From positions 1-59,842 of IMG/VR virus record IMGVR_UViG_3300022924_000019: a stretch of DNA of 59,842 nt; one strand, given 5' to 3'. Origin of the DNA: a virus. The notes under the pieces are model-generated. The model was not told the origin of the DNA. It saw nothing but the letters and a program-made list of their open reading frames with translations, and searched no databases. Position numbers and translations under genes: made by a program. Positions 1 through 59,842 of this stretch are shown here, in pieces. Numbering within the stretch: position 1 is the first letter of the stretch; the number at the start of each line of letters is the position of its first letter.

Positions 1-438
1 GGGATCACTGACCAGGGGCTCCCGCCGCCGTCCGTCTGGGCAGACCTGATCGACTATCGGGCGAAGCCGCTGGGCCGCGTCAAGATGCGGTTCATGTCGG
101 TCAGAGACTCGATGATCGACGACCCCGACGTCGCTTGCGTCCGTGTTGACTGGGGGTCCGATGATCTCAACGTCGAGCGGGAGACCCTGTTCGGAGGTAA
201 GACCCGCGTTCGTTTCGCTGGTGACCTCTGGCCCGAGCCCGAGACCGCCGAGATCCCGGAGGTCAAGATCAAGAGCTTCCGGGGCCTGACCCTCACCGAG
301 GACATGCGCAAGGCCATGGCGGGCTTCCTCCCGGCCGGCGCCGTGCTGCTGGGGGTCGTCAACCGGGCGGTCATCTACGAACTGGACGGGATCAAGTACG
401 AGGCAACCCTGCATCTCGGTCAAGAGGCTCGCGTCTGA
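1..438 (+). CDS. C-terminal part of a 556-aa hypothetical phage protein (continues from 58477)
   Basis: The frame is open from base 1 to the TGA at 436-438. It is the continuation of the frame that begins at 58477 and runs off the other end: bases 1-126 repeat at 59710-59835, so on the closed circle the protein is 411 + 145 = 556 codons. The internal ATG at 85 is not a real start. I recognise no domain. The next gene starts at 438 within TGATG, so the two are translationally coupled. Function unknown. Confidence 0.8.
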   Translation, partial: GITDQGLPPPSVWADLIDYRAKPLGRVKMRFMSVRDSMIDDPDVACVRVDWGSDDLNVERETLFGGKTRVRFAGDLWPEPETAEIPEVKIKSFRGLTLTEDMRKAMAGFLPAGAVLLGVVNRAVIYELDGIKYEATLHLGQEARV

Positions 439-767
439 TGGAACATGAAGACCGCTACGACGCAGATCTGATGCGATCAGTTAACGTCATCGAAAGTGAA
501 GCGAGAAAGCGCCGAGAGCTGGGGTGCGCCCTGGTTCTGATCGCGGCAGTCCTGATGTTCATCATCGGCATGACCGCGACTCTGCTGATCCTGGGCACCG
601 AACCGGCTGGCAGTCGGGCCGTGATCGAGACGGAGACCGACGACAACGGGTGCGTCTACGACGTCATCCGCTATCGGTCTGGTGACGAGATCAGACTGGC
701 CCGCGACAACGAGGCGGCCCAGGCCAACCGCTGTGATCCTCCCCAAGCCGGGCACTTCGACCGATGA
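438..767 (+). CDS. Small membrane protein, unknown function
   Basis: 109 residues. The charged N-terminus of about 28 residues precedes one clear hydrophobic segment (about 29-53, rich in Leu/Ile/Val/Ala), followed by a polar C-terminal half, so it is probably a single-pass inner-membrane protein with the N-terminus in the cytoplasm. The ATG at 438 overlaps the TGA of the upstream gene. I do not recognise a family; a role in host takeover or exclusion would be a guess. Confidence 0.7.
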   Translation: MEHEDRYDADLMRSVNVIESEARKRRELGCALVLIAAVLMFIIGMTATLLILGTEPAGSRAVIETETDDNGCVYDVIRYRSGDEIRLARDNEAAQANRCDPPQAGHFDR

Positions 768-788
768 CCCTCCCTCTCTGAAAGAAAT

Positions 789-801
789 CGAAATGACTTC
801 C
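789..801. promoter_or_regulatory. Copy of the genome-wide palindrome, on the start codon of the next gene
   Basis: CGAAATGACTTCC matches GGAARTNAYTTCC except at the first base. The ATG of the gene at 793 lies in its centre, so a bound protein would cover the translation start region. Confidence 0.6.
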
Positions 802-1248
802 GAACCTCAAGACACCATCCTCGACCGCGAGTTCACCGCCCCGGAATGGGATGAACTGACCGCCGCCGCCATCGCCCACAAGGACCGCTTCGGCATCGAC
901 GCGACCAAGAAGATCATCCGCGACGAGGGCAAGGTGATCATGTTGGTCAACTTCCGGGCGACCCGGAACGAGTCGGCTCGCCTGCGAATGCTGCATCGTT
1001 TCGCCGCCAACATGGCCGCCCCTCAAGGGCTGCCGCCGCTCCCCCGGACTTTCACGGCCGAACAGATCGTCGCAGGCGTTCGGGCAGGCGTCCGGCGGCT
1101 CGCCGAGTACTATCCGGACGATCCCGAGATCGCCGAGATGGCGACCCAGTCGCTCGAAGACCCCGATCTCGAACCCGAAGAAGCCGAGATGTTCGCCAAC
1201 CTCGCCAATCTGGTCTTCGACGAACTGACCAAGATGAAGGGCGCCTAA
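793..1248 (+). CDS. Hypothetical protein, 151 aa
   Basis: I chose the ATG at 793 because the longer frame back to 682 overlaps the upstream gene without good reason, and the acidic N-terminus (MTSEPQDTILDREF) reads like a natural start. The protein is mostly helical and acidic, with a glutamate-rich patch near residues 120-135. There is no strong Shine-Dalgarno sequence; the region before the ATG is occupied by the palindromic motif. No family recognised. Confidence 0.7.
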   Translation: MTSEPQDTILDREFTAPEWDELTAAAIAHKDRFGIDATKKIIRDEGKVIMLVNFRATRNESARLRMLHRFAANMAAPQGLPPLPRTFTAEQIVAGVRAGVRRLAEYYPDDPEIAEMATQSLEDPDLEPEEAEMFANLANLVFDELTKMKGA

Positions 1249-1251
1249 GCC

Positions 1252-1302
1252 ATGAACCGAGAATACGAGCCGGGCAGGGGCGCGATCTTTACCGGTCGAT
1301 AA
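1252..1302 (+). CDS. Possible 16-codon leader ORF
   Basis: ATG at 1252 just after the preceding stop, 16 codons to TAA at 1300-1302 (MNREYEPGRGAIFTGR). It sits immediately before a hairpin (1321-1348) whose 3' arm covers the ribosome-binding site of the next gene. It could be a leader peptide, but is short enough to be chance. Confidence 0.25.
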   Translation: MNREYEPGRGAIFTGR

Positions 1303-1320
1303 CCATACGCCCTGCATTGT

Positions 1321-1348
1321 CCTCGGGCGGCGATCCTGCTGCCCGAGG
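1321..1348 (+). promoter_or_regulatory. Hairpin covering a ribosome-binding site
   Basis: A perfect 8-bp stem CCTCGGGC/GCCCGAGG with a 12-nt loop. The 3' arm and the next two bases contain GAGGAA, the likely Shine-Dalgarno of the gene at 1357. There is no T run, so it is not an intrinsic terminator. Translational control is inferred. Confidence 0.5.
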
Positions 1349-1356
1349 AAACCGAG

Positions 1357-1524
1357 ATGAGTAACTGGAAAAACCCCGCCCGGATCTACGAACACGCGAA
1401 CGCCGCGGCCCGAGAGGCAATCGAGCTGCGGAGAAACGGGCAAGACCTACTCGCGAAGATCCGAAGCCAAGATGCCGCCGCGCTTCGTCAGATGGCCCGT
1501 GAGGCCGTTCAGGAGATGAGATGA
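1357..1524 (+). CDS. Small hypothetical protein, 55 aa
   Basis: ATG at 1357 preceded by GAGGAAACC; stop TGA at 1522-1524 overlaps the next ATG as ATGA. The product is helical, charged and alanine/arginine-rich, ending AREAVQEMR. The close stop/start overlap and good ribosome site support it as a real gene in the small-gene operon. No family recognised. Confidence 0.6.
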   Translation: MSNWKNPARIYEHANAAAREAIELRRNGQDLLAKIRSQDAAALRQMAREAVQEMR

Positions 1525-1832
1525 GCCTTCGTACCCCCTTCCGCCAAGTCGCCCGTGTGTGGCGTTTCTGGCGCGGTAAGCCCCACATGACGATTTCACG
1601 GTTCGGCAGCCGCACCGACAACCCGAAGATCGTTCTCGGAATCGCAGGCGGTCGCCCCCGATGGGGCTGGGCGACGACGAGTCTTATGACCGAGCCTGAC
1701 ACCGACCAGGGTAACGCCCTGATCGAGATGCACGCCAGAACGCTCAACAAGATCACGGCGATCCCCGTGTTGGACCGGCGCCACCTCCACTCCCTGCAAC
1801 CGGGCGGCACCCGCCTTGAGAGGACGACCTGA
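1521..1832 (+). CDS. Hypothetical protein, 103 aa
   Basis: Starts in the ATGA overlap at 1521 and ends in another ATGA overlap at 1829-1832. The product is very basic at the N-terminus (RTPFRQVARVWRFWRGK) with a beta-rich middle. No recognisable domain. Its place in a chain of overlapping genes supports translation. Confidence 0.6.
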   Translation: MSLRTPFRQVARVWRFWRGKPHMTISRFGSRTDNPKIVLGIAGGRPRWGWATTSLMTEPDTDQGNALIEMHARTLNKITAIPVLDRRHLHSLQPGGTRLERTT

Positions 1833-2023
1833 TGAAGGGCCGCATCGAAGTCGAGCGCGTCCCGGCCGCCCCAGGCGTCAACGTCATGGGGGCCGAACAC
1901 AAGGCTGCCCTGAAGCGCGCTCGCACCGCGCATCCCGAAGAAACGATCACATGGTTCCAAGAGGGCGACGTCGGCGCCTGGGGCGACATTGTGATCCAGC
2001 GCACCGGGGAGTCGGAGAAATGA
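1832..2023 (+). CDS. Small hypothetical protein, 63 aa
   Basis: ATG at 1832 overlaps the upstream stop; TGA at 2021-2023 overlaps the start of the cupin-like gene inside the motif AAATGATTTCC. The product looks beta-rich (IEVERVPAAPGVNVMG then ETITWFQEGDVGAWGDIVIQ). No family recognised. Confidence 0.6.
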   Translation: MKGRIEVERVPAAPGVNVMGAEHKAALKRARTAHPEETITWFQEGDVGAWGDIVIQRTGESEK

Positions 2024-2028
2024 TTTCC
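2016..2028. promoter_or_regulatory. Copy of the genome-wide palindrome, on a stop/start junction
   Basis: AGAAATGATTTCC; 12 of 13 bases fit GGAARTNAYTTCC. It contains the ATG (2020-2022) of the cupin-like gene and the TGA of the upstream gene. Confidence 0.6.
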
Positions 2029-2484
2029 GGCCCCAAGTTCGAGACGATCTACGACGGCCGACCGGACCCCCGGTATCATGATCCCTATCTCACCCGAGGG
2101 ACCTGGGGGAAGTGGTTCATGCACGTCTTCTGGCGGGGCGATAAGGACACGGCTTTCCACGACCACAAGCGCGGCTTCTGGACCTTCCCCCTGATCACCT
2201 ACTACGAACACGTCCTCACCGATCAGGGCGAGATCGCGGAAGTCGTCGTCAAGGCCTTCCGGCTGCACTACCGTCCCGCCCGCTACCGTCACAAGCTCAT
2301 CGGCCGGGTGAAGAGCGGCATCCTCGGGAAATACTGGACCAGGGGCGGTCCGATCTTGACGTTCGGCCGTTGGGACTATCGAGAGCCCGAGCGTGACTGG
2401 GGCTTCTGGGTTCTGGTGCAAGGCAGCATGTATCTTTTCGTTCCGTGGAAAGACTACGTCATTGGTCGCGACAAACCGCTATGA
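2020..2484 (+). CDS. Cupin-like phage protein, 154 aa
   Basis: The start at 2020 overlaps the upstream stop. About residues 46-100 carry a cupin-like pattern: FHDHKRGFWTFPL, a tyrosine/glutamate strand, then PARYRHKL. The histidines are placed as in the metal-binding motif of small phage and bacterial cupins that carry an HDHPW.F motif. Cupins bind a metal and may be dioxygenases, isomerases or sugar-modifying enzymes; the substrate cannot be told here. The C-terminus is aromatic. The stop overlaps the next ATG at 2481. Confidence 0.6.
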   Translation: MISGPKFETIYDGRPDPRYHDPYLTRGTWGKWFMHVFWRGDKDTAFHDHKRGFWTFPLITYYEHVLTDQGEIAEVVVKAFRLHYRPARYRHKLIGRVKSGILGKYWTRGGPILTFGRWDYREPERDWGFWVLVQGSMYLFVPWKDYVIGRDKPL

Positions 2485-2753
2485 CCAACAAGGCTGAGAA
2501 GGTCGCTTACGTCAAGCGCGAGGGCCAGACCCGGAAGCATCACTGCCACTGGCCGGGTTGCGACCAGCAGGTTCCGCCGGCCAAGTGGGGCTGCACGAAA
2601 CACTGGTTCAAGCTGCCCAAGAACCTCCGGGACAAGATCTGGCTCACCTTCCGTCCAGGGCAGGAGAAGACCTACACCCCGTCACGGGAGTATGTCGCGG
2701 TCGCCCGTGAGGTTCAGACTTGGATCAGCGAGAAATTCTACGGCGGATTGTAG
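2481..2753 (+). CDS. Small zinc-finger-like phage protein, 90 aa
   Basis: The start at ATG 2481 (ATGA overlap) is preferred to the longer frame from 2445. About residues 20-45 hold HHCHWPGC, then WGCTKHWFKLP, a Cys/His set that could bind one zinc. The pattern pgC...vp...wgC..HW..LP..Lr..I is common in small proteins of phages and prophages of Proteobacteria. No function is known to me for the family. A promoter with the palindromic motif follows directly. Confidence 0.65.
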   Translation: MTNKAEKVAYVKREGQTRKHHCHWPGCDQQVPPAKWGCTKHWFKLPKNLRDKIWLTFRPGQEKTYTPSREYVAVAREVQTWISEKFYGGL

Positions 2754-2797
2754 TTGACACCGGATTTTCCGGTCACTAGAGTTCGGAAATCACTTCC
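2754..2797 (+). promoter_or_regulatory. Rightward promoter with palindromic operator at the start site
   Basis: -35 TTGACA at 2754-2759, a 17-bp spacer, -10 TAGAGT at 2777-2782. The palindrome GGAAATCACTTCC at 2785-2797 covers the expected start near 2789. TTGACACC, the spacing and the operator position match the promoter at 5562. Confidence 0.75.
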
Positions 2798-2813
2798 TGC
2801 AAGGACGACGGCG

Positions 2814-3245
2814 ATGGGCACTAAAAACAACCCCGGCAAGTTCGACTGCTATCATGCGGCCGAGCCCAACGAACCTCAGTTCACCCTTCTCGCGAGAGAC
2901 CCGACAGCTCCGGGTCTCGTGGCGCTTTGGGCAGCAATCCGCCTGGGGGATAAAGAGGGTGTCGCCCTCGCCATGTCCCGCCTCGCCGAAAGCATCGACG
3001 TCATCGGCAATAAGATCGGCTCCGAGGAGTTGAAAGCCAAGGCTGATGAAGCCCTGGCCTGCGCCAACGCGATGCAGGAGTGGCGGCAGACCCGGACCTA
3101 CCGGCTGTTCCTCACCGGGCCGCTCGGACACGAGTCATACTGGACCACCGTTACGCAATCCTGGGTCGATGAGAACGGCAAGACCGGAATCAAGGACGAC
3201 GGCATGTCCACTTGGCGTGTCGAGCGGATCAAGGAGCCCGGCTGA
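2814..3245 (+). CDS. Hypothetical protein, 143 aa
   Basis: ATG at 2814 with AAGGA 8-9 nt upstream; first gene after the 2754 promoter. The N-terminal stretch MGTKNNPGKFDCYHAA and the following FTLLARDP.A..LV.LWA..R are typical of a conserved phage protein family of unknown role. A helical middle (about 45-85) is followed by a beta-rich end. The stop overlaps the next ATG. Confidence 0.75.
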   Translation: MGTKNNPGKFDCYHAAEPNEPQFTLLARDPTAPGLVALWAAIRLGDKEGVALAMSRLAESIDVIGNKIGSEELKAKADEALACANAMQEWRQTRTYRLFLTGPLGHESYWTTVTQSWVDENGKTGIKDDGMSTWRVERIKEPG

Positions 3246-3568
3246 TGCCCGATTTCGATTTTGAGAAGGTCCGTCAGACTTTGCAGCAGGAGCAACCTCG
3301 GAAGCAACCCAAGCGGGACGATCCCGGTGCCGATGGCGACATGCGGATCGTCAAGCATCCGAAGTACTTCCCTCCGCGATACGAGGTCCAATGGTACGGG
3401 ACCGTGGACAACGCGGCCGGTTGTAGCACGGGCTGGCGGACTGCAAGGGGTTTCGGCGACGAAGGCTTCTTCCCGTCCGAGGAGCTGGCCACCGAAGCGA
3501 TCCTCGGGTCGTTCGTGGTGAAGAAGTACTCGCGCGCCGAGGTCACCGCAATCCAGGCCGCCCGCTAA
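3245..3568 (+). CDS. Hypothetical protein, 107 aa
   Basis: ATG at 3245 in a TGATG overlap; the in-frame start at 3212 lies inside the upstream gene and is unlikely. The N-terminal 30 residues are charged and glutamine/lysine-rich, then a beta-rich domain (YEVQWYGTVDNAAGCSTGW) and a short helix. No family recognised. Confidence 0.65.
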   Translation: MPDFDFEKVRQTLQQEQPRKQPKRDDPGADGDMRIVKHPKYFPPRYEVQWYGTVDNAAGCSTGWRTARGFGDEGFFPSEELATEAILGSFVVKKYSRAEVTAIQAAR

Positions 3569-3798
3569 TGCCCTTCAAGCTCACCCCTTCCATCCGCGTC
3601 GAGATCGACCGCAATCCCGGTCTCGTCAGCGCCTTCTTCGATTTCCTGCTGGCCCAGCGCGTCTACAGCATCCGAGGCGGCGGCAGTTCGGGTCCAGGCT
3701 GGTACGTCGGATTCTTCGACGCCGAGGACGCGCCGGCCCTTCAGAAGTTCTTCGAAACCAACGGCAAGAAACGCCATCACCCCAAGAGGAAGCTCTGA
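3568..3798 (+). CDS. Small hypothetical protein, 76 aa
   Basis: Starts in a TAATG overlap and ends in TGATG with the next gene. A short helical N-terminal half (VSAFFDFLLAQRV) is followed by a Gly/Ser turn and a very basic C-terminal tail (GKKRHHPKRKL), which could contact nucleic acid. No family recognised. Confidence 0.6.
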   Translation: MPFKLTPSIRVEIDRNPGLVSAFFDFLLAQRVYSIRGGGSSGPGWYVGFFDAEDAPALQKFFETNGKKRHHPKRKL

Positions 3799-3974
3799 TG
3801 GTCACCGCGACGGATGAAGCAATTCTGCGGGCTTTCGCCAAGAGGATCGGCGACCTTTCGACCGCTCTACGCATTCAACACACGATGATGGGTCTCCCTC
3901 ATGAATGTGCTTCCGCTCTCGACGATCTCCGCAAAGCTGAAGCCACTCTTCTAGAGCTGGCCGGGAAAAGCTAA
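3798..3974 (+). CDS. Small hypothetical protein, 58 aa
   Basis: ATG at 3798 overlapping the upstream TGA; TAA at 3972-3974. The product is helical, with heptad-like leucines in the C-terminal half (ALDDLRKAEATLLELAG), perhaps a short coiled coil. The overlap chain supports translation. Confidence 0.5.
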   Translation: MVTATDEAILRAFAKRIGDLSTALRIQHTMMGLPHECASALDDLRKAEATLLELAGKS

Positions 3975-3978
3975 GACG

Positions 3979-4284
3979 ATGACCTACCACTTCACTCGCC
4001 GCGCCGTTCTTGCCTCCCGCAAGGGCGACGTTGAACAGTTCCAAGAGCGCTTTGACGCGACCAGTCTCCCGGCCGCCAAGGCGATCTGCCGCAAGACCTG
4101 GGCAGCCGTGGCCTCGACCCTCCCCCTCAACCACGGGCAGGCCGTCAAGGTCGAACTCTACAGCCGCAGCGGGTGGAGTTTCGGAGACGCCGGCCATGGC
4201 CGGCTGATCGCCACTCTGGTCGGTGTTCCCGCCAGTCGTAAGAAACCCCAGTGGAAGAAAGCCGAGCCTGATGCGAACGGTTGA
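3979..4284 (+). CDS. Hypothetical protein, 101 aa
   Basis: ATG at 3979, 4 nt after the previous stop. The N-terminal half is helical and basic, with a beta-rich end (AVKVELYSRSGWSF) and a lysine-rich tail. It overlaps the next gene by 14 bp. No family recognised. Confidence 0.6.
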   Translation: MTYHFTRRAVLASRKGDVEQFQERFDATSLPAAKAICRKTWAAVASTLPLNHGQAVKVELYSRSGWSFGDAGHGRLIATLVGVPASRKKPQWKKAEPDANG

Positions 4285-4597
4285 CCAAATCATTCTCGGC
4301 CTTCAACGGGCCGTCGCCGCAATGCCCACGATGCCCGGCGCCGTTCGCAAGAGCCTGCCCCGGATCTCGTGGTTCAAGGGCGGTTCGCATGACGTCCTCC
4401 GTTTCGCGGCCAAGGTGGCGAAGCGGGAGGCGATGCTTCGGGAAGAGAAGCGTCAGAAGTTCCTTGCGACCCTGTCTGCCAAGAACCCGCAACTCCCTCT
4501 CGGGAAACGCGGTCTGATCGGACAGCCGGCCAGTACGCTCATCGACACCAACGTCAGCATCGAATCGTTGCTGCCCAAGAAGGATGCTCAGCCGTGA
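4271..4597 (+). CDS. Hypothetical protein, 108 aa
   Basis: I chose ATG 4271 over the in-frame 4223, which would overlap the upstream gene far more. The protein is basic and helical, with a lysine/arginine-rich centre (KVAKREAMLREEKRQKFL). Its stop overlaps the GTG of the next gene. No domain recognised. Confidence 0.55.
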   Translation: MRTVDQIILGLQRAVAAMPTMPGAVRKSLPRISWFKGGSHDVLRFAAKVAKREAMLREEKRQKFLATLSAKNPQLPLGKRGLIGQPASTLIDTNVSIESLLPKKDAQP

Positions 4598-5565
4598 CCG
4601 AATCCCTCGACACCCCCGAAGTCGTCCGCTACCTGATCCGCCCCATCGAGATCGAGCTGCCCCAGAAGGGCAAATGGGAGATTGCGTGGATCGAAGGTGA
4701 CCCCTCCGGCTACGTCCATCGAGTCGACGGCAACTTCGCGCAAGGCTACACGCCCGACAATCCGACTGACGTGACCCTCGCGCTCGCCAGCCTCATCGAG
4801 ACCATGCGGGACCAGATCGAAGAGCTGACGGCGACCCAGCCGCACGGCCAAGCGGCACCCGTGGCGGGGCAGAACGACGAGCCGTGCAAGAAGATCGCCC
4901 TCGACTTGGCGGAAGCGGCAACGAAGGACTGGCTCGAAGCCAATCAAGCTGTCGTCCCGGAGCATCCGACCCCCGTGGTCGTGGACCTCATCGCCCGAAT
5001 CACCGCTGTCATGGCCCGCGCCCTGGCCCAACACGCTGACCGCATTGATCAGGTCGTCCTAGAAGCCGATGGACAGGCGAAGACGGCCTCCCGCTGGTAT
5101 CGTCGCGCCATGTTCGCCGAGGCCGCCCTAGAGCCTCTGGCAGCCCGCGGCGCCGAGGTTCGGGAACAGGACGGCTCGACCCCGTCCAAGCGGTGTTCCG
5201 TGGACACGGGCGACCTGATGGCGGCAGCCGAAGTTTTCGGCCGGCTTGACGACGTCCAGCACGTCAACTTCGAGGACTGGGTTCGGAACCGCCGCCAAGC
5301 CAAGATCGCCGAACGTTTGCCGATGGCTCCGGACGACACCCGGTTCTTCCTTCGGGATCGCTCGCCTCGGATGGAGGTGACAACCGGCATGTCGTGGCTC
5401 TTCGCAGCCGGCGAGCGTCCGACCGACGCCGAGTTCAAGGTTGACCTTGGGCTCGTGCTGATGACCCTGATCTTCCTGGCCCAGCGTCGGGGCCTCTCGC
5501 TCGCCGAGGCAGAACGGGACGCCTACGAGAACCTTCTGAGCAATCCGGCTCCGAAAAAGGATTGA
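4594..5565 (+). CDS. Hypothetical protein, 323 aa; weak MazG-like C-terminus
   Basis: GTG start at 4594 in a GTGA overlap. A beta-rich N-terminus (about 1-55) is followed by a long helical region. The last 45 residues (LGLVLMTLIFLAQRRGLSL then AEAERDAYENLL) resemble the final helices of MazG-like NTP pyrophosphohydrolases, but I cannot find the ExxE metal motif, so this stays weak. Its end overlaps the -35 region of the next promoter. Confidence 0.6.
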   Translation: MTESLDTPEVVRYLIRPIEIELPQKGKWEIAWIEGDPSGYVHRVDGNFAQGYTPDNPTDVTLALASLIETMRDQIEELTATQPHGQAAPVAGQNDEPCKKIALDLAEAATKDWLEANQAVVPEHPTPVVVDLIARITAVMARALAQHADRIDQVVLEADGQAKTASRWYRRAMFAEAALEPLAARGAEVREQDGSTPSKRCSVDTGDLMAAAEVFGRLDDVQHVNFEDWVRNRRQAKIAERLPMAPDDTRFFLRDRSPRMEVTTGMSWLFAAGERPTDAEFKVDLGLVLMTLIFLAQRRGLSLAEAERDAYENLLSNPAPKKD

Positions 5566-5605
5566 CACCATTTTTCGGTTCACCTAGACATTGGAAATCA
5601 ATTCC
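5562..5605 (+). promoter_or_regulatory. Rightward promoter with palindromic operator at the start site
   Basis: -35 TTGACA at 5562-5567, 17-bp spacer, -10 TAGACA at 5585-5590, palindrome GGAAATCAATTCC at 5593-5605 over the expected start. Same layout as the promoter at 2754. Confidence 0.75.
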
Positions 5606-5619
5606 AAGGAACGACGGCG

Positions 5620-5889
5620 ATGAACCCTCTGCAACACTTCTCGCGCTTCATTCGACTCCGGCTGAACGGCTGGCGGATCGACGAAGACCTCTGGTTCACC
5701 CGTAAACTGAAACCGGACGAAGTTCTTCCTGAGATCGACGACGCCTCGGGCTTCTACACCTACGACGGCCTGCGCGTGTACGTCCGCTATGCGGGGCAGG
5801 CCGACGACTTCGACCAGGGTAAGCCGGTGACCCCGTGGACCGACGACAAGCCCCGCGGCTGGGCCGGGCTCCCGATGGAAGATCACTAA
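5620..5889 (+). CDS. Hypothetical protein, 89 aa
   Basis: ATG at 5620 with CAAGGA about 9 nt upstream, first gene after the 5562 promoter. The product is a small acidic beta-rich protein (GFYTYDGLRVYVRYAG). No family recognised. Confidence 0.65.
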   Translation: MNPLQHFSRFIRLRLNGWRIDEDLWFTRKLKPDEVLPEIDDASGFYTYDGLRVYVRYAGQADDFDQGKPVTPWTDDKPRGWAGLPMEDH

Positions 5890-5890
5890 G

Positions 5891-6166
5891 GTGGCCTTCT
5901 ACGCGGTCATCGGAGTTGCCGGGGTCGATGGGATCAAGGCGGGAGATATCCTCGTCATCGACCCTCTCTCGGGCGTCGTCTACCCGATGCACAACATTCC
6001 GCAGGAAGGCCCGCCAGTCGTGAACCAGATCGACCCGGACAAAGAGTATGCGGCGGCCAAGGCCAACAAAGCCGCAGGGATGATCGGCGAAGAAGCCTTC
6101 GGCGCTATCGTTGACAGGATCATGGACGCGAACCCGGCGTGGTTCCCTCCGGAGGACAAGACGTGA
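5891..6166 (+). CDS. Hypothetical protein, 91 aa
   Basis: GTG at 5891, one base after the previous stop, so probably coupled to it. The N-terminal half looks beta-rich (AVIGVAGVDGIKAGDILVID), the C-terminal half helical. The stop overlaps the GTG of the DUF2786 gene at 6163. No family recognised. Confidence 0.6.
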   Translation: MAFYAVIGVAGVDGIKAGDILVIDPLSGVVYPMHNIPQEGPPVVNQIDPDKEYAAAKANKAAGMIGEEAFGAIVDRIMDANPAWFPPEDKT

Positions 6167-7245
6167 GCCAGGAACTCAGCGCCGAACAGATCAACGCGGT
6201 CTCCCTGGTCGAGAAACTACTTCGCACGGCTGGCCGGTCGCCCGAGGAAGCGGCGATCTATCACGCCAAGGCCCAGCAAGTCATGCTGGACTTCAACCTC
6301 GATCTGGCGACGGTCGAACAGAACAGCGGCGAGTCCGGCAAGCGGATGGACGCCATGCTGAAGGGCGGGCACTTCGAGTGGCAGCGCGACCTCTGGCGGG
6401 ACGTGGCCAGCCTGAACTTTTGCATGTACTTCGCGACCACGGTCTACGAGAAGAAGTTCTCCTGGGCGCCTAACAAGACCAACACCGGCATGGTCAAGGT
6501 CTGGCGGGAACAGCGGTCCCGGCGGCATCAGCTCATCGGTCGGATGGTCAACGTGAAGTCGGCCGAGGTCATGGCCCAGTACCTCGAACAGTCCATCGAC
6601 CGCATCCTTCGGCAGCGCCTGGGCGAGAAGCACTACGGCTTGGTGCAAGAGGCCATCGACCAGCGGTTCACCCGCTCGCAGCTTTACGGCAAATGGGCTA
6701 ACTCCTATCGTGAAGGCGCCGCCGAGGCGATCCAGAGGAAGTTGCGAGCCCGGCGGCAGGAACAACTCAACGAGGAGCGAGCCAAGGTCGAGAAGGCAGC
6801 CGAGGAAGCCCGGCAGCGCGGCTTCGAGAACGCTACGACGGCGACGGCAGTCACTATCGCCAGCTTCAGCAAGAGCGAGAAGATCGCCAACTACGACTTC
6901 AAACACGGTGAAGGCGCATGGGCCAGGGCTGAGGCGGCCGACGTCGCGCGACGGGAGCGCAGCGCCCGCTATCTAGCTGAGATGGAGGCCGCCCGCGCCC
7001 GCCGGATCGCCAATGATCCCGAGTACGCTGCCCGGCTCCGTAGGGAGGCCGAGGAAGACGCCAAGCGGGAAGCCCGCAACGCGCGCAAGCGTGAACGCTA
7101 CTACGAACAGAATGGCTATCGGCGAGCCGAGGGGCCGAGCTACAAGGGTGACTGGTCTGCCCGCCGCGCCGGCTACGAAGACGGCCACGCGGTCTCTATT
7201 GACCTTCAGACGGGCGGGACCAAGACGGCGGGAGCAATCGGATGA
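6163..7245 (+). CDS. DUF2786-domain protein, 360 aa
   Basis: GTG at 6163 with GGAGG 7 nt upstream (6151-6155). About residues 8-50 match the DUF2786 pattern: a helix VEKLLRTAG, then PEEAAIYHAKAQQVMLDFNL. About 60-190 form a second conserved region (WQRDLWRDVASLNFCMYF) usually found after DUF2786. From about residue 190 the protein is a highly charged Arg/Glu/Ala coiled coil. The family is widespread in phages and bacteria with no established role; nucleic-acid binding is plausible from composition. Coupled to the next gene by ATGA. Confidence 0.8.
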   Translation: MSQELSAEQINAVSLVEKLLRTAGRSPEEAAIYHAKAQQVMLDFNLDLATVEQNSGESGKRMDAMLKGGHFEWQRDLWRDVASLNFCMYFATTVYEKKFSWAPNKTNTGMVKVWREQRSRRHQLIGRMVNVKSAEVMAQYLEQSIDRILRQRLGEKHYGLVQEAIDQRFTRSQLYGKWANSYREGAAEAIQRKLRARRQEQLNEERAKVEKAAEEARQRGFENATTATAVTIASFSKSEKIANYDFKHGEGAWARAEAADVARRERSARYLAEMEAARARRIANDPEYAARLRREAEEDAKREARNARKRERYYEQNGYRRAEGPSYKGDWSARRAGYEDGHAVSIDLQTGGTKTAGAIG

Positions 7246-7604
7246 GCGTTCAGTGGCAGTACATGGGACATGCTATCGAGCATATCCCCATCGGTTCAGG
7301 GGTCGAGTGTGACCCGAGCAAAGGGCAGTATCGCCGCGCGCGGTACGGCGCTGTAGAGCGTCGGGCACGACCCGTCCGACTGGTCCGGAACCACGGGAAC
7401 ATGTATCTTCCGGATCGTTACGAACTGGGACGCAAGTTCTTCTACGACGTCTACGACTGGGGCGATCCGCACGCCCTGTCGATGCACCTGTTCACCGACG
7501 AAAAGTCGCGCGACTACTACCGCCGCAAGGTCGCCAAACGCGCGCCGCTTTGGAGCGGGAAGGTCGGCTTCAAGACGAAGATCTGGGGGAGGAATGCCCG
7601 GTGA
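7242..7604 (+). CDS. Hypothetical protein, 120 aa
   Basis: ATG at 7242 in an ATGA overlap; its stop overlaps the NADAR GTG at 7601. The protein is basic and aromatic (RVLV-type strands, then ELGRKFFYDVYDWGDPH). No family recognised. Coupling suggests co-production with the NADAR protein. Confidence 0.6.
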   Translation: MSVQWQYMGHAIEHIPIGSGVECDPSKGQYRRARYGAVERRARPVRLVRNHGNMYLPDRYELGRKFFYDVYDWGDPHALSMHLFTDEKSRDYYRRKVAKRAPLWSGKVGFKTKIWGRNAR

Positions 7605-8260
7605 CCGTGATCGACTCTTTCTCGGGCCGCTACCGGTTCCTGTCAAACTTCTATCCTGAGCCGGTCGAGTGGGCCGGGCTACGGTGGCCCTCGGTAGAAC
7701 ACGCCTTCCAGGGTGCGAAGCACATGGACCACGGATTTCGCGAACTGATCCGCACCGCACGCACCCCCGCCGAGGCCAAGAGAATCGCCCGGTCCCGTCC
7801 GGCTATCTCCGACTGGGACGATTGGCGGGTTCACGTCATGGACGCGCTCCTGCGGACCAAGTTCTCCGAGTACAAGATGCGGCTGGCTTTGTGCCGCACA
7901 GACCCCGCCGAGCTGATCGAAGGCAACACCTGGGGAGACACCTACTGGGGAGTCTGCAAAGGCGTCGGCGAGAACATGCTCGGCCAGCTCCTCATGAAGA
8001 TCCGGTCGGAACCGTTCCTCTGGAATCGAGCCGCCGGAGACTATCCGCCGGGCGCCGTTTATATCGGCCGGGGCACGCCCTATGGAAATCGTTTCGTGAT
8101 CGGCCAGGACGGCGACCGGGAAGAAGTGGTTCGTCGCTTCGAGTGCGAAGTACTGCCGACGCTCGACGTCTCCGATCTGCGCGGCAAGCATCTTGTCTGC
8201 TCGTGCGTTCCGAAAGCCTGCCATGGCCGGCCGATCATGCGAAAGGCGAACCTCCCGTGA
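7601..8260 (+). CDS. NADAR-DUF4326 fusion, putative ADP-ribosyl-guanine hydrolase
   Basis: GTG at 7601 overlaps the upstream stop, with GGGGGAGGA about 8 nt before it. About residues 5-140 are a NADAR domain: FLSNFYP near 13-19, PSVEHAFQGAK near 30-40, then a helical half ending LGQLLMKIR. About 147-219 match DUF4326: AVYIGRGTPYGNRF, GDREEVVRRF and C-terminal CSCVPKACHG with three cysteines. Some NADAR proteins remove ADP-ribose from guanine in nucleic acid and act as antitoxins to DarT-type toxins (established for the family); an anti-defence role here is inference. Other NADAR proteins act in riboflavin-related metabolism. Confidence 0.85.
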   Translation: MTVIDSFSGRYRFLSNFYPEPVEWAGLRWPSVEHAFQGAKHMDHGFRELIRTARTPAEAKRIARSRPAISDWDDWRVHVMDALLRTKFSEYKMRLALCRTDPAELIEGNTWGDTYWGVCKGVGENMLGQLLMKIRSEPFLWNRAAGDYPPGAVYIGRGTPYGNRFVIGQDGDREEVVRRFECEVLPTLDVSDLRGKHLVCSCVPKACHGRPIMRKANLP

Positions 8261-9186
8261 CTGACGGACCCCAAGAGCTGAAGGGCACGTTCCGCAAGTA
8301 CCGGGATCACAACTTCCGGCCCGAAACGCGACTCCTGATCGGGCAGATCAATAGCCTGATCTCGGAGTACGACGACATGGGTATGAAGATGAGCGTTCGC
8401 CAGATCTTCTATCAGCTCGTCGGCATCGACCAGATCGACAACGACGACCGTGAGTATGAGCGGATCAGCAAGACGATCTCAAACGCCCGCATGGCCGGGC
8501 TGATCTCGTGGGACGCCATTGAGGACCGCAATCGGAACCTCGCCGGCCTGCGGACGTGGCGCCACCCCAAGGACGCCTTGGAAGAAGCCCATACCAACTA
8601 CCGCCTGAACTGGTGGGAGAACCAACACTACTTCCCGGAAGTCTGGGTCGAGAAGGCCGCTCAAGAGGGCACGGTCGGACAAATCTGCGACGAGCTTCAG
8701 GTCAACTTCCTGGCCCTGCGCGGGTACAACAGCCAGTCCGAGCAATGGGCGGCGGCGCAGCGGTTCCGTCGTGCGATCAACCGCGGGCAGACCCCCATCG
8801 TCTTCCACCTGGGCGACCACGACTACTCGGGCATGGACATGACGCGCGACAACCGTGACCGACTCGAGATCTTCTGCGGCACCCCGATCATCGTTCAGCG
8901 GCTCGCCCTGAACATGAACCAGATCGAGGAGTTCAACCCGCCGCCTAATATGGGAAAGTCGAAGGACTCCCGGAAGGAAGACTACTTCAAGAAGTTCAAG
9001 ACCTACTCAACCTGGGAACTGGACGCGCTGAAGCCCACGATCATCAAAGACCTGATCAAGGACGCCATCATGCGCATCCGGGATGAGGACAAGTGGGATG
9101 AAACTCTCGCTCGGGAGGTCTGCGACAAGCGCGAGATCGCCGAGCTTCTGGAACAGTACGGGACCGACGACCATGAAAACGCATGA
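8257..9186 (+). CDS. Topo VI subunit A / Spo11-like protein (5Y-CAP plus Toprim), 309 aa
   Basis: GTG at 8257 overlaps the upstream stop. The key signatures are in the right order: MSVRQIFYQLVG with Tyr52, matching the (R)(D/Q)I(F/Y)Y site of the 5Y-CAP winged helix that carries the catalytic tyrosine of Spo11 and Topo VI-A; WVEKAAQ with Glu132, matching the first Toprim acid; and HLGDHDYSGMDM with Asp187 and Asp189, matching the Toprim D-x-D. The length is close to a minimal A subunit. No GHKL ATPase B subunit is encoded, as in reported single-subunit A-like proteins of mobile elements. It may cut or nick DNA or handle topology; activity is inferred. Confidence 0.8.
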   Translation: MTDGPQELKGTFRKYRDHNFRPETRLLIGQINSLISEYDDMGMKMSVRQIFYQLVGIDQIDNDDREYERISKTISNARMAGLISWDAIEDRNRNLAGLRTWRHPKDALEEAHTNYRLNWWENQHYFPEVWVEKAAQEGTVGQICDELQVNFLALRGYNSQSEQWAAAQRFRRAINRGQTPIVFHLGDHDYSGMDMTRDNRDRLEIFCGTPIIVQRLALNMNQIEEFNPPPNMGKSKDSRKEDYFKKFKTYSTWELDALKPTIIKDLIKDAIMRIRDEDKWDETLAREVCDKREIAELLEQYGTDDHENA

Positions 9187-9463
9187 AGACTACATGACGA
9201 CGACCGAGATCTTCGCCAACATGGACCCGGAGGCGGATGATGACCGACGCTATCTCGCGGTCGTCTGCCTGAACCTGACGCAGACGCTCCTCTACCGGGG
9301 TTATGCGGACAGCCCGGAGGCGGCGGTTCGGAAGGCGGAAGCGAGACGCGATGAAGTCTTCGAGAAGTACTCGCGCCAAGACCGGCGGGACAAACCCAAC
9401 CATCCGATGAGCCGACTGGCCGAGGCGCTGGAACGGCTCGAAGCCCTAGTGGGGGTCGCATGA
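9173..9463 (+). CDS. Small hypothetical protein, 96 aa (paralogue of the next gene)
   Basis: ATG at 9173 overlaps the end of the Topo VI-A-like gene. The fold looks like a strand (RRYLAVVCLNL), a helix (PEAAVRKAEARRDEV) and a C-terminal helix (MSRLAEALERLEALVG). The same arrangement and C-terminal pattern recur in the next gene, so the two are probably a tandem duplication. No function recognised. Confidence 0.65.
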   Translation: MKTHEDYMTTTEIFANMDPEADDDRRYLAVVCLNLTQTLLYRGYADSPEAAVRKAEARRDEVFEKYSRQDRRDKPNHPMSRLAEALERLEALVGVA

Positions 9464-9738
9464 TGGGCCTGAACGTTTACGAGGCGGCAGTTGAGCCGGA
9501 GCGCCCTGCGCTCCGGTTTCTCTGTGTCTACCGGGTCGGCGCGCTAGAGCGGCAGGCCTATGGTGAGACTTCCGAAATCGCGCAAACCCGCGCTATCGAA
9601 GACATGGCGTTCTGGCAGACCGATCCGCTCGGCAGGCTCTTCGGCGCCCTTGACCGACTCGATCTCTACGTTCGAGGCCATCCGCTATCCCGTCTTTCTC
9701 GCGCCCTGGCGAGCCTCGAACAGCATCTAGGAGAATAA
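9460..9738 (+). CDS. Small hypothetical protein, 92 aa (paralogue of the previous gene)
   Basis: ATGATG at 9460/9463 overlaps the upstream stop. It shares with the previous gene a first strand (RFLCVYRVGAL), a helix ending near EDMAFWQTDP and the C-terminal helix HPLSRLSRALASLEQHLG, against HPMSRLAEALERLEALVG. Also has GALDRLDLYV. Function unknown. Confidence 0.65.
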   Translation: MMGLNVYEAAVEPERPALRFLCVYRVGALERQAYGETSEIAQTRAIEDMAFWQTDPLGRLFGALDRLDLYVRGHPLSRLSRALASLEQHLGE

Positions 9739-9740
9739 CC

Positions 9741-9980
9741 GTGGATATCGAAATTCCCGAAGGATCGGCCCGTCTGATCGCAGCGATCATGCGGAAGCTC
9801 GGCGAGACCCGAATCACGATCACGAAAGAGGACATGATCGACCCCGGCCCCTGCAAGATCACGGTCTGGGGCGAGCCGACCGGACAGATCACAGTTCAGC
9901 TCGGAGCCCTCGTAGACCCCGACCAGGGCGATCTCCCCCTGGCCGATTGCGCCTCGCCGCCCTGGCCCAGCGCGAAATAA
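9741..9980 (+). CDS. Small hypothetical protein, 79 aa
   Basis: GTG at 9741 two bases after the previous stop; AGGAG at about 9729-9733. Short helix then beta-rich (ETRITITKED, CKITVWGEPTGQITVQLG). Its stop codon TAA lies inside a copy of the palindromic motif, and the promoter of the gapR-like gene follows directly. Confidence 0.6.
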   Translation: MDIEIPEGSARLIAAIMRKLGETRITITKEDMIDPGPCKITVWGEPTGQITVQLGALVDPDQGDLPLADCASPPWPSAK

Positions 9981-10033
9981 TTTCCGAAAATCGTTCCGCC
10001 TCGGTTGACACCGCAATTCAGTGCGCTCAATGT
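9973..10033 (+). promoter_or_regulatory. Rightward promoter of the gapR-like gene with palindromic sites upstream
   Basis: CGAAATAATTTCC at 9973-9985 is a good copy of the palindrome, and CGAAAATCGTTCC at 9985-9997 a degenerate one next to it. -35 TTGACA at 10005-10010, 17-bp spacer, weak -10 CAATGT at 10028-10033. Here the sites lie upstream of the -35 rather than over the start. Confidence 0.6.
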
Positions 10034-10061
10034 GCGGACAACGAAAGCGGGAAACCAACAG

Positions 10062-10376
10062 ATGCCCTACCCGGACAACGTCCCCGACGACACCTTCAAG
10101 GTCGACGAAGACGCCATGGCCCAGGCGGCCCTCAAGCTGGCGTCCACCGACGCCCAGGGCCAGCTTAAGAGCTTCTTCGAGCGCATCGAAAACCTCGAAG
10201 AAGCCAAAGCGGCGATCATGGCGGACCTCAAGGAAGTCTACGCCGAAGCCAAGGGCGCCGGGTTCCTCCCCAAGATCATCCGCAAGGTCGTCCGTCTGCG
10301 CAAGATGGACAAGGCCAAGCGCGAGGAAGAAGAAAGCCTCGTCGATATCTACGCTCACGCGCTCGGCGATCTCTAG
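10062..10376 (+). CDS. gapR: GapR-like (DUF2312) nucleoid protein, 104 aa
   Basis: ATG at 10062. After about 30 acidic residues the rest matches GapR of Caulobacter closely: DAQGQLKSFFERIENLEE, a helix KAAIMADLKEVYAEAKG, GFLPKIIRKVVRLRKMD and KREEEESLVDIYAHALG. GapR is a small helical protein that binds overtwisted, AT-rich DNA ahead of polymerases and stimulates topoisomerases (family knowledge). A phage copy beside a Topo VI-A-like and a ParB-like gene suggests control of DNA topology during phage replication (inference). The family is alphaproteobacterial, which points to the host. Confidence 0.9.
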   Translation: MPYPDNVPDDTFKVDEDAMAQAALKLASTDAQGQLKSFFERIENLEEAKAAIMADLKEVYAEAKGAGFLPKIIRKVVRLRKMDKAKREEEESLVDIYAHALGDL

Positions 10377-10378
10377 CC

Positions 10379-10618
10379 GTGCGGGGAGACGAGGACTACG
10401 AAGCCGGAATCCCTGACGACGACTTCGACGCGGACGACTTTGTCGATGATCTGGATATCTCGGCTCGCCGCCGCAACTCCGCCAAATGGCTCGCCGAACA
10501 AGAAGCCAAACAGGCGAAATACTCGAACTATCGTGCCGCTTGGCGCAAAGAAGTTACTTTGAGACAGTTCCCCTACCTCCGAGGCGACTCGGACCAACCC
10601 AAAAGGACGAAAGACTGA
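10379..10618 (+). CDS. Small acidic protein, 79 aa
   Basis: GTG at 10379, two bases after the gapR-like stop. The first 28 residues are strongly acidic (IPDDDFDADDFVDDLDISA), followed by a basic helical half (RRRNSAKWLAEQEAKQA). The split charge could suit a DNA mimic or adaptor, but I recognise no family. It lies between the GapR-like and ParB-like genes and is probably co-transcribed. Confidence 0.55.
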   Translation: MRGDEDYEAGIPDDDFDADDFVDDLDISARRRNSAKWLAEQEAKQAKYSNYRAAWRKEVTLRQFPYLRGDSDQPKRTKD

Positions 10619-10619
10619 C

Positions 10620-11789
10620 ATGAGCAAGACCAACATTCCCGCCGACACCTTCGATACCGAGCTGCTGACCGCCGGCAACGTGCGCAACGCCCTGAAGGGC
10701 GCCGAGGCGACGAAGACCGACTCCTACATGGTCGCCCCCTCCAAGCTGCGCGAGATCCCCGGCTTCAACGTCCGTGTCGAGACCCCGGACTACCTGACCC
10801 ACGTCGCCGGCACCAAGGAGTCGATCAAGGCCAACGGCTTCGACCCGACCAAGCCGATCTCGGGCTTCGTCGGCAAGGACGGCGACGAAGACGTCATCTA
10901 CGTCACGGACGGCTACACCCGCCGCCGGGCCGTGCTGGAAGCGATTTCCGAAGGCTTCGAGATCGCCGCCGTCCCCGTGACCCTGCAACCGGCCGGCACG
11001 TCCGTCGAAGACCTGATGGTCGGCCTCGTGACCGCCAACTCCGGCCGCCCGCTGTCGGTCTACGAGAAGGCCATCGTCGCTAAGCGTCTGCAAGGCTATG
11101 GCTGGGAACCCCAGAAGATCGCCGACAAGCTGACGATCACCACCCGCTACCTCGACGACCTGATGGTTCTGATCGCCGCGCCGTCCAAGGTCCGCAACGC
11201 CGTGATCAAGGGCCAGATCAGCCCGGCCGAAGCCGTCAAGGCGCTCCGCAAGGACGGCGCCAAGGCCGCCGACGTGGTCGAAGGCGCGGTGAAGGAAGCC
11301 GCCGCCCGCGGCAAGACGAAGGCCACGCCCAAGGACGTGAAGGCCGCCAAGAAGAAGGGCGCCGGCAAGGACGTCCCGGCCGGTGAAACGAAGGCCGAAG
11401 GCTTCGGCAAGCGCAAGTCCGGCGTGGCGTGGTCGGCGACGACCAGGGGCGGCATGGTCCATCAGACCGGGACCTACTTCTTCAAGCAGGGCGACGTCCT
11501 GCCCATCGACGATATCCGGCCCGTCCGCCTGTTCCACGACGGCGACTGGTGGAACTTCGTCGATCCGGCGACCAAGGAACACGTCCTGATCGAAGACTCC
11601 ATCGAGATCGAAGTCACGATCCGCATGGTCGCCCCGGCCGAAGAAGCCGCGAAGGACCCGGCGAAGACCGAGGGCGAGGACGACACCTTCGCCCTGCCGG
11701 GCTCCCAGAAGCCCCAGGACGGGCAGGAAGGGCAGGAAGGGACCGATGAAGCCCCCGCCCCCGAAACGCCCGCCGACGACGAACTGTAG
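10620..11789 (+). CDS. ParB-like protein, 389 aa, without a ParA partner
   Basis: ATG at 10620 with AAAAGGA upstream. About residues 30-135 are a ParB/sulfiredoxin-type N-terminal domain with the DGYTRRRAV element in the place of the GERR motif. About 140-200 are a helix-turn-helix region (WEPQKIADKLTITTRYLDDL). About 205-245 are a Lys/Ala-rich linker, then a beta-rich domain with DIRPVRLFHDGDWWNF, and an acidic tail ending ADDEL. ParB proteins bind palindromic sites, so this is a leading candidate to bind the genome-wide motif (inference). No parA is present, so classical partition is unlikely. Confidence 0.8.
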   Translation: MSKTNIPADTFDTELLTAGNVRNALKGAEATKTDSYMVAPSKLREIPGFNVRVETPDYLTHVAGTKESIKANGFDPTKPISGFVGKDGDEDVIYVTDGYTRRRAVLEAISEGFEIAAVPVTLQPAGTSVEDLMVGLVTANSGRPLSVYEKAIVAKRLQGYGWEPQKIADKLTITTRYLDDLMVLIAAPSKVRNAVIKGQISPAEAVKALRKDGAKAADVVEGAVKEAAARGKTKATPKDVKAAKKKGAGKDVPAGETKAEGFGKRKSGVAWSATTRGGMVHQTGTYFFKQGDVLPIDDIRPVRLFHDGDWWNFVDPATKEHVLIEDSIEIEVTIRMVAPAEEAAKDPAKTEGEDDTFALPGSQKPQDGQEGQEGTDEAPAPETPADDEL

Positions 11790-11797
11790 CGGTCCTA

Positions 11798-11823
11798 GAG
11801 GCCCCTGGGCAACCGGGGGCCTC
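11798..11823 (+). terminator. Hairpin after the ParB-like gene
   Basis: GAGGCCCC/GGGGCCTC stem with a 10-nt loop, 9 nt after the stop; no T run follows, so it may be an attenuator or a processing or stability hairpin. The palindrome at 11838 follows. Confidence 0.55.
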
Positions 11824-11837
11824 AACCGTTCGTGCTA

Positions 11838-11850
11838 GGAAGTGATTTCC
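11838..11850. promoter_or_regulatory. Copy of the genome-wide palindrome between hairpin and gene start
   Basis: GGAAGTGATTTCC, exact match, ending directly before the ATG at 11851. Its first half (AGGAAG with the preceding A) is also the only plausible Shine-Dalgarno, so a bound protein or RNA structure would affect both processes. Confidence 0.7.
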
Positions 11851-12093
11851 ATGGCCCATCCCAGTCTCAAGGAAGCTCTCGAAGACTTCGGCGCTCTCGT
11901 AGATGACTATGAGGGCAGACAGGCGGAGAGGAGAGCCAGGGCGATCCGGGCGGGCGACAACTCCTGCCAGTCCTACCAAGCGTCCTCCGAGATGGTCTGT
12001 ATCCCCTGCGGCCTCCGGTACGACGTGAACGACCCGGACCCACCGGTCTGCCGACGAACAGGACTGCCGGCCCGCTCCTCGGGTCGTCGATAG
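11851..12093 (+). CDS. Small Cys-containing protein, 80 aa
   Basis: ATG at 11851 is preferred to the in-frame GTG at 11842, which lies inside the palindrome. A helical N-terminus (LKEALEDFGALVDDYEG) is followed by a Cys set C-x2-C-x13-C near residues 50-68 (CIPCGLRYDVND), possibly a zinc site lacking one ligand. Last gene of the rightward block. Confidence 0.6.
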   Translation: MAHPSLKEALEDFGALVDDYEGRQAERRARAIRAGDNSCQSYQASSEMVCIPCGLRYDVNDPDPPVCRRTGLPARSSGRR

Positions 12094-12094
12094 C

Positions 12095-12133
12095 AGAAGG
12101 CCCGCCGGAGCGATCCAGCGGGCCTTCTCTTTG
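12095..12133. terminator. Bidirectional terminator between convergent blocks
   Basis: An 11-bp perfect stem AGAAGGCCCGC/GCGGGCCTTCT with a 12-nt loop, followed by CTCTTT on the + strand. The palindromic stem also serves the leftward block, whose last gene ends at 12158. Confidence 0.85.
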
Positions 12134-12157
12134 GTCTGTTAAGATCCGGGCGACCGG

Positions 12158-12418
12158 TCAGGTGGTGAAGCGGATCAGCTCGACGACGAGCGTGGCATTG
12201 CCGCCCGGCCCTTGGGTCTGCCCGTGAACGTAGCTGTCGAAGTGGCCGGAGGACTTGACCGAGACGATGCTGTTCTCGTTGTCGGGGAGCGCGTCGATCA
12301 GGGCGTGCAGCGAGGCCAGGACGCCATCCGGGAAGGTCTTGTACTTCGTCTGGGTCTCGCCCAGGTGTTCCTTGGCCGCCGCTTTCGACCGGGCCTTGAA
12401 TTCGTAGTTCCAGCTCAT
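12158..12418 (-). CDS. Small hypothetical protein, 86 aa
   Basis: ATG at 12418 with AAAGGA on the minus strand. Starts MSWNYEFKARSKAAAKEHLG, then a helix around LASLHALIDAL and two strands. Looks like a small alpha/beta protein. It is last in the leftward block after the lysis genes. A family of this pattern occurs at the ends of phage lysis regions, but no function is known to me. Confidence 0.65.
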   Translation of the reverse strand: MSWNYEFKARSKAAAKEHLGETQTKYKTFPDGVLASLHALIDALPDNENSIVSVKSSGHFDSYVHGQTQGPGGNATLVVELIRFTT

Positions 12419-12471
12419 CGTCTTTTCCTTTCGGGTTGAGGTCGGAGGAAGCGCCCCGACCGGAGAAATCG

Positions 12472-13173
12472 TCAGCCGTAGTAGCCGGCGCCCAGGCCCT
12501 TCGTCAGCTTGGCTTGCACCTTGCCGTAGGCTTCGCGCTTGGTCACCTTGCCGTTGGCGTCGGTGTCGAGCCCCTTGTTTTGAAGGTAACGCTTCGGGTA
12601 GCGCGCGTCATTCTTGTCGAACAGAACGAAGTCGTCCGACTTGCCGACGCCCAGGGGCCAGAGGATCGCCATGTAGATATCGCCCAGGGTCTTCAGCTTG
12701 CCCTTGTAGGGGCGGAAGTACTTGTAGACGAAGTTGAGCTGGTCTTCCGCCGTCATGCGGGCCAGGGCTTCGGTCGTGGTCCCCAGAGACCGGGCCGTGG
12801 ACGGCATGAACTGGATCAGGCCCGTGGCGCCCGAGCCCGCGGCGTTCTTGATATCCGGCTTGAAGGTCTCGCCCGACTCCCAGGCGATGCAGCTCATCAG
12901 GTCGTCCGGGTCGAGATCGAGATCCTGGCCGATCCAGAGAACCCGTTCCTTGAACAGCGGGGAGACCTTGGCCCCCCAAGCCATCTGCGGCTTGACCGAG
13001 GTCGAGCCTGGGGCTGGCGGAACGAAGCTGACCTCCGAATAGACCTTCGCCGCCGACAGCAGCTTGTCAAAGGCGTCGTCGCTGAGCGGCCCCCAGACGC
13101 CGTCGATATCGCCGTCGTAGAAGCCCGCCTGGGCGAGCTTCCCCTGAATGTACTTCTCGACCTCTTGGGCCAT
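12472..13173 (-). CDS. Endolysin: lytic transglycosylase with peptidoglycan-binding domain, 233 aa
   Basis: About residues 8-43 look like a PG-binding domain (GKLAQAGFYDGDIDGVWG). About 78-200 are an SLT-type transglycosylase: CIAWESGE with Glu99 as the likely catalytic residue, and ATGLIQFMPSTARSLG as the G-L-x-Q motif. Near 205-216 DTDANGKVTKRE resembles a calcium-binding EF-hand loop. It should cleave the glycan strands of peptidoglycan. No signal peptide is seen, so release probably depends on a holin. Its ATG overlaps the stop of the membrane protein upstream. Confidence 0.88.
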   Translation of the reverse strand: MAQEVEKYIQGKLAQAGFYDGDIDGVWGPLSDDAFDKLLSAAKVYSEVSFVPPAPGSTSVKPQMAWGAKVSPLFKERVLWIGQDLDLDPDDLMSCIAWESGETFKPDIKNAAGSGATGLIQFMPSTARSLGTTTEALARMTAEDQLNFVYKYFRPYKGKLKTLGDIYMAILWPLGVGKSDDFVLFDKNDARYPKRYLQNKGLDTDANGKVTKREAYGKVQAKLTKGLGAGYYG

Positions 13174-13646
13174 CAGATCAGTCCTTCTTCACGGGCACGT
13201 CGTTCAAACGCGCTCAGGTAGTCGCCGCTGAACTTGGCGGCCTCGACTTGGTAGGTGGAAAGCTGGTCCTTGATCCGAGCGATCGCGCTCTCGACTTCGT
13301 TCATCGCAATGGCTCGGGCGACGGCCGGATCTTCGGCGGCCGGCGGCTGTCCTCCGCTTGCCACGGCTGCCGCGTTGCGGACCTGTTCGGACTTCGAGCC
13401 GTCGAAGTAGAACTTGATCACGACGCCGACGCCGCTGGTGAACAGCGACCCGATCATGACGTTGAAGAAGTCTCGGTTCGCATCGGGAACCTTGACGAAG
13501 AACAGCAGGATCATCACGGCGCCGACCACGGCCACGAGCATGAGGGCGAGGACGGAATGCGTTTCCGTGAACAGGTCCCAGAAATTGCGTCGCGCCGGGC
13601 CGCTATCTGGCCGGGGTCCACCTTCAACGATATTCTTCTCGGCCAT
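13173..13646 (-). CDS. Membrane protein of the lysis cassette, holin candidate, 157 aa
   Basis: Start at ATG 13646 (AAGGACA upstream), in a TGATGG overlap with the gene before it; the longer frame to 13670 is less likely. Two hydrophobic segments at about residues 25-45 (LALMLVAVVGAVMILLFFV) and 55-72 (GSLFTSGVGVVIKFYF), then a charged, partly helical C-terminus. Position directly before the endolysin, two TM segments and a cytoplasmic tail fit a holin or pinholin; this is inferred from context. Confidence 0.65.
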   Translation of the reverse strand: MAEKNIVEGGPRPDSGPARRNFWDLFTETHSVLALMLVAVVGAVMILLFFVKVPDANRDFFNVMIGSLFTSGVGVVIKFYFDGSKSEQVRNAAAVASGGQPPAAEDPAVARAIAMNEVESAIARIKDQLSTYQVEAAKFSGDYLSAFERRAREEGLI

Positions 13647-14134
13647 CAGCCTTGTCCTTCTGCCGCCCACTCGACGACTTTGCCGGGGCCGCTGACGGCC
13701 AGGGTGGCAAGCTGCCGTTGAATGGACGTAATGTCCCGTTTGATCGCGGCCATGTCTTGGTTCTGGCCTTCATGGTGTGCGTCGAACCGGGCGCCCAGGC
13801 GGGCCAGCTCTTCGCGCAGATCTTGTAGGCCCGCCGTGTTGCGGTCGATATGCTCGACCTTGGCCTTCAGTGCTTCGTACTCACCGCGCGCCCTGGTGAA
13901 GAACTGGTCGCTGTCCTCCATCCGGCGCAGCAGGGAGTCGATGATGGTCTGAAGCGTTGTGCGGTGCAGCTCCATCAGCTTGTCTTGGGCCGCCGCGTCG
14001 CGTTCTGACTGTGTCTTCAGCGAGTCGACCTGGGTCTTCATCTTGCCCATGAAGAAAGCGAACATCATCCCTTGAGCGGCGAGCCCTACAAGGAAGATTG
14101 TCACGGTAACGATGACTGGAATCCACGGTGACAC
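13646..14134 (-). CDS. Membrane-anchored coiled-coil protein of the lysis cassette, 162 aa
   Basis: I prefer GTG 14134 (CGGAG 7 nt upstream), which places the TM segment right at the N-terminus (WIPVIVTVTIFLVGLAAQG). GTG 14188 is an in-frame alternative adding 18 residues. After the TM comes a long charged coiled coil to about residue 150. An N-in TM anchor plus coiled coil suits an inner-membrane spanin subunit or a holin partner. Not assigned to a family. Confidence 0.6.
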   Translation of the reverse strand: MSPWIPVIVTVTIFLVGLAAQGMMFAFFMGKMKTQVDSLKTQSERDAAAQDKLMELHRTTLQTIIDSLLRRMEDSDQFFTRARGEYEALKAKVEHIDRNTAGLQDLREELARLGARFDAHHEGQNQDMAAIKRDITSIQRQLATLAVSGPGKVVEWAAEGQG

Positions 14135-14201
14135 GGGCAAACTCCGAGGAACGAAAGCCGATCCATCGTCCGATTCTAAGCTGAACACAAGTTTAGCGAG
14201 T

Positions 14202-14214
14202 GGAAACTACTTCC
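14202..14214. promoter_or_regulatory. Degenerate copy of the palindrome before the lysis genes
   Basis: GGAAACTACTTCC between the tail-tip gene and the lysis cassette; differs from the consensus at position 6. In the leader of the leftward lysis genes. Confidence 0.5.
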
Positions 14215-14220
14215 GGGTTG

Positions 14221-16617
14221 CTAGAATGATTCATTCCACTGGCCGTGTCCACCGGGGTTCGTAGGGCCGGGACCGCCGCCTCCGCCGCTTCCGGGGAACT
14301 CGGGTTCGGGGTCGGGCTCAGGCTCCGGAGGATCACCAGGGCCGCCGTCTGTCGGCGTTGGCGGCGTAACCGGAGTACCGGTCGGAACGTTCTCGACCCA
14401 GACGCCGTAAGCCTGAAGCGCCACCAACCCGTTTCGCACGGCCCCGACCTCAACGAAAACCTTGTCCAGTCCGTAGAGCCAGTCCATCGGGATCGTGAAC
14501 GTGGTTTCAGTGTAGAGGAATGCATTGCGGTAGAAGAGCGTCCCGTCTTCCTTGTAGATCGAGAGGACAGAAGCCTGTCCGAACTCCGGGTCAATCGTCC
14601 CATCAGTCCACTTCAGGACTTGAGTGTCTTCCATCAGACGATTGCGGGTCGCCCAGGTGACCTCCAAATCAGTCAGGGCGGTCGCATCGACCGCGCCGAA
14701 GCCCACACCCTCCACCTTCACGTTAGCCGGCCGCTGGGGCATATGGGGCCGCGCAGTGACCGTCCCAGTCAAGATAGGGGCGTCAGCTTCGTCCAGCAGG
14801 CCGCGGGAGGTGCGAGCCAGCAGCTTATAGTCGATCTCTTGTCCGGCGGCCCTGGTGTTCAAATCATCGGAGATCAGCGTTCCCGCATTGACGAACCAGA
14901 CGGGAGTGTCCAGCGGCCAATAGCGCGGAACCGTATCGAGAACGCCGCGATCCAAAGTCCAGATTTCGCCGTCCGACGACGCAATCAGCGCGATCTCGCT
15001 TCCCGCATCCGTACCGTCTCCGATGATGACGAAGTTCCCGACTTGCGGACCCAGGCCGACCGACGCCAAGGGGTTGCCCTCGACCGTGGTGATCGCTTCT
15101 TCGTAGAAGGGGGAACCGAGAACTGCCCGGCCGGTCGTGTTCCGCGTGCCGACGTTGACATAGGAGATATCGCCGTTGGCGGCGACGCGCTCTGTCAGCA
15201 GCTCGAACGTCAGGGTATCACGACCGGGTTGGTTCGCCAGGATGCCGGAAATCACTTCCGGGTAAGTCAGGGTGTCAGGATCGACGCTGGACCCGGCAGA
15301 CAAGAAGTACCGAGGCATGGTGAACACTTGCGAGTACAGGAAGGCTTCAGGGTCTTGGGCGTAGTCTTCCCAGTCCGAGGTCGGCGGAGTGATCGCCGCC
15401 GGACGGGCAAGAGAAAACACGTCCTCCAAGAAGCTGATCTCGATGTTCGCAGCACCCGGTTTGCCGTACTTCACACTCGTGACGCGAACAGCCACGTCGT
15501 AGACGCTGTACTCCGGCCAGTTCATCCTCAGAACGCTGCCCGGCCGCACGTTGTAGAGCTTTCGGTTAACCGAAGCATCGCCGATGATCAGCGGAGCGGC
15601 TGACGCCCGAAGCTCCCGGACGGCGAGGCGAGAGGCGAGTTCAGCGTCCCGCACTCCGTAGTAGTTCCGGTTGTCATTGATCGGCGCGCCTTGAATCGTG
15701 ATGTTGGCGATATCCTGGGCGCCGACCGTCTCTTCTTGTTCGTTCGCCGGATTGGTCCACGTCACCGAGATATCGTTGACCGTCTCGCCCCAGAGCTTGC
15801 GAGCGAAGTTGTTCAGCGACGCATTCGAAGGGTTGATCTCCTGAAGCGTCTCAAAGTCGTAGTCATCTCGGATCAGCTTTAGCGCCAAGAGACCCGTGGC
15901 CGGGTCCACAAACAAGGCCGCTTGAATGTGGTCTAGGATTTCCTTGACGAAGTCTTCGATCTTGAGCTGTTGGACCCAGATCATCGCCAGACCAAACGCC
16001 TCATCGACCAGCGTGTCAGAGGCGCTGATGAACGAGTCCATATCCAGTAGGGTATCGGGAGCCCCCATGCCGAAGCTCGCATTGGTCAAGCACTCGTAGA
16101 CCATGTGCGCCGGGTTGGCATTCTTGCCGATCATGGCCGTAGCGGGGTCAAGACCCTTGGGGCTGCGGCGGCAACGAACCCAGGTAGCTTGAATGAACGG
16201 GGAGTTGGTGGACCAGAGGAAGCCGGGATAGTTCAGCTCGACATTGAGCAACCCGCTCCAAACCGGAATCGATTGCGCAGCGCCGACGAAGAACAGACTG
16301 AACAGCCCTCGAAAGCCAGGGCACGTTGCTGAAGTCCGGCCAAGGCGCGCGGCCAGGGCCTCGGGCATGACTTGATCCGGGCCGCCGGGGAGAATCCAAC
16401 AGGTGCCGACCGGGCCGCCCTCTCGCTTCTTGCCGCCGAACAGCTCGGGCTTGTTGATCGCGACAGCGTAGGGGTCATCGGAAATGATTTCGCCCTCCCA
16501 TGCAACCTTTTCCCAAATGTAGATTCCGGTAACCGCGTCGATGGGGCCAAGGCAGACCCCCATGTGAATCGACATGCGGTACTCGGCAACCTGCATCTCC
16601 CCCTTTGACTTACCCAT
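14221..16617 (-). CDS. Tail-tip / host-specificity protein (J-like central hub), 798 aa
   Basis: Start at ATG 16617, overlapping the upstream stop by 8 nt; the frame back to 16704 is inside the previous gene. Residues 1-430 form the large tail-hub part (WEGEIISDDPY..., LTNASFGMGAP, LASRLAVRELRASA). The C-terminal half is beta-rich with immunoglobulin/fibronectin-like strands and ends in a Pro/Gly linker. The order DUF2163, two small proteins, then a large hub is typical of alphaproteobacterial siphophages and gene transfer agents. It probably caps the tail tube and contacts the host. Confidence 0.78.
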   Translation of the reverse strand: MGKSKGEMQVAEYRMSIHMGVCLGPIDAVTGIYIWEKVAWEGEIISDDPYAVAINKPELFGGKKREGGPVGTCWILPGGPDQVMPEALAARLGRTSATCPGFRGLFSLFFVGAAQSIPVWSGLLNVELNYPGFLWSTNSPFIQATWVRCRRSPKGLDPATAMIGKNANPAHMVYECLTNASFGMGAPDTLLDMDSFISASDTLVDEAFGLAMIWVQQLKIEDFVKEILDHIQAALFVDPATGLLALKLIRDDYDFETLQEINPSNASLNNFARKLWGETVNDISVTWTNPANEQEETVGAQDIANITIQGAPINDNRNYYGVRDAELASRLAVRELRASAAPLIIGDASVNRKLYNVRPGSVLRMNWPEYSVYDVAVRVTSVKYGKPGAANIEISFLEDVFSLARPAAITPPTSDWEDYAQDPEAFLYSQVFTMPRYFLSAGSSVDPDTLTYPEVISGILANQPGRDTLTFELLTERVAANGDISYVNVGTRNTTGRAVLGSPFYEEAITTVEGNPLASVGLGPQVGNFVIIGDGTDAGSEIALIASSDGEIWTLDRGVLDTVPRYWPLDTPVWFVNAGTLISDDLNTRAAGQEIDYKLLARTSRGLLDEADAPILTGTVTARPHMPQRPANVKVEGVGFGAVDATALTDLEVTWATRNRLMEDTQVLKWTDGTIDPEFGQASVLSIYKEDGTLFYRNAFLYTETTFTIPMDWLYGLDKVFVEVGAVRNGLVALQAYGVWVENVPTGTPVTPPTPTDGGPGDPPEPEPDPEPEFPGSGGGGGPGPTNPGGHGQWNESF

Positions 16618-16840
16618 TGGTGTCGGCCTTGCGCTTGATCGTGCGGGCAACGACCTGTTCGGCCAGCCCATCCTTGGTATCAAGCAGCACGCGGGCCGAG
16701 ACACCGTTTCGGAGGAAGTCGTTGAAGTTCAGCTCGGGCTTGCCATGGAACCACCGACGCGCGCCGCTGGGGCAGTGGCCGGCCAGTTGGATATCCCGGA
16801 TCGTGATAATCATCGAGTCGAGGTCTGGATCGTCCGCCAT
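16610..16840 (-). CDS. Small tail assembly protein, 76 aa
   Basis: ATG 16840 in a TGATGG overlap. The pattern IITIRDIQLAGHCPSGARRW, then NFNDFLRNGV and a C-terminal helix, is a conserved small protein found just before the hub gene in many phages. Role unknown; from position, tail-tip assembly. Confidence 0.65.
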   Translation of the reverse strand: MADDPDLDSMIITIRDIQLAGHCPSGARRWFHGKPELNFNDFLRNGVSARVLLDTKDGLAEQVVARTIKRKADTNG

Positions 16841-17061
16841 CACGCATCAACCTTGTACTTGCGGAGATGCTTGTCTCCGAACCAGAGTACGTTGATCCCC
16901 TTCACCGTCACTTCGCCCCAGATGACCGGGATAGGCCGGCCGGCTTCAGCGGTCGGGTCCTCAAGGTCTCGGACCTCGGGCGGCTTGGGGGCCTTTGGCT
17001 TGGGCGTAATGACGTAGGCGATCACCTGAATGATTACCGCGATAGCGAGTTCTAGCCACAT
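16840..17061 (-). CDS. Small tail-tip protein with N-terminal hydrophobic segment, 73 aa
   Basis: An N-terminal hydrophobic helix (about 3-20) then KPKAPKPP and AGRPIPVIWGEVTVKG, with NVLWFGD. The GRPIPV.WG motif is typical of small tail-tip proteins encoded between DUF2163 and the hub. The hydrophobic start may insert in membrane or in the tip core. Function inferred from position. Confidence 0.65.
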   Translation of the reverse strand: MWLELAIAVIIQVIAYVITPKPKAPKPPEVRDLEDPTAEAGRPIPVIWGEVTVKGINVLWFGDKHLRKYKVDA

Positions 17062-17069
17062 GACCGGCC

Positions 17070-17918
17070 TCAGTAGTAGTTGTTGAACAGGCCGAACGGA
17101 TTGCTGAGCGGAATCCAGTTCTGCCCGCCGAAGTTCAGAATGTTGTTGTGGATTGCGTGGCAGTCATCAGTGAGCGCACCCTTGTGGTTGCACCCGAAGA
17201 TCACGTTGGCGTTGTCCCCTGGTCCAAGGCCGTTCGTGTCTCCCGACAACAGCAGGGTCACGCCGCTATCGATACGCAGGATCGTGCGCAGCTCCGCTCG
17301 GCCGTCGTCCCGGACCCAGGTGAACATGCCGCCCAGGTACTTCGGCTTGTCCCCTGACGGGACCCACGTCGGCCCGAGGGTGACGAAGGATCGATTGGCA
17401 GAGACCACGACCACGGCGCTCGTCGCGGCATCCCGGTCGGCACGGCAGTCTGGTCCATAGAGGACATGTGGACAACTGAGCTGATAGTTCCGGCGGAGAC
17501 CCGACCGGCGGAGCATGGTCGAGATAGGCTCGCACGAGAAGAAGGCCTCACTGCCCTTCAGAGAGCGCCCCAGAACCCGACCGGTCCAGATGGTGAGGTA
17601 CTGGTTATCCGGATCTTCCGGGTGCCCCTCGAAGATCTGAAGCGTCACGACATGCGAGGGCGGGTAGACTCCGAACAGGTTCGAGATCTCGCTGTTGATC
17701 GGGGTGGTGACCTGAAGCGTAGCCTTGTCCAGAGTCCCAGACGAAGTCACCGCCCCCCGATCAATGGGGAGCGGTGTGAAGGGCACGTCCTCTACGACGA
17801 TCTCACGTTCGCCGCTGGTGTAGGCGTAATAGTCTTCGTCCGCCGGGCCGTACTTGAAGAGATAGAGGTTGATCGACTGACCGCGCGCCCGGCTGACCTC
17901 ACGGGCTGCGAACGTCAC
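17070..17918 (-). CDS. DUF2163 / BR0599-type tail protein, 282 aa
   Basis: The N-terminal half is a DUF2163-like beta domain (INLYLFKYGPAD, PLPIDRGAVTSSGTLDKA, TIWTGRVLG). The C-terminal half is the BR0599 domain with conserved cysteines (SCPHVLYGPDC, then FGCNHKGALTDDC) and a closing NILNFGGQNWIPLSNPFG. Family members are distal tail or baseplate parts of alphaproteobacterial phages and gene transfer agents. Overlaps the upstream small gene by ATGA. Confidence 0.85.
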   Translation of the reverse strand: MTFAAREVSRARGQSINLYLFKYGPADEDYYAYTSGEREIVVEDVPFTPLPIDRGAVTSSGTLDKATLQVTTPINSEISNLFGVYPPSHVVTLQIFEGHPEDPDNQYLTIWTGRVLGRSLKGSEAFFSCEPISTMLRRSGLRRNYQLSCPHVLYGPDCRADRDAATSAVVVVSANRSFVTLGPTWVPSGDKPKYLGGMFTWVRDDGRAELRTILRIDSGVTLLLSGDTNGLGPGDNANVIFGCNHKGALTDDCHAIHNNILNFGGQNWIPLSNPFGLFNNYY

Positions 17919-18142
17919 ACCCCTTTCCTCCGAGCCGGCATCTTAACTTCCGGCTGCGGCTCCATATGCGTCGTGGTGACGCCGCCGGCCGATACGACAA
18001 CCGCGCCCTCGGTGACGACGAATGAGTCGAGACCGTTCGCGTCGAGGTCGTAGCCGCGGCCCTCGACGTGCGACCGAAGCGCCGACATGGCGCCTTCGAC
18101 GCTGAGCATGGTGAGAGGGTTGGATTTCGGAGTCTTTGCCAT
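17915..18142 (-). CDS. Small hypothetical protein, 75 aa
   Basis: ATG 18142 (MAKTPKSNPLTMLSVEGAMS), 5 nt after the fibre stop, is preferred to a start inside the fibre gene. One helix followed by a beta hairpin (DSFVVTEGAVVVSAGG) and a basic tail. It sits between fibre and DUF2163 genes and is probably a small tail or chaperone protein. No family recognised. Confidence 0.55.
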   Translation of the reverse strand: MAKTPKSNPLTMLSVEGAMSALRSHVEGRGYDLDANGLDSFVVTEGAVVVSAGGVTTTHMEPQPEVKMPARRKGV

Positions 18143-18147
18143 GTCGA

Positions 18148-20991
18148 TCACCAGAAGGGGTTGAGAGTGCGAATGTTGAGACGCGGCGGCGCCGCGCAAA
18201 GGAAGGGAGCATAGGTCAGCAGACAGAGAAGCGCAACGTCATGCCCAGCTTGGACCCGGTGAGCATCACCGACCGACGCCTGATAGAGCCCTGGCTGCCG
18301 ATCTCCGATGGTTCCCGGTTTGCTCATCCAGTCGCGAAGCGGAACGCCGTAGAAGTTGAACGCCGAGTTGGCCAAGACCATGCTCCGGATGAAGTCGGTC
18401 GGGTCATCGGTGCCCGTAGTCGTATCGAGGTCCGGTTCCGTGTCCATCCAGACTTGCCGCTTGATGCCGGACAGGCGCGACAGGTTGGCGATCTGGCTGA
18501 TGCCGCCGTTGATGCTGGCGATTTGATCGGCCGGGATTGCCCCGCCGTCGTAATCCTGCATCCCGTTGCCCCAGACAGTGTTCTCGATTCCGGCCCACTG
18601 AAGGTGCGGCAGCATGGACGCGAAGACCCGGCGCTGGCTGTTGTAGTCGGACCCGTCCACGGACATGTTGAACATCTCGTCGCCTTCGAGCGCGAGGATC
18701 GCCCGGAGCTTGCCGATCAGGTTGACCGAGCTGTTGACACGAGAGACGTTCATGCTGTCCCCACCGAAGAGCGTCTTGCCCTTCCGGATCAGCGATTGGT
18801 GCGTGGCGTGGTAGTTCCGCATCCCGGTTCCGGTAATGCAGCCGAAGGCGACGGCCCCCGTCATCTGTCCGACTTTGCCCAGGTCGTTTGCCGTGACCCA
18901 GGTATTCAGAGGAACCGTAAGCGTGGTCCCCGCGGCTGCCGTCTGGGCGTAGTACTCGTGCGCTGCCGAAACCTGGGCGAGCCGAGCGGGTTGCAGACTC
19001 AGGTCCCAGACCCAGATATGCATGTCGCGGACGTCACGCAGCATGATCACGCGATAGCGGTGGCCGCTATCCACGTCGATCCCGGCGCCGAACGGATTGG
19101 TGATCGTGACGTAGGCGTTCGGGAAGGTCGAGCCGACCTGTTTCCACGCCTCGTGAATGACCAGGGTGTTGGGGACGGAGGGATCGTCGTGCGCGCCCAG
19201 GGTCACCAGGGTCCCGTAGTCATCGACCCCGGCTCGAAGTCCGGCGAACATGCGCGTACAAGTCCCGCTGCCGAACTCGATATCCTGGCTCATCAACGTC
19301 TTGTCGAGGTGAACCAGCAGCTCTCGGGTCACCCCCATGTTGATCCCGGCCGAGTCAACTTGGCAGTAGCCGGCGGCGTTGGTGACCGTTCCGGTCATGC
19401 CCCAGTTCAGACCGAGCGTCCCTGCCGCCCAGTCCTCGTCGAAAAAGATACCGTCCCAGAGCTTGTTGACCCGATTGCCGTGGGTCGCTACGTCGATTTC
19501 GAGTTGGTACTCGTAACGACGGTTTTGGGTGTTCCGTGTGAAGGTGTTCGGGCCGAGAAGGTCGCCGCCGAAGACAGTCAGAACACCGAAACCGGTCGGC
19601 TGCCCGATGTTCGCCGAACCGTTGCTGTAGGAAACATGCGCGTCGTTGGTGCCGCAGCGGAATCCGAGGAGCGTGTTGAAGCCGTAGGACGGAATCCCCC
19701 GCGGCAGGGTGCCGTCGAGAACGCTGAAGGTGTTCAGGCCGGCCACGGTGCACTGCACGGTGAAACTGTAGTAGACGTTGATCGCCGTGCCGCCCAGGCG
19801 CAGGGCGCACATGACGGTGAGGGGGCCGGTGTTCTCGGTCGCCACGCGCAGCGTCCGGAGCTTGCCCGCATACTGGGCGGTCTCCCGCATCCATGTCGTA
19901 GTCGCCGCACCAGACGAAGACAGACCGAAACCAGTCGAGGCCGGGGTTTCGGTGCGCCCGACCGTGATGGTGCGGCCTTCGCTGTAGAGGCCCGTGTCGA
20001 GGACCGTTGCGAAAGAGCCGTCGTCGAACTGGACCTTGATATAGAACTGGGTCGAGGTGTTGGTCGTGTACGTGCCGACCGCGAAGGTCCCAGTCGCGTT
20101 GCCCGCCGTATGGTAGAACGGAACGGCCCCCGCACCGTTGGTGACGGTGGCGATCTTGCTCGTCGTCGAGAAGGCCCGGAGGCCCGGATACCACCCGGCC
20201 TCGAACCGGTGCATCGTCTTCAACTGCCCGTTATCGACGTTCTGGGCGAAGGACCCGACTCCGACGTCGAACAGGTCTTCTCGCTGACTTACGAAATTAC
20301 TTCCGACCTTGGTGGCCCACTTGAGCTGCCCCAGACCGGCGCCGCCGCTGTTATTCCCGTACCCGCCGATTTCGATCACCCGGCCGCCCTGGGGCATCGG
20401 CGTGGCGAACATGCGGGTACTGTCTTGCGTAGCCCAGTTGCCGCCCGTGACCGGAACCGGAATGCCGAAGAGAGACTGACTGACGAGATCTTCTTCGTAC
20501 TTGGCCAGCCGGCCGCCGACACTGACGAGGTTGGAGCCCAGGCTTTGCAGCAGCAGCGCGGACGGATCGCTCGCGATGAAGGTGGCCGACCCAGCGTCGT
20601 TGCGGTAGAGCCGAGTGAACGTATTGGTGTTGTCACCGGGGATCAGGAAGAAGCGATTGGTCGTCCCGGTGCCTGAAGAATTCGCGAGGCCCGCAGTCGT
20701 ATCAGCGAACACAGCGGCGCCCAGGGTCGAGGCGATAAGAGCGATCTGCGCTGCCGCAGCCAGATTGATCTCGGCAATCTTCAGGTCGCCGGTTTCTTCG
20801 ATCTGGCCGACTTCTTCATCAACGGCGACTTCGAGTTCCGCCATAACCCGCGACAAGGTCTTGACCGATCCGACGTCGATGGCGACTTCCGAATCCGGCC
20901 CTGTTGCCGGGCCGTTTACAACCCCGTCCAGGCGCTCGCCGTTGACGACGAGCTTTTCCATGATCGCTTGGGCTTCTTCTTGCGTAGGCAT
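18148..20991 (-). CDS. Tail fibre / receptor-binding protein with C-terminal SGNH (GDSL) esterase-like domain, 947 aa
   Basis: The N-terminus is helical and Ala/Glu-rich (a likely trimeric attachment part), followed by long beta-rich repeats. From about residue 735 the sequence fits an SGNH hydrolase: FGGDSMN (GDS block with the nucleophile Ser), GNGMQD (GxN block) and DAHRVQAGH near the end (the D..H block). Such domains deacetylate surface polysaccharide. The opposite strand is open over 846 codons here, but this frame has the coherent domains. It follows the tail gene at 20998 in the leftward operon. Confidence 0.75.
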   Translation of the reverse strand: MPTQEEAQAIMEKLVVNGERLDGVVNGPATGPDSEVAIDVGSVKTLSRVMAELEVAVDEEVGQIEETGDLKIAEINLAAAAQIALIASTLGAAVFADTTAGLANSSGTGTTNRFFLIPGDNTNTFTRLYRNDAGSATFIASDPSALLLQSLGSNLVSVGGRLAKYEEDLVSQSLFGIPVPVTGGNWATQDSTRMFATPMPQGGRVIEIGGYGNNSGGAGLGQLKWATKVGSNFVSQREDLFDVGVGSFAQNVDNGQLKTMHRFEAGWYPGLRAFSTTSKIATVTNGAGAVPFYHTAGNATGTFAVGTYTTNTSTQFYIKVQFDDGSFATVLDTGLYSEGRTITVGRTETPASTGFGLSSSGAATTTWMRETAQYAGKLRTLRVATENTGPLTVMCALRLGGTAINVYYSFTVQCTVAGLNTFSVLDGTLPRGIPSYGFNTLLGFRCGTNDAHVSYSNGSANIGQPTGFGVLTVFGGDLLGPNTFTRNTQNRRYEYQLEIDVATHGNRVNKLWDGIFFDEDWAAGTLGLNWGMTGTVTNAAGYCQVDSAGINMGVTRELLVHLDKTLMSQDIEFGSGTCTRMFAGLRAGVDDYGTLVTLGAHDDPSVPNTLVIHEAWKQVGSTFPNAYVTITNPFGAGIDVDSGHRYRVIMLRDVRDMHIWVWDLSLQPARLAQVSAAHEYYAQTAAAGTTLTVPLNTWVTANDLGKVGQMTGAVAFGCITGTGMRNYHATHQSLIRKGKTLFGGDSMNVSRVNSSVNLIGKLRAILALEGDEMFNMSVDGSDYNSQRRVFASMLPHLQWAGIENTVWGNGMQDYDGGAIPADQIASINGGISQIANLSRLSGIKRQVWMDTEPDLDTTTGTDDPTDFIRSMVLANSAFNFYGVPLRDWMSKPGTIGDRQPGLYQASVGDAHRVQAGHDVALLCLLTYAPFLCAAPPRLNIRTLNPFW

Positions 20992-20997
20992 GTGTCG

Positions 20998-22347
20998 CTA
21001 TTCCACTTCGGCAGAAAGGGGGTAGATCTCGTTGACGAATTCGTCGAGCGGATCATAGATGGCGGAAATAAAAGCCCACCCGAAGGTGTCCAGAATCCAT
21101 TGTTGTCCTTCGTCGAACACTTCGTCGATTCCTTCAGGGGCGAGGTCAGGCAGGCTGGAAACCGATAGTTGTGTCCGGCTCACCGATTCGGTCAAGAACT
21201 CAATAGTCATGGTGTCGCTAGCGAACCGGTAAACACTCAGCCAGGACAGGCATCGTAGGTCCGCCGCAGCAATCGGCCAGGGGGTCGGCGGCTCGAATTC
21301 AATGACGCTGTTGCCTCCATCTTCAGTGATCTCGACAATCTTCCGGAAGACCATGTCTCCCGTCTTGTAGACGAACGCGAAAGCTCTACGGATCGGGTCG
21401 TCACTGAAATACGCGACGATATCCGTTCCCGCGACCGTCACGCTCGTGTCCCAACTGTCGAGGTCGGAGAGCGGGGTCATGTCAGGCTGCCATGTCGGCA
21501 TGTAAAACTCGCCGCGTTGCCCTTTCATCCGGCAGAAAAACGTCCGCAGCTCTTCGCCCTGGGCGAGCGTATCGCTCAAATACGATGCCTGAAGAACTCG
21601 AGTGGCGAAGACGATAGGTCGGAAGGTCGCGGTTACGCCCTGGCCGTAGTCTACGGTTTCCCGAGGCGCCCTGTAATTCGCAGACGGCGGAGTGCCCCAG
21701 TTGCCTTTCCAGCGAAAGACTTCTCGGCCTCCCCAAGTGTTGAGCCAGTCTGTTTCCGGCGCGTCGTTGTCCTCGCTCGCCGGGGTCACGTCGAAGTCAA
21801 GCGACGCTGTCGCTACCGTACTCGTGCGGAAGGTGACCGCCGTATCGTCATTCAGGTATCCTGCCCGCAGAGGGCACACCCTGGTCCCGATAGGCCAGGA
21901 AGTGATTTCCGATTCTAGGAAATCGACATGATAAGTCGTCACGTCTCCGACCGTTTCGACGACAACGGAATCTATGGTCCGCAGGCCGACGCGAATATCG
22001 TCGATCAGGCCAACAACTGCGCCCTCAACGACCCACGCCGCCGGGTGGTCGGCCTCAGTTACGAAGGTCGTCGTCACCCCACTCGCCGCGAGACCGTATG
22101 TGGTGAAGCCTCGCGGCTCTTCAGCGAAGTAGAGTTCTTGGTTTTGCGAGGTGAACATCACCCGGTCGAACAACGTCAGTCTAGGCCCATCGACCAAGAG
22201 GCTCGTCTGAAAGCCCTTGCGGGCGGTCTCTCTCCTTGCCCGTCGCTGTTCTGTGCCGTTCCGGCTAGTGAGAATGTCTGTCGAGAACTCGTAGGTCGTC
22301 GTATAGGGCGACGACCAGTTGTGCGAGAAAGGGAAGAGCGTCGGCAT
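20998..22347 (-). CDS. Tail protein downstream of the tape measure, 449 aa
   Basis: Beta-rich protein with conserved-looking stretches: FPFSHNWSSPYTTTYEFST at the N-terminus, a two-domain middle, and FFCRMKGQRGEFYMPTW near 300. The Trp/Arg-rich REFY.P.W motif is found in proteins next to the tape measure in several siphophages, likely distal tail or tip proteins. Its start overlaps the tape-measure stop. Function from position. Confidence 0.7.
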   Translation of the reverse strand: MPTLFPFSHNWSSPYTTTYEFSTDILTSRNGTEQRRARRETARKGFQTSLLVDGPRLTLFDRVMFTSQNQELYFAEEPRGFTTYGLAASGVTTTFVTEADHPAAWVVEGAVVGLIDDIRVGLRTIDSVVVETVGDVTTYHVDFLESEITSWPIGTRVCPLRAGYLNDDTAVTFRTSTVATASLDFDVTPASEDNDAPETDWLNTWGGREVFRWKGNWGTPPSANYRAPRETVDYGQGVTATFRPIVFATRVLQASYLSDTLAQGEELRTFFCRMKGQRGEFYMPTWQPDMTPLSDLDSWDTSVTVAGTDIVAYFSDDPIRRAFAFVYKTGDMVFRKIVEITEDGGNSVIEFEPPTPWPIAAADLRCLSWLSVYRFASDTMTIEFLTESVSRTQLSVSSLPDLAPEGIDEVFDEGQQWILDTFGWAFISAIYDPLDEFVNEIYPLSAEVE

Positions 22348-25300
22348 CAGCTCACCGTCCCCTTGAAGACATTCGAGTTCTCCTGAACCCAGTTGAGGAA
22401 CACCTTCTCGCCCTCGCTGTCGGCCAGGGCCAGGCGAAGCATCTCGACCGGATCGAACAGGTTGATCGTCTTGGTCTTGAAGATCGGCCGAGCGGCCGCC
22501 GCGCCCTGGTTCTTCCCGCCGTTCAGGACGTGGCGAGGATCGTCCCTGGTGAGGACTTCTTCGCCGATCTCAAGAACAGCAGCACGCTCTCTCGGACCCA
22601 AACCGACTGCCGGGGTCCCGGAATGGTATCGCGGGGCGTTAGCGAACAACGACGGGCTCAGCGACCGGCTACGTCCGCCGCCGGCCGAACCGATGACCGC
22701 GCCGTCATGCGCAATGGCTGCCGTAAAGTTCGCTGCCGTCTGCACCGCAGCCGCCGCCGCAAGCTCTTGCGCCGCTTCCTTGAGTTGCTTGGCGACAAGG
22801 AACCAGGGTAGTGCGGACCCGGCGAGAACGTTGCTGGCAGTCCCGAGTTGCTTGGACGCGATACTGAGCGTAGCCGATCCTGCGATCAGGCCCGAGAAGT
22901 CTCCGACGCCCTTTGACAGACCGTCGAGGAACGGCAGGCTCTTGATCGCCTTCAGCACGAGCATCTGAATGATCAGATCGGCGATCCCCTTCAGGAACGA
23001 CGCGATGAAATTCAGCGCCGCCGCACCGAGGGCGTCGAGTACGTCTTCCCACTCTCCGGTCCCGTCCACGGCCTTGCCGATGGCCTCGACGACGGTGTTG
23101 ATCCCTTCGACGATCCCTTGACTGAAGAGCTGGACAATCGTGTCCTTGATCTTGGTGAAGTTCGCATCGACGTAGACCGCCTGAGTAGACAGCAGTTGCA
23201 TCTTCGCAATCCAGGCATCGTATGCCTGTTGCGTGATTTGGCCGGTGGCGAGCTGAAGGTCTTTCAGTTCCTTCATCTGGGCGATCTGGGCAGCAATCAA
23301 AGGCTGCGCCTGCATATAGGCGTCACGGGTCTTCTCGGCGGCCTGGGCCTCCGTCAGAACGCCGACCGTAACGAGCTGGTTGTAGGTCTCGACAAGATCA
23401 TTCCGTTGCGAAATGATTTCGTTCAGCTCGCGCTCTTCCGCCGCGCCGACAGACTGTCCGAGTTGAGCCGATGGCGTGTTGTTGGCCTTGGTGTTGTTCG
23501 CCGCCGCCCGAAGCTGTTTCATCTGTTCGATGAACGCTTTCAGCTCGGGCGTCGGGTTGGCGCCGGCCAGGGCTTCGGCGAATAGAACCGCATCGTCCGC
23601 CATCTTGGCGATCTCGGGCGAAATCCGGGTTTGGATCTCTTGCGCCCGACGCAGAGCTTCAGCGCCCGAGATTTCGCCGCGGGCGTACTCATCGGCGATC
23701 TTCTTAAGCTCCGCCGCCCGCTGTTGTTCGAGCGACTTGATCGAGTCGGCGTAGTAGTCCTGTTGTTCCTGTTGTTTGAGGATCGTCTTGTTGGCGTTGA
23801 TCTGCGCCTCGAAGTCGGCGAGCGACATGCCATTGATCGACGTGCCGCCAGACGCCTTGAACTTCGCCAGGGTATCAAACAGCTTTTCATATGCCGTATC
23901 GACCGCCGCGAGGCGCGAGGTCAGATCGGTTTGCTGCTGCTTGGCAATCTTGCCTTCCATGGCCCGCATGTCGTTGGCGAGCTGTTGTTCGAGCGCGTTG
24001 CGCCGGTTCTCGTCGGCGCGGGCCTTCGAATCCTCCCGTCGTGCAGCAGCCGAATCCTTACGGCCCTGCGCCGCAGCGAGGTTCGTGCGCGCGATCTGTT
24101 CGGCCAGTGCCTTCGCTTCCGCGACTTGGGCCTTAGTCGCTCCGGCGCTTTGGGCCTCCCGTTGCGCCTTCAGGCCGGCGAGCCGGATCTTCTCGGCCGC
24201 GCTGACCTCCTTCGTCGCCGCAGCCTGTTCACGAAGGTTCGACATGTAGTCTTCGCCGGCCTTAGTCGACTGGGCTGAGGCCGCACTGACGACGTCGGTC
24301 ACGGCTTTCTCAGTTGCCGTAATCGTGCCCTGCATCTTCTTGATATCAGCTTGCACTTCACTCAGGCTGCGAGCCCGGCGCGTGATGTTGGCGCCCGTCT
24401 GGGCTCGCGGTTCCGTCCCCGCGAACGGCACTCGATCCCCGCTAAACCCTCGCCGAGCGATAGCCGTGCTTTCTTCCTCTCGGAGATCGGCCAGTCGTGC
24501 GCGCTGACGTTCGAGGAGTGGGTTGAAGCCGGGCTTTCCCTTCGCTCCCGGAATGTTCGCGGCGGCGTCCTTGGCCGCGTTCGCCAGGAGCCCGAGCCAG
24601 CGGATCATCTCCTTGACGGGACCCAGGTTGCCCAGGAGCGTCAAGAAACTGTCCCAGACCGTCGTCAGCGACCGTCCGGCCTGCGCCCAGGGCCCAAGAG
24701 CCTGCGCCGCCCCTTCGTCCATCACGCGAGCATAGATCCGGAAAGCCTCGGTGCGGGCCTCCGCCGCCTTCCCCTGGTCGAACAGGTCTTTGATATGCTG
24801 CCGCTCGGTGACCGAGAGGAAGTTCAGAGACTCGTCGAGCTTGCGGACTTCCTCGTATCCACCCGTGAACGCGGTAGCCATGGATTTCGCGGCATCGACC
24901 ATCTCGACGCCCAGGGCAATCGAAGTGTTCTCGGCGGCAATCCCGAACGCTTCGAGTTGTTCGGCAGCGATCCCTTGAGCGAGGAACGACTTGATCGCGA
25001 CCTTGGCGTTTTCGAGACTGCCCCCGTAGACGTCAAGATTGTGTGCGGTCTCGGCCAGGGCTTTCGCGTTGTAGGCGGCGCCGTCCGCGCTGACTGTCAG
25101 CGCCGCGTTGAACTCGCGCGCCGACGCTGCAAGATCGAACAGGTTCTTGAACGTCGCGATCACCGGGATCAGCAGCGCGGCGGCGGCAGCGATGATCGGA
25201 ATCTTGGTGGCGATCTGGCCGAACAGACGCGGGAAGAGCTGGAAGATCTGACCGCCCTGCTGGGCGAAGGTTTGGGTAACACTCGTGCCGCTCGAAATCT

Positions 25301-26513
25301 GAGTGAAGACGTCGTTGAGCTGATAGCCGAGGTTCTGAAGCTCATAAGGCTTCAGGCCAAGGAACCGGCCCGTTCGCGTGTTCTGCCCCGCCTGGGCTTT
25401 GTCCAGCTTTCCGACCGCGACCGCCGTCTGTTCCGCCGCCGTCTTCAGGCGCATCTCGGCTTGCGCCAGTTGATCGGTCGAAATCTTGGCGGCGTCGAGC
25501 GGACGCTTCAGGGCGACAAGTTTTCCCCGCTCCTGATCCAGCGCCCGGCCGGCCAGGGTCATGTTGCCCTCGACTTGCGCCAGGGCACGGGCCAGCTCTT
25601 CGTTCGGTTCATCCGACGTGGCGACTGCTTCGGCTGCGCGCAGCACGTCAAGACGGTACGCCTCGAACGCAGCGGAGGCTCGATTAACGGCCGCTTCTTG
25701 ATTGCGGTAGTTGTCGATCATGGCGCCTTGGCGAACCAGTTCGCCTTGCGCCCGGCCGAGGTCGTTGATCGCGTCCTGATAGTCCCGGATCGGCCGGTCG
25801 GCGTTGCCGATGAAAGTGCTGAGCTGCTTAACTTCTTCTTCCAGTCCGTCAAGCGTACTGCGCGCATTTCGGGCCGGGTCGATGATCGCCATCAGACCCG
25901 AAGCGAACTTGGAGCTATTCGAAGCGGCTTCTGCCGACTCGGCGGACCACCGCTCTACGCTCGACGCGCTGGCGGCAGCCTGGGCGCCGACCAATCGGAA
26001 GGCGCTGAGCTGGGCGATCTTCTCCTGATCGGCCAGGGCCTTTTCGATGGCGTCAGCGAGTTGGAGCGATCCGCGCTCTGAGGCCGAGCGAGAGGCCCGG
26101 TCGCCCGTGGCCTTCTCGAACGCCCCGAAAGTGGCGTTGAACTTGGTCTCGGCCTTGCCAAGTCGGGCCGTCAGGCGGTCAACGTCCTTGTCCGCCCGCT
26201 CCGCCGCTTTGCCTAGGCTCTCGAACTCGCGGGTCTGCTTGCGCGTCGGCTCGACGCCCTTGCCGAGCGAGTTGGCGTAATCATCGTAAGCCTTGCGGGC
26301 GGAGACCGCCTTGTCCTGCGCATCCTTGAGCTGCTTGCTCGTCGCGCTGTAGAGTTCGGCGCTGGCTTCGGCTGCCGCCAGCGCCGCTTTCTCTTGGTCC
26401 GTGAGGGCCTTGGTGACCTTCCGAACATTCGCCGCCGCGCTGTTCGAAGCGGCGCCGGTCTGATCGACGCCCCTGATGCGAAGTTCTACGTCGCGGCGAT
26501 TGTCGTTGGACAT
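22347..26513 (-). CDS. Tape measure protein, 1388 aa
   Basis: Longest gene of the window. Residues 1-400 are Ala/Glu/Lys-rich coiled coil; a hydrophobic stretch (IPIIAAAAALLIPVIATF) lies near 435-455; more coiled coil follows, and another hydrophobic region (NFIASFLKGIADLIIQML) near 1165. At its usual position after the tail chaperones. In the family it sets tail length and exits at DNA injection. The ATG overlaps the stop of the frameshifted chaperone product (TAATG). Length predicts a tail of roughly 200 nm if helical. Confidence 0.92.
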   Translation of the reverse strand: MSNDNRRDVELRIRGVDQTGAASNSAAANVRKVTKALTDQEKAALAAAEASAELYSATSKQLKDAQDKAVSARKAYDDYANSLGKGVEPTRKQTREFESLGKAAERADKDVDRLTARLGKAETKFNATFGAFEKATGDRASRSASERGSLQLADAIEKALADQEKIAQLSAFRLVGAQAAASASSVERWSAESAEAASNSSKFASGLMAIIDPARNARSTLDGLEEEVKQLSTFIGNADRPIRDYQDAINDLGRAQGELVRQGAMIDNYRNQEAAVNRASAAFEAYRLDVLRAAEAVATSDEPNEELARALAQVEGNMTLAGRALDQERGKLVALKRPLDAAKISTDQLAQAEMRLKTAAEQTAVAVGKLDKAQAGQNTRTGRFLGLKPYELQNLGYQLNDVFTQISSGTSVTQTFAQQGGQIFQLFPRLFGQIATKIPIIAAAAALLIPVIATFKNLFDLAASAREFNAALTVSADGAAYNAKALAETAHNLDVYGGSLENAKVAIKSFLAQGIAAEQLEAFGIAAENTSIALGVEMVDAAKSMATAFTGGYEEVRKLDESLNFLSVTERQHIKDLFDQGKAAEARTEAFRIYARVMDEGAAQALGPWAQAGRSLTTVWDSFLTLLGNLGPVKEMIRWLGLLANAAKDAAANIPGAKGKPGFNPLLERQRARLADLREEESTAIARRGFSGDRVPFAGTEPRAQTGANITRRARSLSEVQADIKKMQGTITATEKAVTDVVSAASAQSTKAGEDYMSNLREQAAATKEVSAAEKIRLAGLKAQREAQSAGATKAQVAEAKALAEQIARTNLAAAQGRKDSAAARREDSKARADENRRNALEQQLANDMRAMEGKIAKQQQTDLTSRLAAVDTAYEKLFDTLAKFKASGGTSINGMSLADFEAQINANKTILKQQEQQDYYADSIKSLEQQRAAELKKIADEYARGEISGAEALRRAQEIQTRISPEIAKMADDAVLFAEALAGANPTPELKAFIEQMKQLRAAANNTKANNTPSAQLGQSVGAAEERELNEIISQRNDLVETYNQLVTVGVLTEAQAAEKTRDAYMQAQPLIAAQIAQMKELKDLQLATGQITQQAYDAWIAKMQLLSTQAVYVDANFTKIKDTIVQLFSQGIVEGINTVVEAIGKAVDGTGEWEDVLDALGAAALNFIASFLKGIADLIIQMLVLKAIKSLPFLDGLSKGVGDFSGLIAGSATLSIASKQLGTASNVLAGSALPWFLVAKQLKEAAQELAAAAAVQTAANFTAAIAHDGAVIGSAGGGRSRSLSPSLFANAPRYHSGTPAVGLGPRERAAVLEIGEEVLTRDDPRHVLNGGKNQGAAAARPIFKTKTINLFDPVEMLRLALADSEGEKVFLNWVQENSNVFKGTVS

Positions 26514-27234
26514 TAAACCCGAAGCTCCTTCAGAGCCTTTTCCAGCAACTTCGACTTCTTGCTATCGAGAATCGAGATGATGGCAGTTTGGAGCAAGACA
26601 GTCTCGGTCGCAATTTTGGCATTGATCCTGCGTCTGACGACGCTGACTTCTGCCCAGACCATGCCAACCGGATAACGGCGAGCGTGTCGATGACCTTCGG
26701 AGAGGAGAAGGCTTACGTCTTCTCGGACTCCCCAGTAGAATCTTTCGAGATCAGTTCCACGATCTGCGACCTTAGCGTTTCCCGCTTTTCGGCGGTCAAC
26801 ACGCCCTTGACCAGACTGACCAAGGTCGCCGAGAGGTTTTTTAGGTTTCCACCCTCATCTTCAAAGGTGAGGGCCAGGATGCGGTTCAGGGCCTTGATCT
26901 GAACCGAGAACGGGAGTTTGGCGTATTTCTGGACCAGGGGCCTCTGATCGGCGGCGGCGGAAATGATTTCGGCCGCGAGCAAGGGCGCCTCACGAATGAC
27001 GGTCATGACGAAGGCGTCAAGGTAGCTGCCCCGTCCAACCGCCGAAAGCTGAATGCGCTGCCAGAGAACCCAGAGCTGTTCGATATCGGTGACGTAGTCG
27101 GCCAGGATCGCCGACATGTCCGTCAAGCCGAGTCCCCGCACCGGGAACTTGTGTGTCTTCGGCTCGCCGTCCTTGGGCGTCTGGACAAAGCTGATCTCTT
27201 CGACCAGTGGTTCAAAATCTTCTAGGCCCGCCAT
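26513..27234 (-). CDS. Tail assembly chaperone GT fusion made by -1 frameshift, about 240 aa
   Basis: The G frame (27234 to 26713) contains A-AAA-AAC on the minus strand at 26842-26836, in the correct phase (codons CTA AAA AAC, 131-133). The -1 frame is open from there for a further 107 codons, through the end of G, and stops at TAA 26515-26513 overlapping the tape-measure ATG. This is the arrangement of lambda G/GT and most siphophages. The extension is basic and helical towards its end (SKKSKLLEKALKELRV). Confidence 0.75.
26713..27234 (-). CDS. Tail assembly chaperone G-like, 173 aa
   Basis: The zero-frame product: an N-terminal beta part (FVQTPKDGEPKTHKFPVRGLG), then helices typical of tail assembly chaperones (LLAAEIISAAADQ, VQIKALNRILALTF). 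It is located between the major tail protein and the tape measure. Chaperones of this type coat the tape measure during tail assembly. See the fusion product for the frameshift. Confidence 0.8.
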   Translation of the reverse strand: MAGLEDFEPLVEEISFVQTPKDGEPKTHKFPVRGLGLTDMSAILADYVTDIEQLWVLWQRIQLSAVGRGSYLDAFVMTVIREAPLLAAEIISAAADQRPLVQKYAKLPFSVQIKALNRILALTFEDEGGNLKNLSATLVSLVKGVLTAEKRETLRSQIVELISKDSTGESEKT

Positions 27235-27255
27235 GGGATTTCCTTTGCAAGAGAT

Positions 27256-27283
27256 GGGCGACGGCCTGAGTAGACCGCCGCCC
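27256..27283 (-). terminator. Hairpin between major tail protein and chaperone genes
   Basis: GGGCG.CGG paired with CCG.CGCCC (one mismatch), 10-nt loop. In leftward reading it follows the major tail gene's upstream neighbour position, without a T run; probably an attenuator or mRNA-stability hairpin. Confidence 0.4.
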
Positions 27284-27312
27284 TAGACTTCCGTTTGCTG
27301 CGACGACGCCGA

Positions 27313-28413
27313 CTAGGCCGGGCCGCGGTTGGTCCAGTAGACCCGTTCCTTGCCGGTGGCCTTCAGGACTTCGATGTTGAAGCTCATCGTCTGCCAGTCG
27401 TCGCCCTTCAGGTTGTAGTCGCCGTCCGGGGTGACCTTGACCTTCGGGAAGAAGCCGTCACGACGGTCGCCCTCGACGGCATTCGACTGGAAGAACATCT
27501 CGCCGTAGATCGAGTTCTTCGACGAGATGACCGTCTCGACCGACTGGGCCTCGACGTCGTAGGTCACCGTCAGGTCATCTCCTTCGGCGATGTTGACCGC
27601 CGTGTCGAAGATGTAGAGGCGACCGCGTTCGAGATCGACCTCCCAGTTGCCATCGGCCGCAATGGGGCCGGTGGCCCCGCCGGTCAGGGTGGCCGCGCCG
27701 AACGCCGTCGCCGTGCCCACTTCCGTCGTGGTGATGGCGTTACCGGCCACGCCCCCGACCAGGGCGGTCAGGGTGAGAACGGCGGCGGACCCGGTCGCAA
27801 CAACGCCCGTCGCCGGGTGCGCGTTGATGTAGGTCTTGAGGTTCTGGGCCGTCGCCGTCGCCGAGGCGCCGACGTTGATCTGCTGGCCGGCCGCCCCGGA
27901 GGCGACCATGGTGATCAGGTGGCCGTTGATGGTCACCGTATCCGCCGCAGTGCCGGTCCCGCTGAGGGTCAGGGTCCCGGTGGCCTTCACGCCGGTCGGG
28001 CTGTTGATCGAGAAGTTGTCGATCCCGCCGTGGCCCTGCGGCATACTGGTACTGGCGCCGAGCTGGTAGTAGCGGCCCAGCTCGACGTCAGTCAGGACTT
28101 CGGAGACGCCGGCCGCCGAGGCGATGACGATCTGCGAGGCGCTGCCCAGGAACCAGAGAGCGAGGTTTTCCTTGCTGATATCGTCACAGGTGAAGGCGCC
28201 GGACGTATCCTGCGAAAGCGTGACGCTCCGGTTCTTCTCGTTGACGCCGTCGTCCGAGTTGTAGTGGTCCAGGTTCTCTTCGGCCTGGGCCAGATTGAAC
28301 TCGGTCGTGTTGCCGAGATAGCGTTGGCCGCCCGGCGTGCTGCTGCCTTGCTTGTACTTGCCGAAGTGCAGCCGGCCACGCCCGAGGACGATGTTCTGTT
28401 CATGGTCCGCCAT
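27313..28413 (-). CDS. Major tail (tube) protein with an inserted accessory domain, 366 aa
   Basis: The N-terminal and C-terminal parts form the tube domain (LHFGKYKQGSSTPGGQRYLG, DLTVTYDVEAQ, GDYNLKGDDWQTMSFNIEVL). About residues 145-250 are an inserted Gly/Ala/Thr-rich domain (TVTINGHLITMVASGAAGQQ, QNLKTYINAHP, AITTTEVGTATAFGAATL) that is also found in the head decoration protein at 31500. The insert probably projects from the tube and may bind glycans. Position before the chaperones and the large amount of beta structure support the call. Confidence 0.82.
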   Translation of the reverse strand: MADHEQNIVLGRGRLHFGKYKQGSSTPGGQRYLGNTTEFNLAQAEENLDHYNSDDGVNEKNRSVTLSQDTSGAFTCDDISKENLALWFLGSASQIVIASAAGVSEVLTDVELGRYYQLGASTSMPQGHGGIDNFSINSPTGVKATGTLTLSGTGTAADTVTINGHLITMVASGAAGQQINVGASATATAQNLKTYINAHPATGVVATGSAAVLTLTALVGGVAGNAITTTEVGTATAFGAATLTGGATGPIAADGNWEVDLERGRLYIFDTAVNIAEGDDLTVTYDVEAQSVETVISSKNSIYGEMFFQSNAVEGDRRDGFFPKVKVTPDGDYNLKGDDWQTMSFNIEVLKATGKERVYWTNRGPA

Positions 28414-28446
28414 AGTCTTAAGTTCCTTCCAGTGCAGGCCGTTGGG

Positions 28447-28977
28447 TTATCCGTTGGGCCGAGAGGCGTTCGTCGTCAGCCCGACCACGAGCGGAATGTA
28501 GAAGAACGCGGTGGCCGAGATCTTCTCTTCCGGTGGCCTGACGACCCCTTGGAGAATCTTTAAATCGGTGAGGAGCTTACCCAACAAGTAATGCTCAGGG
28601 AAGAGCCCTTCCCCATTGTGCTGTTTGGTCTCGATTACTCGCGAAAGGCGCCGCTCTACAAGGGCTTTCAGGTCGTAGGCCGGATCTGTCGGGTTAATCT
28701 GGTCGTCAGCGGCGAAACCTTGAAGAAGGAGCCGCCAGCCTTCGAGCTTGGTCAGGCTGTCCTTGCCAGCGTGAAGGCTCTCGACCGGCGTAGGGGCTTC
28801 CAGCAGCGCGAGGGCAGGCATCGTGACGTTGGCGCCCAGGGTCGTGCGCCCACGGAAGACCTTGTTCCGAAGATCGACCGTGTAGGGGGCCAGGGTTTCG
28901 GGGTCTTCATTGGTCGGGTTGATCCCTTCAAGAAGTTCCGTGAGGGCTCTCAGAACCTTGAGTTGCTTACTGGGCAT
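28447..28977 (-). CDS. Tail completion / terminator protein candidate, 176 aa
   Basis: N-terminal helix (KVLRALTELLEGI) then beta strands (TVDLRNKVFRG, TMPALALLEAP) and a closing hydrophobic strand. The size, position between the Z-like protein and the tube protein and this helix-sheet order agree with gpU-type tail terminators. Assigned by position; sequence similarity not checked. Confidence 0.6.
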   Translation of the reverse strand: MPSKQLKVLRALTELLEGINPTNEDPETLAPYTVDLRNKVFRGRTTLGANVTMPALALLEAPTPVESLHAGKDSLTKLEGWRLLLQGFAADDQINPTDPAYDLKALVERRLSRVIETKQHNGEGLFPEHYLLGKLLTDLKILQGVVRPPEEKISATAFFYIPLVVGLTTNASRPNG

Positions 28978-28985
28978 GTCGATCT

Positions 28986-29615
28986 CTATTCGCTGCTGAG
29001 CCGGGTGAACTGACGGAAGAACTCGTCGCGTGTCATGTCGGCAATGATTTCGCTGTCGTCCACGGCCACGGACCTGAAGACCTGATCGACCGAAGGGCCG
29101 TAGAGAAGGTAGAGATTGTGCCCGAGCTGGACTGGCGACTGCTTCCGCTTGTTCAAGATCCGGTCGCCCGGCTTCAGGCGCACGGCGAGACCGACGTTGT
29201 AGTTGTCCGCCGTAAGGCTCGCCCCGGCTCTCAGACGCATCAGGAAGGCCTTCGGCATCTGCCGGGAGGTCCCAGGCTTCACCATGACCGAAACGCCGCC
29301 CTTGCGGTCGCCTGTCGCCGATACGGCGCCCTGGGCGAAGCGGGCCAGACTGGTCGGCCGTTGCCGGGCCGAAATGACGGCTTCAGGCTTACTGTTCGTG
29401 GCCTTGTCGCTGACGTAGAGCCTGTTGTTGCTCTTCAGGTAGCCGGCCGGGAAAGCGACCTCCGCCTGAACATCATCTCGAAGCAGTTTCAGGCCACCTC
29501 GGGTCGCGATCTGATTGATGGCGATGGTCTGAGCTTTGACCGAGATCTTCGGCATCCGCTCGAAATAGGAAGCCGCGTCTTCAAGGACGTCCACGCCGAA
29601 GGTCTGAAGGTCCAT
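28986..29615 (-). CDS. Minor tail protein Z-like, 209 aa
   Basis: N-terminal helices (DVLEDAASYFERMP, ISVKAQTIAINQIATRGG) followed by ARQRPTSLARFAQGA, KAFLMRLRAG and a closing part like lambda gpZ. The pattern of Minor_tail_Z proteins, which complete the tail end at the head-tail joint, is clear in the order helix, RxxPxxLxRF, beta. Its start overlaps the preceding gene's stop. Confidence 0.75.
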   Translation of the reverse strand: MDLQTFGVDVLEDAASYFERMPKISVKAQTIAINQIATRGGLKLLRDDVQAEVAFPAGYLKSNNRLYVSDKATNSKPEAVISARQRPTSLARFAQGAVSATGDRKGGVSVMVKPGTSRQMPKAFLMRLRAGASLTADNYNVGLAVRLKPGDRILNKRKQSPVQLGHNLYLLYGPSVDQVFRSVAVDDSEIIADMTRDEFFRQFTRLSSE

Positions 29616-29971
29616 CAGACGACCCTCACAACCTGCCAGTAGACGTTGTGGGGGCCGTCCGTTGGCTCTAGGTCTTGGAGGCTGAAGACTGCGCCGCCGA
29701 GTGAAGGGATCGACACCCTTCCGCGCTCTTCCAGTTCAAGCCCGTACTCGGCCAGTTGCTCATCGCTGAAGACCAAGCGGTTGACGCCTTCGATGATCTG
29801 AACATCGAACCCCCCTTCCAGTTCGCCCAGGCGCGCGAGCTTGTTATGCCAGCGCACAGTGATGCGATCCTCGACAGCTTCGCCGTCAGGGGACGTATAG
29901 ACAGCCGAAACCGCCGCCGCCCGGTGTAGGCGACGACGGCTCGACAGTTTGATTTCGGCCGTGTTCGGCAC
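29615..29971 (-). CDS. Head-tail joining protein candidate, 118 aa
   Basis: GTG start at 29971. Small beta-rich protein (TVRWHNKLARLGELEGGFDV, RLVFSDEQLAEYGL, RVSIPSLGGAVFSLQDL) at the position of lambda FII. The pattern fits small beta-barrel head-tail connectors. Function by position. Confidence 0.6.
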   Translation of the reverse strand: MPNTAEIKLSSRRRLHRAAAVSAVYTSPDGEAVEDRITVRWHNKLARLGELEGGFDVQIIEGVNRLVFSDEQLAEYGLELEERGRVSIPSLGGAVFSLQDLEPTDGPHNVYWQVVRVV

Positions 29972-29985
29972 AAAAGTCCCCGATC

Positions 29986-30282
29986 CTAGAGGTCGTCGTC
30001 GTCCTTGGGGTCGGGCTTCTTGGCGTCCGCGCCCTTCTTCTTCGGCGCGACGGGCTCCGGGGCATCGCCGATTTCTTCTTCGTCGATCTCGTGGCCCGCG
30101 GCGGCGGCTTCGTCCTGGGTCGGCATCCGGAGCGCCCGGTTCGGCCGGACCTCTTCGATATCGGCGACCTCGGACTTGGTGAAGTTGAACACCTTGCCGA
30201 TGGGCGGCGTGACGCGCTTGAACACGCCCTCATCGTCCTTGCGGCTCAGGTGGATGGTTTCGAGAACAACCCGCTTCGGCAT
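29986..30282 (-). CDS. Small protein with acidic C-terminus, 98 aa
   Basis: ATG at 30282. N-terminal strands (VVLETIHLSRKD), a helix and a Pro/Lys/Asp-rich tail ending DPKDDDDL. It is between capsid and head-tail connector genes, the place of lambda FI. It is one of the eight proteins sharing the acidic end. A head completion or packaging role is possible but unproven. Confidence 0.6.
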   Translation of the reverse strand: MPKRVVLETIHLSRKDDEGVFKRVTPPIGKVFNFTKSEVADIEEVRPNRALRMPTQDEAAAAGHEIDEEEIGDAPEPVAPKKKGADAKKPDPKDDDDL

Positions 30283-30315
30283 CTCAGAATTCCTTTAGTT
30301 CGGACTTCCATTCCC

Positions 30316-30328
30316 GGAAGTGATTTCG
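30316..30328. promoter_or_regulatory. Copy of the genome-wide palindrome in the gap after the capsid gene
   Basis: GGAAGTGATTTCG (one mismatch) between a hairpin (30335-30363) and the next leftward gene. Confidence 0.65.
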
Positions 30329-30334
30329 CGATTT

Positions 30335-30363
30335 GGCGGCCCCGCCGCTAGGACGGGACCGCC
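30335..30363 (-). terminator. Hairpin after the major capsid gene
   Basis: GGCGGCCCCG/CGGGACCGCC, nine of ten pairs, 9-nt loop, 12 nt after the capsid stop. There is no T run; it may trim expression of the following tail genes relative to capsid. Confidence 0.5.
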
Positions 30364-30374
30364 GGTTCGTAGAC

Positions 30375-31457
30375 CTAGACCACCCGCATCCGGAAGGAGT
30401 TGTTCGGGTTGGTCGGGACCATCAGCGGGGCCGACTGGGTCATGGTGAAGGTGCCGCCGGGGTCTTCCGAGTCCCATTGCTTCGGGAACATCGGAAGCGC
30501 CTTGAGCTGCGCCTTCTTGTCCATGATGGCGCCGAACGCACGGACGCCGCCGATGGCCTTGCCGACGCCGATGACGTCGCCTTCGTTGATGTAGTCGTAG
30601 GCGACGAGGTTGCCCTGTTCGTCGTACTCCTCGTAGTAGTTGGAGTACTTCCAGAGGTTCAGGCGGCCGGCGCCGTTCGGACCCGAGATCTGGCCGACGT
30701 ACTCGACCGGCGAGCCGTCCGTCAGGCCCGTGGTGTTGAAGTTCGACTCGGAGCCGCGGCGCATGTTGTCGAGCAACTTGCGCGTATCCTCGTGAGCTTC
30801 GAAGGCGTTCCAGGCGGCGTTGCCGTAGATCAGGTCGGTGATCGGCGCGCGACCCAGCGGGAAGGCCAGGGAGCGTTGAATGCCGATATCGACCAGGGGA
30901 CTCGACGTGGTCTCATCCCACTGGGCCGCGCCGACCAGGGTACTGGTCAGGGACGGATCGCGGCCGAAGGTGACGGTCACCTCCGGATAGTCCTCGCCCT
31001 TGATCACGACTTCGCCGTCCATGATGGCTTTGCAGGCCATGTGGTCCCAGCGCCGTTCGATGACCTCGCGTTCGGTCGTCAGGTTGTCGGCGACGGCGGC
31101 GTCGTAGCGTTCGTCGAGCGACAGCGGACGACCACCCGCACCGACCCCGTTCAGGGGCTCACCCGGACGCCGGGTGATCACCTTCGCCGGATTGACCTCG
31201 TGCTTGGGCTTGAGGTAGGCCGGCTTGAACTTGGCGATGGGGGTACTCAGGGTCCGCATCATGCGGCCCTGAACGTTGGGCGCGACGAACGGCGCCAGAC
31301 GGCGATCCCGCGCCGGCAGTTGATCGAAGTAGATCTCCTGCGCTTCGGAGCGATACTCACGGGTGAAGAACCGGTCCAACCACCAGCCGTCAGGCGGGGC
31401 GGCTTGATCGGAATACGTCACCTCCATGAGATCGGTGACTTCCCAAATCTCGGGCAT
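30375..31457 (-). CDS. Major capsid protein, lambda gpE family, 360 aa
   Basis: ATG at 31457. The gpE pattern is clear: WWLDRFFTREYRSEAQEIYFD near the start, LAPFVAPNVQGR, the central KPKHEVNP and GEPLN, the RWDHMACKAIMDGEVV helix, and the YGNAAWNAFEAHEDTRKLLDN stretch. It follows the protease and decoration genes as in lambda (C-Nu3-D-E). It assembles the icosahedral shell. Confidence 0.92.
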   Translation of the reverse strand: MPEIWEVTDLMEVTYSDQAAPPDGWWLDRFFTREYRSEAQEIYFDQLPARDRRLAPFVAPNVQGRMMRTLSTPIAKFKPAYLKPKHEVNPAKVITRRPGEPLNGVGAGGRPLSLDERYDAAVADNLTTEREVIERRWDHMACKAIMDGEVVIKGEDYPEVTVTFGRDPSLTSTLVGAAQWDETTSSPLVDIGIQRSLAFPLGRAPITDLIYGNAAWNAFEAHEDTRKLLDNMRRGSESNFNTTGLTDGSPVEYVGQISGPNGAGRLNLWKYSNYYEEYDEQGNLVAYDYINEGDVIGVGKAIGGVRAFGAIMDKKAQLKALPMFPKQWDSEDPGGTFTMTQSAPLMVPTNPNNSFRMRVV

Positions 31458-31499
31458 CTCGTTGGTATCCTTTCAGTAGAGGTCCGGCCGGGTGCCCGA

Positions 31500-32195
31500 C
31501 TAGAACAGGGTGGCGACGCTGAGCGCGCCGAGGGGCGGGAAGACGTGCTTGCGCTGGGCGAACGTGGTGACGCCCGCGGGCCAGACCAGGGCGGCGTGAT
31601 TGAACACTCCACCGCGATAGTACGGACCCCACTTCCCGGCCTTCACCGGCTGGGCCAGGATGCCCGCCGGTTCGCTCTCGGCTTCCTCGCTGCCGCCGAC
31701 CAGGGTGGCGGCGCCGAACGCCGTGTTGGTGCCGGCCTCGGTCGTGGTGATCGAGTTGCCGACCACGCCCGGTTCGATGGCCGTCAGGGTGATCGCGGCG
31801 GCAGCGCCGGAGGCCTTGACGCCCGTCTCGTCGGGGTGCGCGTTGACGTAGGCCTTGAGGTTCTGGGCGGTCAGCGTGGCCGAGGCGCCGATGTTGATCT
31901 GGGGTCCGACAGCGCCGCTCGCCTTAAGCGTGATGACGTGGCCGTTGATCGTGATCGTGTCGTCGGCGGTGCCGACACCGCTGAAGGTCAGAACACCCTG
32001 GGCGGCGCCCGCGTCCGGGTTCCAGGGAACCATCAGGCCGCTCTCGTCGAAGGCGAAGACCCGGAACTGTTCGAGATCGACAGCGCCAGCTTGGGCGCGG
32101 TCGGTGACGACCGGAGCTTCACCCGCGAAGAGATCGGTCGGGATCGGTTGATCCTGACTGGTGACGCCCCCGGCGAGCAAGTTGGGATAGGACAT
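31500..32195 (-). CDS. Head decoration protein with the same accessory domain as the tail tube protein, 231 aa
   Basis: The N-terminus (YPNLLAGGVTSQDQPIPTDL) and C-terminus (GPYYRGGVFNHAALVWP) are gpD-like in position and size. About residues 65-165 carry TITINGHVITLKASGAVG, QNLKAYVNAHP and SITTTEAGTNTAFGAATL, the same domain as in the tube protein. Decoration proteins trimerise on the capsid. The extra domain may reach out and bind surfaces (inference). Confidence 0.75.
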   Translation of the reverse strand: MSYPNLLAGGVTSQDQPIPTDLFAGEAPVVTDRAQAGAVDLEQFRVFAFDESGLMVPWNPDAGAAQGVLTFSGVGTADDTITINGHVITLKASGAVGPQINIGASATLTAQNLKAYVNAHPDETGVKASGAAAAITLTAIEPGVVGNSITTTEAGTNTAFGAATLVGGSEEAESEPAGILAQPVKAGKWGPYYRGGVFNHAALVWPAGVTTFAQRKHVFPPLGALSVATLF

Positions 32196-32239
32196 AGCGA
32201 AGAAAACCTTTCAGGTTCGAGTTGATCCGAGCGCGCGGC

Positions 32240-33628
32240 CTAGTGGAAGTGCTTGACGCGCGTGTCCGCCGCCTTGGCCGTGCCCAGACCGGCGTTCGCC
32301 ATGGCGACTTGCGCACGGCTGAGCTTCTGGCCGTTGGCGTCGAGACCGGCGCCCAGTTGCGGGTTGTCGCTGTTGTCCATCGCGGCGGAGAACGCGCCCT
32401 CACCGACAGCGGCGGGGGCGGCGGCAGCAGCCGGGGTGGTCGGCGCGGCAGCGGCGGGGGCCGGAGTGGTGGCCTTCCCGGCGGCGTCGGCCTTGAGGGC
32501 GCCGATGGCGGCTTCAGCAGTCATATCGGTCTTGGTCGCGAAGTAGTTGGCGAGGGGCACGTTGGCCTTGCCTTCTTCGGAGTCCATGATCGCGGACATG
32601 CGGTCGCGCTCGGCTTTCTGAACAGCCCCCACGTCCACGGCGGGCGCGGCGGCGGCGGCTTCCGGGGTTCCCGGCTTGGTGGCGGCAGTCGTCATTTCTT
32701 CGTCCTCATCTCCGTTAGGCTGGTCATCGCCCAGCTCAGCCAGGAAGCTCGCCACCGCATCGGTTGGCGTCTCGACTGCGTCGATCAGCTTGAGTTCCAG
32801 AGCTTCATCAGCCCGGTAGCATCTCGACTCAGTATCTCGAACCGACTCAGTAGTAAGATCGGCCCGATTCTTAACCACAAGTCCGATGAATTCACCATAC
32901 CGCTTCTTCACAGAGGCGCGAATATCGGCAAGCACCTCATCGGAGAGGGCTTCGTAGGGGTTTCCGTCAGTCTTGTGCGGGCCTTCACCGATGAGGGTGA
33001 TCTTCAGGCCCCAGTCTTTGTAGAACTTGCTCATATCGACGTGCATGGCGACTACGCCAATACTTCCCGCCTGCCCGGAGGGCGTGACGACGAGCTTCGT
33101 GCAGGCCGACGCGATGGCATAGGCCGCCGAACAGCAGTTGGAGTCGACCACGGCCAGAAGTGATTTCCGATCTCGGGCCGTCCGGATCTCGTCGGCCAGT
33201 TCGAAGCATCCGGCCGCTTCGCCGCCGAAGCTGTTGACGTCGAAGACGATCAGCTCGACGTCGTCGTCTTCGAGCGCGGCATTGAGCATGGCCCGGATGA
33301 AGTTGTATCCCGTCACGAAACCCCAGCAGCCGAAGAACCGGTTGATGAGCGCGCCGTGAACCGGGATGATCGCCACCCCGTTCGAGAACGCGAAGGGCTT
33401 GTCGTTCACGCGGGAGCCGTAGCCGTAGTGCATGGCGAGCTGATCGAGGCGCCGGCTGAGATGCGCTTCTTCCAGCGTCTCGTCGGTGACCCCGGCCAGT
33501 TGGCGAAGGCTGTTGGCGAACGCATTCTGCTGGCCGCGCATGATCAGCGCGTCCGTCATGTGCATCCGCGACAACGCGGCTACGGCGACTTCCATGCCGA
33601 GACTGTTGGTGACAATGGCGCGGCTCAT
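32240..33628 (-). CDS. Prohead protease (S49) fused to scaffold, 462 aa
   Basis: About residues 75-300 are an S49/ClpP-like protease: SFGGEAAG, then NCCSAAYAIAS with the likely nucleophile Ser167, and GPHKTDGNPYEALS with the likely general base Lys219. From about 310 the Ala/Pro-rich C-terminus and helices (MSAIMDSEEGKANVPLANYF) are scaffold-like, as in lambda C/Nu3. An internal start for scaffold alone is possible near the MSAIMD methionine but I do not claim it. Overlaps the portal stop by ATGA. Confidence 0.88.
   Translation of the reverse strand: MSRAIVTNSLGMEVAVAALSRMHMTDALIMRGQQNAFANSLRQLAGVTDETLEEAHLSRRLDQLAMHYGYGSRVNDKPFAFSNGVAIIPVHGALINRFFGCWGFVTGYNFIRAMLNAALEDDDVELIVFDVNSFGGEAAGCFELADEIRTARDRKSLLAVVDSNCCSAAYAIASACTKLVVTPSGQAGSIGVVAMHVDMSKFYKDWGLKITLIGEGPHKTDGNPYEALSDEVLADIRASVKKRYGEFIGLVVKNRADLTTESVRDTESRCYRADEALELKLIDAVETPTDAVASFLAELGDDQPNGDEDEEMTTAATKPGTPEAAAAAPAVDVGAVQKAERDRMSAIMDSEEGKANVPLANYFATKTDMTAEAAIGALKADAAGKATTPAPAAAAPTTPAAAAAPAAVGEGAFSAAMDNSDNPQLGAGLDANGQKLSRAQVAMANAGLGTAKAADTRVKHFH
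33156..33168. promoter_or_regulatory. Copy of the genome-wide palindrome inside the protease gene
   Basis: AGAAGTGATTTCC. An example of a site inside a coding region, away from any start. Confidence 0.6.
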
Positions 33629-35295
33629 AGCTCGTCGTCCTCTTGGTTGTTCTGTCCGTTGTCGTTGTTGGCCTTGGGATCTTCAGCCGCGCCGCCCGAG
33701 CTGGGCTTGTTCGAGCTGAGATCGAAGACCAGTTGCCCGACTTCGCGCGCCTTCCGTTCCCGGACTTGCTGCGCGTAGATATCCCGGAAGTCGTAGCCCA
33801 GGCGCGAGACCTCGATCTCGTAGGTCGAAAGACCCGAGGCGATCCGGAGAATGGCCGCCTGGGTTTCCTTCAGCTCATCGATCTGGCCCTTGCCCGCGCC
33901 GACCCAGGTGGCCTTGCAGAAGGCTTCCTTGGCGAGCGGCAGATAGAAGGCCTGACGGCTCACACCTCGCGGCAGCGGCACGTTGCCGTTGGCAATCTCT
34001 TCCTCAAGCACGAGGCTATAGATGCCGTTGGCGAGCCGGTCGGCCGTGCCCTTCTTCTTCGCCTTCATCGTCTTGTCCGTGCTGGCGAACGCGCCCTTGA
34101 GCCCGGAATAGCTGATGCCCGAGAAGTCCCGCGAAAACTCCTCGAAGGAGATGCCGAGGGCGGCACAGGTGTGCCTCAGAAGTGATTTCCCATAATCGCC
34201 GCCCATGCCGCCGGGCGTGCCGAGGGCTTGGGTCTTCATTGACGTGCCCGGCGGCAGGACGGGGATCTTCACGCCGTCAATGGTGACGTTGTTGGCGGCC
34301 CCGAAGTAGGCCGACAGCATCCCCATGTAGCTGCCCATAGCAGCCGTGAAGTTCTCCGAGCCGGAATTCCCGCCCATGGCCGAATAGACGGCATCGGGCG
34401 GCATCTCGGTTTCGATGGCGGCGGCGTAGCTGGCGTTGATGACCGCTTGCTGAAGGGTCAGCTCATCGAAATGCTTGGTCATCCGCATGTTCTTGAGGAC
34501 CGACACGATATCGGCGATCCCCCGCGACTGACCGGGTTCTTGTTGCTCGTAGATATGAATGATCTGACGACGGCCCCACGGCTTGCGGGCCGGGATATAG
34601 CGCCACTGCCAGCTCTTCACCGAGGCATAGTAGTCCCCCGGATGCGCCTCACGGAACCAGTAGCCTTGCGGCTTGCCCCGTGCATTGATCGCCACGCCGC
34701 GACGAAGAAACTCATCGTCCGCCTGCCCATTCGGGTTGCTCATCCGGGCAGCGGAGACCATCTGAACGGCGGTCTTGAGCGGCCGGCGCGGATCGTCCTT
34801 CAGCCACTCGGCCGCCGCAATGATTTCGCCGCCCAGGACCGCGCCCCCGACGCCCAGGCGGATCAGCTCCGTGAACGTGTTGGTGCCCGAGGCGTCCAGC
34901 CAGCAGTCGTCGGACTCGGCGATCAGGTCAAAGCGGGCCTCGACCATCTCCTGAAACTCGGTCGCCCAGGTTTCGTCGAACGACTTCCCGGTGATGCTCG
35001 CCAGCACCTTCCAGACGGGCTTTGCGTTCAGGCGATAGTGCGCCCCGACGATGCTGTCTTTGTTGATCGTGACGGCGCCGCGGGTGTAGCCGTCGTTGTT
35101 GTTCATATCCCGGCCGCGGGCGTCGGCCATGGACTTGACGCTGTTGACGATGCGGTCGGGTGAACCCATGTGCGGGTTCCACAAAGCCGTCTCGCGGCTC
35201 GTGCGCTCGGCCCCTTCGAGCCCTCCGCCCATGGCTGATTCGGTTACGCCCGGCGTCTCGGCGACCATGATGGGCAGTTGGGGTGCAGCGCGCAT
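33625..35295 (-). CDS. Portal protein, lambda gpB family, 556 aa
   Basis: ATG at 35295. The gpB pattern: a lead with RDMNNNDGYTRGAVT, then AHYRLNAKP, the WRYIPARKPWGRRQIIHIYEQQEPGQSRGI centre, TKHFDELTLQQAVINASYAA, and the C-terminal GISYSGLKGAF and RVSQAFYLPL-like regions. It forms the dodecameric DNA entry ring. The acidic C-terminus ends QEDDEL like seven other proteins of this genome. Confidence 0.92.
   Translation of the reverse strand: MRAAPQLPIMVAETPGVTESAMGGGLEGAERTSRETALWNPHMGSPDRIVNSVKSMADARGRDMNNNDGYTRGAVTINKDSIVGAHYRLNAKPVWKVLASITGKSFDETWATEFQEMVEARFDLIAESDDCWLDASGTNTFTELIRLGVGGAVLGGEIIAAAEWLKDDPRRPLKTAVQMVSAARMSNPNGQADDEFLRRGVAINARGKPQGYWFREAHPGDYYASVKSWQWRYIPARKPWGRRQIIHIYEQQEPGQSRGIADIVSVLKNMRMTKHFDELTLQQAVINASYAAAIETEMPPDAVYSAMGGNSGSENFTAAMGSYMGMLSAYFGAANNVTIDGVKIPVLPPGTSMKTQALGTPGGMGGDYGKSLLRHTCAALGISFEEFSRDFSGISYSGLKGAFASTDKTMKAKKKGTADRLANGIYSLVLEEEIANGNVPLPRGVSRQAFYLPLAKEAFCKATWVGAGKGQIDELKETQAAILRIASGLSTYEIEVSRLGYDFRDIYAQQVRERKAREVGQLVFDLSSNKPSSGGAAEDPKANNDNGQNNQEDDEL
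34178..34190. promoter_or_regulatory. Copy of the genome-wide palindrome inside the portal gene
   Basis: AGAAGTGATTTCC. Another copy with one mismatch lies 638 bp away at 34816-34828 (CGCAATGATTTCG). Confidence 0.55.
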
Positions 35296-35531
35296 CAGAA
35301 CACGAACCCTAGAGGCTTGGAGCCGTATCCGCCGGTCGGCGCGTCCGGAAGTTGGGCCTTCAACGACAAGATGTAGGCGTACAGGGCCGACCTATTGGCT
35401 TGACTATAAACGGTTTTTTCCCCGTTCTGGTCCGTGAACTCCCGAAGAGAGGCCGCCGTCATCAGATCGTGGTAGGCGGTTTCGGCCTCCAAGATTTTCT
35501 TCTTGAGAGCCAGAATTTCGGCGTCGGTCAT
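35295..35531 (-). CDS. Head-tail connector gpW-like protein, 78 aa
   Basis: ATG at 35531 (MTDAEILALKKKILEAE) is preferred to the start inside the terminase gene. Two helices flank a short hairpin (HDLMTAASLREF...TVYSQANRSALYAYI), and the end (GSKPLGFVF) is gpW-like. gpW plugs the portal after packaging. Located between terminase and portal as in lambda. Confidence 0.75.
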   Translation of the reverse strand: MTDAEILALKKKILEAETAYHDLMTAASLREFTDQNGEKTVYSQANRSALYAYILSLKAQLPDAPTGGYGSKPLGFVF

Positions 35532-35544
35532 TGTCAAAGCTCGT

Positions 35545-37671
35545 TCAAGCAAGTGCTTTGCCGAAAGCGGCGAAATCAGCTTCAGTCACCTTGGGTAGAG
35601 CAAACCGGACGTCTTGACTAGCCTCAAAGACAAGTGAGTTCTTGTCCCACGGCGCGCACCAGTTCGGAGCCTTGTTCCAGTCAAGTCCTTCGACCCCGAT
35701 TAGTTGCGAGATGCAGACGCCAATGCAGTAATACATGAGGTCCCACGCTTCGTTGCGTGTATGCGGCGGTCGCTCCCAGCCCTTATCCGTCCGTAGCTCT
35801 ACGCAAAGCTCGGCGTAGAACCAGTCAGGCAGCCATTCGGGGAAACGCACGAGCCCCGCGCCCGGCACCATGCAATCGAGCCTGTTGGACAGCATGTCCT
35901 TGACGGTGTTCGAGTGGATCATCAGAACGGGGACGTCGCCCTGCGCAGCCGCCTTGGTCTTGGTGTTGTTCGAGTCGGGGTGCGTAATCCGGGTGCGGGG
36001 CGCAGTCGGTGTCGAGTCACCTTTTACCAGGGTGAAGCGGCCGGCGAGCCCTTCCTTGCGAAGTTTCCGGTAGTACTCATAGGCGTTCGCCGTCACACCC
36101 GCCTTACCGCCAGAGTCGCAAGCCGTGATCTTGACCATCATCCGTTTCGACGGGTCGCCCTCTAACGGGTAGGTCCGCTTGATCACCTGTTCGGTGATGA
36201 GGTCCCAGTCTTCAAGGTACGTCCCTGGCTTGACCCACTGGATTTGCCCGTCGTCGTCCAGGCGGTCGGCGGACAACCTGATCTGGAACCTATCGACGAT
36301 AGTGATATCGAACGGAGAGCCTGGGCAGATGCCGTGGACCTGAACGATGAAGAGGTTCTGGCCGACGTCCACGGTCGCGGTCAGGAACCGAACTCCTTCA
36401 GGAACACAAGGCTCATCCTTCGTCCCGCCGATAGCCTCGGCCCTGGCTTGCAGAACTTCCGGAAGCCGGAGCGACTCGAGAGCCTTCGGCAGATAAGGCT
36501 CGCCCAGGTCGGTGTTGTAGAACTTGATCAGCGACAGTTCGCTGCCCGTGCGCTCGAAATCCTTCTCTGCTTCGATGTAGATGACGACGAGGTCGATCCA
36601 CGTCACGAACGCCGCGGCAACCCCATTCAGCCAGAAAGAGGCGATCTTCGACCTGATCTCCGGGCCGTAGATGTTGCCTTCTTCGTCGATCTCCTGGCCG
36701 TCCTTGACCCAGCGAGCTTTGCGCAACATCTCCTTGCGGGCCTCGGGCCAGATCTCTTCGTTACACTTGGGGCAAATCATGCGGACAGTCTCGGCCGCCA
36801 GCAGCGGATTGGACTTCTTGTCCCACGTCAGCATCTTGAAGTTGCCTTCGAAATAATTTCCGCAATGCGGACAAGGCCACTTCAGCCGACGCCGGTCCCC
36901 CCGATTGTAGAGGCTCAGAATGCCTTTGCACGGCGGTGCCTCATGAGGGGTCTTCCTGACCCACTTCGGGTCCTTGATCGGCCGTGACGGCGAAGACTCG
37001 GCCACGCACATGCCGAAACTTCGGAACGTGGTGGTGCGCTTAAGGCCCAGATCGAAAGGCTCGCCCTCCCCCTCAATGTCATCGTCCATCCGGTCTCGGT
37101 CGGTCAGTACGACCCGGCCAATGGGGCGACCGGCGAACTCGGCTCGGGACGGCCAGGAGATCGTGAGGATCATGCCGCTCTTGTAGTGCTTGTCGAATTT
37201 GTTGTCGGCTTCCTTCTCCGAGCGCATCATGTCGCCGAGATCGGCGCTGTTGTGGTGCATCCGGTCGATACGGCGAACTGAGAAGTCGCGAGCCGCCGCC
37301 TGAGTCGGCGAATAGACGATCATGTCCATCGGATCGACCTTGATCGAATATGCGATGGTGTTGAGGATGAGGCCCTGGGTCTTGCCCGATTGCGCTGGCC
37401 CAACGAAGATCAGGCCGCTGAAGACCCGCGAATTGAATTCGTTCATCGGCTCGACCATGTAGGGAGCCTGATCGTTCTCGTAGTAGCCGACATGGGCGCC
37501 GGGCTGGTTGATGTAGACGTACTTCTCCGCCGCCTCGGACACCAGCATCCGTTCAGGCGGTTTCAGCAGTTCAGAGAGTCCAACGACGAGCTGGCCGAGC
37601 GACTTAAAGGTCGTCGTCCAAGTCGTCTGATCCGTCGAACTCTGTTGCGATTCCAACTTTCGGAGGGACAT
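35545..37671 (-). CDS. Terminase large subunit, GpA family, 708 aa
   Basis: Start uncertain: ATG 37671 leaves a 67-bp overlap with terS; the frame extends to 37734. Walker A GPAQSGKTQ is at about 91-99, a motif with VVLTDRDRMDDD near 190 fits Walker B, a zinc-binding pair CPHCGNYF and CPKCNEEI lies near 265-305, and the nuclease region begins at TATVDVGQNLF. GpA-family enzymes cut cohesive ends. The matching cos site is not next to it. Confidence 0.9.
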   Translation of the reverse strand: MSLRKLESQQSSTDQTTWTTTFKSLGQLVVGLSELLKPPERMLVSEAAEKYVYINQPGAHVGYYENDQAPYMVEPMNEFNSRVFSGLIFVGPAQSGKTQGLILNTIAYSIKVDPMDMIVYSPTQAAARDFSVRRIDRMHHNSADLGDMMRSEKEADNKFDKHYKSGMILTISWPSRAEFAGRPIGRVVLTDRDRMDDDIEGEGEPFDLGLKRTTTFRSFGMCVAESSPSRPIKDPKWVRKTPHEAPPCKGILSLYNRGDRRRLKWPCPHCGNYFEGNFKMLTWDKKSNPLLAAETVRMICPKCNEEIWPEARKEMLRKARWVKDGQEIDEEGNIYGPEIRSKIASFWLNGVAAAFVTWIDLVVIYIEAEKDFERTGSELSLIKFYNTDLGEPYLPKALESLRLPEVLQARAEAIGGTKDEPCVPEGVRFLTATVDVGQNLFIVQVHGICPGSPFDITIVDRFQIRLSADRLDDDGQIQWVKPGTYLEDWDLITEQVIKRTYPLEGDPSKRMMVKITACDSGGKAGVTANAYEYYRKLRKEGLAGRFTLVKGDSTPTAPRTRITHPDSNNTKTKAAAQGDVPVLMIHSNTVKDMLSNRLDCMVPGAGLVRFPEWLPDWFYAELCVELRTDKGWERPPHTRNEAWDLMYYCIGVCISQLIGVEGLDWNKAPNWCAPWDKNSLVFEASQDVRFALPKVTEADFAAFGKALA

Positions 37672-38308
37672 AGAATGTGTCGTCTTCGTCTGGGGTTTCG
37701 TCGTCGCCCGAACCGGGGGCGACCGACAGGTCATTGCCGAAGGTCTCGACGATCCGCTTGCGCATCGTCTCTAGGGCTTGGTCGATCAGCTTTTGCAGCG
37801 CGTCTCGCTGCGCCACGGACAACGGGGATTCCCGGTCGATGGAATCCGGCATGAGCAACAGGCCCATGCGGACGATCTTGATCACCTCGGACATGGCCTC
37901 GGCGACTTTGTCAGTGCGCCAGAGGTCTCCGTTAGATTCGAGGAACGCCAGCTTGGCACGCCGGCCGTTCCAGTACTCTTTCGAGACCAGGGCGGGCAAG
38001 TCCTGGGGCCGCATCCGTTTGATGTACTCTTCAATGTCGCCCGCGGGCTTCACCAGATACGGCGCGAGGTCTCGAATGTGGAACAGATCTCGGCCGTTCC
38101 TCTGGCCTGAAGGCTTCAGATCAGTCCAGGGGACTTTCGCCAGAATAGTCCGGCGGTCCATCTTGAAGATGATCTCGGCGTCCGCGACCGTAATGCCCCG
38201 GTATAGGGCGTGTTTGGCCTCGGCTTCGGTCATCGCCTCCATCTTGGCGACACCGAACGACCCCGCGGGTCGCCCTGCCTTGTCTTTCTTGACTGATTGA
38301 TTCGTCAT
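37604..38308 (-). CDS. Terminase small subunit, DUF1441/Nu1-like, 234 aa
   Basis: ATG at 38308 overlaps the helicase stop by ATGA. An N-terminal winged-helix-like part (ITVADAEIIFKMDRRTILAKV) and a RDLFHIRDLAPYLV element recall Nu1/DUF1441 proteins, followed by a helical body and an acidic tail ending SDDLDDDL. Precedes and overlaps the large subunit. It should recognise the packaging site. Confidence 0.8.
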   Translation of the reverse strand: MTNQSVKKDKAGRPAGSFGVAKMEAMTEAEAKHALYRGITVADAEIIFKMDRRTILAKVPWTDLKPSGQRNGRDLFHIRDLAPYLVKPAGDIEEYIKRMRPQDLPALVSKEYWNGRRAKLAFLESNGDLWRTDKVAEAMSEVIKIVRMGLLLMPDSIDRESPLSVAQRDALQKLIDQALETMRKRIVETFGNDLSVAPGSGDDETPDEDDTFYVPPKVGIATEFDGSDDLDDDL

Positions 38309-39993
38309 GCCGCTAACCTAAGCTCTTGGAGGCGTCTACGCATAGCCCGGATACGTTTGAACAATGCTTCCTGCGCGTCTTCCTTTACCTTCAGCCGCTC
38401 GACGACGAGACTGTCGTTGGTCCCGCGCATCTGCGGAAGATGGACCCGAACGCGAAGTTTCTGCCCTTGCCGGGCTAGCCGCCGGTAGAGCTGATAGAAC
38501 AGCTCGTAGGACCAACACTGATCGAACATGTAGAGATCGTGTCCTGGCCCGTACTGCATGTTCAGCCCATGGCCGATGCTCGCCGGATGGACCAACAACA
38601 TCGGGATTTTGCCGGTGTTCCACGGGCCGCGCCGGCCAGCCACCTTCCCGGCAGCGTCCATGACCCAGGCATCCGGAAATGCTTTCCGAAGTCGGGCGAG
38701 CGACGACTTGTACCAGTAGGCCACCATCAGCGGCTCACCTTGCAGCTCTTCCCGGAGCTGCCGGAGGTCTTCGATCTTATGCTCGTGGACAACGCGGACT
38801 TGCTTGTCCTTGGTGTAGACAGCGCCGCTTGAGAGCTGAAGGAGCTTACCTGACAGGGCTGCGGCGGTCTCCGCTTCGATCTTCTCGCCATCGTCCAGGG
38901 TCAGGATGAAGTCCCGCTCGAACTTCTGATACTGTTCCAGCTCATGCGGAGCCATATTGATCATGCGGTCGAGGAACAGAGGCGGCGTGTCGTCGAGGTA
39001 GTCTTCCGCCTTCATCACGAGACACAGATCAGCGATGATATCGCCAATCTCTTTGTCCGCGCCGTGCTTCAGTTTGTAGGTGTGTGCATAGGCGTTGTGG
39101 TTGAAGAACTTCTCACGGAAGTGCGTGATGTAGACGCCCAGGCGCTTTCCAAGATCGAGCAAGTAGATCTGCGCGAACAGTCCCATGTAGCCTTCCGCCG
39201 CAGGTGTAGCGGTGAGCTGGTGCAGTCTGTTGATCCCCGCCTGAACCCGGATCGCGGCCATGGCCTTGAAGCGGTCTGTTGAGGCGTCCTTGTAGCTGGA
39301 CGACTCGTCGAGGATCACAACGTTGTAGGGCCAGTCCACGACAACCCGCTTGCGCTTCCTCTTGCCGTTGATCTTGACTTCGCGCATCTCGCTATGCTGA
39401 TCGACGAGCCATTCCAGATGCTCTCGATTGATCAAATGGATCGTAGCCGTACTTCGGCGCCGCTTCTGGCGAAGCTCTTCCTTCATCGCCGTGCGGGCCA
39501 GCCCCGCCGCCTGAGCCGCCCATTTGCTGAGCTGTCGCCTCGCATAAGACCTAGACGCCTGTTCTTCGCCCCCCAGATCGACCAGGGCGGCGATTAGCCC
39601 CTCTACCCTTGCCAGAGCCCCCGGATCGACCTTAAGGGCCTGAGAGGCGTTCCTTCCGGCCGAAATCACTTCTTCATCGTCGTCCTCGGCCCGAATGACC
39701 GAGAAATTGAAGAACGCGGTGTGCTGCCACGCCATGATTTCGTTGGGCCACGTCTGGGCCGCCACGCGAACCGGCGCCACGATGAGCGCCTTCCGCAGCT
39801 TCCCTTTGAGCCAGAGCCGGACCAACAGCGTGAGGATGATGATCGTCTTCCCCAGGCCTGTATCAATGAACAGGGCCGAGAAAGGATTTTTCCAGAGAAA
39901 ATCGACGGCGAAGTTCTGATAGTCGTGCATGTCCTCGGGACCGCGCTCGACAAACTCGAACTTCGCCTTCAGCCGGTCACTTAAGGATGACAC
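38305..39993 (-). CDS. SNF2/DEAD-type superfamily 2 helicase, 562 aa
   Basis: About residues 40-55 hold motif I (LFIDTGLGKTIIIL); VILDESSSYKD near 230 is motif II (DESS for DEAH); TATPAAEGYMG near 270 is motif III-like; and QLYRRLARQGQKLRV near 520 is the arginine-finger motif VI. This helicase accompanies the polymerase, VRR-NUC, DUF2800 and DUF2815 genes in a cassette common to many phages and likely acts in replication fork remodelling or recombination. Confidence 0.88.
   Translation of the reverse strand: MSSLSDRLKAKFEFVERGPEDMHDYQNFAVDFLWKNPFSALFIDTGLGKTIIILTLLVRLWLKGKLRKALIVAPVRVAAQTWPNEIMAWQHTAFFNFSVIRAEDDDEEVISAGRNASQALKVDPGALARVEGLIAALVDLGGEEQASRSYARRQLSKWAAQAAGLARTAMKEELRQKRRRSTATIHLINREHLEWLVDQHSEMREVKINGKRKRKRVVVDWPYNVVILDESSSYKDASTDRFKAMAAIRVQAGINRLHQLTATPAAEGYMGLFAQIYLLDLGKRLGVYITHFREKFFNHNAYAHTYKLKHGADKEIGDIIADLCLVMKAEDYLDDTPPLFLDRMINMAPHELEQYQKFERDFILTLDDGEKIEAETAAALSGKLLQLSSGAVYTKDKQVRVVHEHKIEDLRQLREELQGEPLMVAYWYKSSLARLRKAFPDAWVMDAAGKVAGRRGPWNTGKIPMLLVHPASIGHGLNMQYGPGHDLYMFDQCWSYELFYQLYRRLARQGQKLRVRVHLPQMRGTNDSLVVERLKVKEDAQEALFKRIRAMRRRLQELRLAA
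39661..39673. promoter_or_regulatory. Copy of the genome-wide palindrome inside the helicase gene
   Basis: CGAAATCACTTCT, two mismatches at the ends. Another copy lies at 38675-38687 (GGAAATGCTTTCC) in the same gene. Confidence 0.5.
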
Positions 39994-40243
39994 GGAACGA
40001 CTCCACGTTGTCTACCCAGTGGACCTCTTGCCCCGCCGCCCGAAGCTCCTCGTGTCGCAAGAGCTGCTGTTCAGTCGGCTCTTCGCCGTCATCTTTCATC
40101 TCGCACCAGAAGGAGTGCCCCGGCTTCATGAACAGACGATCCGGGAAACCCCGGCGACTGGCCTTCATGACCTTGACTTCAGTGTATCCGGCCGCCTTCG
40201 CCAGCTTGACGCAAGGCCTCTCGACGTCCCTGACCTCACCCAT
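39977..40243 (-). CDS. VRR-NUC domain endonuclease, 88 aa
   Basis: ATG 40243 overlaps the methyltransferase stop by 8 nt; the in-frame upstream starts lie inside that gene. The nuclease elements are present: Glu8 in RDVERPC, RRGFPDRLF, WCEMKDDGEEPTEQQLLRHEELRAAG split by the E-x-K pair, and a final Gln/Leu-rich helix. VRR-NUC proteins are PD-(D/E)XK nucleases that may cut branched DNA. Part of the replication cassette. Confidence 0.85.
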   Translation of the reverse strand: MGEVRDVERPCVKLAKAAGYTEVKVMKASRRGFPDRLFMKPGHSFWCEMKDDGEEPTEQQLLRHEELRAAGQEVHWVDNVESFRVILK

Positions 40244-40916
40244 GGTACGCATCCGCCAATCGGTCGATGGCATCCGTTAGTTTGGCGACCCGAACCATCA
40301 ACGGGACCTGAGAGAGATCCGGGACCAAATCTTCCGGAGGCCGCTCAAGCAAGATATCAGGGAGCGGCGGATCGCCTCGCCGCCAGACCCACCACGAGCA
40401 ATCCATTAGCGGGCTGTCCCCGCGCTCTTCCTTGAGGAACGCGAGGCGCCAAGTCACCGGGTAGACGGCAGTCGGTGTGAACTGCCGCCAGAGCTTCCGG
40501 CGGCTCTTCGTATGCCAGTAGTTCGACTTCAGCAGCAGCGCGGTCAGCGGCGAGAACGCGACGCACCTCTTGATGAAGTCTTCGGCCAGGGCGAAGGGCG
40601 GGTTGGTGATGATAGGGACGCTAGGGAAAGACCGCGTTTGCAGAAAGTCCACATGCGGCGTCCCGTAGCCAGTCCGGCGAATGTCACTGGCGATGACGGG
40701 ATGCCCGAGGGCACGGAAAACCCGTGCAATCTCCCCCGTTCCGCAAGCGGGGTCGCTGACCTCGCACCCCGGCTCTAGTCGAAGGTGAGGATAGAGCGCG
40801 ACCGTCGCTTCCGGCGGCGTCGGATAGAAATCGGACGGCTTGCGTTTGTGCCGCCTCATGCTTTCGACGACGGCGGATGCAACGTTGTGCGCCGGCCAGT
40901 CAGGGTTCCCGCTCAT
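40236..40916 (-). CDS. DNA N6-adenine methyltransferase-like protein, 226 aa
   Basis: Motif I DPACGTG at 55-61 and motif IV TNPPF at 104-108 give the AdoMet and base-flipping sites of amino-methyltransferases; YPTPPEATVAL near 31-41 is a usual upstream element. No target recognition domain is obvious. The C-terminus ends with a helix LTDAIDRLADAYHG like some neighbours. Could protect phage DNA from restriction; no partner nuclease is encoded. Target site unknown. Confidence 0.8.
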   Translation of the reverse strand: MSGNPDWPAHNVASAVVESMRRHKRKPSDFYPTPPEATVALYPHLRLEPGCEVSDPACGTGEIARVFRALGHPVIASDIRRTGYGTPHVDFLQTRSFPSVPIITNPPFALAEDFIKRCVAFSPLTALLLKSNYWHTKSRRKLWRQFTPTAVYPVTWRLAFLKEERGDSPLMDCSWWVWRRGDPPLPDILLERPPEDLVPDLSQVPLMVRVAKLTDAIDRLADAYHG

Positions 40917-41206
40917 TCGCCTTGCTCCGGAAATGATTTCTCGAACGCCGCCGCCAGACGATCAATCGCCTCGCCCAGTTTACAGGGCAGCTCGACGAGG
41001 CCGCAGTTGACCGCGACCTTCATCAGCGCCTCATCGGCCGTCGCTCCAACCTCGCAGTTGAAGTACTTCGGGTCTTGGTCCGACCGGATGGCCGCAAGCC
41101 AACGCCGATCCCCTACATACCAGCGACCTTGAACCTGTCGGTGAAGCCCGGTCAGGCACAAGAGGTCTTCGGCCAGTTTCTCGTTGATCTCGTCGATGCT
41201 AACCAC
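40913..41206 (-). CDS. Small hypothetical protein, 97 aa
   Basis: GTG start at 41206, overlapping the upstream stop; its end overlaps the methyltransferase start. N-terminal helix (EINEKLAEDLL), a beta part (GRWYVGDRRWLAAI) and a C-terminal helix LGEAIDRLAAAFEKSF. A copy of the palindrome (40929-40941) lies within its 3' end. No family recognised. Confidence 0.55.
   Translation of the reverse strand: MVSIDEINEKLAEDLLCLTGLHRQVQGRWYVGDRRWLAAIRSDQDPKYFNCEVGATADEALMKVAVNCGLVELPCKLGEAIDRLAAAFEKSFPEQGE
40929..40941. promoter_or_regulatory. Copy of the genome-wide palindrome
   Basis: GGAAATGATTTCT, inside the 3' end of a small gene, about 25 nt before the methyltransferase start codon in leftward reading. 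Confidence 0.55.
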
Positions 41207-41684
41207 GGGGCGTTTCCAGTGCGATGCAGAGGCGGTCGATCTGTCGGCCGATGGCCTCTAGGCGGCCCTCAAACGTCTTGGTACGGTCAATACGGTGTCC
41301 CGGAGGCCCTGGGGGCGGCGTCTCGCGGAAAATGCGGTAGAGGCCGCCGTAGAGCTTGCCCTTATCGACCTCGCCGTAAAACGTTCGAGGGAAGGTGGTC
41401 TCCGAATGGTTGCTCAGCCGCGCCATCGCGAACACCTCGCGCACCGTCTGGGCATCGTACCCGTTCCACTTCTGCGAGGTCACCAGATCGAAGAGTTCCT
41501 GGCCGGCCTCCGTCAACCGCAGCGCCCCAGGCCACGTTCGGCCGTCCGTATCGACATTCGGATCGAGCCAGAGCATCCCGTTGTCCGCGAAACGGCCGGC
41601 GCACGGGCGCAAGACCTCGGGCACGACTGGAAACGCCTCAAGGAACTCTCGGGCTCGCGGGTCGATGTAGAGAAGATCGGTCAT
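41199..41684 (-). CDS. Hypothetical protein, 161 aa
   Basis: ATG at 41684 in a small overlap with the next upstream gene. The middle is compositionally ordinary; near residue 138 it ends with a helix GRLEAIGRQIDRLCIALE, the same IDRL pattern as its neighbours. No family recognised. Confidence 0.55.
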   Translation of the reverse strand: MTDLLYIDPRAREFLEAFPVVPEVLRPCAGRFADNGMLWLDPNVDTDGRTWPGALRLTEAGQELFDLVTSQKWNGYDAQTVREVFAMARLSNHSETTFPRTFYGEVDKGKLYGGLYRIFRETPPPGPPGHRIDRTKTFEGRLEAIGRQIDRLCIALETPRG

Positions 41685-41977
41685 TTCTTTTTCCTCCGGA
41701 CAGCCTTGCGCGTCGGGATAGTTGGGTCGTTCACGGACCCGGACAAGGCGCCGCTTTCGATCTTCGCCCAGGTCTCTAGCCGGTCGGTGGCTCGCGCCAG
41801 GGCCTCAAGCGATCCTCTGATCCCGGCCCGCGGGGAAATCCGGTCGCAAGCCGCGACAGCCTTTCCCTCCCAGGTACACCGCGCATGGCAGTACGCGACG
41901 CCGGGGTTGATCTCGCGCCGATCAAGGTGACTGCACTCCCCGCACGTCCTGCCGTCGTCTAGCCGGTATCCCATCAT
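41681..41977 (-). CDS. Small Cys-rich protein, 98 aa
   Basis: ATGATG at 41977 overlaps the polymerase stop; a start inside the polymerase gene is unlikely. Cysteines in CGECSHLD, then YCHARCTWEG and a later CDRIS suggest one or two zinc sites. A helix SLEALARATDRLETW follows and the tail is Lys/Arg-rich (TRKAVRRKKK). No family recognised. Confidence 0.55.
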   Translation of the reverse strand: MMGYRLDDGRTCGECSHLDRREINPGVAYCHARCTWEGKAVAACDRISPRAGIRGSLEALARATDRLETWAKIESGALSGSVNDPTIPTRKAVRRKKK

Positions 41978-44157
41978 CAGTCCTTCCGATAGAAGGCAGC
42001 CTGCCACCCGGCGGCGCCCAAGGGCATTCCTTCAGCCCAGTCAATCTTCCGCGTCATGATCTCGCGAAGACCCTCGACCGTAAACAGGTTCGAGCCCTTG
42101 CGGATGAGCGCGATGATTTCGTCGTGGACGTGACCGACGATAGGCCAACCCGCCTCCCAGGCTCGCATCAGACCAATCGCCAGGATATCGCGGGCGATGG
42201 CCTGAACGATGTTCTCGGTCATCTTGCCGCCGTGAGAGAGGACCCGGACCCACCCGTTGCCGTTCTGCTGCTTCCCCATGTAGGAGAAGTTCCACTTGTA
42301 GATTGGTTCGCCGTCCGGATGCTCGGGCGTAGGGTCGCCCCTGTAGTTCATCAGGACCCGCTCCATGCGGGGCTTGTAGTAGTAGATCCGGCGACCCGAG
42401 GGCAGCTTGATCGTCATATACGGCCCCATCATCTCGTAGACGACAGGGACAGGGATCTTCCGGCCGCCGATGAAGATAATGGGCGCGACCGCCCGCTTGG
42501 TCTTCATGGCCGTCTCAAGAGCCTTCTCAAGCGCGTACCAGAGCTTCGGAATCTCTGGATAGACCGTGCGGAACAGCTTCACGGCCTTGTGGCTGTCGGC
42601 TTGGGACAGATTGATGCCCATGTTCTCGGCGTAGCCCCAAAGGCCCGTTCTCTTGCCGCCCTGAAGGTCGCCGCCGCCTAGGCGGAAGCCCGCACCGAGA
42701 ACGGCTGGCTTCGAGTTCGTCCGCTCTTCCTTGGTGACGTCGTCGTACTCCTTCGAGTACAGCTCTTGGCCGAAGTCCTTGTACGGGTCTTTACCGCTGC
42801 TGATGACTTCGAGAAGACGTTGACAACCGGATACCCAGGCAATCGTGCAGGTCTCAATCGAGGCCAAGTCGGACGCCAGAAGCTCGTAGCCCTCGGGAGC
42901 CCGGATCGCGGATCGCACGGTGCCGGCCAGGGCGTTCATCGGCTCCTTGACCGATAGCGCCAGCCCCTCGTAGTCGTTATTCCTGATCAGATTGGTGACC
43001 ATCTCAAGTACGAGGTCTTCGGGCAGACCGAAGTCAATCGCCGCCTTGCACATTTCAAGGATTTTCGGCGTTCGGGGCAAGTTGTGCTGCTGGAACCCCC
43101 GACCGGCCCAACGCTGCGTTCGGGATGCCCCGGCGAACTGATAGGCGAACCGAAGCCGGTCGTCTTCGCCTACGAGCCGGACCAGGGCGTCATATTTCCG
43201 CGTGGACGTCCGGGCAGTCTGCTGACGGAAGAGAAGTGCCTGAACCGCCTCTCCGGCCAGGGGGCCGCCTTCGAAATCGGCCGGCTCGGCATACTCGTCG
43301 TCGTAAATCTCGACCTCAACTCCTGCTTCGTCCGCATTCTCGTTGAGGACCTTCTTGACGGTCTCTTTTTGAAGGTCGTCGAACCAGTAGCCCCGCTCCT
43401 TGAGCCACCCGAGAAGCTGGGGGACGCTGTTGGGGTTATCGAGGCCCGTCAGATCGACCAGGGCCTCTGTCAGCTCGGCCTTGCGTCGGGCCGCCATGGT
43501 GATCGCGTTGCGGGCGAAGCCCATGTCAATCGGCAGGCCGATATCGTTGATCTGCTGATCGAGATGATAGAGGTCCCATTCGAACTCAGGGACCGGGAAC
43601 TTGATCAGGCGCCGCTTGATGCCCTTTTCGGTGACCACGTCGCCGCAGTTGTAGTCCTTGAACAGCTCCCAGTCCTCGGGATCGGTCAGCGAGTTGCGCC
43701 AGACCAGGGAGTTCTTCTTGGTGATCTTCTGGGGCTTGCAGAACAGGTTGATCAGGCGCTTGCCGTCCTTGATCTTCTGCTGATCCTCGGGCAGCCCGAC
43801 TTGCTCGCCGACCTGGGCGAGCGTTCCGGTGAACGACTGCATGTAGGCGAGAACCTGAGTGCAGCGCCAGCTCTTGTAGTCCGTCTTGATCCCCAGTCGT
43901 CGGATCGCCATGACCCGCTCGAACTGAGCGTTGAAAGCCCATTTGGTGACGTGGGGGTCTTCGAGAGCTTCGATCAGCTCCTTGGGGGGCGGCCCGTCGT
44001 CCGCATCCCAGTGCTTGATCGGGTCCTTGTCGAAGCTGTACGCCCCCATGATGATCTTGGTGGACGGATGCGCAGAATAGCGGTCGAGACCGACTGACTT
44101 CGGTCCCCCGAAGTCCAGTTCAGACTTAGATTCCCAGTCAAGATTTAGCGTGGTCAT
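41977..44157 (-). CDS. DNA polymerase I-like family A polymerase, 726 aa
   Basis: ATG 44157 (MTTLNLDWESKSELDF) is preferred to an upstream GTG. LDWESKSEL resembles the first exonuclease DxE motif. Polymerase motif A is LLASDLASIE with Asp430; motif B is around NSKPAVLGAGFRLGGG; motif C is GHVHDEI at about 675-681 with the catalytic Asp/Glu. This is the long-known cassette polymerase encoded with DUF2815 and VRR-NUC. Replicates phage DNA. Confidence 0.92.
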   Translation of the reverse strand: MTTLNLDWESKSELDFGGPKSVGLDRYSAHPSTKIIMGAYSFDKDPIKHWDADDGPPPKELIEALEDPHVTKWAFNAQFERVMAIRRLGIKTDYKSWRCTQVLAYMQSFTGTLAQVGEQVGLPEDQQKIKDGKRLINLFCKPQKITKKNSLVWRNSLTDPEDWELFKDYNCGDVVTEKGIKRRLIKFPVPEFEWDLYHLDQQINDIGLPIDMGFARNAITMAARRKAELTEALVDLTGLDNPNSVPQLLGWLKERGYWFDDLQKETVKKVLNENADEAGVEVEIYDDEYAEPADFEGGPLAGEAVQALLFRQQTARTSTRKYDALVRLVGEDDRLRFAYQFAGASRTQRWAGRGFQQHNLPRTPKILEMCKAAIDFGLPEDLVLEMVTNLIRNNDYEGLALSVKEPMNALAGTVRSAIRAPEGYELLASDLASIETCTIAWVSGCQRLLEVISSGKDPYKDFGQELYSKEYDDVTKEERTNSKPAVLGAGFRLGGGDLQGGKRTGLWGYAENMGINLSQADSHKAVKLFRTVYPEIPKLWYALEKALETAMKTKRAVAPIIFIGGRKIPVPVVYEMMGPYMTIKLPSGRRIYYYKPRMERVLMNYRGDPTPEHPDGEPIYKWNFSYMGKQQNGNGWVRVLSHGGKMTENIVQAIARDILAIGLMRAWEAGWPIVGHVHDEIIALIRKGSNLFTVEGLREIMTRKIDWAEGMPLGAAGWQAAFYRKD

Positions 44158-44180
44158 GAACTTGGCCCCAGACACAATAC

Positions 44181-44209
44181 GAGCCCCGACCCCACCGGAA
44201 TCGGGGCTC
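44181..44209 (-). terminator. Hairpin between the DUF2815 and polymerase genes
   Basis: GAGCCCCGA/TCGGGGCTC, 9-bp perfect stem with 11-nt loop. On the minus strand it is followed by GTATTG, so it is a weak terminator or attenuator. The palindrome at 44217-44229 precedes it in the leftward direction. Confidence 0.6.
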
Positions 44210-44216
44210 GCAAGTC

Positions 44217-44229
44217 GGAAATGACTTCC
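44217..44229. promoter_or_regulatory. Copy of the genome-wide palindrome in an intergenic gap
   Basis: GGAAATGACTTCC, 8 nt from a hairpin (44181-44209), between DUF2815 and polymerase genes. Confidence 0.7.
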
Positions 44230-44240
44230 GAGACTACGGC

Positions 44241-44855
44241 CTACAGGTCGTCGTCATCGTCCTCGTCGAAGCCCGAGCTGTCGTCATCGACCGCCTCGAA
44301 GGTCTCGTCGATGGCGTCCTCGCCGATCCGACCTTCGCCGAACTCTTCGTCTTCCCGCTTGACCTGAACGGCCACGAGCCCGGCGTTGATCTTCTTGCCG
44401 TGTTCGTTGTCCTGCCACCAGGGCTTGATCAGGATATCGCCCCAGTAGCCAGGACGAACCAGCGTCTTGATCTTGTTCTGGGGGATCGGGCGGGTGTCCT
44501 TGCCGCGAACCGAGGGCGGATCGTCCTCGGCCGACGAGGCATTCAGCGTGTAGTGGCCGAACGCTTCTTCCTTGGAGCCCTGGTCGCCGTCGCGCAGGAA
44601 CTTGTCCTTGGAAGCCATGGCCGGGACCTTGTTGTCCGCGAGCATCTTGTCCATGTACTTCTTCAGCAGGTTCTTGGCCGGCTTGTGGGTGCCCTTGGGC
44701 ATCAGGCCGACGATGGTATGCTTCTTCCGTTCCTTCTCGCTCTTCGACCAGGGGGCATCGACGTGCGGGTACGAGAAACGCACGTTCTGAACGAGGATCG
44801 AGCCGTCGCTGTAAACTTTGCAGTTGGCGACTTCTTCAACAATAGTCCGGGCCAT
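44241..44855 (-). CDS. DUF2815, single-strand-annealing/ssDNA-binding-like protein, 204 aa
   Basis: ATG at 44855 with AAGGAAC upstream. The DUF2815 pattern is present: NVRFSYPHVDAPWSKSEKE, TIVGLMPKGTHKPAKNLL, PPSVRGKDTRPIP and a KINAGLVAVQVKREDEEFGEGRIGE-like end split here. It is encoded next to DUF2800 in the phage replication cassette; members are OB-fold-like DNA-binding proteins. The tail ends in DEDDDDDL, the most extreme acidic end of this genome, like an SSB tail. Confidence 0.85.
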   Translation of the reverse strand: MARTIVEEVANCKVYSDGSILVQNVRFSYPHVDAPWSKSEKERKKHTIVGLMPKGTHKPAKNLLKKYMDKMLADNKVPAMASKDKFLRDGDQGSKEEAFGHYTLNASSAEDDPPSVRGKDTRPIPQNKIKTLVRPGYWGDILIKPWWQDNEHGKKINAGLVAVQVKREDEEFGEGRIGEDAIDETFEAVDDDSSGFDEDDDDDL

Positions 44856-44898
44856 CTTGTGTTCCTTCTGGCTTTTTCGGCTTTACGGTTTTTCGGCT

Positions 44899-46347
44899 TT
44901 AGAGGTCATCATCCGAGACAGGCTCGAATACTGACCCGACGTCTTCCAGTTCTTCTCGGGTATCCTTGAGAAGAACCAGAGTTGGTCGTCCCGGAGCGCG
45001 ATTCACTAACGGGGCGAGCAAGGATGCCGCTCGACTCTTGGTAAGTCCAGCAGCTTTTAGTTTCTCTTCCGCCTTCGCGGGCGAAATGACTTCGGTGATC
45101 TCGATCTCGTCTTCCGGAACGCCCAGGAACTCAAGCTCCTCGGCCACGGTCGTCGGATCGACCCATTTGCGGTCGCCGTCCCGGCCGTCTACGACCTTCC
45201 AGGGGGTGACGTCGTCACCGTTCTTGTTGCCCCGGTACAGCAGCTCGGCCGCCACGTCCTTGAACCACGCCTCCATCACCTTGCGATAGGTCAGAACCTT
45301 CGCCATCTGGGCCGTAGTCATAGTGCTGGCTGAAGGCGGCGTCAGAGCGAAGCCCCGGTCGTCCAAGAGCTTCTTGGTCGACTCCATGTCGGCCGTGGTG
45401 AGGACGCGGAATTCGCCTTCGATCACCCCGTTGTCGTCGCGCATGACGGTCGCTTCCTCTACGGCGTCGAACACGCCTTCCGTGAGATCGTGGGCCAGCG
45501 CCACCTTGGCAACGCACGTCGCCTTCACCTTGCACCAGCGGCAGCCCTTTGGCGAGGCGGCCCGTGGGGCGTCCGGCTGCCACGCCAGGGCAGCACGAAC
45601 CTTCACGTACTCGGCGAACGCCAGCAGCTCTTCTCGCGTGGTTTCCCAGACGTCGAAATGCGAGAGCCGGGGCTGCGCGATACGAATGACGATCCGCTCG
45701 AAGTGGAAACGGGCGTCGAACTTCAAGAAGAACCCGATTGCGTAGAGCATCGCTTGCGGATTGCCGTTGAACTTCCCATCGACCAGGGCTCGCGGATCGT
45801 TCGCGTCCTCGGCGGCGAAGACGATGTTGTCCGGCGAACGGCCCATCTTCAAGTCGGTGATCGTCAGGACACCCGGCTCGCAGGCAGCGTGGTCCGCCGT
45901 GCCGCCCTGGTTCGGAAGCGGGGTCAGTTCGGAGAAGTAGACCTTGGTCTCGACGAACTGGGTTCCGGGGAGCGTGACGCACCACTTCACGTACTGCCGA
46001 ACGTAGGCCACCATCTCCGAGTCGATCAGGATATCGAACGACTCCCGCCGCTCCTTGATCGTCTTGGTGGTCCCGATCAGAGCGGTCGGGCAGCATTCGT
46101 CGATCCACTCTTCTAGACCCAGCTCGCCCATCTCGCTTTCGGCGAGTTCGTTGAGCCAGATTTCGCCGACCTCATGGCCCACCGTTCCGTAGGCCGCGTC
46201 CTCGCCTGCATCATCTTCGGCAAGAAGGTTCGGGATCAGGGAGCCCGAACAGAAGAGCCACATGTAAGACCCGGACGGAGCGAAGATCGAGTGATCTCCG
46301 AGCGCCTTTTGAATGGCGTCAAGGTCTAGGCCGTGATGCTCGGACAT
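44899..46347 (-). CDS. DUF2800, PD-(D/E)XK exonuclease-like, 482 aa
   Basis: ATG at 46347 directly after a copy of the palindrome. DUF2800 features: PSGSYMWLFCSGSL, TVGHEVGEIW, EWIDECCPT, then ETKVYFSELTPLPNQGGTADHAA, with TITDLKMGRS as the nuclease core; a Cys set in CRWCKVKATC could hold the iron-sulphur cluster of AddB/Cas4-like nucleases. Its partner DUF2815 is next. Likely processes DNA ends in replication or recombination. Ends EPVSDDDL. Confidence 0.85.
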   Translation of the reverse strand: MSEHHGLDLDAIQKALGDHSIFAPSGSYMWLFCSGSLIPNLLAEDDAGEDAAYGTVGHEVGEIWLNELAESEMGELGLEEWIDECCPTALIGTTKTIKERRESFDILIDSEMVAYVRQYVKWCVTLPGTQFVETKVYFSELTPLPNQGGTADHAACEPGVLTITDLKMGRSPDNIVFAAEDANDPRALVDGKFNGNPQAMLYAIGFFLKFDARFHFERIVIRIAQPRLSHFDVWETTREELLAFAEYVKVRAALAWQPDAPRAASPKGCRWCKVKATCVAKVALAHDLTEGVFDAVEEATVMRDDNGVIEGEFRVLTTADMESTKKLLDDRGFALTPPSASTMTTAQMAKVLTYRKVMEAWFKDVAAELLYRGNKNGDDVTPWKVVDGRDGDRKWVDPTTVAEELEFLGVPEDEIEITEVISPAKAEEKLKAAGLTKSRAASLLAPLVNRAPGRPTLVLLKDTREELEDVGSVFEPVSDDDL

Positions 46348-46349
46348 AC

Positions 46350-46362
46350 GGAAGTGATTTCC
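46350..46362. promoter_or_regulatory. Copy of the genome-wide palindrome directly before the DUF2800 start
   Basis: GGAAGTGATTTCC, exact match, 2 nt from the ATG of DUF2800 in leftward reading. Confidence 0.72.
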
Positions 46363-46440
46363 ACTTTTGGGGCTTTCGGGTGAGGCTGCCGACCGGTTAT
46401 CCGGGTCGAATTACGGGACTGTGCCCCAGCCTCGCCAGAA

Positions 46441-46475
46441 AGCCCCGGCCCTTCGGGGGGAGTAGGGCCGGGGCT
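46441..46475 (-). terminator. Hairpin terminator upstream of DUF2800
   Basis: AGCCCCGGCCC/GGGCCGGGGCT, 11 perfect pairs and a 13-nt loop; leftward it is followed by TTCTGG. Sits between the 118-aa gene and DUF2800, so transcription of the long operon must pass it (partial terminator or antitermination). Confidence 0.7.
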
Positions 46476-46490
46476 CCGAGGACGCGAAGA

Positions 46491-46847
46491 CTAGATATCG
46501 TCTTCGTCGTCTTCGTCGGGCTCGTCGGTCGCCGCCAGGGCTTCCGAGCAGGCCGAGACGGCCTTGTCGAACTTCTCGGGCATGTTCAGCAGATCGGCGA
46601 GCTTGGCGCCGGTCTTGCCCACGACGGCTTCGATCAGCTCCTTGGCGACCGGGGCGCCCTTCTTCTCCTTCACTTCGAGGATCGCGGCTTGCACCTGATC
46701 CGCGTTGTTCTTCGGAGCGTCGGCGGCGGCCTTCTTGGTGCCGGCCTTCTTCTCGCTGGTCGCCGCGGCGGTCGGGGCCTTGCCGCCTTGCACGGCGATC
46801 AGTTGTTCGATGACGCCGATCAGGCGGTCGATTTTCTCTTCGAGCAT
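46491..46847 (-). CDS. Small Lys/Ala-rich protein with acidic end, 118 aa
   Basis: ATG at 46847, AGAAAGAG upstream. The N-terminal helix LEEKIDRLIGVIEQLIAVQ could be a coiled coil; next a Lys/Ala linker (ATSEKKAGTKKAAADAPK), a helical domain (AAILEVKEKKG...LIEAVVG) and an acidic tail ending DEPDEDDEDDI. First gene of the leftward block, facing the YdaS-like regulator, so probably early and regulatory or replicative. No family recognised. Confidence 0.6.
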   Translation of the reverse strand: MLEEKIDRLIGVIEQLIAVQGGKAPTAAATSEKKAGTKKAAADAPKNNADQVQAAILEVKEKKGAPVAKELIEAVVGKTGAKLADLLNMPEKFDKAVSACSEALAATDEPDEDDEDDI

Positions 46848-46889
46848 GGTGTCTCTTTCTCAAAATGGAGGATGGCCCGCTAAGGGACG

Positions 46890-46985
46890 ATCTGCACTAA
46901 AACCGATTCGGTTGTTTAGATCAAGTGTTACCGAAGCGAATAATGTTCTTGTTGTTTCGCTCGACTCTGACTAGCGATATCGTGA
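46890..46985. promoter_or_regulatory. Divergent switch region with palindromic operator
   Basis: AACCGATTCGGTT at 46901-46913 is a perfect 6+6 palindrome. For the leftward gene, TTGATC (46918-46923 on the minus strand), 17 bp and TTTAGT put the palindrome in the spacer. For the rightward gene, TTGTTT at 46952-46957, 17 bp, CGATAT at 46975-46980. A second inverted repeat AAGCGAA/TTTCGCT is at 46934-46960. The YdaS-like protein is a natural candidate to bind it. Confidence 0.6.
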
Positions 46986-47005
46986 AACCGTGCAAGGAGA
47001 TTCGG

Positions 47006-47278
47006 ATGAACGTGCCTATGCCGCAATGGCTTGACACTATCGCCGACGAAGATCAGGACGCCGCCCGTTCTCGCTTTCTGCTGAGATTGGCGGCGCTTTA
47101 CCATTCGCCCGAAGGTAAGCTGAACACACTTTCTGAAGCTGTCGGGTTCTCGCCCAACAGTCTTGCTCAGCTTTATCGGGTGTCCGCCCCCCTGGCCGTC
47201 TCTCTCGAAGAGCTGCTGGGCCGCGACAACTTCCCCCGCGAGCTGTTCCGCCCAGATCTGTTCCGCACCGAGGCGTGA
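47006..47278 (+). CDS. YdaS/Cro-like helix-turn-helix regulator, 90 aa
   Basis: ATG 47006 has AAGGAGA 5 nt upstream, better than the longer frame from 46925. The helix-turn-helix is about residues 40-65 (LNTLSEAVGFSPNSLAQLY), followed by an extended end VSLEELLG and FPRELFRPDLF. This end is characteristic of YdaS/Cro-type proteins (vtRedLRPdlf). Such proteins act as repressors or antitoxins. It stands divergent to the leftward block, so it could control the switch; it could also bind the genome-wide palindrome. Confidence 0.75.
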   Translation: MNVPMPQWLDTIADEDQDAARSRFLLRLAALYHSPEGKLNTLSEAVGFSPNSLAQLYRVSAPLAVSLEELLGRDNFPRELFRPDLFRTEA

Positions 47279-47280
47279 CC

Positions 47281-49821
47281 ATGGCCGACGAGGACAAGCC
47301 TCGCGGCTATCTCGCCCGGTATGGGGGGAGACTGATCGACGCCGGCTACCAGATTATTCCGATCCGCCGGGGATCGAAGGCGCCACCGTTCGACGACTGG
47401 CAGAAGACCCGCGCGACCAAGAAGCAGCTCAACGACTGGCTCGACGGCCAGTACAAGCGATCCGGCGTGGGCCTCCTCACCCGCAACACGCCTGCGGTCG
47501 ATCTCGACATTCTCGACGAACCCACTGCCTTGCACATGGAACGGTTCGTCCAGGCTCACTTCGGGATCGCACCGCTGCGGATCGGGATGGCCCCGAAACG
47601 ACTTCTGCTGTTCCGGTCGGACGCTCCGTTCCCCAAGATCAACAGCAGCGTCTATGAGGACGAATGGGGCAACCCCCAGGCGTCGTTTTCCCAGAGCGGG
47701 AAGCCGACCGGGCACCTCCGCAAGATCGAAATCCTGGGCGACGGGCAGCAGTTCGTGGCCTTCGCGATCCACCCGGACACCGGCAAGCCCTATGAGTGGA
47801 TCGGCGATACCCCGATCACCGTCCCGGCCGCCAAGCTGCCGCTCCTCTCCTACGAGGACGGACAGGCCATCGTCGCCGAGTTCGACCGGGTCGCCCTTGA
47901 GAACGGCTGGACCGTCAGCAAGCAGGGCAAGGCGCTCACCCGTCTGAAGCCGCAAACCCAGGTCGGCCGGATTGATCATGACGACGTGTTCGCCGCCGAC
48001 GCCAAGAAGGTCGATGACCTCTCGGACGAACAGCTCCGGACCCGGCTGCTGCTGGTTCCGGGCGCTGAAGACTACGAGACGTGGCTTCAGATCGGCATGG
48101 CGCTCTTCCACCAGTACGACGGGGAGGAGCGAGGCCTAGAACTCTGGCATGAGTGGTCCGAGACCGCGACGAACTACGACAGCTCGGCTCTCGACGCCAA
48201 ATGGGACACCTTCGATATCACGTCGAAGGGCCGGGCGCCGGTCACGGCTCGCCTGATCATCAAACTGGCCGCCGAAGCCCAGAAAGAGATCGCGACCGAG
48301 GTCTTCGAGACGACGGTAGCCGAGCTGAAGGCAGCCGGCACGCTTGAACTCCTCCGGGCGGCCTGCGAGAAGGTCAAGCATATCGAATTCGACGTGCTAG
48401 CCCGGTCTCAGATCGTCGGCATCGTCCAAAAACGGTTCAAGGACATTGCCGGAACGCCCCTGACGATCACCACGGCCCGCGACATGGTCCGGTTCGAGCA
48501 ACCGGAGCCCAAAGACCTCCCCCGGTGGCTGCAAGGCTGGGTCCACGTCGGCCACTCGGACAGCTTCTACAACATCAACCGCCGCTACGGGCTCAGCACG
48601 TCGGCTTTCAACGCCGTCCACAACCGATTCATGCTGACCAAGACCGAAGTCCTAGAGGGCAAGTCAGTCCCGGAGGCCCAGGCGGCGCCGTTTGCCCTGA
48701 ACAACAAGCAGATCTCGCTCGTGCAGAACGTCATGTACCTGCCGGGCGAGGACGATCTGTTCCACTACAACGGGGTTCCCTACGTCAACTCCTACGACGG
48801 CCGGAACGTCCCCTCCATTCCGCACGGAAAGCTGTCGAAGGATGAGCGGGCCGCAGTCGAAACGGTGAAGTTCCATTTCGAGCATCTGTTCGAGAACGCC
48901 CGCGACCGCCGTATCTTCATCGACGCCCTGGCCTACGTCGTCCAGAACCCCGGCAAGCGCCTCAACTGGGCGATCCTGTTGCAAGGCACGGAAGGAGACG
49001 GCAAGACCTTCTTCGCCGGCCTGCTGGCGGCGGTCCTCGGACCCGAGAACGTCAACAACGTGGTCGCCGCGGCGCTCGAAGAGAAGTACTCCCCCTGGGC
49101 TGAAGGCGCCCAGGTAATCTTCTGCGAAGAGATCCGGTTGCACGGCCACAACCGCTTCGACGTGCTGAACAAGATCAAGCCGAACATCACCAACATGACG
49201 GTCTCCGTCCGGAAGATGAACACCGACCTCTATTCGGCGATCAACACGGCGACCTATATCCTGACGACGAACTTCCGGGACGCCCTCCCGCTCGACGGCA
49301 ACGACAGCCGCTACTTCATCCTGTTCTCGCGGTTCCAGACCAGGGCGGCGCTCGCGGCGTTCGAGGAGCTGGACCCGACCTACTATACCCGCCTGTTCGA
49401 CTCCCTTGAGTACGCGGGAGCCCTCCGCAAGTGGCTCCTGGGCTGGGAGATCGGACCTGACTTTGACCCCAAGCGCCGCGCTCCTTCGAGCGAGGCCAAA
49501 GACGAAATGGTGTCCTACGCGATGAGCGAAGAATCCGACGCACTCGAAGAGATCATCAGCAGCGGCGGCAACGTCCTGACCTGCAAGATCTTGTGTTCCT
49601 CGACCGAACTGAGCGAGGCCCTGATGACCGCAATCGGGGAGGCGCCGTATGGCCGGGCGATGAACTCCCTTCTCCTGAAGGCGGGCTTCACCAAGCTCAA
49701 GAAGGTGCGGATCGGCTCGAAAACGCACGTATTCTGGTCCCAAGAGCCCTATCGCTTCCGCGATCCGAATGGTGGCTGGGATGAGAAAAAGATCCAAGAC
49801 TGGGCCAAGGACGACCTCTAG
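47281..49821 (+). CDS. Primase-polymerase / D5-like helicase fusion, 846 aa
   Basis: ATG 47281 (GAGG 7 nt upstream) is better than the GTG at 47275. Residues 1-200 are a PrimPol domain (YLARYGGRLIDAGYQIIPI; VDLDI near 72 as the catalytic D-x-D). About 240-300 are a PriCT-like part (DYETWLQIGMALFHQY). About 560-700 are an SF3 helicase: GTEGDGKTFF near 569-577 is Walker A and VIFCEEI near 615 is Walker B. It should prime and unwind at the phage origin, which probably lies just downstream. Ends WAKDDL. Confidence 0.9.
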   Translation: MADEDKPRGYLARYGGRLIDAGYQIIPIRRGSKAPPFDDWQKTRATKKQLNDWLDGQYKRSGVGLLTRNTPAVDLDILDEPTALHMERFVQAHFGIAPLRIGMAPKRLLLFRSDAPFPKINSSVYEDEWGNPQASFSQSGKPTGHLRKIEILGDGQQFVAFAIHPDTGKPYEWIGDTPITVPAAKLPLLSYEDGQAIVAEFDRVALENGWTVSKQGKALTRLKPQTQVGRIDHDDVFAADAKKVDDLSDEQLRTRLLLVPGAEDYETWLQIGMALFHQYDGEERGLELWHEWSETATNYDSSALDAKWDTFDITSKGRAPVTARLIIKLAAEAQKEIATEVFETTVAELKAAGTLELLRAACEKVKHIEFDVLARSQIVGIVQKRFKDIAGTPLTITTARDMVRFEQPEPKDLPRWLQGWVHVGHSDSFYNINRRYGLSTSAFNAVHNRFMLTKTEVLEGKSVPEAQAAPFALNNKQISLVQNVMYLPGEDDLFHYNGVPYVNSYDGRNVPSIPHGKLSKDERAAVETVKFHFEHLFENARDRRIFIDALAYVVQNPGKRLNWAILLQGTEGDGKTFFAGLLAAVLGPENVNNVVAAALEEKYSPWAEGAQVIFCEEIRLHGHNRFDVLNKIKPNITNMTVSVRKMNTDLYSAINTATYILTTNFRDALPLDGNDSRYFILFSRFQTRAALAAFEELDPTYYTRLFDSLEYAGALRKWLLGWEIGPDFDPKRRAPSSEAKDEMVSYAMSEESDALEEIISSGGNVLTCKILCSSTELSEALMTAIGEAPYGRAMNSLLLKAGFTKLKKVRIGSKTHVFWSQEPYRFRDPNGGWDEKKIQDWAKDDL

Positions 49822-49865
49822 CCCAACACCTCTGCCGTATGGCTATTTTGCCATAGAATTGACCT

Positions 49866-49897
49866 AGCCCTCGGGAAGTGATTTCCGGGGGCTTTTT
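49866..49897 (+). terminator. Terminator of the primase operon with the palindrome in its stem-loop
   Basis: AGCCC.CGG stem pairs with CCG.GGGCT, followed by TTTTT. The palindrome GGAAGTGATTTCC (49874-49886) fills the upper stem and loop. Confidence 0.75.
49874..49886. promoter_or_regulatory. Copy of the genome-wide palindrome inside a terminator
   Basis: GGAAGTGATTTCC, exact. This is the clearest overlap of a copy with a terminator, as expected for a stoperator-like element. Confidence 0.72.
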
Positions 49898-49919
49898 CAC
49901 GTCTGTTCTCATACCGGGT

Positions 49920-50310
49920 TGTCGGCGTTCTCATTACAGTTCCGATTGCCGTGCCGATTCGCAACTGGGAACAATGGGCACAGATTCAGCCCATTTCAGC
50001 CGTTTTCGAGGTCGGAATCCCGACTGCGGGGAACAATCGAACGGTTCTGGCTCTGGAATCCAGCCAGGGCCAGCGTATGCCGGTGTGCCGATTGGATTTC
50101 TGTTCCGATTAAATCGGGTGAAAGCCGAATGGGCACAAAATCGGAACAAATCGAATTCCTTGCCGCATAAGGCTTTGTGAGGAGCTGTTCTGATTGTTCT
50201 GATTGTTCTTATTTATAGGTGGTCCGTGACGCGAGAAAAGTTTTCAGTTTTTCCCCCAGGATGGAGAAAACCGGATTCAAACGGAACAATGAGAACAGTA
50301 CCGAAACGTG
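49920..50310. repeat. Candidate origin: iterated GGAACA/TGTTC elements
   Basis: Three tandem 9-mers TGTTCTGAT, TGTTCTGAT, TGTTCTTAT at 50186-50212, followed by ATTTATAGG (AT-rich). TGTTCCGATT at 50101-50110 is the exact inverse of AATCGGAACA at 50139-50148. Others: GTTCCGATTG 49939, GTGCCGATTC 49951, GGGAACAATGGG 49967, GGGGAACAATCG 50028, CGGAACAATGAGAACAGTACCG 50282. Lower GC than the surroundings. Confidence 0.55.
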
Positions 50311-50389
50311 GTGTCAAAGCGCCCCGCCGGCTAAAGGGCTCCCAGATCGCTCAGGAGACCCCTAAACGGGCCTAGAAGCCCCTGCATCC

Positions 50390-50402
50390 CGAAATCACTT
50401 CC
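50390..50402. promoter_or_regulatory. Copy of the genome-wide palindrome in the gene-free region
   Basis: CGAAATCACTTCC, outside any credible gene. Confidence 0.65.
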
Positions 50403-50830
50403 AAGGGGCTCCTGAGCCACCGAAAAGCCGCCTTTGATGGAGTCCAGAAGATCTGAGCTTCCGGGGCTCAGCGCCCTCGCCGGCCTCGGCTACCCCTCGG
50501 AAGGGACCCAAAGGCGCCTCATGACCCGCTGAATCGGAACAGCCCATCGCCCGCAACAGCTCGGCGCCTGCTGATGTTTGATGTTGATCAATGGGAACAG
50601 CTCAACGCATGGGGCTACCCGACCAGGGGGCAGGCCCGGCGCCTCACCTGTTCCGATACGTGCAGCAGCCCATGACCAGGGGGCCACGCCTGCCCCTATC
50701 CCCGCCCTGCTATCGAGGCGCCCTGTAGCCCAGCACCCGCCCTGCGTATGACCAGGGCGCCCCCTCACCTAGCCGACCGATTCACGGCATACGCCTGCCC
50801 CGCCCCTGCCCAGGTCACCACGCACGGCAA

Positions 50831-50858
50831 AGGGCCGCCGGTAGATCCGGGCGGCCCT
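50831..50858. terminator. Hairpin in the gene-free region
   Basis: AGGGCCGCC/GGCGGCCCT, perfect 9-bp stem with 10-nt loop; part of the double hairpin that closes the leftward accessory block. Confidence 0.6.
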
Positions 50859-50875
50859 GAACAGCAGGCACAAAG

Positions 50876-50905
50876 AAGCCCCCTAGCAGGGGAGCTAGGG
50901 GGCTT
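50876..50905 (-). terminator. Terminator of the leftward accessory block
   Basis: AAGCCCCCTAGC/GCTAGGGGGCTT, a perfect 12-bp stem with a 6-nt loop; on the minus strand it is followed by TCTTTG. Confidence 0.75.
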
Positions 50906-50956
50906 GAGGTAGAGCGGGGGCGCTAGCCCTTGGCCGGGCTCTTAGGGGGCGGCTCC

Positions 50957-51139
50957 CTAGTAGTGCGAGAGGATGAGACGCAGGGCGAACCAAGAGGCGG
51001 CGCTAACGCCGCATCCGAGGCCCAGGTAGTAGCGCAACCCGTCGCCATGGGTGCGGCGATCCGGGTTGTAGAGGAAGACAGACGCCACGCCCAGCAGGGC
51101 GGCTAGAATGTCCAGAGGCGTAACGACAAGGTCAGGCAT
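50957..51139 (-). CDS. Small membrane protein, 60 aa
   Basis: ATG 51139 (MPDLVVTPLDILAALLG); the longer frame upstream overlaps the next gene. Two hydrophobic segments (about 6-23 and 38-56) joined by a charged loop. It is the last gene of the leftward accessory block. Could be a holin-like or exclusion protein; nothing decides it. Confidence 0.55.
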   Translation of the reverse strand: MPDLVVTPLDILAALLGVASVFLYNPDRRTHGDGLRYYLGLGCGVSAASWFALRLILSHY

Positions 51140-51197
51140 GAGAAGATTCCAGTCATGAGAAACCCGCCTCACGGGATCAGCCGCGGGCGGGTTGGGG

Positions 51198-51419
51198 TTA
51201 GTCCTCTTGTTCGTCTTCGAAGATGACGGTCGCGGCGGGGTGAAGCGCGAGAACTTGAGCTTTCGCGCCCTCGTCATCATCAGCGCGCAGGCAATCGTCC
51301 AGTACCCGTTCATCGCTTGCCCAGTAGAGGGGCGAGCCGGACCCCCAGTAGGCGCCCGCTGTATCGTATCCGTCCGAGTCCAGCTTGCGACGGACTAGCG
51401 TGATGACGTGTTCCGCCAT
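51198..51419 (-). CDS. Small protein with GYD..GAYWG motif, 73 aa
   Basis: ATG 51419 (MAEHVITLVRRKL); longer frames overlap the next gene. It holds SDGYDTAGAYWGSGSPLYW and AKAQVLALHP, matching the protein at 54539 (GYDPGGAYWG, AKEAVRAIHP). The two are diverged paralogues of a family common in alphaproteobacterial phages with no known role. Ends in acidic DEQED. Confidence 0.6.
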   Translation of the reverse strand: MAEHVITLVRRKLDSDGYDTAGAYWGSGSPLYWASDERVLDDCLRADDDEGAKAQVLALHPAATVIFEDEQED

Positions 51420-51423
51420 GGCC

Positions 51424-51576
51424 CTAGCCCTCGACCAGGGCGGGCCTACGCACGGGGGCGCAAGCATGGGTTTTCGCGGCGTAGGCGGAGACGTGGTGCG
51501 TTCCGCACTTGCTGCACGACGACACGACAGGCGGGGCGCCGGTCTTGCGGGGTTTCGGAAGTGATTTCCGTTTCAT
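51424..51576 (-). CDS. Small Cys/His-rich protein, 50 aa
   Basis: ATG 51576 with GAGGAG 9 nt upstream. It has Cys/His at SCSSKCGTHHVS and THACAP, a C-x4-C...H..C zinc-ribbon-like arrangement, and a basic N-terminus. The palindrome (51557-51569) lies in codons 3-7. Too short for the usual minimum length but well supported by its ribosome site. Confidence 0.55.
   Translation of the reverse strand: MKRKSLPKPRKTGAPPVVSSCSKCGTHHVSAYAAKTHACAPVRRPALVEG
51557..51569. promoter_or_regulatory. Copy of the genome-wide palindrome near a start codon
   Basis: GGAAGTGATTTCC, exact, within the first codons of the 50-aa Cys-rich gene. Confidence 0.65.
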
Positions 51577-51581
51577 GGGTC

Positions 51582-51734
51582 TTACTCCTCGTCGGGGGTT
51601 TCGGCGACGCGCTGTTGCGCCTCGTCAATGGCGTCAATCTGACGTTGGGTGAGGGGGCGGCGGCGGCTCGCGTTGTTCCACGCTTGCGCCAGAACGTGAG
51701 CGAGCATCTTGTTTGTCGTGCTAGGGCCAATCAT
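51582..51734 (-). CDS. Small hypothetical protein, 50 aa
   Basis: ATG 51734 (MIGPSTTNKMLAHVLAQAW); longer frames overlap the next gene. The product is helical, ending in acidic DEAQQRVAETPDEE. Its 3' end carries the ribosome site of the next gene. No family recognised. Confidence 0.5.
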   Translation of the reverse strand: MIGPSTTNKMLAHVLAQAWNNASRRRPLTQRQIDAIDEAQQRVAETPDEE

Positions 51735-51738
51735 GGCG

Positions 51739-51975
51739 TCACTTCCCGTGATAGCCGCGTTCTTCGCGAACGCGCTGCATGTAGTCTTCCGATTGCCGTT
51801 CGATCTCGGCATAAGCATCCGCGTCCGTGCGGATATGCGTATAGCCGGGATTTTGGATTACGCGGCGCCAGTCGCTAGGCGTGAGCCCGGCGCCGTCGCC
51901 TTCCGCAACCTGTTGCACCTTCCCGCCCTTGGCGAGAAACGCGGCCTTCGCTGCTTCGATTTCTTCGCGGGTCAT
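51739..51975 (-). CDS. Small hypothetical protein, 78 aa
   Basis: ATG at 51975. Helix-rich, starting MTREEIEAAKAAFLAKGG, with TPSDWRRVIQNPG in the middle and charged helices to the end. No family recognised; the compact size and neighbours suggest an accessory regulatory protein. Confidence 0.55.
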   Translation of the reverse strand: MTREEIEAAKAAFLAKGGKVQQVAEGDGAGLTPSDWRRVIQNPGYTHIRTDADAYAEIERQSEDYMQRVREERGYHGK

Positions 51976-51992
51976 GGCGTCAGCTCCCCAGA

Positions 51993-52739
51993 TTAAGACG
52001 TGTAGCCGGTGAAGTCGGCGGGCGCGAGGTTGCCCCGGTAGCCGCGCGGCGAAGTCGTGTAAACCTCGACCGTCCAGCCGTCACCCGAGGGCGCGATCTC
52101 ATAGGCGCATTCGTCCAAAGTAGACGCCTCAAAGGCTGACGTGGCGTCGATGCAGTCGCGAGCATCCGCGAACCGATACCGCATGTCAGTGATCACGAAA
52201 GCCGGGCTTTCCTGTTCGCGGATCGCGGCGCTGTTGATTTTTTCCAGCTCGGCCCAAAGCGAGGCGCAATCGCCGCCCAGGTGGTAGCGGCAGGCCGCAC
52301 GTTCTTCAATTTCGGCGGCGGCTTCTTGGCGGGCCTTCTCGCTATCGAAGAACCGGGCTTCTCCCGCATAGAGCGCCGGGATAGCGGCGACCAGGGCGAG
52401 GAACCCGGCGCGGTATCCTTGAAGTTCAAGAACGCGAGCCCGGCGCGCCGCCCGGTCTTCTTTACGCAGTTCTTCATAAGCCTCGATCACGGCGACCCGA
52501 ACGCCCGGAAGCGATTTCTCCGGAACAAGGGCGCCGCGCTTCTCAGAGGTCAGGTAACGCAGCGTGCACTCAATCGAGCCGTTCCGAAGTTCAAAGACCT
52601 CGCAACGATATTCCGCCGCCCTGGTCGCCGTGCCCAGGGCGCGGAAACGAACGTCTGAGCCGTCTCGCACTTCCCGGCGCGCCGAATGACCGGCGGGCGA
52701 GAGGTCCCAAGAGACAGAGGTTTGAGTTTCGGCGGGCAT
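51993..52739 (-). CDS. Hypothetical protein, 248 aa
   Basis: ATG 52739 (MPAETQTSVSWDLS); the upstream frame runs into the promoter region. The N-terminal 100 residues are beta-rich; about 100-190 form a charged helix with one hydrophobic stretch (GFLALVAAIPALYAG near 135-150, perhaps a membrane hairpin or TM); the end is beta-rich. First gene after the promoter at 52792-52820. Unknown. Confidence 0.6.
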   Translation of the reverse strand: MPAETQTSVSWDLSPAGHSARREVRDGSDVRFRALGTATRAAEYRCEVFELRNGSIECTLRYLTSEKRGALVPEKSLPGVRVAVIEAYEELRKEDRAARRARVLELQGYRAGFLALVAAIPALYAGEARFFDSEKARQEAAAEIEERAACRYHLGGDCASLWAELEKINSAAIREQESPAFVITDMRYRFADARDCIDATSAFEASTLDECAYEIAPSGDGWTVEVYTTSPRGYRGNLAPADFTGYTS

Positions 52740-52791
52740 GTTGTCAGCTCCAATGGGTAGCGGGGCGCCCCCGTCTCTGGGGACACCCTGC

Positions 52792-52820
52792 TTATAGAAC
52801 GAACGGAAAAAGGGTGTCAA
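52792..52820 (-). promoter_or_regulatory. Leftward promoter
   Basis: On the minus strand -35 TTGACA (52820-52815), 17-bp spacer, -10 CTATAA (52797-52792). Shares TTGACACC and the CTTTTTCCGTTCG spacer with the leftward promoters at 55702 and 56686. Confidence 0.75.
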
Positions 52821-52824
52821 CACC

Positions 52825-52953
52825 CTAGAGGGGCGGCGGATCGCCTGAACAGCAGATTGCGACCAAGCACCAAAAGACCAGCACTCCGAAGACGTAGAGG
52901 ACCGACCGTCCGAAGATCGCCCCTACGGCTTTCTTGACGTCTCGGGACTTCAT
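52825..52953 (-). CDS. Small membrane protein, 42 aa
   Basis: ATG 52953 overlaps the upstream TGA as ATGA. It has a basic start (MKSRDVKKAVGAIFGR) and one TM helix (about 17-35: VLYVFGVLVFWCLVAICC). The end has two cysteines and a Pro-rich tail. Stop-start coupling supports it. Function unknown. Confidence 0.5.
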   Translation of the reverse strand: MKSRDVKKAVGAIFGRSVLYVFGVLVFWCLVAICCSGDPPPL

Positions 52954-53576
52954 CCCGTCACCTTGGCGCGGAAGGCTTCCGCAGCCTCTACAGCGGCTTT
53001 GACGCGTCCCCAGGTATCGAGCGTTCCGCCTCCATCAACGTAGAGGCGGGCCGCCGCGATGAGGTCGCCGTAAGGGTCTTCCTCCGCCCAGGTGAACCGG
53101 AAGAAGTGGAACAGCTCGGGCGCTTCGTCGCCGTCTTCGATCACGTTGCCGTCTTCGTCGATATCGGCAACGTCGTCGTATCCGATACCGCCCTCCCCGC
53201 AGGCCGGGCAATCGTCGTCCGTCATAGCGGGCGAGTCGTCTTCCCACTCATGGTCACAATGGGGGCATTTGTAATAGAGGCGGAACCGGTTCGAGTCGTC
53301 GTCGCCATGCGTGGTGAACAGCTCGCCCCGCTTGTCCGGTTCATAGGCCGCAAGGGCGGCGGCCCAGGCGTCTAGGCAGTAGGGGAGCGAGGCGAACAGG
53401 TCTTCCGTGTCGTCCGCGTAAAAGACGACGAAGGCCGCATCTAGGGCGCGCACCACGTCGGCGGTTGTGTCCGACTCCAGAGCGGGGATTTTCAGGATGA
53501 CGGATTGCGGGGAAGGCTGACCTTCGAACCCCTGTTCCGTGAAAGTCCCGTCATACTCGATTTTAGAAACGATCAT
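52950..53576 (-). CDS. Acidic zinc-ribbon protein, 208 aa (possible longer N-terminus)
   Basis: ATG 53576 (MIVSKIEYDGTF) has AAGGAAA about 8 nt upstream. The frame stays open to 53741, and a start at 53732 would add 52 residues that read like a plausible helix, so the start is not settled. A zinc ribbon (CPHCDHEW ... CPACGEGG) lies near 113-136, in a strongly acidic context; the C-terminal half is helical with FFRFTWAEEDPYGDLIAAARLY. No family recognised. Confidence 0.6.
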   Translation of the reverse strand: MIVSKIEYDGTFTEQGFEGQPSPQSVILKIPALESDTTADVVRALDAAFVVFYADDTEDLFASLPYCLDAWAAALAAYEPDKRGELFTTHGDDDSNRFRLYYKCPHCDHEWEDDSPAMTDDDCPACGEGGIGYDDVADIDEDGNVIEDGDEAPELFHFFRFTWAEEDPYGDLIAAARLYVDGGGTLDTWGRVKAAVEAAEAFRAKVTG

Positions 53577-53748
53577 ATCTCGATTTCCTTCGATAGATCC
53601 GGACTGCGATTGTTGCGTTTCCCAGGCTTCGATTTCTTGGCGAATGGCTGCACGCTTGGCGGATGATGTTCGCGACCCCGGACGCAAGCGGGCGCGCAAC
53701 TTAGCGATGCTAAGGGGTTCAATATTCGTCATTTGAAGCACTCTAGAT

Positions 53749-53871
53749 CTAGCGGAACGGGCGGCGGTTGCCGGAGGCGCGATCCGACCAGAGGGCGCGC
53801 ATAGCGGCGATACGGGAGGCCTCTTGGCGCCGACTTAGGCCACTGCCGGCAGTGGGGGGTTTCCTCGTCAT
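53749..53871 (-). CDS. Small basic protein, 40 aa
   Basis: ATG 53871 overlaps the stop of the upstream gene (ATGA); 40 codons to TAG. Arg/Ser-rich (LSRRQEASRIAAMRALWSD). Coupling supports translation, but size leaves doubt. Confidence 0.4.
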   Translation of the reverse strand: MTRKPPTAGSGLSRRQEASRIAAMRALWSDRASGNRRPFR

Positions 53872-54527
53872 GCGCCGCACTCGGCGGCCGGAACGTAGCC
53901 CGACAGGGGCGGGAAGCCGAACGAACAGGCGAGCGATCGAGTCTCCCGAGCTTGAGCCCGGATAGCCTTGCGGGCCTGATATAGCGCCTCGCTCATGACC
54001 TGTTGCATGGGGCCATAGGTCATTTCGTCCGTTGAGGCCTCATTGCCCCAAATGGAGTCCGCCGCGACCTTGACGCCGCGCCAGTAGACGCGGACCAACA
54101 GGCCGCAAGTCGGGTTGCCGTCCTGCTGCTGTTCCCGGTACGTCTTCTCTTGAGCCGCCCGGACTTCCCGCGCCGCGTCCAGGGCTTGAGCCTTGCCCAG
54201 CTTCGACTCCCGGAAGTGCGCGAACAGATTGACCAGGGACTCGGGCGAGAGGTCGAATTCGGACGGCTCGGGCGTTTCGGAATCGTTGACCCACTCCAAT
54301 TCGATCCGAAGGGCGCCGCCCTGGTCGATCTGATACCGGGCATAGCTCCCGTGATCTTCGCGGAATTCCGCGTGGAAGTTTTCGTCCGGGTCGACCAGGG
54401 CGGCCCAGAACCGGAAGTCGGCGGCTTGGCTTTTGGCGACCCGGAAGGCCTGTTGCGCCGCCATGGGGGCGGCCCGGAATTCCGAACGGGCCTTGCGGTA
54501 GCGTTCGGCGAGAGGGAAAGCGCGCAT
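53868..54527 (-). CDS. Hypothetical protein, 219 aa
   Basis: ATG at 54527. The N-terminal part is helical and basic (AERYRKARSEFRAAP), a middle alpha/beta part (FRFWAALVDPDENFHAEF, LRIELEWVND) and Gln/Arg-rich helices. The end has ARETRSLACSFGFP. No family recognised; it looks like a member of the accessory block. Confidence 0.6.
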   Translation of the reverse strand: MRAFPLAERYRKARSEFRAAPMAAQQAFRVAKSQAADFRFWAALVDPDENFHAEFREDHGSYARYQIDQGGALRIELEWVNDSETPEPSEFDLSPESLVNLFAHFRESKLGKAQALDAAREVRAAQEKTYREQQQDGNPTCGLLVRVYWRGVKVAADSIWGNEASTDEMTYGPMQQVMSEALYQARKAIRAQARETRSLACSFGFPPLSGYVPAAECGA

Positions 54528-54538
54528 TGTGTCAGCTC

Positions 54539-54877
54539 CTACCGGAAGAAACGGGCTTTAGGGTGAATGGCGCGAACGGCTTCTTTCGCCGCTTCACGGT
54601 CGGCGGCCCAAACGAAGCCGCGAATATCCGTGATGGGTCCGACGAACCCGAACAGGCGTTGGCGGGAGAGTCCCCAGTAGGCGCCGCCGGGATCGTACCC
54701 CTGACCGCTAATGGGGATAGTCGTCAGTTGGAACGGGGCGCCGTCCGCCGTCACGGTAAGGCGCATGACCTCCCCGCGTTTCGTCGTGTAGCTGTCGTGA
54801 TTCGGCCTACCCATCGGGGCGCCCCGGCTCCCGTCTACTTCCGGGCACAACAGGGCAATGAGGTCGCGGCGGTTCAT
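54539..54877 (-). CDS. Protein with GYD..GAYWG motif, 112 aa
   Basis: ATG 54877 (MNRRDLIALLCPEV) is preferred to the much longer frame that overlaps the next gene. It contains TTKRGEVMRLTV, GQGYDPGGAYWGLSRQRLF and AADREAAKEAVRAIHPKA, and is a paralogue of the shorter protein at 51198. Function unknown. Confidence 0.6.
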   Translation of the reverse strand: MNRRDLIALLCPEVDGSRGAPMGRPNHDSYTTKRGEVMRLTVTADGAPFQLTTIPISGQGYDPGGAYWGLSRQRLFGFVGPITDIRGFVWAADREAAKEAVRAIHPKARFFR

Positions 54878-55263
54878 TCGGAGTCCCCTTCCGTGGCGCG
54901 GGCGATGACGTGAGCGCGGATATCTTCCGGCAAGTCTGCCCAGCGGATTCGATTGTGCTTGCAGCGGTAGCGATACGCAGCAGCCTGATAGGCCTCTAGC
55001 TCGCTCCATTGGCTGACGCCTTGCGGGTGCGTCGGGTAGGCGCTCATTCCGAGACACGGAATCCACGTATTGCGGAATTCCCCGCGCTGACCTTCCGGCA
55101 AGCCGTTGCCGTGGCGGTCCAGGGCGAAGGCGAGGGGGAAGGTAAACAGGACCGTGTAACGGTCGGCGGTTTTGCCCTTGTTATCGAGGACGTCGAGAAC
55201 GTAGGCGGGGGCGCCGTCAAGCCAACGCTTCGAAGCGCGGCGAGGCGTGTAGAGGCGACCCAT
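54874..55263 (-). CDS. Conserved phage protein, 129 aa
   Basis: ATG 55263. The motif NTWIPCLGMSAYPTHPQGVSQW, followed by IRWADLPEDIRAHVIARAT, is found in small conserved proteins of many Proteobacteria phages. The N-terminal half is beta-rich (TVLFTFPLAFALDRHG). No function known to me. Overlaps both neighbours by ATGA. Confidence 0.65.
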   Translation of the reverse strand: MGRLYTPRRASKRWLDGAPAYVLDVLDNKGKTADRYTVLFTFPLAFALDRHGNGLPEGQRGEFRNTWIPCLGMSAYPTHPQGVSQWSELEAYQAAAYRYRCKHNRIRWADLPEDIRAHVIARATEGDSE

Positions 55264-55649
55264 TAGAGGCCCCTCCGGCGGACGGTCGAGTCAGGAACGA
55301 AGCGCCAGCAGCGGCGGGCCTTCGTCCTGTTGCCTTCGTTGAGGGTGGCCACGCCAGCGGGTGGGAGCGAGTCGAAGTCGGGCGGGCCTTGAAGCCGAAT
55401 CCCGTAGTCGGGGCGCCAGCGGGGGCGATGAATCGAGTAGTCGCCGAAATAGCCGACATAACAACCGACCTGTTGCGCCTTCACTTCGACGTCATGCGCT
55501 CGAAGGTCACGGTTGACGGATTGACGGAGCCAAATGACTCCGGCGCCGACTGACCAGGAGTCGACCATGTAGAGGGCGCCGCGATAGAGGAGAATATCCC
55601 CCGCGCCTATGCCCTTCCCGGTGAACCCGTCTCGTATCGTCTCAGACAT
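55263..55649 (-). CDS. Hypothetical protein, 128 aa
   Basis: ATG 55649, with GAAAATG-type leader, first gene after the 55702 promoter. Beta-rich small protein with GDILLYRGALYMVDSWS and a Trp/Arg-rich end. No family recognised. Confidence 0.6.
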   Translation of the reverse strand: MSETIRDGFTGKGIGAGDILLYRGALYMVDSWSVGAGVIWLRQSVNRDLRAHDVEVKAQQVGCYVGYFGDYSIHRPRWRPDYGIRLQGPPDFDSLPPAGVATLNEGNRTKARRCWRFVPDSTVRRRGL

Positions 55650-55678
55650 TTTCGTTACCTCGTTAGTTGGGACCTGAC

Positions 55679-55728
55679 GTCTACCGCGAACGGAAAACAG
55701 GTGTCAACACGTGACGGAAATTATTTCC
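55679..55728 (-). promoter_or_regulatory. Leftward promoter with palindrome upstream of -35
   Basis: Minus strand: palindrome GGAAATAATTTCC (55728-55716), then -35 TTGACA (55707-55702), 17-bp spacer, -10 GTAGAC (55684-55679). The palindrome lies upstream of the -35 and also holds the stop codon of the gene at 55721. Confidence 0.75.
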
Positions 55729-55999
55729 CGATGAATGCGAAAACGCGCCACACTTGAACGTCTTTTCGGCGACCGTTGCGAACCTCTGTCGCCTGCCCCT
55801 GGTCGAAGCCGACACCGACTCGAATGTCGCGCGTGAAGGGCTCGACCAGGGCCGCAACCTCTCTCGCGTGTGCCTCGCCGAACAGCGTAACGTTGATGGT
55901 CGCCGCGCCGACGAACAGCTTTTTAACCGGGATGGAATGGGCGGCGAACAGTTGTTCCAACTTGGCCCGGAACAGCGCCTTGCGTTCGTCGTCGCTCAT
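55721..55999 (-). CDS. Hypothetical protein, 92 aa
   Basis: ATG 55999. Charged N-terminal helix (MSDDERKALFRAKLEQLFAA), a strand (TINVTLFGEAHAREVAALV) and a closing strand (VQVWRVFAFIGK). Ends within the palindrome. No family recognised. Confidence 0.6.
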   Translation of the reverse strand: MSDDERKALFRAKLEQLFAAHSIPVKKLFVGAATINVTLFGEAHAREVAALVEPFTRDIRVGVGFDQGQATEVRNGRRKDVQVWRVFAFIGK

Positions 56000-56628
56000 T
56001 AACCGGCGCCGCCGATCATGGCGCGCAGGACGTTCTCCGACGTCGCCGCGTCGAAACTCCCCGCCCGCTCGATATAGAGGCGGCCCGCGTTCATACGCGC
56101 CAGAATGTAAGCGCCGGAGGTCCCGCCGCTGATGCGAACGGTGTCGCCGTCAAGGCTGACGTGCAGACTGGGGAACAGCATACGCAGCCGTTCCGCGTCC
56201 GCCGCTGCTTCCGCCTTCACTCGCAAGGCTTCGCCCCTTTGCGTGGCGAGCTGCGTTTCGCAGTCCTCGGCAGGCGTGACGATCCGGCGCCGAATGTCGT
56301 TGACCAGGGCTTGCATGTCGCGCCCCGAATCGACTTCCGCGTTTGGCCAGTCAATCGGCTTGCCGGGCGAGTCGCCGCTGATGGGGCAGGCGTTGAGCCA
56401 AGCGCGTCCGACCTTCCCCTTATAGGCGAGGTCTGTAATCCGCATTTGCCAACCGTCGAAGTGAAGGGAAACAGCCCAGTATCGCGGCATGTTGGGGCTG
56501 TCGTCCTGATTAACGACAAGCGTGGCGCCGAGCTTTTCGGCGAGCGCCTTACCAAAGGCGACCCGGTCTAGGAACGTCTCCGTTCCGCCGAACGTCGCGG
56601 GGGCGGTAGTGACAAAGGGACTGGTCAT
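55999..56628 (-). CDS. Hypothetical protein, 209 aa
   Basis: ATG 56628 (MTSPFVTTAPATFGG); the upstream frame lies over the promoter. Alternates strands and helices: RYWAVSLHFDGWQMRITDLA, a helical middle, then SLDGDTVRISGGTSGAYILARM. First gene after the 56686 promoter. No family recognised. Confidence 0.6.
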   Translation of the reverse strand: MTSPFVTTAPATFGGTETFLDRVAFGKALAEKLGATLVVNQDDSPNMPRYWAVSLHFDGWQMRITDLAYKGKVGRAWLNACPISGDSPGKPIDWPNAEVDSGRDMQALVNDIRRRIVTPAEDCETQLATQRGEALRVKAEAAADAERLRMLFPSLHVSLDGDTVRISGGTSGAYILARMNAGRLYIERAGSFDAATSENVLRAMIGGAG

Positions 56629-56662
56629 GGCGTTTCGCCTCAAGATTGACAGTGAAGCCCGA

Positions 56663-56713
56663 CACCTAAGCGAACGGAAAACAGGTGTCAACCGGCTACC
56701 GGAAATCATTTCC
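56663..56713 (-). promoter_or_regulatory. Leftward promoter with palindrome upstream of -35
   Basis: Minus strand: palindrome GGAAATGATTTCC (56713-56701), then -35 TTGACA (56691-56686), 17-bp spacer, -10 TAGGTG (56668-56663). Same layout as the promoter at 55679-55728. Confidence 0.75.
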
Positions 56714-56851
56714 GACAGCGGCAAAGCGCGCCGACCAGGGCGGGCCGCTAATCCCTACCGCACCCATCGGGTTGACCGGGTCTTCAATTCCTACCGGGCT
56801 AAGCGGGATTAGCGGCGGCCGGCTGGCTTGGGCAGGCCTTGCGCACCCCCG

Positions 56852-56938
56852 CTCGGAGAAATACTCGTGGCGCCCCGCCTCGGGGAAATACAGGCTTGCC
56901 CCCACTCGGGGAAATTGACACCCCATCCGAGGAAATAC
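56852..56938 (+). repeat. Four spaced CTCGGRGAAAT repeats upstream of a promoter
   Basis: CTCGGAGAAATAC 56852, CTCGGGGAAATAC 56879, CTCGGGGAAATTG 56905, TCCGAGGAAATAC 56926; AAAT cores 27, 26 and 21 bp apart. TTGACA (56946) follows 7 bp after the last copy. Confidence 0.7.
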
Positions 56939-56945
56939 AGGCCTC

Positions 56946-56973
56946 TTGACAGGCGAGTCGATCTGGTTATTCT
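56946..56973 (+). promoter_or_regulatory. Possible rightward promoter
   Basis: TTGACA at 56946-56951, 16-bp spacer, TATTCT at 56968-56973. Drives a short transcript up to the terminator at 57128, and perhaps beyond. Confidence 0.45.
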
Positions 56974-57127
56974 GGCCGCTCTTCGACGCAGCCGGGTCGG
57001 CGTTTCGCAGCAACGTCCCGCCAAGAAGACCGAAGTCTGAATCGATGGGGTGCGGTCCCCGGAGAAGAGTAGTCAGGGTAGCAGGCCCGCCGTCGTCTGC
57101 CCTGCCGGCCTAAGTCATCGGCATAAC

Positions 57128-57165
57128 ACGGCCCGTCCCGGCGAAAGCTAGGGCGGGCCGTTCTG
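57128..57165 (+). terminator. Hairpin terminator
   Basis: ACGGCCCG/CGGGCCGT stem extended by wobble pairs, about 18-nt loop, followed by TCTGCTTT. It is only about 160 bp after the possible promoter at 56946, so a small RNA could be made. Confidence 0.6.
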
Positions 57166-57235
57166 CTTTCCGGCCCCTTGCTGATACCTTCTTTCCGTGT
57201 CAAGGTCCCCGCCTTCATTCCGAAGGGAGACCACC

Positions 57236-57634
57236 ATGAGACTCAAGAACTTCATGCTCGCCGCGGCGCTCGCACTCTTCGCGTTCGCGCCTCTCGCGGC
57301 CTGCACCACCACGGCGGGCGGCGTCTTCGTCGGCCAGACCGCCGATGAGAAGGCCCTGATCACCGGCAACCGCCTCTACAACGTCGCGACGACCGCCTAC
57401 CTCGCCGCCTACAAGGTCGGCTGGCGCGGTCCGGAACAGGAGCGGGCCAAGCACGCCCTGACCGACACCCTGATCGCGCTCGCGAAGGCGGGTGAGTTCC
57501 ATCGACAGGCCCAGCTCGCCGATACGCCGGAGAAGAAGGCCGCGCTCCTGGCCGCCATGACCGCGCAGCTCGCCATCGCCCGCACCTCGACCAGTGAGGC
57601 GACCGCGCTCCTCCCGCCGCCCGGCCCGTCCTGA
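57236..57634 (+). CDS. Putative lipoprotein, 132 aa
   Basis: ATG 57236 with GAAGGGAG upstream. A signal peptide with Arg/Lys start, a hydrophobic core (AAALALFAFAPL) and lipobox LAAC with Cys23 as the lipid-modified residue. The mature protein is helical (LYNVATTAYLAAYKVG then AKHALTDTLIALAKAGE) with a Pro-rich end. Could be an outer spanin lipoprotein or a superinfection-exclusion protein; the helical mature form and rightward early position rather suggest the latter, without proof. Confidence 0.75.
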   Translation: MRLKNFMLAAALALFAFAPLAACTTTAGGVFVGQTADEKALITGNRLYNVATTAYLAAYKVGWRGPEQERAKHALTDTLIALAKAGEFHRQAQLADTPEKKAALLAAMTAQLAIARTSTSEATALLPPPGPS

Positions 57635-57704
57635 TCATCTAGGGCCACGCTCTGAGGCATGAGCGCATCGTGTCTCGCCCCTCCCACTCTACAGGACAGG
57701 TCCC

Positions 57705-58004
57705 ATGACCGAGAAAGTACTGAACACCGACCAGGGCGCCGAGATCGCCACCGCGATCCAGGGCGGGCTTGCCATCGTGCAACAGCTCAGCCCCCTGGTC
57801 GGCCTGCTGGGCGGCCCGTCCGCCGCTCTGATCGCCAACCTTGCCGGTGCGTTCGGCGAGGTCGCCTCGAACGTCCTGACCAACGTCTCCGAAGGCCGGG
57901 CGGATCTGGCCTCGACCGACGAGGCGGCCCTGCAAGCCACCCTGGCCGAGCTTCAGGCCAAGAACAAGCTCCTCGGCGACGAGGTTGCCAAGACGGCCGG
58001 CTGA
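57705..58004 (+). CDS. Small hydrophobic protein, 99 aa
   Basis: ATG 57705. A hydrophobic middle (about 17-56: IVQQLSPLVGLLGG, ALIANLAGAFGEVA) between charged ends; the C-terminal helix ALQATLAELQAKNKLLG may be a coiled coil. Resembles small phage proteins encoded near lipoproteins or holins, but no family can be named. A terminator follows. Confidence 0.6.
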   Translation: MTEKVLNTDQGAEIATAIQGGLAIVQQLSPLVGLLGGPSAALIANLAGAFGEVASNVLTNVSEGRADLASTDEAALQATLAELQAKNKLLGDEVAKTAG

Positions 58005-58031
58005 TCTGACGCAGCCGACTGCATGGCGAGA

Positions 58032-58061
58032 CGGCCCCCGGAGAAATTCGGGGGCCGTTTT
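58032..58061 (+). terminator. Strong intrinsic terminator
   Basis: CGGCCCCCG/CGGGGGCCG, 9 perfect pairs, loop GAGAAATT, then TTTT. The loop repeats the GGAGAAAT motif. Confidence 0.85.
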
Positions 58062-58070
58062 CGTTGGGGC

Positions 58071-58142
58071 CTCGGAGAAATAGGCGCCTCGGAGAAATGT
58101 CAACCGACCCAGCTTGACACCGGTTTTAGGTTGTGGCCTATT
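58071..58142 (+). promoter_or_regulatory. Rightward promoter with two GGAGAAAT repeats upstream
   Basis: CTCGGAGAAATAG 58071-58083 and CTCGGAGAAATGT 58088-58100 (17 bp apart), then -35 TTGACA 58114-58119, 17-bp spacer, -10 CCTATT 58137-58142. TTGACACCGG is identical to the start of the promoter at 2754. Confidence 0.65.
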
Positions 58143-58182
58143 CCCCATTAACACCGCTTTTCCCTATCAGTGAGGACCGCCA

Positions 58183-58473
58183 GTGCCCGAGACCGAGACC
58201 GCAGCGACCAAGACCCCCAAGCCGAGCCTGAGATCGCTGATCGAATGGCTCGACGTCGGGGAGAGCCATGCCGTCGTGAAGAAGTTCACGCTCGACACCG
58301 TCACCAGCGAGGATATCGTTCGCACCCGCGAACAGATGCACGACACCGTTACGGCTGCTGTGTCTCGGGCGCGGCGGGGGTCCACTCGTGTCTACGAATG
58401 CGAGCTTGGCGACTTCCGCACCACGCGCGGCCACAACCCCATTCTCTGCATCGTCGTTACGAGGAAGACCTGA
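58183..58473 (+). CDS. Small hypothetical protein, 96 aa
   Basis: GTG 58183 with GAGGACC upstream, first gene after the 58114 promoter. A Thr/Pro-rich start, then helical IEWLDVGESHAVVKKF and a beta end (STRVYECELGDF). A conserved TREQMHDTVTAAVSRARR helix. No family recognised. Confidence 0.6.
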   Translation: MPETETAATKTPKPSLRSLIEWLDVGESHAVVKKFTLDTVTSEDIVRTREQMHDTVTAAVSRARRGSTRVYECELGDFRTTRGHNPILCIVVTRKT

Positions 58474-58476
58474 ACC

Positions 58477-59842
58477 ATGTCACAGTTTGCGGCGGGCCAA
58501 GCTATCATCTGCATTCGACAGGCCAAGAAGGTTCAGTCGATCCTCGCGGGCGCACCCACGCCGGGTCGGGCCTACGTCGTCGACTCCGCGAGGAAGCGGA
58601 CAGACTCTCAAGGCTACGAGAACTATCCGCCTGTCGTCACCTTACGGGGTGATGCGTCCTGGCCTAACGGATGGAGCGAAGAGCTGTTCCGGGCGGCCAC
58701 GGAAGACGAGATCTGGAAAATCGTCGGCCAGGGGCAGACAGACGGCTTCCCGATCACGCCGGACGCCCCCGACGAAGACGGGTTCACGGTGACCGCGCCC
58801 GAGATGAGCGTCGGCTACACCCTGGCCGACCGACTCGAACAGCTCTGCAAAGAGGCGGGGATCGTCATCGTCTGCGAGGAAGGCACGTTCAAGGCGCGGC
58901 CGAACCGCGAACGCGAGAAGCCCGCCCTGGCCCGCTTCCTGCATGATCCGGCCCGCGGCTACCCGACCGCCGGGCCGGTCAGCCGGGGACTTCGCGTGGT
59001 GATGATCTGGCCCCTGCTGAGCCGTTCGATGCCCGGCAACCAAGCCTACACCGTCGCCGACAGCCGCCGGCGCCAACGCGAGAACAAGAAGGGGCGTGAC
59101 TTCATCGACGAGATCATGCTGAAGGAGCATCCGGGGAAATGGTTTCCGTTCGCCGCTTTCCGCGCCGCCAAGTCCTTCGAGATCACCTTCACGGATGAGA
59201 CTCTGAGGGGCCGCGCGAAGCGCGACCTCGATAAGAGCCTCCACGGGTGGCGAGAAGGACCCGATCTGTTTCGCAGCGGACTCGAATCCGCCTCGCTTGT
59301 CGAAAACCTCTCTTACGCCGACAGCCGCGAGCTTCTGAAGGCGTGGGGCGATATCATGCTCACCCCTCCGTCTTGGACCGATCCCAGTTGGGATTTCTAC
59401 GCCGAGCGATACCGAAAGGCCGGAGACCAGCTTCGCCATGGCGGCGTCAGAATCCCGGTCCTCCCTCCCGGCATCAAGATCAACCGCAACACGCCGTTCC
59501 TCGATCCGAACTGGCTGATCGGCCCGGCCCGTCTGACCATGGCGGATATGAGCAAAGCCGCGTCCTGGCTCGCCGGTCTCACTGCCCGCGCCGACAACCC
59601 GGCGGGCGTGGTCTACGCTGACGAGATTCAGGAATCCCTCTGGGACGCCATGTCGGACCTCGCCCGAGCGGGCGTCCAATGGCTCAGCTACAAGGACGAC
59701 AGGACGCGCGGGATCACTGACCAGGGGCTCCCGCCGCCGTCCGTCTGGGCAGACCTGATCGACTATCGGGCGAAGCCGCTGGGCCGCGTCAAGATGCGGT
59801 TCATGTCGGTCAGAGACTCGATGATCGACGACCCCCAGTCAA
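58477..59842 (+). CDS. Large hypothetical phage protein, N-terminal 411+ codons (partial; closes at 1-438)
   Basis: ATG 58477, 3 nt after the previous stop. The frame stays open to the end of the window and, across the closure point, ends at 438, giving 556 aa. Features: an N-terminal beta part, a helical VGYTLADRLEQLCKEAG, and an aromatic, basic mid-region (DPARGYPTAGPVSRGLRVV). I recognise no family. A palindrome copy (59135-59147) lies inside. The last 7 bases of the window are not from this gene. Confidence 0.7.
   Translation, partial: MSQFAAGQAIICIRQAKKVQSILAGAPTPGRAYVVDSARKRTDSQGYENYPPVVTLRGDASWPNGWSEELFRAATEDEIWKIVGQGQTDGFPITPDAPDEDGFTVTAPEMSVGYTLADRLEQLCKEAGIVIVCEEGTFKARPNREREKPALARFLHDPARGYPTAGPVSRGLRVVMIWPLLSRSMPGNQAYTVADSRRRQRENKKGRDFIDEIMLKEHPGKWFPFAAFRAAKSFEITFTDETLRGRAKRDLDKSLHGWREGPDLFRSGLESASLVENLSYADSRELLKAWGDIMLTPPSWTDPSWDFYAERYRKAGDQLRHGGVRIPVLPPGIKINRNTPFLDPNWLIGPARLTMADMSKAASWLAGLTARADNPAGVVYADEIQESLWDAMSDLARAGVQWLSYKDDRTRGITDQGLPPPSVWADLIDYRAKPLGRVKMRFMSVRDSMIDDPQS
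59135..59147. promoter_or_regulatory. Copy of the genome-wide palindrome inside the 556-aa gene
   Basis: GGAAATGGTTTCC, one mismatch (position 8). Confidence 0.5.
59710..59842. repeat. Terminal overlap and fold-back end of the contig
   Basis: 59710-59835 equal 1-126 exactly. The final GACCCCCAGTCAA (59830-59842) is the reverse complement of TTGACTGGGGGTC at 146-158, so the last 7 bases came from a strand switch at the inverted GACCCC/GGGGTC. The real circle is about 59,709 bp. Confidence 0.9.

What the first reader, a model, noticed from the sequence alone, without database searches (positions are those of the whole stretch)
8257..9186. Phage-encoded Topo VI-A/Spo11-like protein without a B subunit
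Three signatures occur in the correct order: RQIFY with Tyr52 (catalytic tyrosine of 5Y-CAP), VEKAA with Glu132, and GDHDYSG with Asp187/Asp189 (Toprim). No GHKL ATPase partner is encoded in the genome. Single-subunit relatives of the A subunit have been reported from mobile elements (type IIB-like Mini-A); whether this one cuts DNA, and for which purpose (recombination, ending, host attack), is open.
Basis: partly seen in the sequence, partly recalled or inferred. Interest (0 to 1): 0.72.

Follow-up and report, generated by a model that had tools for sequence, protein, structure and literature searches.

The report
Phage Mini-A, a B-less topoisomerase VI relative
This phage gene encodes a member of Mini-A, a known but biochemically untested family of lone DNA-cutting subunits related to topoisomerase VI and meiotic Spo11; it keeps the catalytic residues, has no ATPase partner gene, and in its own branch comes with a conserved companion gene of unknown function.

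Summary
ORF 8257-9186 (+; 309 aa, GTG start) carries R48-x-x-x-Y52, E132 and D187-x-D189; these residues and E254 are each invariant in 150 aligned relatives. It belongs to PHROG 6247 (E=3.6e-93) and is homologous to the Pseudomonas phage NP1 protein (39%, E=3e-50) that the literature uses as the Mini-A example. Kinship with topoisomerase VI-A is real but remote: profile-profile E=6e-5, 0 of 100 column shuffles as good, catalytic residues in register; the best solved-structure match is M. mazei Top6A, but TM-score is only 0.34. No GHKL ATPase was found in this genome, which looks complete (126-bp terminal overlap), nor in 50 other Mini-A virus records.

New here: R48 sits where Top6 has the clasp arginine R102, and E254 is probably its partner E342; in this clade a DUF2786/DUF7168 gene precedes Mini-A in 12 loci (8 overlapping by 1-8 bp) and is not found with Mini-A missing in a syntenic Rhizobium phage.

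Most likely it works as a homodimer that cuts, and perhaps reseals, DNA through a 5'-phosphotyrosyl link without ATP. Whether it serves relaxation, recombination or something else is open. New member of a known kind.

The parts
8257..9186 (+). Mini-A (Topo VI-A/Spo11-like) gene, 309 aa, GTG start
   Evidence: ORF; PHROG 6247 'DNA topoisomerase' E=3.6e-93; homologous to Pseudomonas phage NP1 Mini-A
8398..8412 (+). RQIFY: R48 (position of the Top6 clasp arginine R102) and Y52 (predicted catalytic tyrosine)
   Evidence: R48 and Y52 150/150 invariant; aligned with TLRxxYY of Topo VI-A
8650..8652 (+). E132, predicted Toprim metal ligand (Spo11 E233 / M. mazei Top6A E202)
   Evidence: 150/150 invariant; aligned with the Topo VI-A glutamate by hhalign
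8815..8823 (+). D187-x-D189, predicted Toprim metal ligands (Spo11 D288/D290)
   Evidence: 150/150 invariant; aligned with the DxDP of Topo VI-A
9016..9018 (+). E254, probable counterpart of Top6A E342 (clasp with R48)
   Evidence: 150/150 invariant in A4, ExxA spacing as in Topo VI-A; the profile alignment left a gap here, so the equivalence is inferred
6139..7245 (+). DUF2786/DUF7168 gene, operon companion of Mini-A in this clade
   Evidence: Pfam DUF7168 and DUF2786 matches just below their cut-offs; upstream of Mini-A in 12 loci of this clade; alignment of 11 homologues
7242..7604 (+). 120-aa hypothetical gene, overlaps its neighbours by 4 bases
   Evidence: no PHROG match
7601..8260 (+). 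NADAR + DUF4326 fusion gene (GTG start chosen; longer TTG start at 7550 possible), between DUF2786 and Mini-A in this phage
   Evidence: NADAR E=1.4e-20, DUF4326 E=3.9e-17; overlaps
9173..9463 (+). Small downstream gene of the same operon, overlaps Mini-A by 14 bases
   Evidence: no PHROG match
1..126 (.). Terminal repeat, first copy (sign of a complete, circularly permuted or circular assembly)
   Evidence: exact match to 59710-59835
59710..59835 (.). Terminal repeat, second copy, followed by 7 further bases

Best explanation
The gene encodes a phage Mini-A protein: a Topo VI-A/Spo11-type winged-helix plus Toprim subunit that works without a B (GHKL ATPase) subunit. Two copies probably form a dimer around bent or supercoiled DNA. 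Y52 of one copy attacks a strand and becomes linked to its 5' end, helped by divalent metal held by E132, D187 and D189 of the other copy. The R48 and E254 side chains probably form the clasp that keeps cleavage rare and reversible, as R102/E342 do in Top6. With no ATPase to drive strand passage, the most likely use is ATP-independent cleave-and-reseal or controlled breakage of phage DNA during early DNA metabolism. Shown here: family membership, residue conservation, remote homology to Topo VI-A, absence of a B gene. Inferred: dimer, chemistry, clasp, role.
For: PHROG 6247 E=3.6e-93. tblastn to NP1 38.9%, E=3e-50; NP1 is the Mini-A example in PMC7614492. Catalytic residues and R48/E254 150/150. 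hhalign against 57 Topo VI-A: E=6.2e-5, score 42.4 against at most 30.1 in 100 column shuffles; global mode probability 92.8%, E=5.7e-8, with R48/Y52, E132 and D187/D189 in register. AlphaFold2 model pLDDT 93.5, top PDB hit M. mazei Top6A 9o7o_A, probability 1.00. No HATPase_c here or in 50 Mini-A virus records, while the control rang in 14 of 14 genomes. Literature: SPO11 alone cuts DNA as a dimer with hybrid active sites and can reseal nicks (PMC11922746); Spo11 E233/D288/D290 (PMC11746154); R102/E342 clasp (PMC13040014). The Mini-A gene sits among replication or recombination genes in NP1 (ligase, Sak4, Cas4, helicase), PspYZU01 and RDJL Phi 2.
Against: No Mini-A activity report was found in the papers searched. 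A Topo VI-A HMM run against single Mini-A sequences does not separate them from decoys; the 150-member alignment alone is weak (2 of 100 shuffles reach its score). Other groups of dimeric Toprim proteins cut DNA as ordinary nucleases (JetD, GajA). In the window the gene lies about 30 kb from the replication genes.
Confidence: 0.6

Rival explanations
1. Spo11-like break maker: Mini-A introduces lasting double-strand breaks with 5'-protein-linked ends to start recombination-dependent replication, or to break host DNA.
For: SPO11 without partners makes breaks and stays attached to the ends (PMC11922746). Some Mini-A genes lie beside recombination genes: Sak4 and Cas4 in NP1. The window itself encodes a Gp2.5-like annealing protein and an exonuclease.
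Against: Recombination genes are not constant neighbours: no family is universally adjacent in about 180 loci. The invariant R48 and E254 resemble the Top6 clasp that restrains cleavage. No host-DNA targeting signal was seen.
Confidence: 0.25
2. Two-protein enzyme: in this clade the DUF2786/DUF7168 protein is the functional partner of Mini-A and does the regulating that Top6B does elsewhere, without ATPase activity.
For: Gene upstream, same strand, in 12 loci of the clade; 8 overlap by 1-8 bp. The syntenic phage RHph_I65 lacks Mini-A and was not among the records matched by the DUF2786 protein.
Against: Most other Mini-A loci lack it, so it cannot be required by the family. L033, at 46-47% identity, is not in the DUF2786 cluster. 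Co-transfer may be passive. Two genes separate the pair in the window.
Confidence: 0.12
3. Toprim nuclease of the JetD/MksG (DUF2399) type rather than a topoisomerase-type transesterase.
For: Seven of 24 members have weak DUF2399 matches, best E=1.6e-4. JetD is a related Toprim nuclease (PMC13040014).
Against: R48-x-x-x-Y52 is invariant and aligns with the Topo VI-A catalytic tyrosine. Three members match the Topo VI-A Toprim model and three match TP6A_N weakly. In the one neighbourhood survey made, no SMC gene family was among the recurrent neighbours.
Confidence: 0.05
4. Catalytically dead DNA-binding remnant.
For: GDHDYSG departs from the proline that 149 of 150 relatives keep.
Against: Every residue assigned to catalysis is intact and the frame is open. 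The departure is not at a metal ligand.
Confidence: 0.04

Closest known systems
Mini-A (type IIB topoisomerase-like family of mobile elements; Takahashi et al. 2020, read only through reviews PMC7614492 and PMC8185306)
   Same: Homologous to the named example, phage NP1 (39% over residues 20-282, E=3e-50), single subunit, no B gene, phage-encoded, same catalytic residues.
   Different: Only about 39% identical to NP1; belongs to a separate supported clade with RHph_TM26 and Pam3; has a conserved DUF2786 operon companion; Y in place of P after the second aspartate.
Topoisomerase VI A subunit (Top6A)
   Same: Catalytic Y, E, D, D and the clasp-position R align; remote profile homology; top PDB hit is M. 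mazei Top6A.
   Different: About 12% identity; catalytic tyrosine at residue 52 instead of about 94-110; no B subunit gene, whereas the archaeal Top6A genes fetched here have what appears to be the B gene directly upstream.
Spo11
   Same: B-independent cleavage is known for mouse SPO11; the window's FY matches the yeast pattern of F before the catalytic Y.
   Different: Viral; no meiotic partners; Spo11 works in vivo with Top6B-like proteins (TOP6BL, Rec102).
JetD/MksG and GajA Toprim nucleases
   Same: Related dimeric Toprim DNA-cutting proteins (PMC13040014).
   Different: Mini-A has an invariant topoisomerase-type tyrosine; no SMC gene family recurs beside it.

Membership tests
Mini-A | Sequence homology to described Mini-A proteins | tested here: met
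   NP1 38.9%, E=3e-50 (Mini-A example); archaeal plasmid 'Topo Mini-A' 29.5%, E=8e-19
Mini-A | Single A-type subunit without a GHKL B subunit in the element | tested here: met
   No HATPase_c or Topo-VIb_trans in the window; no HATPase_c in 50 relatives. Other GHKL models not tried.
Mini-A | Encoded by mobile elements | tested here: met
   Virus record with terminase, portal, head and tail genes; relatives in 75 phage and 35 plasmid records
Mini-A | Catalytic Y and Toprim E, D, D | tested here: met
   150/150
Mini-A | Motif and C-terminal differences from Topo VIII described in the original paper | not testable with these tools
   Original paper not held
Topoisomerase VI (holoenzyme) | A2B2 with a GHKL ATPase B subunit | tested here: not met
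   No B gene
Topoisomerase VI (holoenzyme) | A subunit with winged helix plus Toprim fold | tested here: inconclusive
   Profile homology E=6e-5; top PDB hit Top6A but E=1.2e-3, TM 0.34; first model found none
Topoisomerase VI (holoenzyme) | ATP-dependent strand passage | not testable with these tools
   needs protein
Topoisomerase VIII | Includes a Top6B-like ATPase region | tested here: not met
   309-aa protein with A-type residues only; no HATPase_c in the genome
Spo11 | 5'-covalent double-strand break formation by a dimer | not testable with these tools
   residues present; activity untested
DUF2399 / JetD nucleases | DUF2399 domain | tested here: not met
   No Pfam match for this protein up to E=10; weak matches in 7 of 24 relatives

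The most novel reading that the evidence does not exclude
In this phage clade Mini-A and the DUF2786/DUF7168 protein form a two-component, ATPase-free type IIB-like DNA-breaking enzyme, a branch of the Topo VI/Spo11 family in which a protein unrelated to Top6B is the regulating partner.
Probability: 0.12. Interest if true: 0.65.

Novelty: new member of a known kind. Interest (0 to 1): 0.36.

Why it matters
Mini-A is the simplest natural relative of Topo VI-A and Spo11, and no activity has been reported for it in the papers that could be searched here. A B-less, widespread phage version that keeps the catalytic residues, and probably the restraining clasp, is a tractable system for asking what a lone Topo VI-A subunit does. 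That bears on how meiotic Spo11 arose from a topoisomerase. The DUF2786 companion gives a concrete, testable candidate partner.

Tried and rejected
Pfam on the protein itself: no match up to E=10. phmmer against the PDB: top hit 4bwr is a spurious, repetitive match and was ignored. Profiles A2 and A3 against PDB sequences: only 1d3y (Topo VI-A) at E=0.22, then nothing relevant. Viral-contig scan with the single protein found no relatives; with the alignment it found 549. A Topo VI-A HMM against single Mini-A sequences failed. A DUF2399 comparison set could not be assembled: nothing rang in the genomes searched or in the control genomes. A link to thymidine hypermodification (aGPT-Pplase, PF18723) was tested: 7 of 50 Mini-A records, mostly this clade, but not the window; it looks like shared ancestry. 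A universal neighbour gene was sought and not found. Close DNA relatives in GenBank phages for window 7-20 kb: none.

Full report
Observation. The open reading frame 8257-9186 (+) encodes 309 residues, begins with GTG and shares four bases with the stop of the preceding gene. In an alignment of 150 relatives each of R48, Y52, E132, D187, D189 and E254 is invariant; in a smaller but more divergent set of 24 (phages, plasmids, an archaeal virus) R48, Y52, E132 and D187 remain invariant and D189 fails once, as N in Haloarcula virus HCIV-1. The pattern is therefore under strong selection. The one local oddity is Y190, where 149 of 150 members have P.

Family. PHROG 6247 'DNA topoisomerase' covers residues 13-304 at E=3.6e-93. 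Seventy-five GenBank phage records and 35 plasmid records encode homologues; 549 candidate stretches in viral contigs and 180 in prokaryotic genome contigs were confirmed, both scans returning only the best 80. The Pseudomonas phage NP1 protein (38.9%, E=3e-50) is the one printed as the Mini-A example in PMC7614492. An archaeal plasmid protein annotated 'Topo Mini-A' also matches (29.5%, E=8e-19). The original description (Takahashi et al. 2020) is not held; I rely on PMC7614492, PMC8185306 and PMC11302465. In a tree of 24 members the window groups with Rhizobium phage RHph_TM26 and Pseudanabaena phage Pam3 at 100/99 support.

Is it really related to Topo VI-A? Direct sequence methods are weak: no Pfam match, a Topo VI-A HMM does not separate single Mini-A sequences from decoys, and the best PDB sequence match, Topo VI-A 1d3y, is at E=0.22. 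Comparing profiles is stronger. The 24-member Mini-A alignment against 57 archaeal Topo VI-A sequences collected here gives E=6.2e-5 and score 42.4; 100 column-shuffled versions of the same alignment average 15.8 and reach at most 30.1. In global mode the probability is 92.8% and R48/Y52, E132 and D187/D189 fall on the TLRxxYY, E and DxD residues of Topo VI-A. The 150-member alignment, less diverse, is only suggestive (2 of 100 shuffles reach its score). AlphaFold2 gave confident models (pLDDT 92 and 93.5). Foldseek found no Topo VI-A with the first and, with the second, M. mazei Top6A (9o7o_A) first of 350,542 chains with probability 1.00 but TM-score 0.34 and rmsd 16.7. The fold is supported but not settled; I could not inspect coordinates.

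No B subunit. HATPase_c and Topo-VIb_trans are absent from the window. The window is probably a complete genome, since its first 126 bases recur exactly at 59710-59835. None of 50 other Mini-A virus records, 19 of them GenBank records described as complete genomes, has HATPase_c, while the same search rang in all 14 control genomes. Only these GHKL models were tried. By contrast the archaeal Topo VI-A genes fetched as comparators have a reading frame directly upstream that I take, from its sequence, to be the B subunit. Being B-less looks like a trait of the family.

Surroundings. The gene lies in a run of overlapping genes: DUF2786/DUF7168 6139-7245, a 120-aa gene 7242-7604, NADAR-DUF4326 7601-8260, Mini-A 8257-9186, 9173-9463 and 9460-9738, with a ParB-like gene at 10620-11789. 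Primase, polymerase, helicase, exonuclease and a Gp2.5-like annealing protein lie at 38-50 kb, so here Mini-A is apart from the replication genes, whereas in NP1 it sits between ligase and Sak4. Across about 180 loci no gene family is always adjacent. Within the window's clade, however, the DUF2786 gene precedes Mini-A on the same strand in 12 loci, 8 of them with an overlap of 1-8 bases. Rhizobium phage RHph_I65 shows the same gene order as RHph_TM26 up to that point (RecD-like helicase, reductase, DUF3489) but lacks Mini-A, and it was not among the records matched by the window's DUF2786 protein. The pair thus behaves as an accessory cassette. DUF2786 has no known function that I could find.

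How it most likely works. From Spo11 and Top6: the tyrosine of one subunit and the metal site of the other form a hybrid active site, cutting leaves 5'-phosphotyrosyl ends, and mouse SPO11 does this with no partner and can reseal nicks (PMC11922746; PMC11746154). Y52, E132, D187 and D189 correspond to yeast Y135, E233, D288 and D290. In Top6 a salt bridge R102-E342 restrains cleavage and E342Q makes the enzyme cut more (PMC13040014). Mini-A has an invariant arginine at the same spacing before the tyrosine (R48) and an invariant glutamate in an ExxA motif like that of Topo VI-A (E254). The R48 match is supported by the alignment; the E254 match is inferred, because the profile alignment leaves a gap there. 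I therefore favour a homodimer that cuts and may reseal phage DNA without ATP. Shown: membership, conservation, remote homology, lack of a B gene. Inferred: dimer, chemistry, clasp, and the biological role, which I regard as open between relaxation and recombination.

Verdict. It is a new member of a known, biochemically uncharacterised family. The additions are the conserved clasp-like pair, the B-less state tested across 50 relatives, and the DUF2786 companion.

Noticed in passing
window 6139-7245; L002, L003, L026-L032, L034, L039: A DUF2786/DUF7168 gene of unknown function precedes Mini-A in 12 loci of the window's clade, often overlapping it; the syntenic phage RHph_I65 lacks Mini-A and was not matched by this DUF2786 protein.
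   Followed up: partly
window 7601-8260: A NADAR-DUF4326 fusion gene lies between the DUF2786 gene and Mini-A in this phage. NADAR enzymes can remove ADP-ribose from guanine (own knowledge), so it could be a counter-defence gene; not tested.
   Followed up: no
window 1-126 and 59710-59835: Exact 126-bp repeat at both ends plus 7 extra bases at the right end; looks like an assembly overlap of a circular or circularly permuted genome.
   Followed up: yes
L025, L269-L272 (Streptomyces linear plasmids): Distant Mini-A relatives lie within about 4-17 kb of an end in five linear Streptomyces plasmids that I looked up; most were picked because they looked close to ends, so no rate can be given. In three a 'Helicase associated domain protein' gene lies nearer the end.
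   Followed up: partly
L020, L025: Two Streptomyces plasmid relatives carry Q where E254 stands; in Top6 the E342Q change raises cleavage. Whether the positions are equivalent is inferred.
   Followed up: no
L265-L268: Four genomes from the phylum of a Methanosarcinales MAG carry a second, roughly 430-aa Topo VI-A-like gene with KRDCYY but TDFSPWSG or TDLSPWSG, so the second aspartate of DxD is replaced.
   Followed up: no
L008 5995-6124 (Salmonella phage SPN19): The annotated start of the DNA topoisomerase gene (6124) lies downstream of the codon for the catalytic tyrosine; the open frame has an ATG at 5995 that includes it.
   Followed up: no
L024 4016-5005 (Clavibacter phage 33): The Mini-A protein contains an exact internal repeat of about 36 residues covering the VVEKEALVG motif, perhaps an assembly error or a duplication.
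   Followed up: no
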